Shown here: positions 1 through 32,517 of the stretch, in pieces
Numbering within the stretch: position 1 is the stretch's first letter
Layout: every line of letters begins with the position of its first letter
Origin: Candidatus Bipolaricaulota bacterium
GTDB taxonomy: Bacteria > Bipolaricaulota > Bipolaricaulia > M55B111
DNA length: 32,517 nt
Reading direction: 5' to 3'
Assembly (NCBI GenBank): GCA_018334915.1
Contig: JAGXLB010000011.1
Span: 1-32,517 of the forward strand
Position numbers and translations under genes: made by a program
The notes under the pieces: generated by a model
What the model saw: only the letters and a program-made list of their open reading frames with translations
Database searches by the model: none
What the model was told of the DNA's origin: nothing

Positions 1-310
1 AAGAAAGTCCTGCCTATCGGGATATCTAGAGGTGATTTCTTTGTGTGGACCTTCCGGCTGGGCACGGGGACCCAGCCTACTATGTTAAAAAAGGGACCCA
101 GCCTACTATGTTAAAAAAAGGCACCCGGCCTGCTACTGCGACCAAAGTAGCCCCCGGTGCCTCTGCCGGGGGCGGTATGTTCGGTAAACAAAGTCCCGGC
201 CGGGCAGGGGCACCCGGCCTGCTGTTGTGTAATACCTTCCGGGCGGGCACGGGGACCCAGCCTACTTCAACAACCTGAGTAGACCTCAGTCCCCCTACTG
301 GGGGCGGTAG
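1..310. repeat. Array of GC-rich palindromic elements (hairpin family A) in both orientations, with a 26-bp perfect tandem duplication
   Basis: GGCTGGG-cacgggga-CCCAGCC (56-77); tandem gggacccagcctactatgttaaaaaa at 67-92 and 93-118; CCCCCGG-tgcctctg-CCGGGGG (~150-172); GGCCGGG-caggggca-CCCGGCC-TGCT (~198-223); GGGCGGGCACGGGGACCCAGCCTACT (~241-265); CCCCC-tact-GGGGG (~291-304). Confidence 0.75.
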
Positions 311-366
311 TTGCGTAATTCAACGTCTTATAAAAGCGGGAAACAACCAGGATTTAGTAGGAAATA

Positions 367-1806
367 TTACTTCTCCGATTTTCGCTTGTCCTCGTACATT
401 TTTCTGTCAGCTTCGGCGATCTTTTCTTCCACGCCAATTTCTTCCTGGGGGTCGAAGTTGCTGGCTCCAATTGCGAGACTAAGGGGAAAATTGATGAGAT
501 CGTTATTCTGGTTCCAGGTTTCCATCTTATCCTTCAATCTATTTACTACTATCCGGGATCCGTCACCGGTCTCAGGCAGTAGGATGAGAAATTCGTCTCC
601 TCCGTATCTAATGACCGTATCAACTTCCCTCACGTTATCCTGCAACAGGTCTCCAATCTTTACGAGCACCTTGTCACCCGTGGTATGAGAGTAACAGTCG
701 TTGACCTCTTTAAAACTGTTGATATCAATCATCAAAAACGACAGGCTATGTCCGTACCGCTGGGCGCGCTCAACTTCTTTGGTAAGAACCTCTTTCAGAT
801 AATGCCTGTTGTAGAGTCCGGTTAACTGGTCGTGTATTGCCTGATGCCTGAGATCCCCTTCGACTTCCTCTCTTGCGAGACGCTCCCCCACGTGGTGAGC
901 CAGGATCTGTAATAAGTTGACGTCCTTTTCGGTAAAGTAACCTGGTTCAGAAGAGGCCACCTGAAGAGTACCTCTGGCATCAACCGGTACGCTGACAAAA
1001 GATTGATAGTCCTGCTGAGATAGTTCAAACCCTGTATATTCTTCGAAATCTTCGTCTCGGACCACATCGTCCTTACTCAAGGTCAGCGAGGATAATCCTT
1101 CGTAGATTTCGTTCGGTAAGCTAGCGTGATCGTTTTTGAGTGCATCTCCTCTGGCCATAAGGGTGCAATCTTCTTCGAGATACAATAAGTATGCATCCGG
1201 CCTCAGTACTTTTTCCATAACCTTAAGCGTGGTATGGTATATGTCACCCTTCGACTCGGAGTCCTGTAGTTGAGCCACTCCTTTTCTGAGCTCGACGACT
1301 CTTTGTTCAACCCCGGTCTCTACTTTTTTTGGAATATTGGTCTCAGGGCAGAGACCAGCTTTCCAGACGATCGCCCCGTCCCTGGTTTCATTTAGTTCCA
1401 GGCAATGATAGACCCTGGAACCGTCCTTGCCTTTTCCAGCCACTTTTCCCTTCCAGCTACCCTGTTCTTTTAATTCCGGAAGAATATTTCTAGTAAACTT
1501 CTTTATTCCCTCGGAAGAATAAAGGGACTGCCAGTTATTACCCAAGAGTTCTTCGGAATTTTCGTACCCAAACAGATTTGCGAAATCCTCGTCTACGTAG
1601 GAAAATAATCCATTGCTGTCAAGCAATGCAATGCTTCTGGCTGCCCCGTTTTTAGCCGCTACAACAGTCGCCTCCTTACCATTCTTTCTTTCCAGATTAG
1701 ACCTCCCGTCCACTTCAAACAACCATTCCTTTAAGTCCTCGAAATTTTCTGACAGTTGATCGATTTTTCTCTCTTTTTTGGAGGACATTCGAAAGTTACC
1801 CCACAA
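367..1806 (-). CDS. PAS/GAF-containing diguanylate cyclase (GGDEF domain)
   Basis: Motif RYGGDEFLILLPE, 'HDQLTGLYNRHYL' GGDEF-domain start, PAS-like N-terminal 'LLDSNGLFSYVDEDFANLFGY', central GAF-like region. Confidence 0.9.
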   Translation of the reverse strand: MWGNFRMSSKKERKIDQLSENFEDLKEWLFEVDGRSNLERKNGKEATVVAAKNGAARSIALLDSNGLFSYVDEDFANLFGYENSEELLGNNWQSLYSSEGIKKFTRNILPELKEQGSWKGKVAGKGKDGSRVYHCLELNETRDGAIVWKAGLCPETNIPKKVETGVEQRVVELRKGVAQLQDSESKGDIYHTTLKVMEKVLRPDAYLLYLEEDCTLMARGDALKNDHASLPNEIYEGLSSLTLSKDDVVRDEDFEEYTGFELSQQDYQSFVSVPVDARGTLQVASSEPGYFTEKDVNLLQILAHHVGERLAREEVEGDLRHQAIHDQLTGLYNRHYLKEVLTKEVERAQRYGHSLSFLMIDINSFKEVNDCYSHTTGDKVLVKIGDLLQDNVREVDTVIRYGGDEFLILLPETGDGSRIVVNRLKDKMETWNQNNDLINFPLSLAIGASNFDPQEEIGVEEKIAEADRKMYEDKRKSEK

Positions 1807-1962
1807 TTAGTGGAATAGAATTCAACAATGTACAAATAGTATATGGATGTCATGAATTTGTGTCAAACATGTGATAGCAGGTAAGTGGATAAATATTATC
1901 GGGGGGATTAGATTTACTGAACAGTTCCGAGTTGGTTGGTACTTCCGATTTCGTCGACTTCC

Positions 1963-2006
1963 GGGAGGCGTGGAAGCCCTCCCTGCTTGAGGCTCCCATG
2001 CCCCAC
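1963..2006. repeat. Hairpin family A elements, facing pair
   Basis: GGGAGG-cgtggaagc-CCTCCC-TGCT followed by reverse-oriented TGAGGCTCCCATGCCCCA (reverse complement TGGGGCATGGGAGCCTCA). Confidence 0.65.
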
Positions 2007-2098
2007 CGAATGGTTGACTTAAAGTTTGGATAAGGAAAATATGCTATTTGTTCCCCTTTGATTAAGGGGAAGGAGTTTGAGGGTTCTGTAAAAGCTGG

Positions 2099-2542
2099 CT
2101 ATTCTATTTCCAGTTCCTTGAAGTCCCTGGATACGTGAGGATGATCCTCGCCTTTGTAAGGCTTGAACTTCTTCAGCATTTCTGTAGCAAGATTGTTTTT
2201 CGGCATCATCCGTCTTACCGCTTCCTTGATCGGAATAAGGGAATCCTCTTCCAGTAACTCCCCGTAGCTTTTCTCCTTTAGGTTTCCCAGGTAATCCGAA
2301 TGGCTGTAATACATCTTTTGCTCAGGCTTGTTTCCGGTGAGTTTTACATCAGCGGCATTCACTACAACTACAAAATCCCCTGTATCCACGTGAGGAGTGT
2401 AGGTCGGTTTGTGTTTTCCCTGCAACACTGTGGCTACTTTTGAAGCGACCCTTCCAAGCGGCTTACCTTTAGCGTCTACAATATACCAGTCTCTGTCTTC
2501 ATCGGTTATTTCCTCTTTTTTCGCCATCCAGGTATTTTGCAT
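2099..2542 (-). CDS. rplM: 50S ribosomal protein L13
   Basis: WYIVDAKGKPLGRVASKVATVLQGKHKPTYTPHVDTGDFVVVVNA is characteristic of L13; SD 'ggaggt' upstream of ATG on the minus strand. Confidence 0.95.
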   Translation of the reverse strand: MQNTWMAKKEEITDEDRDWYIVDAKGKPLGRVASKVATVLQGKHKPTYTPHVDTGDFVVVVNAADVKLTGNKPEQKMYYSHSDYLGNLKEKSYGELLEEDSLIPIKEAVRRMMPKNNLATEMLKKFKPYKGEDHPHVSRDFKELEIE

Positions 2543-2675
2543 TATTTACCTCCGAATATTATACCCAAGAGAAGTTGGTTATTTAGCTACCAAATTATCT
2601 TTATGATTGTGCAGTTCAGGGCGGTAAAAATCAAGGGCAAGGGACTCTCGGGCGAACGGTAGCAATCAACCATTC

Positions 2676-2701
2676 GGGAGGGCGTGGGAGCCCTCCCTGC
2701 T
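2676..2701 (+). repeat. Hairpin family A element (archetype)
   Basis: GGGAGGGC-GTGGGA-GCCCTCCC-TGCT: perfect 8-bp stem, 6-nt loop. Confidence 0.75.
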
Positions 2702-2749
2702 CTGAAAAATAATAATCCCGGTGCTCGGGCGGTTTGCCTAGCCAACCCT

Positions 2750-4015
2750 CTAATCCACTATTATGGTCTGCGATCTCTTCTTACCGACAGAAACGATAGA
2801 AATCGGTACCTCGAGCTCCTTTTCCAGAAAATCTACGTACCCCTGAGCCTCTGACGGTAAATCTTCGAGGCTACCAGCATGGGATATGTCCGCGTCCCAG
2901 CCCTCGAAGGTAATGTAGCCTGGCTCGCATTGGCTCAGTTCTTCGGCAGATGAAGGGAACTCCGTTATTTTTTTTCCGTCCTTACTGTAGTGACTGGCAA
3001 CTTTTATTTTGTCAAATCCCGATAGTACGTCGAGCTTGGTAAGGGCAATTTCCGTAATGTCGTTGAGGTCCAGGGCGAATTTCAGCCCGACGAGATCCAG
3101 AGGGCCGCAACGCCTCGGTCTTCCTGTCGTCGCGCCGTACTCGTCTCCGTTCTCTCTAAGTTTCTCTCCCAGATCACCTTTATCCTCCGTGGGCATCGGT
3201 CCCTTGCCCACTCGGGTCGTGTAGGCTTTTACGACGCCGATCCGACGCTCCACCCTCGTCGGTGAAACCCCCGCTCCAGTGCCTATTCCCCCAACAGTCG
3301 GGTTGGACGACGTTACGTAAGGATAAGTTCCAAAGTCAATGTCGAGGAGGCTACCCTGAGCGCCTTCAAATATTACGAACTCTTCGTCGTCGATTGCTTT
3401 ATTAAGAGTCGGAGGAGTATTGATGACGTTCTCATCAGGTACAAGGTCGCGCAGTCTATCTACCAGGTCGAGGAACTTGTCTTCTTCGATCCGGTCCAGA
3501 TCGGAAGGATCGTCCCAGCGCTCTTTGAGTTCCTCCAGCCTGTCCCGAAACCGGTCCTCGAAATCCGACCGAAAGAGATCATTTATTCTGAACCCGCTGC
3601 GAGCGGCTTTGTCCTCGTAGGTCGGGCCTATACCCCGCCCCGTCGTGCCGACCTCTTCCTTAGCTTTCTCAAGTACCTCTACGATCGGATGATAAGGGGT
3701 AATGACGTGGGCTCGCCTTCCGAGGAATATATCGGGTTCGATATCTCGTTTATCCTGAAGCTGGTCCAGCTCTTCGACCAGCCCTATCGGGTTTATCACC
3801 ATGCCAGGACCGAGCAGAACCTTGCAGTCCTCGTGCAGGCTGGCGGACGGCAGGTGATGGAATTTAAACTCACCCGTGTCGTCGACCACCGTATGTCCCG
3901 CGTTTGGACCGCCGTTATATCTGACGACCCAGTCTGCATTTTCACTCATCATGTCAGCGATCTTTCCTTTCCCTTCGTCTCCCCACTGTGAACCGATTAT
4001 CGTAAGTGTGTTCAT
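2750..4015 (-). CDS. purA: Adenylosuccinate synthetase
   Basis: IIGSQWGDEGKGKIAD, NGGPNAGHTVV, GTTGRGIGPTYEDKAARSG, TTGRPRRCGPLDLV motifs. Confidence 0.97.
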   Translation of the reverse strand: MNTLTIIGSQWGDEGKGKIADMMSENADWVVRYNGGPNAGHTVVDDTGEFKFHHLPSASLHEDCKVLLGPGMVINPIGLVEELDQLQDKRDIEPDIFLGRRAHVITPYHPIVEVLEKAKEEVGTTGRGIGPTYEDKAARSGFRINDLFRSDFEDRFRDRLEELKERWDDPSDLDRIEEDKFLDLVDRLRDLVPDENVINTPPTLNKAIDDEEFVIFEGAQGSLLDIDFGTYPYVTSSNPTVGGIGTGAGVSPTRVERRIGVVKAYTTRVGKGPMPTEDKGDLGEKLRENGDEYGATTGRPRRCGPLDLVGLKFALDLNDITEIALTKLDVLSGFDKIKVASHYSKDGKKITEFPSSAEELSQCEPGYITFEGWDADISHAGSLEDLPSEAQGYVDFLEKELEVPISIVSVGKKRSQTIIVD

Positions 4016-4202
4016 TGGACCTCCTTTGAGGTATGATTATCCAAATTATCTCACCATTTGACTTAATAACCGGACTTAATAACCGGAACCCCCATTCTCT
4101 CTTTCCCCCGTAAGAGGAGAAAATGAGTTTTAGAGAATCTTTTTACATCAGAAATAGCAGCTGGGGCTCCCAAGTTCCAGCAGTTAGTGAACTGGTTTTA
4201 TA

Positions 4203-4772
4203 CTATTGTTCTTGCTCCTGATAAAAATCCTCAAATTTCGCGAGGAAATCCCTGAGCATCTCGGTCCGATTCACTTCTTCCCCGGTTATTTTCTTCATAG
4301 TGGTCGAATTTTCCTTGACGACTTCCGGCAGACTGGAGGCCTCGTTATTTACGTTTATCCCTATTCCAACTATATACCTTCCGGTGTTTTCTTCTATAAG
4401 TAATCCCGCTATTTTTTTACCCCTCACCACCAGGTCGTTGGGCCGAGATACGGAAGTCTCTACTCCGTATTCTTCTAAAAGATCCTGGACCAAACTCAGT
4501 AATTCCACGTATAATTCGGGTATTGCCCGCGGCGATAAGTCTCCCAGAGTAAACGAGAACCACAAACCTCCCTGGGGCGAATGCCACTTTCGAGTGCCTC
4601 TACCCTGACCGTGTGTCTGTTTATCCGCCAGTACCACAGTTCCGGGCTGGAGGTCCTCGCTGTTTCTTAGATACCGATTGGTGGAGTCCAGCTCCGTCCT
4701 ATAGATGAACTCGGACCAGACGTCCGAATTATCAACTAACTGCCTAATCGGTTTCCAGTTAGTCAACCTCAA
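4203..4772 (-). CDS. birA: Biotin--[acetyl-CoA-carboxylase] ligase, catalytic domain only (no HTH)
   Basis: DSTNRYL, ADKQTHGQGRGTRKWHSPQGGLWFS, GKKIAGLLIE, GIGINVNNE motifs; overlaps the ileS stop. Confidence 0.9.
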   Translation of the reverse strand: MRLTNWKPIRQLVDNSDVWSEFIYRTELDSTNRYLRNSEDLQPGTVVLADKQTHGQGRGTRKWHSPQGGLWFSFTLGDLSPRAIPELYVELLSLVQDLLEEYGVETSVSRPNDLVVRGKKIAGLLIEENTGRYIVGIGINVNNEASSLPEVVKENSTTMKKITGEEVNRTEMLRDFLAKFEDFYQEQEQ

Positions 4773-7700
4773 CCAACCCGTTTTAGCGCGATCCTCGCCC
4801 TTTTTCCATTCAAGCTCTCTTCCGACTCTATGTCTGCCGTTTCGGGTAATTCTCCGGCCTGAAGGTCTCTGGTTAAAGTTTCCGATTTCAGGTAATCCGA
4901 GTATTTCTCTACGGCTCCCTCGATCGCTCCATCGGCTTCGTAATAAAGTTCTATTCTGTCGGTGACTTCGAAGCCAGCTTCTTTTCTCAGCTGCTGAATC
5001 CGTCTGATCAGTTCGCGGACGTAACCTTCCTGGCGAAGTCCTTCGTCCAGTTCGACGTTCAACAGTAATACGTAATCGTTGTTCTCGACTTTAACGAACG
5101 ATTCGTCCGGTTCGTGACTCAGATCGAGTTCATTTCCGGTCACTTCGAAGGACTCGCCGTCGACCTTTATTTCTACTCTTCCCTGTTCGTCCAGAGCAGC
5201 GGCAATCAGCTCGCCCTCCTCTTCCTCGATTCTATCACCTATCTTCTGAGCGTCACCACCGAATTTTGGTCCCAGCTTGCTGAAGTCCGGTCTAACCACC
5301 GGAACGTAGTAATCCTTTAGATCGTCCTGGAAGGATACTTCCTTTACGTTCAGCTCTTCTTTCAGCAGCGCGAGTGACTCTCCCGATAATCCGTCAAAAT
5401 CACGTTTGGACTGAATTATCAGCTCGCTTACCGGCTGTCTAACCTTGATCTCAGCCCTGTTTCTCGCCTTTCTACCTAGGGCCGTCAGGGAACGAACTTC
5501 CTCCATGTGGTCCTGGAGATCCTCGTCGATTTCCTCGGAGATGATTTCCGGCCAGTCCGCCAGGTGAACGCTATCCGGACCGTCAGCCTTCAGGTTTCTG
5601 TATAGTTCTTCAGCGAGGAACGGAGTAAACGGAGCGAATAACTTGCTCAGAGTAAGAAGCGAGCGGTAGAGCGTGTGATGAGCCGCCAGCTTGTCCTCGC
5701 CCGGTTCGTCGCTCCAGAACCTATCCCTCGAACAGCGGACGTACCAGTTGCTCAAATCGTCCACGAAATTCTCTATTGCCGAAGTGGCAGAGGGAACGTC
5801 GTAATCGTCAAGGGAATCCGTAACCTTTTGGATCGTCCGGTTCAACTTCGAGTTAATCCAGCGATCCAGCAGGGAAAGTTCAAGATCATTCGGTTCAACT
5901 TCAACAGGGTCAAAGTCGTCTATCTCCGCGTACAGGGAAAAGAAATTGTACGTGTTCCTAACCGTGTCGAGGAACTTGTAAAGCACTTCCCCGGGGCCTT
6001 CTTCTTCCAGCCTGCGGGTCTTCCAGGGTGCGGTAGTCGAATAGAGGTACCACCTGATCGCGTCCGCTCCGTACCTTTCTATCGTCTCCCAGGGATCTAT
6101 CACGTTCCCCTTACTTTTGCTCATCGCGTTTCCTTCCGAGTCCAGCCCGTAGCCCGTTACCAGGACGTTCTTAAACGAGGACTGTCCGTGGAGAAGCGTA
6201 CTTGTCACCAGCAGGGTATAGAACCAACCTCTGGTCTGGTCCTGTCCCTCACAGATAAAGTCCGCAGGAAATAATTGTTGAAAGTCTTCCTTGTTCTCGA
6301 AGGGGTAGTGAAGCTGAGCTGTGTGCATGGAACCTGAATCGAACCACGTATCGAGCACGTGTTCCACCCTGTCCATTTCTCCATCACAGTTCGGGCAGGC
6401 AAGTTTGACCTCGTCTATGAACGGACGATGCAGTTCGACCTCCTCCGCCAGCTCTTCGTCCCGGGCGTGCTCTATCAGCTCTTTTCTGCTGCCGATCGAC
6501 AGCTCGTGTCCACAATCATTACAGGTCCAGATATTAAGTGGGGTTCCCCAGTAACGATCCCGACTGAGCGCCCAGTCCTTCATGTTGTCCAGGAAATCGC
6601 CGAACCGACCGTCCCGCATGTGTTCGGGGTACCAGTTTATCTTCTGATTGTTCTCGATTATCTCTTCCTTTCTTTCCGTCGTTTCTATATACCAGGAGTC
6701 CAGCGCGAAGTATAACAGTGGCGTATCACAGCGCCAGCAGAACGGGTATTCGTGCTCGTAACTGGAGTGCTTGAGGAGGTAGCCTTTTTCTTCGAGATCC
6801 TTCACTATATCGTCGTCGGCGTCCTTAACGAAATCTCCTTCCGACAGTGGAAATTCAGAGGTAAATTCACCGTTTAGATCGAGAGGCTGCACGAATGGAA
6901 TGCCCTTCTGTTCTCCAAGTTCCGCGTCTTCTTCACCAAAAGAAGGGGCTACATGGACTATTCCAGTTCCTTCATCCAGAGTAACGAAGTTCGCATTGTA
7001 GACCTGGTAAGCGTCTTCGTCTTCGGACAGCTCATACGGAGGCTCGTAGGATAGCCCAATAAGTTGTTCACCGCTGAATTCCTCTATCATTTCGTAATCG
7101 GGGCCGAGAACCTTATCCAGCAGGGCCTTGGCCATTATCAGCTTCTCGCCCTCTACTTCCACTTTTGCGTACCAGAGCTCGTCACTAACAGCGAGAGCAG
7201 TATTTGAAGGAATGGTCCACGGAGTGGTCGTCCAGGCCAGCAGGCTGAGGTCGTCTTCTTCCTCTATCGGAAACTTTACGAATATGGAAGGGTCTTCCGT
7301 CATCTCGTAGCCCTGAGCCACCTCGTGCGAGGAGAGGCCCGTTCCGCACCGGGGACAGTAAGGTAGAACCTTGTGACCCTTGTAAAGTAGATCCTGCTCC
7401 CAGATATTCTTTAACTCCCACCACAGGGTCTCAATGTATTCGTCTTCGTAGGTAATATAGGGATCGTCGAGGTCTATCCAGAACCCCATTCTCTCGATCA
7501 TCCTCTCCCATTCCTGTTTGTATTCCCAGACGCTCTCCTTGCACTTCTCGACGAAGTTTTCTATTCCGTATTCCTCTATCTCTTCTTTGTTTTCAAGTCC
7601 AAGTTCCTTCTCAACCTCGAGCTCTACCGGAAGACCGTGTGTATCCCAGCCTCCCTTTCGCTCCACATGATAGCCCTGCATCGTTTTGTATCGGGGAAAG

Positions 7701-7912
7701 AGGTCCTTGTAAACCCGGGCCATCAGATGGCCAAAATGGGGTTTACCGTTTGCCGTGGGCGGACCCTCGTAGAATACCCATTCTTCGTTTCCCTCTGTTC
7801 CTTTCAGGCTCTTCCGAAAAACCTCTTCCTCCTCCCAGAAAGACATTACCTCCTGTTCGCGATCAAGAGGATCCTCGTTTAAATCACCGTACGTCGGCAT
7901 AACTACCTCCAA
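4769..7912 (-). CDS. ileS: Isoleucyl-tRNA synthetase
   Basis: YEGPPTANGKPHFGHLMARVYKD (HIGH region), GWDTHGLPVELEVEKELG, AMSKSKGN (KMSKS), anticodon-binding C-terminus. Confidence 0.97.
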   Translation of the reverse strand: MEVVMPTYGDLNEDPLDREQEVMSFWEEEEVFRKSLKGTEGNEEWVFYEGPPTANGKPHFGHLMARVYKDLFPRYKTMQGYHVERKGGWDTHGLPVELEVEKELGLENKEEIEEYGIENFVEKCKESVWEYKQEWERMIERMGFWIDLDDPYITYEDEYIETLWWELKNIWEQDLLYKGHKVLPYCPRCGTGLSSHEVAQGYEMTEDPSIFVKFPIEEEDDLSLLAWTTTPWTIPSNTALAVSDELWYAKVEVEGEKLIMAKALLDKVLGPDYEMIEEFSGEQLIGLSYEPPYELSEDEDAYQVYNANFVTLDEGTGIVHVAPSFGEEDAELGEQKGIPFVQPLDLNGEFTSEFPLSEGDFVKDADDDIVKDLEEKGYLLKHSSYEHEYPFCWRCDTPLLYFALDSWYIETTERKEEIIENNQKINWYPEHMRDGRFGDFLDNMKDWALSRDRYWGTPLNIWTCNDCGHELSIGSRKELIEHARDEELAEEVELHRPFIDEVKLACPNCDGEMDRVEHVLDTWFDSGSMHTAQLHYPFENKEDFQQLFPADFICEGQDQTRGWFYTLLVTSTLLHGQSSFKNVLVTGYGLDSEGNAMSKSKGNVIDPWETIERYGADAIRWYLYSTTAPWKTRRLEEEGPGEVLYKFLDTVRNTYNFFSLYAEIDDFDPVEVEPNDLELSLLDRWINSKLNRTIQKVTDSLDDYDVPSATSAIENFVDDLSNWYVRCSRDRFWSDEPGEDKLAAHHTLYRSLLTLSKLFAPFTPFLAEELYRNLKADGPDSVHLADWPEIISEEIDEDLQDHMEEVRSLTALGRKARNRAEIKVRQPVSELIIQSKRDFDGLSGESLALLKEELNVKEVSFQDDLKDYYVPVVRPDFSKLGPKFGGDAQKIGDRIEEEEGELIAAALDEQGRVEIKVDGESFEVTGNELDLSHEPDESFVKVENNDYVLLLNVELDEGLRQEGYVRELIRRIQQLRKEAGFEVTDRIELYYEADGAIEGAVEKYSDYLKSETLTRDLQAGELPETADIESEESLNGKRARIALKRVG

Positions 7913-8231
7913 CCTAAGTTATACGATTTTCCTTCTTTAGACCAGCTTCTAAATCCGAATACAAGATAAAATTTCCACTATTTCGAATTTTTAATTGGTT
8001 CATCCAGTGGACCATGTTCAAAAGTTAAATCAATTCACTCTCTCGGAACTTTCAACCAGCACCCAGATCAGAAAAGTTACCTGGAAGTAGATTATTTGAC
8101 TGAACAAGTATGGTAGACCATATCGCAGTTAAGTCAAAATCTTGAGCCCGGGCCCGCATCCCATCTGAGTGCTGGACCAATTCCCGCTTGTAAAATATCC
8201 TTTATGGAAAACCATGCTAATTCAAACTGAA

Positions 8232-8373
8232 GTAGTAAAGAAATCGCTTGAATCGCGCTATCCCCACCCACAGGGTGGGGCATTACGCCCGATTCATGGC
8301 TTAGCCACCGCGATTTCTAAACAACTACAAACTGACGCATTCATCCTCGTCCACAGGACGGGGTATTCTGCGT
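8232..8373. other. Structured orphan element: nested three-tier stem-loop plus second hairpin; possible IS200/IS605-family right-end / omega-RNA-like relic
   Basis: AGAAATCGC(8239-8247)...TGAATCG(8249-8255)...CCCCACCC(8262-8269)-aca-GGGTGGGG(8273-8280)...CGATTCA(8290-8296)...GCGATTTCT(8310-8318); then ACGCA(8335-8339)..CGTCC-aca-GGACG(8348-8360)..TGCGT(8369-8373). No transposase ORF in the window. Confidence 0.55.
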
Positions 8374-8513
8374 GAATTTGATAAAATCACTCAAATTAGG
8401 TCCAGATATAAAAATCCGAAAAATAATATTAGATTAGAAAATACAAATCAATCCGAGAATTCAGAAGGTAAGAGAGTACCTGTCACCTCTACGGAAAGGC
8501 GAAAATAACCAGT

Positions 8514-10172
8514 TTACGCCAGATACCCCAGACCCTTTAGCCGCTCCTTGATCTCTTCATCGTGCTCACCATCAGTCTCCCCTTCCTTCGCTCCGGGTAG
8601 CTTTTCTTCCGAGAATTCAGGCTTATTCTCGACCCAGAATTCCTCTGAGAATACCTCCCGCCTCGGAGAACCGTCAATATAGGAAGGAATCTCCAGCCCC
8701 AGAGTGTGAAGGGAGATCGGTGCCGGGTCAGAAATGTCCAACCCTTCAACCCTGGACTGTTGAGCGTAATTCGGTCCGGAACACGCGAACACGCCGTTCA
8801 TCCTGTGGGTTCCGGTAATGGCGAACGACGGAATAATTGCGTCCATGGTTTTGAATACAGTCAGACCACCCGTATCGGTCTCCAGGTTTTTGGTCAGGAA
8901 GAGAATATCCGGACCACGTAATGAACTCGGTCCCTCGTAGACCTCCTCGTTCTTCATGACCTTCTCTATGACGTTTTCTCCGTTGTAGGGGTTCTGGAGG
9001 TCCTTCAGGTCCTCCATCAAATCGTCGCGCACGGCGGGGGCATCTTCCGGGTTAATACAGCCGTGTTTTTCGCGTCCTTTTATGTTCAATCTTATAGCCC
9101 CAGTCACGCCACCCCGGGAATAGGCCTTTGTATTCTCCCAGTCGACGTCGCTGAGGGATAAAAACATCTTTCCCAGAATATCGCTAAACCCTTCCATCTC
9201 CCATTCGTTTCCCTTCGCCAGTGGTCCCAGCAGGTCGCCGATTTTATAGAGGTTCTTCTGATTCAGCCCGAGATTCGAAGCCGCACGTTTTATTCTTACA
9301 CTGGCCGAGTCCTTCAACTGCATGTAACCCTTCTGAACCAACCAGCTGTTGACGTTGAAGATCCACTTAAGCGGTCCAAATCCATGATCCGAAACAATCA
9401 TCACGTGAGTATCCTCGTCGGCGGTCGACTCGTAGATATTCTTAACCGCCTTTTCAACTCTCTTATATACTTCAAGCACCGGTTCTTCGTTTACGTTATC
9501 TCCGTCCTGACCCAGCGGGGAATTTTTGTGAAAAAGGTGGTGTTTAACCGTATCGGTCTCCATAAAGTACACCATAGAAACGTCCCATTCCTGGGTTGAG
9601 AGAAGGTGATGTGCAACCTGTTCCTTGTTGGCGATCGAACCCTTTAACTCTTCGATCCACTGCTTGTTATTTATCGCCATCTCCGCATGAGTCGGGGCAA
9701 ATCTGTAGTCATCAACTACTTTCTCGATCTCTTTCCGGAGACTCGAAGGATATACGTAGTCCTCGGCTTCTTTGGGCGTCAGCACTCCCGAGGTCATGAA
9801 ACCGTTAATTTTCCTGGGGGGATAAGTAACTGGCACTCCGACGGCTCCAACTTTTTTATCAGCTTCGCCGATAATCTCCCAGATAGTCCTGGTCTCAATC
9901 GAAGTGGAGTCAACCATTCCTGCTCCGTAACTTTCTTCACCGGAACTTCCCCAATCAAACACCCCGTGCTTTCCAGGATTGACGCCAGTCTGGAATGTAG
10001 ACCAGGCCGGTCCGGTAAGAGGAGGAATAGTACTCGCCATTTCTCCCCGGACTCCCCGGTTGATAAGGCTTTCCAGAAAAGGTAATTTACCCTGATCAAA
10101 CCATGGGTCAAGAAGGTCAAACGTCGCACCATCCAAACCAAATATTATTAGTTCTTTATTCGCTGACATCAT
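8514..10172 (-). CDS. Alkaline phosphatase superfamily protein (type I phosphodiesterase/nucleotide pyrophosphatase-like)
   Basis: IFGLDGATFDLLDPW near the N-terminus, PPLTGPAWSTFQTGVNPGKHGVFDW, MIVSDHGFGP, TGTHRMNGVF. Confidence 0.88.
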   Translation of the reverse strand: MMSANKELIIFGLDGATFDLLDPWFDQGKLPFLESLINRGVRGEMASTIPPLTGPAWSTFQTGVNPGKHGVFDWGSSGEESYGAGMVDSTSIETRTIWEIIGEADKKVGAVGVPVTYPPRKINGFMTSGVLTPKEAEDYVYPSSLRKEIEKVVDDYRFAPTHAEMAINNKQWIEELKGSIANKEQVAHHLLSTQEWDVSMVYFMETDTVKHHLFHKNSPLGQDGDNVNEEPVLEVYKRVEKAVKNIYESTADEDTHVMIVSDHGFGPLKWIFNVNSWLVQKGYMQLKDSASVRIKRAASNLGLNQKNLYKIGDLLGPLAKGNEWEMEGFSDILGKMFLSLSDVDWENTKAYSRGGVTGAIRLNIKGREKHGCINPEDAPAVRDDLMEDLKDLQNPYNGENVIEKVMKNEEVYEGPSSLRGPDILFLTKNLETDTGGLTVFKTMDAIIPSFAITGTHRMNGVFACSGPNYAQQSRVEGLDISDPAPISLHTLGLEIPSYIDGSPRREVFSEEFWVENKPEFSEEKLPGAKEGETDGEHDEEIKERLKGLGYLA

Positions 10173-10310
10173 ACTCCTTTCTAATTTCCAGAATTATCAA
10201 AAAACCACATAAGTCCAACTAAGCTTAACTGTTGGGCCAGGAACTATCAAAAATTAAAGTTCGATAAAGCAGGGGACGCTGCCGGGGGTAAAGGTTATTT
10301 ATGAATTTTC

Positions 10311-10376
10311 CGCCAGGCACGGAACCCCGGGCTGCTATTTCCGGTCCCGTAGCAGGGAGGGCTCCCACGCCCTTCC
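10311..10376. repeat. Hairpin family A, tail-to-tail (BIME-like) pair
   Basis: CGCCAGGCACGGAACCCCGGGCTGCT followed by reverse-oriented AGCAGGGAGGGC-TCCCAC-GCCCTTCC (10351-10376). Confidence 0.65.
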
Positions 10377-10488
10377 GATGCGTCGCAGGAGTGGAAGATA
10401 GAGGAGTAGTTCGAAACGTCGGGGTATGTGAGATCCGGCTGGTTTGCTAGTTGTCGGTAATCAGGTTTTCTAGAAGGTAGAATCAACC

Positions 10489-10612
10489 GGCCGGGCACGG
10501 GGACCCGGCCTGCTTCCGCGACGGACAGAGAAGTTGCCGGCGGATAGTCGCCCGAGCGTGGGAGCTCGGCCTGCTTTTTCTGCTCCCGTAGAACGTTGGG
10601 GGTGCTCACCAA
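10489..10612. repeat. 124-bp composite repeat, copy R1 (two family A hairpins plus conserved spacer)
   Basis: Same length as 12801-12924 with 2 mismatches by eye; its last 64 bp (10549-10612) are identical to 10741-10804. Confidence 0.9.
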
Positions 10613-10630
10613 CCTTCTAAAAAACGATAG

Positions 10631-10703
10631 CTAAACCAAAAAAGCTTTACAATTCCATCAACCACAACACCGGATCTAGAAAGATCCGGCTATCGGGTTA
10701 TTG
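10631..10703. repeat. 73-bp repeat with family B hairpin, copy 1
   Basis: ctaaaccaaaaaagctttacaattccatcaaccacaacaCCGGATC-tagaaa-GATCCGG-ctatcgggttattg; near-identical to 13138-13211. Confidence 0.85.
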
Positions 10704-10740
10704 GTATATTGGAACGGATTGCCGAGAGTGTTAAACCATT

Positions 10741-10835
10741 CGCCCGAGCGTGGGAGCTCGGCCTGCTTTTTCTGCTCCCGTAGAACGTTGGGGGTGCTCA
10801 CCAAATCCGCGCGGGCAATGGGAGCCCCGGCTGCT
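10741..10835. repeat. Composite repeat copy R2 plus following family A hairpin
   Basis: 64 bp (10741-10804) identical to R1 3' part; then gcgGGGC-aatggga-GCCCcggCTGCT. Confidence 0.85.
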
Positions 10836-10939
10836 ATCTCTTATTTAATTGTGCACGCATTCTTACTATATCAGCCGCAGTCCAGCACTCATTGCCGGAC
10901 CGGTAGGTTGTCTCTAGCCAGCTTCTACCAACCAAATAG

Positions 10940-10963
10940 CAGGTCTGGAAAGATTTGCCTATC
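10940..10963 (+). repeat. Family B hairpin (degenerate, G-T wobbles)
   Basis: CAGGTC-tggaaa-GATTTG-cctatcg. Confidence 0.5.
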
Positions 10964-11046
10964 GAACTATCGAATACAGGGATATGCTAAATGTTGAGAG
11001 GACCGTTGTACTAAGAAACCACAGGAGTTAACCTCTTAGGGAAATA

Positions 11047-11685
11047 ATGAACAGCAAGAAAGCAATCTTTGACCTCGACGGAGTCCTTCTGGATTCCGAA
11101 ACAAACCTGGACTGGCTGGATCGAGCCATTGAAAAAGCTCTGGAAGAGCTGGATATTCCTCTGACCAGAAAGAACATAGAAAAACTCTATCCCGGTGGGA
11201 TCCAGGAATTCGAAGCTACAGTGAGAGACTTCCCGGCGCCCCCGGAAAAAGTCTGGCAAATCAGAGATAAGTACTATGTAGCGGAAAAGCTTGAGATGAT
11301 CGACAGTGGGGAAATTAGACCGTTTCCCGACGTAAATAGCCTGGAGAAACTTCGGGGGGTTTACTCGCTTGGCGTTATAAGCAATTCTCCCGACGAAGTA
11401 GTTGATCGATTCGTCAAGACTTACGATCTTGAAGACACTTTCGAAGCCTGGCTTGGGCGAGATTCCGATTTAGAGTCTCTACGCGAGATAAAACCCGAAC
11501 CTAACCTGTTCAATAGACTCAAGGAGGAAATCGGAGGCGGGCAATTCTGGTACGTAGGTGATAGGGAAGTTGATAGAAGGTTTGCCGAAAATACCGGAAT
11601 GGAGTTCCTTCATCTTACCCGGACCGAAGAAGGATTTGAAAATCTCCACGAACTGGTTGACTATCTACTCGAACTAACGGAATAA
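11047..11685 (+). CDS. HAD-superfamily hydrolase (phosphoglycolate-phosphatase-like)
   Basis: AIFDLDGVLLDSE (motif I), VISNSPDEVV (motif II), WYVGDREVDRRFAENTGM (motif IV). Confidence 0.88.
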   Translation: MNSKKAIFDLDGVLLDSETNLDWLDRAIEKALEELDIPLTRKNIEKLYPGGIQEFEATVRDFPAPPEKVWQIRDKYYVAEKLEMIDSGEIRPFPDVNSLEKLRGVYSLGVISNSPDEVVDRFVKTYDLEDTFEAWLGRDSDLESLREIKPEPNLFNRLKEEIGGGQFWYVGDREVDRRFAENTGMEFLHLTRTEEGFENLHELVDYLLELTE

Positions 11686-11710
11686 TCTTAGTGTCTCACC
11701 AAATAAACCT

Positions 11711-12679
11711 TTAGTCCCAGAGATCGTATAGTTGGTCCCTGGTTGGCTCGTCAACCACCTCACCGTCCATCCTTATTCTAGGTTCCTCCGATACTCGAGC
11801 TTCTCCAATGACTGACGCCTTGATTCCGTCATTTCTGACCATGTCGAGCGCCTCCTGGACCTCTCCTTCAGACACGCTCGCTATTAACGCTCCCGACCCA
11901 AATACCTTCAACGGGTCTACTCCCGCGGCTTCACAAATTTTCTCGGTATCGGAATTGACGACAATTTTATCCCGGTCAACTTCAAAGGCCTGACCTGAAA
12001 CCGAAGCCATCTCAAACAGCCCGGCTAACACTCCTCCTTCCGTCGGATCGTGCATTCCGGTAGCGTAATCTTTCAAAATCAACCCCTCGGGAAGGACACT
12101 CAGCTGGTTCAGTCTTTCGGCCCCTTTTTTCAGCTCTTCATCCGCTACTTGTCCTTCAAGTTCGTTCCGGAAATCGGTTGCTAGGATACCCGTTGCCTCT
12201 ATACCTGCTCCTTTCGTCAGGATTAATTTATCCCCTGGCTTGACTCCTCCAGTGGGTATATAGCCATACGTGAGGCCAAAACAGGTAAGTGAAAGGAAGG
12301 GTCTCTCGATACCGGAAACGTATTCCGAATGTCCTCCGACCACAGCTATTCCTAAATCCTTCGAGGCATCGTCAATCTGTCTGGTTATCTCATCCAGATA
12401 ATTTTTCTCACTATCCGGCAAAAGGTAGGTAACCGTCATCCATTTCGGTTCGGCCCCCGAAGCGGCCAGGTCGTTGCTTGCTATATTTACGCCCAGCGTT
12501 CCTATGCGATCGGCGGCGTAAATGATCGGATCCGAATTGATAACCAGAACCTGATCACCCAGATCAATTGCCGCTGTATCCTCTCCGTAGGCAGGACCTA
12601 CCGTAACGGACTCGTCCACTGCTCCCAGCCGGCTATAAACGAACTTGTTTAGTCCTTCTGGGCTGACTTTTCCTATCAT
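11711..12679 (-). CDS. AIR synthase-related protein (HypE/PurM/ThiL-like fold)
   Basis: GEDTAAIDLGDQVLVINSDPI, NIASNDLAASGAEPKWM, GGHSEY, TKGAGIEATGILA, MHDPTEGGVLAGLFEMA motifs. Confidence 0.85.
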   Translation of the reverse strand: MIGKVSPEGLNKFVYSRLGAVDESVTVGPAYGEDTAAIDLGDQVLVINSDPIIYAADRIGTLGVNIASNDLAASGAEPKWMTVTYLLPDSEKNYLDEITRQIDDASKDLGIAVVGGHSEYVSGIERPFLSLTCFGLTYGYIPTGGVKPGDKLILTKGAGIEATGILATDFRNELEGQVADEELKKGAERLNQLSVLPEGLILKDYATGMHDPTEGGVLAGLFEMASVSGQAFEVDRDKIVVNSDTEKICEAAGVDPLKVFGSGALIASVSEGEVQEALDMVRNDGIKASVIGEARVSEEPRIRMDGEVVDEPTRDQLYDLWD

Positions 12680-12800
12680 CTGTTTCTCACCCCGATTCCC
12701 AGCTATGATAGCGGAAAGGAGATAAATTTAAAAGACGAGGAAAAATGACCCCAATAGAACTTTTTGTTAGTAAACCTGGAAGTGGTTATAAGAACCTAGC

Positions 12801-12953
12801 GGCCGGGCACGGGGACCCGGCCTGCTTCCGCGACGGACAGAGAAGTTGCCGGCGGATAGTCGCCCGAGCGTGGGAGCTCGGGCTGCTTTTTCTGCTCCCG
12901 TAGAACGTTGGGGGGGCTCACCAAACGCGCGGACAATGGGAGCCCACGCTGCT
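12801..12953. repeat. 124-bp composite repeat, copy R3 (12801-12924), plus following family A hairpin
   Basis: Near-identical to 10489-10612; followed by gcgcGGacaatgggagCCcacgCTGCT, homologous to the R2 downstream element. Confidence 0.9.
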
Positions 12954-13097
12954 ATTTTATAATTTAATTGCATCCTATAGCCAGGTCTTTCGAGCCCTGA
13001 TGTACATATAGGGTGAATCGTTGATTAATTACCTTCGGTAGTAACCACGTGGAATTTATCAAAGGAGATAATTCTACACTTCAACCAACCATCTCAT

Positions 13098-13122
13098 CAG
13101 GCTTAGAAAAGCCTGTCTATCG
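13098..13122 (+). repeat. Family B hairpin
   Basis: CAGGCT-tagaaa-AGCCTG-tctatcg, perfect 6-bp stem. Confidence 0.6.
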
Positions 13123-13137
13123 AACAATTGGCCTCAT

Positions 13138-13211
13138 CTAAACCAAAAAAGGCTTTACAATTCCATCAACCACAACACCGGATCATAAAAGATCCGGCTA
13201 TTGGGTTATTG
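13138..13211. repeat. 74-bp repeat with family B hairpin, copy 2
   Basis: CCGGATC-ataaaa-GATCCGG-ctattgggttattg; near-identical to 10631-10703. Confidence 0.85.
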
Positions 13212-13226
13212 AATAGAAAAGGTCCC

Positions 13227-14267
13227 CTAACTTTCCACGTAGTTACGGGCGTCAGCAATAATGTCCCTGATATCTACTTCTCCGCCCGCCGTGGATATAC
13301 AGAGCCCACATCCCGAGCAACCATAGTTGCCAAATTCCTCGTAGGCTCTCCGGAATTTATCGTAAAACATTTCCTTCAATCGGCTATCAGTTGGGTCATC
13401 CGAGTGTAGCTCGTGGTGAATATCCTTGGTGGTGGCAGAGTCCCAAACCTTATCCTTGACAGAATTTCCCTCACCTTCTTCCCGAATATTGTGCAGGGCC
13501 AGGGATGTCGGACAGGCAAGGGTAAAAGCCGTACAGTAACGGTTCTTTGTGGAGTACTTCTCCCAGAAGGGAGCATCTCGCGGAACTTCCCCGACTTCGG
13601 GTTCCACTTCAAAGTAGGCATTCTTTTCCTCAGTTTTCTTCATCATCTTTTCCCTATGAGCTTTCCGCAACTCTAACTGCTTGTCCGTGGCCTCGGTGAG
13701 AAGGTGATCGTAACGGTCAGCTATTTCGTGGCCCTTTATGGAATCTTCGCCTACCTCTACTAGCATATCACCGTAATGGGGCAAAGTCGAAACGTTCAAA
13801 TCGAACCCGGACTCGGGATACGGCTGTCCCCCGACTTTGTTACAGAAACAGGGGTCGGCAATCTCAAGACAGTCACAGGAAATTATTGTCGTCTCCTCTC
13901 TCCGTTTCTCGTAAAAAGGGTAAGACATTGCGCCCTGCTCAAACGCCCTGTCGAGTATCTTCAGGGCTTCTATGTCACACGACTTGTAACCCAGCAGAGC
14001 TATACCTTTTCCTTCTTCTCCAGGCTGACCTTCAGGAAAGGTATGGAGTACGTTATTTGGGGGGAAGAAGAAATCATAACACAGGGCGTCAGTTCTCCGA
14101 CAGTTCAACTGAAAATGGGTTGTTTGGGGGTCCCAGCGAACGAATTCCCATCGACTTCTGGGACCCTCTCGCTGTTGACAAAAAACCGGAAGAAAGATGT
14201 AATTGTCCTCGGCTAGGTTGTTGACTAACTTTCTCAGATCCCACTCGGAAAGGCTATAAATTTCCAT
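13227..14267 (-). CDS. 4Fe-4S dicluster-type protein resembling hydrogenase/sulfite-reductase beta (HydB/AsrA-like) subunits, with degenerate cluster motifs
   Basis: LLGYKSCDIEALKILDRAF, ISCDCLEIADPCFCNKVGGQPYPESGFDL and C-terminal YGCSGCGLC are typical; RYCTAFTLACPTS lacks several expected Cys. Confidence 0.78.
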   Translation of the reverse strand: MEIYSLSEWDLRKLVNNLAEDNYIFLPVFCQQREGPRSRWEFVRWDPQTTHFQLNCRRTDALCYDFFFPPNNVLHTFPEGQPGEEGKGIALLGYKSCDIEALKILDRAFEQGAMSYPFYEKRREETTIISCDCLEIADPCFCNKVGGQPYPESGFDLNVSTLPHYGDMLVEVGEDSIKGHEIADRYDHLLTEATDKQLELRKAHREKMMKKTEEKNAYFEVEPEVGEVPRDAPFWEKYSTKNRYCTAFTLACPTSLALHNIREEGEGNSVKDKVWDSATTKDIHHELHSDDPTDSRLKEMFYDKFRRAYEEFGNYGCSGCGLCISTAGGEVDIRDIIADARNYVES

Positions 14268-14429
14268 TTGTCCCCCCTATTAGCGGTTCAGGGGAAATGT
14301 CCCCACGGCCCTGGACGAAATGTAGAATTTAAAAAGCTACCCTGTCAGTTCGTTTTGGACATGTTCACATTCCAGAATCATTATAGCATAGTTCAAACCA
14401 TTTACCAAATCTCCCATTTCAGACAGTCA

Positions 14430-14456
14430 AGAACCCCGCCCCAAGGAACGGGGCTT
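14430..14456. other. GC-rich hairpin resembling IS200/IS605-type end structure
   Basis: CCCCG(14434-14438)-ccccaaggaa-CGGGG(14449-14453), flanked by tcaagaa / cttg; no transposase present. Confidence 0.35.
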
Positions 14457-14505
14457 GTAGAAAAGCTTCTTTAAGTAGTTTTTTCGGTCTTTTACAAAAA
14501 ATGAC

Positions 14506-14610
14506 CCAGCAGTCAATCGAGGACATCCCCCTTGAGAAAGCATGTAAGCAACCTAACGTTGATCTCGCATTCTGGTAAAAATTGAGGAATCCTGCTCGAT
14601 TGACTGCTGG
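14506..14610. repeat. 16-bp perfect inverted repeat enclosing ~73 bp
   Basis: CCAGCAGTCAATCGAG (14506-14521) and CTCGATTGACTGCTGG (14595-14610). Confidence 0.85.
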
Positions 14611-14754
14611 ACCAACAACAAGCCGATTCATCCCTGAAGCAAGCTATGGGGCTTTCTCGGCATGCCTTGGTAAAGCAAAGGTATGATTAAAGTTGATTCC
14701 ATGAGACCGGTGCTCCTTTGTAAAAGAAGTTTTCCTAAAATTTTAATTAATTTC

Positions 14755-14782
14755 TTGACAAAACTATATTTCCCGATAAAAT
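14755..14782 (+). promoter_or_regulatory. Sigma-70-type promoter for the ROK regulator gene
   Basis: TTGACA (14755-14760), 16-nt spacer, TAAAAT (14777-14782). Confidence 0.7.
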
Positions 14783-14806
14783 GAAGACATAGGAGTTTTT
14801 AGTCAT

Positions 14807-14822
14807 TTAAACTCAAGTTTAA
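14807..14822 (+). promoter_or_regulatory. Candidate ROK-family operator
   Basis: TTAAACT-CA-AGTTTAA palindrome downstream of the promoter. Confidence 0.45.
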
Positions 14823-14869
14823 TTTAGGACTTTTAAAAAAGTTTTTGATAACTTTCTACCAGGGGCGAT

Positions 14870-16048
14870 ATGGCAAATAAGAGACGTAGCAAAACCCTAA
14901 ATCAGTTGAGAGTTTTCAGAGAGCTATACCTTGACTCTGCAATGACGAAAAAGGAACTTTCTAAAAAAACCGGCCTGAGCACCCCTACGGTGACAAAAGC
15001 TCTGACGGGATTAAGTTCGAGAAAACTAATAACTGAAAAGGGCAGAAAAGATATACCCACGGGAAGAAAACCGAGGAAATACGGGCTAAACAACAATTCG
15101 ATCTACGGCCTGGGAGTAGATTTGGAAATCCCCGACCTGAAACTGGCAATATACGATCTTTCCCGGCGGATGATAGCAACCAAAGGAAGTTATATGGATA
15201 TGGACGACCTTCAGCAAGATCCCGCCGGCTACATTGCCAAAAAAATCTCTCTAGAGTTTAAAGACCTCGTTTATCACCAGGAGATAGCCGAAAACTCGAT
15301 TATCGGAGCCGGGATAGCCACTTCCGGGATTGTTAAAAACGGAAAGTTTCGCCCCTTTAGCAGGTTTGATAGTTCCAGTGACATCAAATTGAAAAACCCT
15401 CTCGAGGAAGAGCTGGAATTTCCCACAAGCTTTGGAAACGACGTGGATCTTCAATTACTCTCCGAACTGGATCGAATCGAACCTATCACTGATAGCCGGC
15501 ACGTGGCAATTTACTTTGGCGCAAGATTGAGCGGTAAAAGACAGCCAACAGTCCGTATTGGCGGAAGTATAGCTGTTGGTGGAGAGATATGCCGGGGTGC
15601 GGGAGGAAGTGCCGGCGAATTTGGCCACATGTCCGTAACTTCAGAGGATTCAGACCTCCCACCGACAAACTGCGGCAACGATAACTGTCTGGAGAGTTTC
15701 GTCAACGACAAACTGGAGGATAACGACGGGTTATCCGTTCCTGATTCTATAACCAGGGCTATAAAGCAAAAAATAAAAGATCTCGTGTTCGTCTTTAGCC
15801 CATCATTGATAATCGTCGACATGGATGCCTTCCCGGAAATAACCGACGAAGTGATGACTGAACTGGAATCTTTTACCTCAAGCCTGGAGAAGACCATGGG
15901 GCTTGAAAAGATACGGATCAAAAAGCCAATGGACAGGGACAGGTCGGCCACCCGAGGAGCGGTAATAAATCACTTTAATCACCTTTTACTCGACCCGGAC
16001 AATTTCTCGGTATTAATGGAAAACCAAAACACTGAATTCGGGAGGTGA
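14870..16048 (+). CDS. ROK-family (NagC/XylR-type) transcriptional regulator
   Basis: N-terminal HTH 'SAMTKKELSKKTGLSTPTVTKALTGL', 'GGSAGEFGHMSV', degenerate Zn motif NCGNDNCLESF. Confidence 0.88.
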   Translation: MANKRRSKTLNQLRVFRELYLDSAMTKKELSKKTGLSTPTVTKALTGLSSRKLITEKGRKDIPTGRKPRKYGLNNNSIYGLGVDLEIPDLKLAIYDLSRRMIATKGSYMDMDDLQQDPAGYIAKKISLEFKDLVYHQEIAENSIIGAGIATSGIVKNGKFRPFSRFDSSSDIKLKNPLEEELEFPTSFGNDVDLQLLSELDRIEPITDSRHVAIYFGARLSGKRQPTVRIGGSIAVGGEICRGAGGSAGEFGHMSVTSEDSDLPPTNCGNDNCLESFVNDKLEDNDGLSVPDSITRAIKQKIKDLVFVFSPSLIIVDMDAFPEITDEVMTELESFTSSLEKTMGLEKIRIKKPMDRDRSATRGAVINHFNHLLLDPDNFSVLMENQNTEFGR

Positions 16049-16109
16049 GAAATCTCTACAGAAGCTGGTCCATTTAACCACTAATTTCCCAACTACAAGG
16101 AGGGGAAAA

Positions 16110-17387
16110 ATGTTAAACCGAAAAACTATAATTCTAGCTGTAATTTCAATTCTGGTCGTCGGCTTACTGGGCACTTCGCTTTCAGTAGCAGCGACTTCAC
16201 ACGAAGACGAATTGTCAGGAGAACTCGAAATTTTTTCCTGGTGGGCCGGAGACGAAGGCCCGGCACTCCAAGCGCTAATTGACCTTTACGAGGAAAAATA
16301 TCCTGACGTAGAAGTCATAAACGCGACCGTCACCGGTGGATCGGGCGTAAATGCAAAGGCCGTACTCAAAACCCGGATGCTTGGCGGAAACCCACCGGAC
16401 AGCTTTCAGGTTCACGCCGGTCAGGAACTCATTGGTACGTGGGTAACGGCAGACAGAATGGAAGACCTTACTTTCCTCTTCAAAGAAGAGGGCTGGATGG
16501 ACGCCTTTCCCGACGAACTGATAGACCTGATCAGCACGGAAGAAGGGATCTGGTCCGTACCAATTACGATTCACAGGTCGAACGTAATGTGGTATATTCC
16601 GGATAACCTGGACGAGTGGGGAATTGAAGTCCCGAACAGCTGGGACGAATTCCTGGAAATCGCTCCCGAACTGGAAGAAAACGGCGTAACCCCGCTGGCC
16701 CTGGGACAAAACTGGACAGTCAACCACCTCTGGGAATCCGTCGCACTTGACGTCCTCGGCCCGGATAAATGGGAAGCTTTATGGGAAGGAGAACTGGCGT
16801 TCAACAGCGAGGAAGGAGTTGCCGTCTGGGAAAAGCTGGACGAAATTATGGAATACGTGAACGACGACTACTCTTCTCTCTCCTGGCAGCAAGCCACCGA
16901 CCTGGTAGTGGAAGGAGACGCAGCCTTTAATGTCATGGGTGACTGGGCAGCAGGTTATATGGACACCACCCTGGAACTCGAGCCGAAAGAAGGCTTTGGC
17001 TGGGCTGCTTCCCCAGGAACTGAGGGAGAATTTATGCTGCTCTCCGACTCGTTCGGCCTGCCCAAAGGAGCACCAAACAGGGAAAACACTATAGCTTTCT
17101 TGAAACTACTGGGTTCGAAAGAAGGATCTGACACATTCAATCCGCTGAAGGGCTCGATCTCGCCGAGATTGGACAGTGATCTCTCCAAATACAGCGTCTA
17201 CTCGCAGTCGGCCGCGGAGGACTTCAGCTCCGATAGGTTGGTCGGAAGTTTAGCACACGGTGCAGTTGCCAACGAAGGTTTCATGAACGCTTTCGCCGAC
17301 GTTATGGAAATCTTCCTGGACAGCAGAGACCCGGAAAGGGCAGCTAACGCCGCCCAGGCAATTGCGAAGCAGAACGGCATTCAGTAA
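16110..17387 (+). CDS. Sugar ABC transporter substrate-binding protein
   Basis: Signal peptide MLNRKTIILAVISILVVGLLGTSLSVAA; SBP family 1 features 'LEIFSWWAGDEGPALQALIDLYEEKYPDVEV'; SD aaggagggg. Confidence 0.92.
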   Translation: MLNRKTIILAVISILVVGLLGTSLSVAATSHEDELSGELEIFSWWAGDEGPALQALIDLYEEKYPDVEVINATVTGGSGVNAKAVLKTRMLGGNPPDSFQVHAGQELIGTWVTADRMEDLTFLFKEEGWMDAFPDELIDLISTEEGIWSVPITIHRSNVMWYIPDNLDEWGIEVPNSWDEFLEIAPELEENGVTPLALGQNWTVNHLWESVALDVLGPDKWEALWEGELAFNSEEGVAVWEKLDEIMEYVNDDYSSLSWQQATDLVVEGDAAFNVMGDWAAGYMDTTLELEPKEGFGWAASPGTEGEFMLLSDSFGLPKGAPNRENTIAFLKLLGSKEGSDTFNPLKGSISPRLDSDLSKYSVYSQSAAEDFSSDRLVGSLAHGAVANEGFMNAFADVMEIFLDSRDPERAANAAQAIAKQNGIQ

Positions 17388-17399
17388 GACCAATTTCAG

Positions 17400-17430
17400 A
17401 GAAGCCCGGGGACAACCTCGGGCTTCTTTT
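17400..17430 (+). terminator. Intercistronic stem-loop/attenuator between SBP and permease genes
   Basis: AGAAGCCCGggg-acaa-cctCGGGCTTCT followed by TTT. Confidence 0.75.
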
Positions 17431-17450
17431 CTCTATACAGGTGTTGAGTA

Positions 17451-18563
17451 ATGAAGTTCAACAGTGACAAGACGGTTGCCCTGATGATGCTTTTGCCTTC
17501 GTTAATCCTAATTGGGATCTTTGTCTACGGATTTATCGGGCAGACTGTTTACGTTTCTCTCACGGACTGGGGTCAAGGGGCGGCCCTGGCAGAAAACCCG
17601 GAGATAAACTTGATCGGGCTGAAGAACTACGGAGAACTATTTTCCGGGTTTCTAAATTCGAGGTTCAGACAGGATCTGGTGAACGCAATATTCTATACGG
17701 TGTTTCTCGTTTCGGGAGCACTGGGTATCGGCTTGATCCTGGCCATATTGCTTGACAGAGGACCAAAAGGGGAAAGCGTATTCAGAACAATTTTCCTTTA
17801 TCCCATGTCCCTATCCTTTATAGTTACGGGAACCATCTGGCGCTGGCTCCTAGCTCCCCGGGGTGGAGTGAACAAGTTGCCCGAGCTGGTAGGTCTCCCC
17901 GGGTTCGGTTTTCGCTGGTTGAACAGCAGACGATCCATTCTTAACTTCAACTGGCAAAACCTTCCCCAAATCACGGCGATAGTCGTTGGGGGGGTTTTCC
18001 TATTCATAGCTTTTCGCCAATGGAGAAGAGGGTTGAAAAATAAAGGGTTATTTAGTCTAATCCCGACCGGAATACTTTTTCTCTGGGCATTCTGGGGAGC
18101 AAGGTTTACTCCAGAAATCCTTCCGACGCCCGAGCAGCACGGCTTCAACCTAGCCGCTATAGGTATAATAATTACCGCTATATGGCAATATTCCGGCTAT
18201 ACCATGGCTCTATACCTCGCCGGTCTAAGAGGGATTTCCGAAGATCTAAGAGAAGCTGCCCGGCTTGACGGTGCCAACCAATTCCAGTACTACTTCAACG
18301 TGGCGATACCAATTCTTAAACCGATGACCATGAGCGCTATCATCATCCTGGCCCATATTTCACTGAAGATGTTTGCCCTGATATTCGCCATGACAGGGCC
18401 CGATAACGCGCAAACCAGTCATCCAGCCGTTCTGATGTACTTAACTACATTCAGAGCCAACAACTTCGCCAAAGGAGCAGCAATTGCTGTCGTACTATTT
18501 TTACTGGTCGCGGTATTTATCGTACCTTACCTGATCAGCGCTTACCGGGAAAGGAGGGCATAA
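17451..18563 (+). CDS. Sugar ABC transporter permease (MalF-like, UgpA type)
   Basis: Multiple TM segments; EAA-loop-like 'LREAARLDGANQFQYYFNVAIPILKP'. Confidence 0.92.
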   Translation: MKFNSDKTVALMMLLPSLILIGIFVYGFIGQTVYVSLTDWGQGAALAENPEINLIGLKNYGELFSGFLNSRFRQDLVNAIFYTVFLVSGALGIGLILAILLDRGPKGESVFRTIFLYPMSLSFIVTGTIWRWLLAPRGGVNKLPELVGLPGFGFRWLNSRRSILNFNWQNLPQITAIVVGGVFLFIAFRQWRRGLKNKGLFSLIPTGILFLWAFWGARFTPEILPTPEQHGFNLAAIGIIITAIWQYSGYTMALYLAGLRGISEDLREAARLDGANQFQYYFNVAIPILKPMTMSAIIILAHISLKMFALIFAMTGPDNAQTSHPAVLMYLTTFRANNFAKGAAIAVVLFLLVAVFIVPYLISAYRERRA

Positions 18564-19388
18564 ATGTTAAAAGAACTGGACTGGGGTAAAGTGGTAATAT
18601 ACACTGCTCTCCTGCTCTTTGCCCTCATATACATCATGCCTATCTATATGACGATAATTACGGCTCTTAAACACCCGGCAAATATTAGTCTAGCCACCGC
18701 ATGGCAGCCTCCTGGAGATATAAACTGGGGCAGTTTCGCCGAGGCTTACAAGAAGCTGGGCCCAAACTTTATGAATAGCGTCTATCTCACCGTCTCTGCC
18801 ACTATCATTTCGGCGATTATCGGATCGCTGAACGGCTACGTGTTTTCGAAGTGGAAGTTCCCCGGTAACGAGATCGTTTTTACACTGGTATTGTTCGGCA
18901 TGTTTATTCCTTATCAGATAATTTTGATCCCGTTGTTCCGGGTGTTGAGACAACTCGGGCTTTACGGAGGTATACCGGGACTTGCCCTCGCTCACATTGT
19001 TTACGGCATCCCGATAACCTCCCTTATATTTCGAAACTTCTATGCCCGAATTCCGGAATCTATGATCGAGTCGGCTCAAATGGACGGGGCGGGGTTCTTT
19101 GGCATTTACCGACGGATAATGTTGCCACTTTCGATTCCAGGCTTTGTAGTCGTGATAATCTGGCAGTTTACCCAGATATGGAACGAATTCTTATGGGGAA
19201 TCACTTTAACTGGCCATTCCGCCAACCCGATAACTGTTGGTCTGGCTCAGCTGGCCGGTGGGCAGGCAGTTAACTGGAACTTGCCGATGGCTGGCTCCCT
19301 GTTGGCAGCCCTGCCGGTTTTGCTCATCTATATTTTCATGGGGCGGTACTTTATCAAGGGTTTGCTCGCCGGTTCCGTTAAGGGATAA
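18564..19388 (+). CDS. Sugar ABC transporter permease (MalG-like, UgpE type)
   Basis: 'MIESAQMDGAGFFGIYRRIMLPLSIPG' EAA motif; TM-rich. Confidence 0.92.
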   Translation: MLKELDWGKVVIYTALLLFALIYIMPIYMTIITALKHPANISLATAWQPPGDINWGSFAEAYKKLGPNFMNSVYLTVSATIISAIIGSLNGYVFSKWKFPGNEIVFTLVLFGMFIPYQIILIPLFRVLRQLGLYGGIPGLALAHIVYGIPITSLIFRNFYARIPESMIESAQMDGAGFFGIYRRIMLPLSIPGFVVVIIWQFTQIWNEFLWGITLTGHSANPITVGLAQLAGGQAVNWNLPMAGSLLAALPVLLIYIFMGRYFIKGLLAGSVKG

Positions 19389-19545
19389 AACTAGTCAGAG
19401 GTTTGGAGTTCAGGGTTTTCATATCCGACGAACGTTCAAGAAAATGGTTATGTGGTTTAAGATCCAAACAACCATCTGTTAGGTGGTTTATTTTTACGTC
19501 CTGGCCATTGGTAATTTTAATGTTCAGGAGGTGCTATTTCGTATA

Positions 19546-20553
19546 ATGATTTCCAAAGGTAAAGCAAAATGGGGAATACTTGGCACTGCGAACATCGCAG
19601 GAAAAGCCCTTGTTCCTGGAATAAGGGATTCGAAGAATTCCGAGCTATACGCAGTAGGCTCACGCGCCGGCAGTAAGGCGCAAAGATTCGCCGAAAAGTT
19701 CGATATCCCGGAGAGCTACGGATCCTACAAGTCACTCCTTGACGACCCCAAAGTCGAGTTCGTCTATATTCCACTACCCAACCATCTCCATCACAAGTGG
19801 ACAATCGAATCAGCGAAAAAGGGGAAACACGTTCTGTGCGAGAAGCCCCTCGGGCTTAATTCAAAAGAAGTCAGGGAAATGTTCGAAGTGGCCGATGAAC
19901 ATGGGGTTAAGCTGATGGAAGGTTTTATGTACAGATTCCATCCACAGGTTCTTCGGGTCAAGGAGCTTCTTCAGGAAGGGGAAATCGGCGAACCAACCTT
20001 TTTCCGCGGCGCTTTTTCATTCCCCTTAGTGGCACAGGACCGGGAGGACGATATAAGGTGGAAAAAGGAGATGGGCGGAGGTAGCCTGATGGATCTGGGA
20101 ACTTATTCCGTCAACACCGTGCGTTACCTCTTTGACGAAGAACCGAATAGAGTCTTTGCAAGGGATAGAAAACACTCGGATCATTCGGCTGAAGCGGAGA
20201 CACAGGCCATACTGGAATTCCCTGACGGAAAGACAGCCACTCTGGATAGCAGCTTTCTCCTTAGTAAACGGGCAAACTACGAGGTGGTAAGCAAAAATGG
20301 GAGAATCAGGGCTTCAAACGCTTACGGTCCCGGGCAGTACAAGCGTCTCAACGTGGAAATAGAACAGGACAATTCAACGGTAATCGAAACGCTGGAGGGC
20401 GTAAATGAATACGCTCTGGAGGTGGACGAACTAGTAAATGCAGTATCCAAAGATAGAAAACCCATGGTTACAAAGGAAGATAGTATTAATCAAGCCAGAG
20501 TTCTGGACGCTATCAAGCAGTCAGCAAAGGAAGAACGCTGGACGGAAGTATAA
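19546..20553 (+). CDS. Gfo/Idh/MocA-family NAD(P)-dependent oxidoreductase
   Basis: KWGILGTANIAGKALVPGI, VFVYIPLPNHLHHKWTIESAKKGKHVLCEKPLG-type motif; SD aggaggtg precedes ATG 19546 (track start at 19483 is likely too early). Confidence 0.9.
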   Translation: MISKGKAKWGILGTANIAGKALVPGIRDSKNSELYAVGSRAGSKAQRFAEKFDIPESYGSYKSLLDDPKVEFVYIPLPNHLHHKWTIESAKKGKHVLCEKPLGLNSKEVREMFEVADEHGVKLMEGFMYRFHPQVLRVKELLQEGEIGEPTFFRGAFSFPLVAQDREDDIRWKKEMGGGSLMDLGTYSVNTVRYLFDEEPNRVFARDRKHSDHSAEAETQAILEFPDGKTATLDSSFLLSKRANYEVVSKNGRIRASNAYGPGQYKRLNVEIEQDNSTVIETLEGVNEYALEVDELVNAVSKDRKPMVTKEDSINQARVLDAIKQSAKEERWTEV

Positions 20554-20594
20554 ATTTGAATTACTCCACAAAACTTCTCGTTCTATTATTTTCC

Positions 20595-20640
20595 ACTAAT
20601 CTAATCCAGGAATCAATTGAACTAGTTTAGATTAGTTTTT
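20595..20640 (+). terminator. Putative terminator after the Gfo/Idh gene
   Basis: ACTAATCTAA (20595-20604) ... TTAGATTAGT (20627-20636) followed by T-run. Confidence 0.55.
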
Positions 20641-20642
20641 AT

Positions 20643-20853
20643 TGCAACTCAGTTCTTTCACTACTATTCGGAAGTAAGGTGAAGGTCACAAAGAATCACC
20701 ATATTTTTTGGTTCAAGCCTCCTGCCTCTTACCTGGCTTCCGGGATTTTGTCTACTGGTAGAATTTTAAGGTTAAATCAGTTGCCAGGTAAGAGGCAGGA
20801 GGCATAGGAGGACAAAACAATGATATACAAAGATGGTGAAAGAACTGAGTGCA
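20643..20853. repeat. Nested inverted-repeat element (15-bp outer arms, 21-bp inner arms)
   Basis: Outer ACTCAGTTCTTTCAC (20647-20661) / GTGAAAGAACTGAGT (20836-20850); inner GCCTCCTGCCTCTTACCTGGC (20717-20737) / GCCAGGTAAGAGGCAGGAGGC (20783-20803). Confidence 0.9.
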
Positions 20854-20873
20854 AACTATTCAGAGTGAGTTAA
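20820..20873 (+). CDS. Putative 17-codon small ORF MIYKDGERTECKLFRVS
   Basis: ATG preceded by AGGAGG (20806-20811) at 8-nt spacing; TAA at 20871. Confidence 0.4.
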   Translation: MIYKDGERTECKLFRVS

Positions 20874-20913
20874 TAACCTAAAACACTCCCTATTTAATCA
20901 AAAATTCCAGACC

Positions 20914-20942
20914 TTGACAAAGTATTTTAGTTATGTTATATT
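20914..20942 (+). promoter_or_regulatory. Sigma-70-type promoter for lacI-family gene
   Basis: TTGACA (20914-20919), 17-nt spacer, TATATT (20937-20942). Confidence 0.8.
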
Positions 20943-20950
20943 GATCGTGC

Positions 20951-20984
20951 ACGTTAACGGTAAGGTTTACGGTAACGTTAACGG
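20951..20984 (+). promoter_or_regulatory. Candidate LacI-family operator pair (autoregulation)
   Basis: Two CGTTAACG palindromes (20952-20959, 20976-20983) 24 bp apart flanking ggtaaggtttacggtaa, directly after the -10. Confidence 0.6.
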
Positions 20985-21001
20985 AAAGGAGGGTAAATAA
21001 A

Positions 21002-22003
21002 TTGGATCGGGTGACGATGGAAGATGTAGCTGAGGAGGCTGGAGTTTCGATCAATACCGTTTCAAGAGCCTTAAACGACAAACCCGACATTAACCCCCAG
21101 ACCAAAAAAGAAATTCTTCAAATAGCTGAAGAATTAAATTATCAACCAAACAGGTTTGCCAAGGGGTTACGTTCCAGTAAGACCTCCACTCTGGGTGTCA
21201 TAGTAGCTGACATTCTAAACCCTTTCTTTTCCGCACTTCTAAAAGGGATAGAGAAATCCGCCAGGGAAGATGGTTACAGTATAATAGTCCAGGATACGGA
21301 CGAGAAATACGAAAACGAACAATCAGCCATCCAAACGGCACTGGCGGAGCAGGTAGATGGTTTGTTAATCTCGCCGGTTCAGACGAACGACCAAACCATC
21401 ATGGATCTGAGAAATTCGGACCTACCTTTTGTCCTGCTCGGTCGCCACTTCGACGATCTTGAGACGCATTACGTCGTCACTGACGACGTTAAAGGCGCTA
21501 AAACCGCTGTCAACCACCTAATAGAAAAGGGACACGAAAGGATAGCACTGATAAACGGGCCGTCCCATATATCAAGCTCGAAGGAAAGGTTGAGAGGTTA
21601 TCGTCAGGCCATGAAAAACCACGGCCTATCCATTAACGAATCTTTCATCCTGGAAGACAATGTCATGATAGAACATGGATACGAAACCGCTAAAAATCTT
21701 TTAGCAAAAACGCCCAGCCCGACGGCGGTTCTTTGTTACAGTGATTTCGTCGCTCTGGGCGTGATTAAAGCAGCAAGAGACGAAGGACTGAAGATATCGG
21801 ACGATCTAGCGGTAGTCGGTTACGACGACATATTCTTTGCAACCTGCTTGGAGGTTCCCTTAACAACGGTAAGAATTCCTAAAAAAAAGATGGGCAAGAA
21901 GGCCTTCAAAACACTCAAGACCTTAATCGGCCATGAGGAAAACGTTACGGAATTACAAAAAATAAAGCTAGAAACTGAACTCGTGAGTCGTCAGAGTACC
22001 TAA
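21002..22003 (+). CDS. LacI-family transcriptional regulator
   Basis: VTMEDVAEEAGVSINTVSRALNDKPDINPQTKKEI HTH; periplasmic-binding-like core; TTG start with SD aaaggaggg. Confidence 0.95.
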   Translation: MDRVTMEDVAEEAGVSINTVSRALNDKPDINPQTKKEILQIAEELNYQPNRFAKGLRSSKTSTLGVIVADILNPFFSALLKGIEKSAREDGYSIIVQDTDEKYENEQSAIQTALAEQVDGLLISPVQTNDQTIMDLRNSDLPFVLLGRHFDDLETHYVVTDDVKGAKTAVNHLIEKGHERIALINGPSHISSSKERLRGYRQAMKNHGLSINESFILEDNVMIEHGYETAKNLLAKTPSPTAVLCYSDFVALGVIKAARDEGLKISDDLAVVGYDDIFFATCLEVPLTTVRIPKKKMGKKAFKTLKTLIGHEENVTELQKIKLETELVSRQST

Positions 22004-22094
22004 AATTTACATGGAGGTGATACTCGGGATAATTCGTTTGACCAGTTTTACGAGGGTTAAGCAATAGGAGCAGAAAAATACACGGAGGTATATC

Positions 22095-23357
22095 ATGAAA
22101 AGACTTACAAGCAGCTTTGTAGTTACTCTCTTGGTCATTTCGTTTATTATGGGGATTAGCTTGGCCACACTGGGAGCAGAAAAAAAAGTGGTCATTAACT
22201 CTTACATGGCGGACCCGGCACCCAAGGAGACACTAAAACAACTCGTAGCCGAATTTGAAGAGGCAAACCCCGATTACGCAGTAACGATCAATACGTACCC
22301 CCACGAGGATTACAAAACCTTAATCAGAACGTGGCTACCTTCCAAGAAGGCAAGCCCCGACATCGTAACGTGGTTTGCAGGTGAACGTGCTAATACATTC
22401 GTCGACAAGGGTCTTATGATGCCCCTGGATGACATCTGGGGCGAAGGAAAGAGCTTCGAAGATTACTTTCCTCGGGCCTTTAAATCCATTTCTCAGTTTG
22501 AAGGGGAAACTTACTTTTTACCTCAATCCTGGTACTGGTGGGGATTCTGGTATAGAAAATCAGTGTTCAACGAACTAAACCTCGAAGAACCAATTACCTG
22601 GAACCAATTCCTGGATGTCTGCAAAGAGCTAAAGGAAAACGATTATACGCCAATAACAATCGGGTCAAAGTTCCGGTGGACAGCCGCCGGCTGGTTTGAC
22701 TATCTCAATCTCAGAGTAAATGGCGCCGATTTCCACATGAAACTGATGAAGGGAGAGGTAAGTTACGATTCTGAAAAAGTCCGGAAGGTTTTCGAACACT
22801 GGAAGGAACTTATCGACAAGGGCTACTTCATCGAGAACCACAGCTCGTACTCCTGGCAAGAAGGGGCAAAGTTTCTGTTCAACAAGGAAGCCGGAATGTA
22901 CCTCATGGGTCAATTCATTCAGGACGTGGTATCCGATGAAAAGATCAAAGAGGACCTTGGATTCTTCCGGTTCCCGATCATAGATGCCAGCGTTCCAATA
23001 GCAGAAGAGACTCCGACTGACGGATACATGATACCGAAGAACGCTCCCCACCCGGAAGCCGCTAAAAAGTTCATGCACTTCCTGGCAACCAGGGATGCTC
23101 AATGGTTCTTCGCTAAGAAATTGAACAGGATAGCCGCTAACAAGAACATCGAGCCCGAGAATTACGATCCCATGGTCCAGAAAGGCCTACAGATGATAAA
23201 TCGGTCAGACAAAGTAACACAATTCTACGACCGTGACACCAAGCCTGCCATGGCGGATAAGGCGATGGATCAGTTCGTCAAATTTATGGCCAAACCGGGC
23301 CAAATAGATCAGATTCTCAGATCCCTCGAAGCAGAAAGGAAGAAAGTTTTTGAATAG
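22095..23357 (+). CDS. Sugar ABC transporter substrate-binding protein
   Basis: Signal peptide MKRLTSSFVVTLLVISFIMGISLATLGA; SBP family 1 features; SD ggaggt. Confidence 0.92.
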   Translation: MKRLTSSFVVTLLVISFIMGISLATLGAEKKVVINSYMADPAPKETLKQLVAEFEEANPDYAVTINTYPHEDYKTLIRTWLPSKKASPDIVTWFAGERANTFVDKGLMMPLDDIWGEGKSFEDYFPRAFKSISQFEGETYFLPQSWYWWGFWYRKSVFNELNLEEPITWNQFLDVCKELKENDYTPITIGSKFRWTAAGWFDYLNLRVNGADFHMKLMKGEVSYDSEKVRKVFEHWKELIDKGYFIENHSSYSWQEGAKFLFNKEAGMYLMGQFIQDVVSDEKIKEDLGFFRFPIIDASVPIAEETPTDGYMIPKNAPHPEAAKKFMHFLATRDAQWFFAKKLNRIAANKNIEPENYDPMVQKGLQMINRSDKVTQFYDRDTKPAMADKAMDQFVKFMAKPGQIDQILRSLEAERKKVFE

Positions 23358-23376
23358 CACTTAAGCCTAAAATTTT

Positions 23377-23405
23377 GGGAAGGGGAGGATTGATCTCCCC
23401 TTCCC
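23377..23405 (+). terminator. Intercistronic hairpin between SBP and permease genes
   Basis: GGGAAGGGGAG-gattgat-CTCCCCTTCCC perfect 11-bp stem, then TTTAAT. Confidence 0.75.
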
Positions 23406-23414
23406 TTTAATATC

Positions 23415-24287
23415 ATGAATAAACGAAAATTTGCACCATTTAAGTTTCTACTGATTCCGGTAATACTTTACGCTATCTGGGTAATAGCGCCGATATTTTA
23501 CACGATATTTCTCAGTTTTACCCAGTGGGACGGCCTAACCGCACCAACCTTCATTGGGTTAGGCAATTACGTAGACTTGCTTAACGATCCCACATTCTAT
23601 ACTGCCCTCTTCAATAATATAAAGTGGTTGTTTATTTACGTACTGGTTCCACTTCCGCTGGGCCTGGTTTTTGCACTATTTTTCAATAGAAAGTTGCCCG
23701 GCGTAAAAATCTTCAAGACGGCAATTTACCTGCCCTTAACACTATCTTTCGTCGTTCTATCTCAAATATGGACTTGGATATATCAGCCAAAGTACGGGGC
23801 AATTAACGTTACCCTGAAGGCGCTGGGCCTGGGAGAACTTACGGTAGCCTGGTTGAGCAACTCGGATATAGTCACCTACTCCCTGATTGTGGTGGGCTGC
23901 TGGCCCCAAACTGCTTACACCATGGTTCTGTTTTTGGCTGGACTTCAAAACGTTCCTACTGAGGTAATGGAAGCGGCAAAGGTCGACGGAGCGAACAAAT
24001 GGCAGAGGTTCTGGAAGGTTATCCTTCCACTGTTAAAGCCAGCCACAATAATCGCTGTAGCAGTAACGATAATCCAATCGCTGCGAATGTTTGCGATAGT
24101 GAATGTCATGACTCGTGGCGGACCGTTTCGATCATCCGAAGTGCTGGCAAATTATATGTACGTAGAAGGGTTCAAAAACTACAGCATGGGTTACGCTTCG
24201 ACACTGGCAGTCGTATTATTCCTGATAATACTCCTGTTCGTCTTTATCTACCTATATCAGATATTTAAAACCGAGGTCGAATACTGA
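23415..24287 (+). CDS. Sugar ABC transporter permease (MalF-like)
   Basis: 'VMEAAKVDGANKWQRFWKVILPLLKP' EAA motif; TM-rich. Confidence 0.93.
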   Translation: MNKRKFAPFKFLLIPVILYAIWVIAPIFYTIFLSFTQWDGLTAPTFIGLGNYVDLLNDPTFYTALFNNIKWLFIYVLVPLPLGLVFALFFNRKLPGVKIFKTAIYLPLTLSFVVLSQIWTWIYQPKYGAINVTLKALGLGELTVAWLSNSDIVTYSLIVVGCWPQTAYTMVLFLAGLQNVPTEVMEAAKVDGANKWQRFWKVILPLLKPATIIAVAVTIIQSLRMFAIVNVMTRGGPFRSSEVLANYMYVEGFKNYSMGYASTLAVVLFLIILLFVFIYLYQIFKTEVEY

Positions 24288-25120
24288 TGTCCAAAAAAAG
24301 GATACTCTGGGTTGGGTCTTTTTACTTAATAGCGATCGTGATATCCCTCATCTGGCTGTTTCCACTATTTATCGCCGGAACCACCGCTTTCAAGTCTATG
24401 TCGGAGGTCGTTCAGGACGTATACTGGTGGAACCTCCCGGATAACTTTACCTTCAAGTATTTCCTCGAAGCCTGGAACCAGGGGGGAATGTCCAGATACT
24501 TCCTCAACAGTTTTATCATAACAGTTCCGTCAGTGATCGGAGCACTTTTCTTCTCCGCCCTCGGTGGATTTGCCCTGGCAAAATACCGGTTCAAGTACAA
24601 TAAACTAATTCTGGGAATATTCATCGCCGGAAATATGATCCCGTTTCAAATGATGATGTTTCCAGTATTTAGAATATCCAATCTCATAGGACTATACGAC
24701 ACCTATTTGGCAGTAATTTTATTTCATATCTCATTTCAGATGGGTTTCTGTATCTTCTTCCTCAGAAACTTTATCCGAACAATTCCGACTGATCTACTTG
24801 ACGCAGCTAGGGTTGACGGAAGCAGTGAATTTAGAATATTTCTCCAGATAGTACTTCCGCTGACAAAACCCGCTCTGGCTGCTCTTGGTATCCTTGAATT
24901 TACCTGGATCTGGAATGATTACCTCTGGGGCCTGGTTCTTCTCGCCAGTGACAACCTCCGACCCGTTACGGTAGGTCTTGTTTCCCTGCAGGGAGAGTAC
25001 CTATCGAAATGGAATATCATTTCAGCCGGTTCGCTTATTGCCGCTGCCGTTCCGCTAATCGTATTTCTTCTCTTCCAGCGCTACTTTATCCAGGGTTTAA
25101 TGATGGGAGCGAGCAAGTAA
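24287..25120 (+). CDS. Sugar ABC transporter permease (MalG-like)
   Basis: 'LLDAARVDGSSEFRIFLQIVLPLTKP' EAA motif; overlaps upstream permease stop. Confidence 0.93.
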   Translation: MSKKRILWVGSFYLIAIVISLIWLFPLFIAGTTAFKSMSEVVQDVYWWNLPDNFTFKYFLEAWNQGGMSRYFLNSFIITVPSVIGALFFSALGGFALAKYRFKYNKLILGIFIAGNMIPFQMMMFPVFRISNLIGLYDTYLAVILFHISFQMGFCIFFLRNFIRTIPTDLLDAARVDGSSEFRIFLQIVLPLTKPALAALGILEFTWIWNDYLWGLVLLASDNLRPVTVGLVSLQGEYLSKWNIISAGSLIAAAVPLIVFLLFQRYFIQGLMMGASK

Positions 25121-25144
25121 AAGCGTAACTACAGGAGGTACCTT

Positions 25145-27133
25145 ATGCATTTTGGAGTTGATTACTACCCGGAACACTGGCCTGAAGACAGGTGGAGTAC
25201 GGACGCCAAAATGATGCAGGAGGCGGGGTTTGATACCGTCCGTCTGGCCGAGTTTGCCTGGTCGAAGATTGAAGAAACTGAAGGAAATTTGGACTTCTCA
25301 TGGTTGGACCGGGCGATAAATATCCTGGCGAATTATGGCTTGGAAGTCGTTCTTGGTACACCCACGGCAGCTCCGCCACCCTGGTTGACGGAAAAGCATC
25401 CGAATGTTCTAGCGGTTAACAAGGACAAGCAAGAACTGAAGCCAGGCCATCGCAGGCATTACTGTGTAAACAGCGAGGTTTATCGGGAATATACGAAGAA
25501 GATAGTATCAAATATGGCCGAAAGGTACGGGGAAGACGACCGCGTTATCGGCTGGCAGACCGATAACGAACTGGGCCACCCCGTCTGCTACTGCGATGAT
25601 TGTCGGGGAAAGTTCCATACCTGGCTCCGTAAGAAATACGGAAACCTCGATGAACTAAACCGCCGCTGGGGGACGGTATTCTGGAGTCACGAGTACACTG
25701 ACTGGGATCAAATTCCGCTTCCAAACGACAACCCTCGCAAAGGACCAAATCCTTCTTTACACCTAGATTACAAGAGGTTTTTCTCCAAATCGACCGTGGA
25801 GTACAATAAGTTGCAGGCCGACCTGCTCCGGAAGGAGGCGGGGGATCAGTGGGTCTGCCATAACTTCATGCCTCACTTCCCCAACTTTGACCACTTTGAT
25901 ATGGCCGATGACCTCGACCTGGCGACCTGGGATCACTACCCGACGGAGATCCGCGAATCCTACGAGGAAGTCAGCGCAGGCCATGACCTGACCTACGGGT
26001 TCAAGGACAAGCCGTTCTGGGTAATGGAACAACAGTGCAGCTATCTCACCAGGGACGAACTCACACCAGCACCACGTCCCGGCGAGACTAGAATGTGGAC
26101 CTATCATTCGATAGCTCACGGTGCTGACGGGATAATTTATTTCCGCTGGCGACCCTGCAGGTTTGGAGATGAACAGTTCCACGGCGGAGTACTACAACAC
26201 GACGGTTCCCGGAAAAGTCCCGGTTACCAGGAAATAAAATCCGTAGGTGAGGAACTCGTTGAACTAGAGGAGGAGATCGACGGTACCGTGGTGGACGCTA
26301 ACGTGGGTATCTACTATTCTTTCGAGCAAAACTGGAGCATGGAAACATATCGCTACCACTCGCCGATCGATTACAAAGAGGAAATCATGAACTACTACCG
26401 GGCACTTTTCGAGGCCAACGTAAACGTAAAATTCGTATCAAGAAATAGCGTCCTGAGCGGGCTTGACCTGTTGCTAGTTCCAATTATGCCGATGGCCGAC
26501 CAGTTCCTGGAATCGAAGTTCGAGGAATTCGTGAAGGATGGTGGACACCTGGTTGGTACTTACAGGTCAGGAATTAAGGATTTCGATAACCATGTCACGG
26601 ATAGAACTTTTCCGGGAAGATTGTCCGAGCTATTCGGGATAGAGATTCACGAATTTACCCCCATAAAGGAAAAACCGGAGGTAACTCTGACCGACTTTCG
26701 AGGACAAGGGAAGTCCTATCGCGCAGTTGACTGGGTGGACTGTATAGAGACGAAAGAAGCGAAATCTATGGCCGACTACGAGACGGGCTGGCCCGCTGAC
26801 AAAGGTTTCACGGGGATCTCCAGAAACGACTACGGTGGGGGAGTAGCTTATTACGTCGGTCTTTCCGGGGAAGAGGGTTTCTACCGGGACTTGGTTTCAG
26901 GCCTGCTGGAAGAGTCCGGCCTGGAACAGATTTTTACGGGTGAAAAAGAGGTCGAAGTTAGAAAGAGAATTGATCCACTTAACGATGAAGAACTGGTTTT
27001 CGTGCTAAACCATTCGTCCGAACCGAAATCCTTACAGCTAGACGGGGAATTCAGGGATTTGATCAGATCGGAAACCTTCACCGGCAGCACGGAAGTGGAA
27101 GGATTCGGTGTAATGGTTTTCAAGGAGAAGTAG
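25145..27133 (+). CDS. Beta-galactosidase, glycoside hydrolase family 42 (cytoplasmic)
   Basis: FGVDYYPEHWPEDRWSTDAKMMQEAGFDTVRLAEFAWSKIE; IGWQTDNELG; FWVMEQQ; no signal peptide; SD aggaggt. Confidence 0.95.
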   Translation: MHFGVDYYPEHWPEDRWSTDAKMMQEAGFDTVRLAEFAWSKIEETEGNLDFSWLDRAINILANYGLEVVLGTPTAAPPPWLTEKHPNVLAVNKDKQELKPGHRRHYCVNSEVYREYTKKIVSNMAERYGEDDRVIGWQTDNELGHPVCYCDDCRGKFHTWLRKKYGNLDELNRRWGTVFWSHEYTDWDQIPLPNDNPRKGPNPSLHLDYKRFFSKSTVEYNKLQADLLRKEAGDQWVCHNFMPHFPNFDHFDMADDLDLATWDHYPTEIRESYEEVSAGHDLTYGFKDKPFWVMEQQCSYLTRDELTPAPRPGETRMWTYHSIAHGADGIIYFRWRPCRFGDEQFHGGVLQHDGSRKSPGYQEIKSVGEELVELEEEIDGTVVDANVGIYYSFEQNWSMETYRYHSPIDYKEEIMNYYRALFEANVNVKFVSRNSVLSGLDLLLVPIMPMADQFLESKFEEFVKDGGHLVGTYRSGIKDFDNHVTDRTFPGRLSELFGIEIHEFTPIKEKPEVTLTDFRGQGKSYRAVDWVDCIETKEAKSMADYETGWPADKGFTGISRNDYGGGVAYYVGLSGEEGFYRDLVSGLLEESGLEQIFTGEKEVEVRKRIDPLNDEELVFVLNHSSEPKSLQLDGEFRDLIRSETFTGSTEVEGFGVMVFKEK

Positions 27134-27233
27134 TTCAAAAACCGATGGCAAGGGACTGAGACCGGAGAACCCTACCAGAAACAATCTGAAGAAAAATTTC
27201 GAAAAACTATTTTTTCGAGGCGAGGGAGGCTGA

Positions 27234-28598
27234 TTGATCCAGATGACTGGACCAAAGGTTACGATAATTGGTGCCGGTAGCTTCTTCACGAATGCCTGGA
27301 TCCGTGATATAACCCTATCCGAAAAGCTGCCGGAAGGGGATTTCGCCCTCGTCGATACCGACGAGAAAAGGCTGGACCTTTCGAAAAAGATGGCCGAAAA
27401 GCTGATTTCAGAAACTGGTTCCAACTGGGAAGTCACTGCTTCCACGGAAAGCGAGAATCTCCTGCCAGAAAGCGACTACCTGATCAATACAATCGAGGTT
27501 GCCGGAATGGAGAACGTCAGGGAGGACTACGAAATTCCAAAGAAGTACGGCGTAGATCAATGCATAGGTGACACAACTGGACCGGGTGGAATTATGAAGG
27601 CCTTCCGGACGATCCCTGCGTGGCTTGATATTCTGGAGGACGCGGAGAAGCTTTGCCCTGATGCTCTGGTATTGAACTACACTAACCCGATGCACATGAT
27701 GACTATGTCTGCAAACAAGGCTTCGAATATGGAAGTAGTCGGGCTCTGCCATTCAGTTCAGGGTACCTCCAGGCAGCTGGCGGATTACCTGGAAGTTCCC
27801 TATGAAGAACTGGAATGGGAGTGCGCTGGGATAAACCACATGAGCTGGTTTACGAATCTCGAGCACGAAGGACGGGACCTCTATCCTGAACTTCTGAGAA
27901 AAGCCGAAGTGCCCGAAATATACGAACAGGACCCGATAAGATTCGAGATGATGAAAGAGTTTGGTTACTTCGTCACTGAATCCAGCGGTCATTTCTCCGA
28001 GTACCTCCCGTATTTTCGAAAGGATCCGGACCTGATCGATAAGTACTGTCGGGAAGGATATCGGGGAGAGAGCGGTTTTTATTCCAGAAACTGGCCGGAT
28101 TGGCGGAAAAAACTTGATGAATTCCGAAGGAGATGGGTAAAGGGGGAAGAAATAGCGGAAGAGCTTATGGTAGGAACGCCCGGTCTCGAGGATTTCGACC
28201 CAAAAGAGAGGAGTCACGAGTACGGTTCTTATATTATAGAAGCGCACGAAACCGGCCAGGAGACAGTAATATTCGGCAATTTCCCAAATAATGGGTTAAT
28301 AGACAACCTGCCGGATGACGGAATCGTAGAAGTAAAAACGCTCGTGGACGGAGGCGGCTTCCACCCCTGTAGATTTGGCACTCTACCTGAGCAGCTCGCG
28401 GGGTTGAATCGCTCCAATATGACCGTCCACAAGCTAACCGTTGACTCGATCCTGAACGAGGACAGGGAAAAAGGCATTCGTGCTTTCATGCTGGATCCAC
28501 TTACGGCGGCAGTCTCTACTCCCTCGAGGATAAGAGATATGGCGGAAGAATTACTTGCGGCAGAGAGCGAATATATTCCTGACTATTTAACGAACTAA
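27234..28598 (+). CDS. Glycoside hydrolase family 4, alpha-galactosidase-like (MelA-like); ATG at 27243 is an alternative start
   Basis: PKVTIIGAGSFFTNAWIRDI NAD-binding motif; NYTNPM; GLCHSVQGT (Cys-His motif); GINHMSWF. Confidence 0.9.
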   Translation: MIQMTGPKVTIIGAGSFFTNAWIRDITLSEKLPEGDFALVDTDEKRLDLSKKMAEKLISETGSNWEVTASTESENLLPESDYLINTIEVAGMENVREDYEIPKKYGVDQCIGDTTGPGGIMKAFRTIPAWLDILEDAEKLCPDALVLNYTNPMHMMTMSANKASNMEVVGLCHSVQGTSRQLADYLEVPYEELEWECAGINHMSWFTNLEHEGRDLYPELLRKAEVPEIYEQDPIRFEMMKEFGYFVTESSGHFSEYLPYFRKDPDLIDKYCREGYRGESGFYSRNWPDWRKKLDEFRRRWVKGEEIAEELMVGTPGLEDFDPKERSHEYGSYIIEAHETGQETVIFGNFPNNGLIDNLPDDGIVEVKTLVDGGGFHPCRFGTLPEQLAGLNRSNMTVHKLTVDSILNEDREKGIRAFMLDPLTAAVSTPSRIRDMAEELLAAESEYIPDYLTN

Positions 28599-28645
28599 TG
28601 GAAACGCGATTATCTTGACCAGTAGTTTCAGCGGGGTATAAAAAC

Positions 28646-29686
28646 TTGATCGAGTCCAGACGCTGGGGCGAACATAACGGAGAGCCGATAGCCCTTTACA
28701 GGCTGACCAACGACCAGGAAGCCGCTCTGGAAGTTACCGACTACGGCGGGCGGGTGACCTCGCTGAAGGTTCCTGACCCGGAGGGAGAGCCGATCGATGT
28801 AGTACTCGGGTTTGACGATCTGGAGAGCTACCTGGAGGATGAGTACTACTTCGGGGCGATCGTCGGCCGATACGCCAACAGGATAGAAGGGGGCAAGTTT
28901 AGCCTGGATGGCTCGTCTTACCAGCTCACCCGGAATGAGGGTGATCATCATCTACACGGTGGTCAGTTCGGGTTCGACAAACGGGTCTGGCGGGCGAAAC
29001 CTGAAGAAACGGATCGTGGGCCAGCGGTGGTAATGTTTTACCATAGCGAGGACGGCGAAGAGGGTTACCCGGGGAACTTGAGAGTCAGAGCGACTTACTT
29101 GTTAACCGACGAGAACGAGTTCCAATTTACCTTTGAAGCTACTACCGACCGCCCAACGATAGTTAATATTTCTCAACATAACTACTACAATCTATCAGGG
29201 ATGAATAATAAGATAAACGATTACCGGTTGACCGTAAATGCGGAAAGATTTACTCCGGTAGATTCGGAAGGAATTCCTTTCGGAAAAACCAAATCGGTCG
29301 AAGGGACGCCCTTCGACTTCCGAGAACCGCGGCGAATTGGAATCGGGTTGGGTAAAAAAAGTCATCAGCTGGAGTACGGAGAAGGCTACGATCATAATTT
29401 CGTCCTGGAAGAGGGCCCGGGCCCCGCGGCGGAGATCATTTCGCCGACTTCGGGGGTTTCTCTTGAACTAAAGACCGACCGACCGGGGTTACAGGTTTAC
29501 TCGGGCAATTACCTGGAAGAAGGGTTAACCGGAAAATCTGGCGCTACTTATGGTCCACGGGCCGGACTCTGTCTCGAGCCAGGGAACTTTCCTAACGCTC
29601 CGAACCAGGAGAACTTCCCCGATCCGGTGATCAGGCCGGGTGAGCAGTATGAAACGCGGACCGTGATTGAATTTAGAGCTGAATGA
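28646..29686 (+). CDS. galM: Aldose 1-epimerase (galactose mutarotase)
   Basis: DYGGRVTSLKVPD, GRYANRIEGGKF, NEGDHHLHGG, FVLEEG, LQVYSGNYL, LCLEPGNFPNAPNQ. Confidence 0.93.
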   Translation: MIESRRWGEHNGEPIALYRLTNDQEAALEVTDYGGRVTSLKVPDPEGEPIDVVLGFDDLESYLEDEYYFGAIVGRYANRIEGGKFSLDGSSYQLTRNEGDHHLHGGQFGFDKRVWRAKPEETDRGPAVVMFYHSEDGEEGYPGNLRVRATYLLTDENEFQFTFEATTDRPTIVNISQHNYYNLSGMNNKINDYRLTVNAERFTPVDSEGIPFGKTKSVEGTPFDFREPRRIGIGLGKKSHQLEYGEGYDHNFVLEEGPGPAAEIISPTSGVSLELKTDRPGLQVYSGNYLEEGLTGKSGATYGPRAGLCLEPGNFPNAPNQENFPDPVIRPGEQYETRTVIEFRAE

Positions 29687-29788
29687 TTGACGATAAGTTT
29701 AATTGATTCAAGGGTAAGTTTGAGCGCTGGTAAAACTGAGTTGAGACATTACTGGAGAAAAAGTTGAAGTAATATAGAGGTTTAGAAT

Positions 29789-29905
29789 ATGAATACCCCC
29801 AACGAAGAGAAGAAAATTGATGGTTTGAAAAAGAAGAAATGCGAGAAGGACGACGGAAGGATAATTGTGTACTACGAGAAAAGCTCCGATATTAAGGGGG
29901 AATGA
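29789..29905 (+). CDS. Putative 38-aa small protein MNTPNEEKKIDGLKKKKCEKDDGRIIVYYEKSSDIKGE
   Basis: ATG 29789 to TGA 29903-29905, overlapping galT ATG at 29902 (ATGA coupling); below the track's length cut-off. Confidence 0.6.
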   Translation: MNTPNEEKKIDGLKKKKCEKDDGRIIVYYEKSSDIKGE

Positions 29906-30879
29906 TGCCGGAACTGCGCTGGAACCCGATACTGAGACGCTGGAACATCATCTCGGATAAAAGACAGGACCGACCCGTTTTGCCGGAGGATAGTTGTCCG
30001 CTCTGTCCTGGCGTGCTGGAGGTGCCTCAGGACGATTATTACATCGTTACCTTCGAGAACAGGTTTCCCGCGCTCGAGCGGGACCCGGAGGAACCCAATC
30101 TGGAGGGGGACTCACTTTATAAGGTACGGGAAAACCGGGGAGTCTGTGAGGTAATACTCTACTCTTCGGACCACGATGTTCCACCGGCGGAATTGAGTCT
30201 GGATAGATTGGACGATCTGGTAACGGTCTGGCGGGACAGGTTTGCGGATCTTTCGAAAGAGGAATTCATCGATTACGTATATATATTCGAAAACCGGGGA
30301 CGGGAGATCGGAGTCACCCTGGATCACCCTCATGGGCAGCTTTATGCCTTCCCGTTCGTACCGCCACTTCCCCGCCGATCGCTGGAAAACGCCAGAAAGC
30401 ATTACGAGGAAAAAGATGAATGCCTTTTCTGTCGGGTGATGGAAAAGGAGAAGGAGTTTGGGGAAAGAATCATCTGGCAGAACGAGGATTTTCTCGCCTT
30501 TGTTCCTTTTTACGCCAGGTTTCCTTACGAAGTCCACCTCTATCCCCGGCGCCATTTTCAGACGATGCTTTCCTTGAAAGAAGGAGAAGAGAGATCACTT
30601 GCCCAGGGGATAAAGACGGTTTTGAATAAGTACAGAAACCTGTTTCCAATCGAGGATTTTCCCTATATAACGAGTTTTCACCAGGCTCCCGTAGACGACA
30701 GAGATTACTCCCATTATCACTTTCACCTCGAGTTCTACTCGCTTCAGCGTGGCAAAGACAAAATTAAGTACAGAGCGGGAGTCGAGACCGGAACGAATGC
30801 GTTTATATCCTCCCTTTCCCCGGAAAAGATGGCAGAAGACCTCAAAGAAACTAGCCCGGAATCAGGAGTTAATAGATGA
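29902..30879 (+). CDS. galT: Galactose-1-phosphate uridylyltransferase
   Basis: ELRWNPILRRWNIIS, CPLCPG, FENRFPAL, HPHGQLYAFP active-site motif. Confidence 0.96.
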   Translation: MMPELRWNPILRRWNIISDKRQDRPVLPEDSCPLCPGVLEVPQDDYYIVTFENRFPALERDPEEPNLEGDSLYKVRENRGVCEVILYSSDHDVPPAELSLDRLDDLVTVWRDRFADLSKEEFIDYVYIFENRGREIGVTLDHPHGQLYAFPFVPPLPRRSLENARKHYEEKDECLFCRVMEKEKEFGERIIWQNEDFLAFVPFYARFPYEVHLYPRRHFQTMLSLKEGEERSLAQGIKTVLNKYRNLFPIEDFPYITSFHQAPVDDRDYSHYHFHLEFYSLQRGKDKIKYRAGVETGTNAFISSLSPEKMAEDLKETSPESGVNR

Positions 30880-32039
30880 AAACCGCTGGATTGAAGAAAA
30901 GCTTCGAGGAATTTTTTGGAGACGGGAAAGAACCGGAGGTCTATCGGGCACCGGGCCGAGTTAATCTTATAGGCGAACACACCGACTACAACAACGGTCT
31001 CGTCTTCCCGATAGCTATAAATCTATCTATGTACGGTCTATTCCGGCCCACGAACAAAGACAAAATACGGGTATATTCAGAAAACCTGGATAAATTCGAG
31101 GAAATCAGGCTAGCAAATATTTCTCAGAGAGGGGATAACTGGACGGACTACGTCCGGGGTGTCCTATCGGGACTGGAAAGTCAATCGGAAACTATCTCCG
31201 GGTTCGATCTTTACCTGAGATCCGAAATTCCCGTGGGAAGCGGGCTATCCAGTTCGGCCGCGCTCGAGGTAGTGACCGCCGTAGGGACCATAATGACGCT
31301 GGACCTGGACAAAGTCGAAGATCTGGATCTTATCGACCTCTGTCAGAAGGCAGAGAACGACTTCGTCGGGGCAAATACGGGCATTATGGACCAGTACGCC
31401 TCGTACCTCGGTCGGGAAGGAGCGGGGCTCCTTATCGACACATCCGAACCTTCGCATAAACTCGTGGATCTCGGACTGGACGGTTACGAACTTTTAGTGA
31501 TCGATACTACTGTATCTCATACCCACGGGAACAACGAATACAACAGGAGACGGAGGGAATGTGAAAGAGCAGTTAACGCCATAAACGAAACTACCGAAGG
31601 AGAAGAATTGAGGTCATTGAGCGATGTCGCTTCCGAGGAGTTAGATGGAATATTGCCCAAGCTGGAGGAAAAGCTGGCAAAACGCCTCGAACACGTCGTC
31701 CGGGAAAACGAACGGGTAGAAAAAGCCGCTGGCTTTTTCCAGAAGGGAAGGATAAAAGAGGTCGGGGAATTGTTTTACGCCTCCCATGCCAGCCTGCGAG
31801 ATCTTTACGAAGTTAGTTCTCCCGAGCTGGACTTCCTGATCGAATTTGCCCGAACCGAAGGTATCCCCGGAGCCAGAATGACCGGCGGAGGGTTCGGAGG
31901 TTCAACCATACACCTCGTACCCGAAGGCCAAGCGGACGAGTACTTGGAAAACGCCAGTCAAGAATTTGAGAAGGAATTTGGAATCACTCCGGGCAGTTTC
32001 CCCGTTTCCCCGAGTGACGGAGCGAAATTTCAAAACTGA
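30876..32039 (+). CDS. galK: Galactokinase
   Basis: APGRVNLIGEHTDYNNGLVFP, PVGSGLSSSAALEV, GARMTGGGFGGS; ATGA overlap with galT. Confidence 0.97.
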   Translation: MKTAGLKKSFEEFFGDGKEPEVYRAPGRVNLIGEHTDYNNGLVFPIAINLSMYGLFRPTNKDKIRVYSENLDKFEEIRLANISQRGDNWTDYVRGVLSGLESQSETISGFDLYLRSEIPVGSGLSSSAALEVVTAVGTIMTLDLDKVEDLDLIDLCQKAENDFVGANTGIMDQYASYLGREGAGLLIDTSEPSHKLVDLGLDGYELLVIDTTVSHTHGNNEYNRRRRECERAVNAINETTEGEELRSLSDVASEELDGILPKLEEKLAKRLEHVVRENERVEKAAGFFQKGRIKEVGELFYASHASLRDLYEVSSPELDFLIEFARTEGIPGARMTGGGFGGSTIHLVPEGQADEYLENASQEFEKEFGITPGSFPVSPSDGAKFQN

Positions 32040-32123
32040 AGCGTTTCTACATAATTGGACAACCCCGGTAAGTGACAGGTAGCAGTTATGTCCTCCTGGA
32101 ATGGTTGACGATACAAACCAACC

Positions 32124-32188
32124 GCCCGAGCGTGCGAGCTCGGGCTGCTTCGATGCCGGACGAATAGCAGAGGGCTCCCAAACCCTCC
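32124..32188. repeat. Hairpin family A, tail-to-tail (BIME-like) pair
   Basis: GCCCGAGC-gtgcga-GCTCGGGC-TGCT then reverse-oriented AGCAGAGGG-ctcccaaa-CCCTCC. Confidence 0.7.
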
Positions 32189-32402
32189 AGAAACTATCGG
32201 TATTTCGATGTTAACTAATGACCCTGACACAGGGACCAAAGCTACACGAGTCAATTAAGGGTATTAAGGCTCTTCAAGGGAACAAAGAATTTGCAAGACA
32301 CAGGTTGTAATACTATTGTTTCTTAGTTAACCTCAATTAGGAAAAACTTGAGTATTTATATCCACTATTCCATTAAGGCAGAATAACATCGGGTGAGATT
32401 AG

Positions 32403-32517
32403 ATGATTACAGAAGAAGAAGTTGAAGACGCTCTTGATGAAGTCAGACCATCAATCCAGGCAGACGGTGGCAACGTCGTTCTGGACGAAATTACCGAAGA
32501 TAACGTAGTAAAGGTTC
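32403..32517 (+). CDS. NifU C-terminal-domain Fe-S scaffold protein (partial, truncated by window end)
   Basis: MITEEEVEDALDEVRPSIQADGGNVVLDEITEDNVVKV matches the NifU-CT N-terminal pattern (LDEVRPxLQADGGNVEL). Confidence 0.85.
   Translation, partial: MITEEEVEDALDEVRPSIQADGGNVVLDEITEDNVVKV

Follow-up and report, generated by a model that had tools for sequence, protein, structure and literature searches.

Intergenic hairpins with covarying stems in a Candidatus Bipolaricaulota genus: a probable REP family with a cognate RAYT transposase

The short hairpins that we term family A, found in the genome of a salt-lake candidate-phylum bacterium, are very probably (probability about 0.9) a family of REP elements, often arranged as inverted pairs of the BIME or REPIN kind and mobilised, now or once, by a cognate REP-associated tyrosine transposase (RAYT). 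REP elements are small parasitic DNA palindromes and are present in many bacteria. The initial annotation of this DNA had named RAYT-mobilised REP/BIME elements as the closest analogue, and this was borne out by more than 100 copies, strong covariation, a BIME-like alternation of orientation and the presence of a RAYT inside the clusters of two sister genomes. The window, that is the whole stretch of 32,517 nucleotides that was analysed, is contig C35 of genome G000 (2.9 Mb in 316 contigs, about 84% complete), whose genus-mates are Candidatus Bipolaricaulota MAGs, two of them named Tobar15.5-16.5m-G30 and GSL_GSL3510_1.

In the window the element is a 22-nt hairpin composed of an 8-bp stem and a 6-nt loop, GTGGGA or ACGGGG, followed by TGCT or TACT. 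Its register can be written C-[stem, first base G]-RYGGGR-[stem', last base C]-TGCT, with 8 stem positions on either side of the 6-nt loop, and on the strand of the RAYT it reads 5'-A-GCAG-[stem]-TCCCAC-[stem']-CG(A/G)TTGGT-3'. The tail had been described as CTGCT; this tail is present, but its first C still belongs to the 3' arm, as the final base. Similarly, copies with the loop described as ACGGGGA do exist, but their stem has the same 8 positions, the pair that closes the loop being a C.A mismatch. Among 260 copies the tail is TGCT in 217 and TACT in 19, which correspond to GCAG and GTAG when read on the strand of the RAYT; the final G of the tag doubles as the first base of the stem. The hairpin of family A therefore has the GTAG-type tetranucleotide at its 5' foot in a variant form, mostly GCAG.

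With E<=0.05 as threshold, a covariance model (R1) built from 12 copies found 15 copies in the window, the best with E 1.2e-12, and every one of them lies between long ORFs; the initial annotation had counted at least a dozen intergenic elements. The copies beginning at 56, 2676, 10489, 12801, 12862 and 32124 lie where the initial annotation had placed them. The copies are as follows:

56..77, + strand: hairpin GGCTGGGC-ACGGGG-ACCCAGCC, tail TACT (R1 43.9 bits)
150..173, - strand: family A-like hairpin, 9-bp stem, loop AGAGGC, tail TACT (hairpin scan; no R1 match)
198..219, + strand: hairpin with variant loop AGGGGC, tail TGCT (R1 41.7 bits)
241..262, + strand: hairpin with 2 stem mismatches, tail TACT (R1 40.3 bits)
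1963..1983, + strand: hairpin with a 1-nt deletion in the 5' arm (R1 32.4 bits; sequence)
2676..2697, + strand: hairpin GGGAGGGC-GTGGGA-GCCCTCCC followed by TGCT, the copy under which the family was first annotated (R1 48.2 bits)
10303..10342, + strand: degenerate copy (R1 20.7 bits)
10355..10376, - strand: hairpin, tail-to-tail with the copy at 10303..10342 (R1 44.2 bits)
10489..10510, + strand: hairpin GGCCGGGC-ACGGGG-ACCCGGCC (R1 48.4 bits)
10550..10571, + strand: hairpin with stem GCCCGAGC (R1 44.5 bits)
10742..10763, + strand: hairpin with stem GCCCGAGC (R1 50.2 bits, the best in the window)
10801..10841, + strand: copy of loop class AATGGGA (R1 22.1 bits)
12801..12822, + strand: hairpin GGCCGGGC (R1 47.3 bits)
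12862..12883, + strand: hairpin GCCCGAGC-GTGGGA-GCTCGGGC (R1 45.1 bits; DNA fold z -4.4)
12919..12959, + strand: copy of loop class AATGGGA (R1 21.9 bits)
32124..32145, + strand: hairpin GCCCGAGC-GTGCGA-GCTCGGGC (R1 45.3 bits)

REP and BIME elements are palindromes of 20-40 bp that lie between genes and number about 100 or more in a genome, and family A agrees with this in size, copy number and placement. The covariance-model search proposed in the initial annotation gave at least 117 copies in G000 (R1, E<=1, with 150 of 859 candidates scored; best E 3.3e-11), and the true number is probably higher, since many copies are located at contig ends. Family A was also found in 5/5 sampled genomes of the genus, and none was among the matches listed when 95 other Candidatus Bipolaricaulota genomes were searched with R1 at E<=1e-5.

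The two arms of the stem change together, as had been noticed from the window. Counting cells rather than independent events, the 260 copies gave 341 both-sided stem cells, compared with about 96 in shuffles. In the 116 copies of G000, 88.1% of stem cells are paired against 69.7% after shuffling, and both-sided cells number 150, whereas shuffling gives 45 and sliding the frame never more than 34; in 144 copies from the congeners 92.0% are paired, with 191 both-sided cells against 51. Moreover, 20 distinct perfect 7-bp stems share a single loop and tail consensus, and 28 pairs of stems differ by exactly one base pair. Given the R1 matches and covariation exceeding that of shuffles and slid frames, the family is not a product of chance.

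The covariation is strong, but the earlier conclusion that compensatory change implies selection for the fold does not follow from it alone, because self-templated correction of quasi-palindromes also yields such change. The family could accordingly be explained by passive amplification, in which slippage or recombination multiplies palindromes and correction matches their arms with neither selection nor a transposase. Local duplication does occur in the window (10479-10612 vs 12791-12924) and correction can imitate compensatory change, yet the C.A mismatch that closes the loop has been retained in a large fraction of the copies, in step with the type of loop, the loop and the tag are conserved although they have no need to pair, and a RAYT has copies around it in three genomes belonging to two phyla. 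This explanation is considered very unlikely.

The arrangement of the copies resembles that of BIMEs. Neighbours within 120 nt are inverted in 93 cases and direct in 38, and 40/48 head-to-head pairs are spaced by 22-25 nt, so that the alternating orientation at a preferred spacing which characterises BIMEs is found also in family A. Stems are perfect in 70% of the copies lying less than 30 nt from another copy, compared with 47% of lone copies, a difference that fits doublets being the unit of mobility (PMC3116915). Palindromic spacers within the inverted pairs were not supported, the self-complementarity being 0.46 against 0.51 with shuffled partners. Although ORFs of at least 110 aa cover 75% of the sequence, 232/260 copies are outside them; the remaining 28/260 fall within short ORFs that overlap with the arrays of repeats, or within a stretch upstream of the RAYT of the congener G001 that is only doubtfully part of its reading frame.

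Convergent gene gaps hold 56/173 placed copies while they account for 19% of gap bases. This enrichment leaves room for a secondary role that family A may have at transcript ends, and together with a few T-rich tails (TGCTTTTT) it is what could be expected if the hairpins acted at the RNA level, as terminators of transcription, as stabilisers of mRNA or as RNA hairpins bound by proteins, with the covariation reflecting selection on RNA. If a transcript were under selection, wobble pairs of one strand should be in excess; the stem mismatches are instead evenly divided (42 GT+TG vs 43 AC+CA), which reveals no strand-specific tolerance of wobble. The copies moreover occur in both orientations and in alternating arrays, most have no U-tract, and the linkage to a RAYT would be left unexplained. 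An Rfam search of the window returned no match. Action as RNA is likewise considered very unlikely.

Comparison with the congeners provided information about individual sites. The segment 2642-2739, which contains the copy at 2676..2697 in the gap between rplM and purA, has no counterpart in the syntenic gap of genome G003, and the same gap of G001 has a different hairpin in its place. The cluster at 12740-13237 matches 168 bp in G001 that are without R1 matches. Such differences may reflect insertion or deletion, and the empty rplM-purA site of G003 could be the result of a deletion.

Other repeats are present in the same region. A second covarying hairpin family, termed family B, is found in the clusters of family A and has the form AACCATCACA-[8-bp covarying stem]-NGAA-[stem']-CTATCG. 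Its copies in the window are:

1-30: family B, partial
10660-10706: family B
10930-10975: family B
12964-13010, - strand: family B
13087-13133: family B
13168-13214: family B

At E<=1e-4 family B has 19 matches in G000, 7 in G001, 29 in G003, 4 in G004 and one in a sister genus, and none in 94 other genomes of the phylum. Its inverted pairs are offset by exactly 123 nt in four genomes and have a palindromic middle (TTCGGTAnATTCCACGTGGAATTTACCGAA); these two features give it the look of a REPIN or MITE with a fixed length of about 170 bp. Elsewhere, at 20647-20850, there is an element of about 200 bp with perfect terminal inverted repeats of 15 bp (ACTCAGTTCTTTCAC) and an inner inverted repeat of 21 bp, which is probably another MITE; several stretches similar to it were seen in 20 kb of G001. 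In addition, two GC-rich hairpins (CCCCACCCACAGGGTGGGG and CGTCCACAGGACGGGG) at 8255-8385, in the gap 7913-8513, are possibly IS605-type ends.

A profile search of the genomes with PF01797 identified one protein other than IS200-type TnpA in each of G003 and G001. The transposase genes of interest are:

G003:C76:11972-12469, - strand: RAYT gene, separated from the nearest family A copies by 36 nt at one end and 124 nt at the other
G001:C118:174-671, - strand: RAYT gene, with family A copies on both sides
L001 893-1285 (G000:C241:920-1285): IS200-type TnpA, its frame interrupted by a TAG; no other full-length Y1 transposase match was found in G000

In G003 and G001 there is thus a single RAYT flanked by REPs, the arrangement that characterises a REPtron; the sequence records holding the two genes are JAIPHJ010000023 and JAGXKX010000129. 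Both proteins exceed the cut-off of the NCBIfam equivalog model NF047646 (106 and 113 bits, cut-off 80) and remain under that of the IS200 model (NF033573, 33 bits, cut-off 55), which places them outside IS200/IS605. By sequence as well as by predicted fold (mean pLDDT 70) the best PDB match is 4ER8, in which the E. coli RAYT (TnpA_REP) is bound to a REP hairpin. The motifs DHYH, WQ and YILFNP are present and, as we read the alignment with 4ER8, W94, Q95 and R104, which contact the tag, are conserved while E100 is replaced by D, a residue found at this position in RAYT subclasses 2.5 and 2.7 (PMC6006769).

These results bear also on the idea that the hairpins are ends of IS200/IS605 elements, or MITEs moved by an IS200-type TnpA instead of a RAYT. 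G000 does encode such an enzyme, and enzymes of this type likewise read hairpins with a guide tetranucleotide, but its gene is interrupted by the in-frame TAG, no family A was found on its contig (C241), and the transposases that do lie inside family A clusters score as RAYTs and not as IS200. This reading, too, is considered very unlikely.

The initial annotation had recommended a search for a Y1 transposase (PF01797), and the outcome was divided: a RAYT is present in the clusters of G003 and G001, but none was found in the window's own assembly, which is about 84% complete and broken at repeats. A weak match in G000 (C13, 35 aa, E 0.012) was rejected as chance. The RAYT was likewise not found in G002 or G004, both about 70% complete. 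A REPtron in the same genome is usual but not required, as deletion can remove REPtrons, and REP families in species without one are on record (Di Nocera et al. 2013, PMC3733652). Perfect stems make up 46% of copies in G000, 76% in G003 and 58% in G001; the more decayed stems of G000 fit a loss of the RAYT, but the assembly is incomplete and G001 keeps its RAYT at 58%.

The only other close RAYT found is encoded in a Chloroflexi MAG (48% identity), and a search of 400 Chloroflexota genomes at E<=1e-25 gave no close one beyond that starting genome. Plasmid matches were distant (best 34% identity), and a pattern-based scan of viral_contigs found none. A longer Y1/RAYT-like group (PF01797, frames of about 290 aa) is common in other Bipolaricaulota families (G015:C112, G033:C194, G087:C100 and many more).

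The Chloroflexi RAYT has GTAG-A-GGCGGC-TCCCAC-GCCGCC-ATTGGT on one flank and CGGGC-GTGGGA-GCCCG on the other, and a separate contig of the same genome carries the hairpin GGCTGGGC-GTGGGA-GCCCAGCC-CGCT. In this comparison, which involves a low copy number and few flanking hairpins, the loop agrees with family A and so does, in one copy, the ATTGGT flank, whereas the stems beside the RAYT differ. The shared loop, combined with the stem pattern within the genome, suggests from sequence comparison that loop and foot are read by the RAYT while the stem sequence is free. In group 3 RAYTs loop bases are indeed critical, the stem largely tolerates change if it is still paired, and the tag is the guide sequence (PMC8266576). 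As the Stenotrophomonas maltophilia enzyme barely cleaves GCAG substrates (PMC8266576), the GCAG tag of family A is off-canon.

We infer that family A is the substrate of the RAYT, with loop and tag as the features recognised, and that its copies multiply when a single strand is cleaved and transferred. Like TnpA_REP, the RAYT would be a HUH/Y1 endonuclease that cuts single-stranded DNA, on which the hairpin would form, and it would recognise the GCAG foot and the loop. The stem would have to pair with most of its sequence free, and would therefore drift by paired changes. A wider proposal is more tentative, and we regard it as somewhat less than an even chance: that a RAYT lineage spanning Bipolaricaulota and Chloroflexota reads the loop (TCCCAC/CCCCGT) and a GCAG-type foot with the stem essentially free, so that one transposase serves at least 20 stem subfamilies and paired drift diversifies the elements.

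Among known systems, family A resembles the group 3 REPtrons of S. maltophilia and Marinomonas sp. MWYL1 (PMC8266576) in its short, perfectly paired hairpin with the tag at or near the 5' foot, in the RAYT flanked by REPs, in the length of this protein and in its WQ and YI..NP motifs; specific loop bases are needed for cleavage in those systems. It differs from them in its GCAG rather than GTAG tag, its 6-nt loop (TCCCAC/CCCCGT), the HYH form of its HUH motif and its phylum. With the E. coli REP/BIME elements and TnpA_REP (4ER8, group 2) it shares the HUH-Y fold, the tag at the foot, alternating BIMEs and intergenic location, but its stem is without bulge and its loop is conserved, while the E. 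coli enzyme reads the bulge and lower stem and not the loop; the two proteins are about 20% identical in the fold alignment. Inverted doublets, preferred spacing and better preservation of doublets than of singlets are traits of the REPINs of Pseudomonas fluorescens SBW25 also (PMC3116915), from which family A differs in a short spacer not self-complementary beyond the family consensus.

The GTAG repeat families 1-24 (PMC3733652), compared by stem, tag and dimer, are like family A in having stems of 6-13 bp, subfamilies with alternative complementary residues in the stem, GYAG degeneracy of the tag and head-head and tail-tail dimers; the text of that work names no Bipolaricaulota host. REP families are thus already known to include GYAG tags, dimers and subfamilies with complementary stems. 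As far as the literature shows, the novelty of family A lies in the phylum of its host, in the consensus of the loop and in a tag that is predominantly GCAG. The loop and tag consensus, which had not been recognised at the outset, was found in no published description, and no paper on Candidatus Bipolaricaulota mentioning RAYT or repetitive extragenic elements was found.

Family A contributes a REP/RAYT system from a candidate phylum. With more than 250 copies, free stems and a fixed loop and tag, it is a natural experiment that predicts the bases which the RAYT reads, and its native GCAG tag offers a test of the guide-sequence model, because the known group 3 enzyme barely cuts this sequence.
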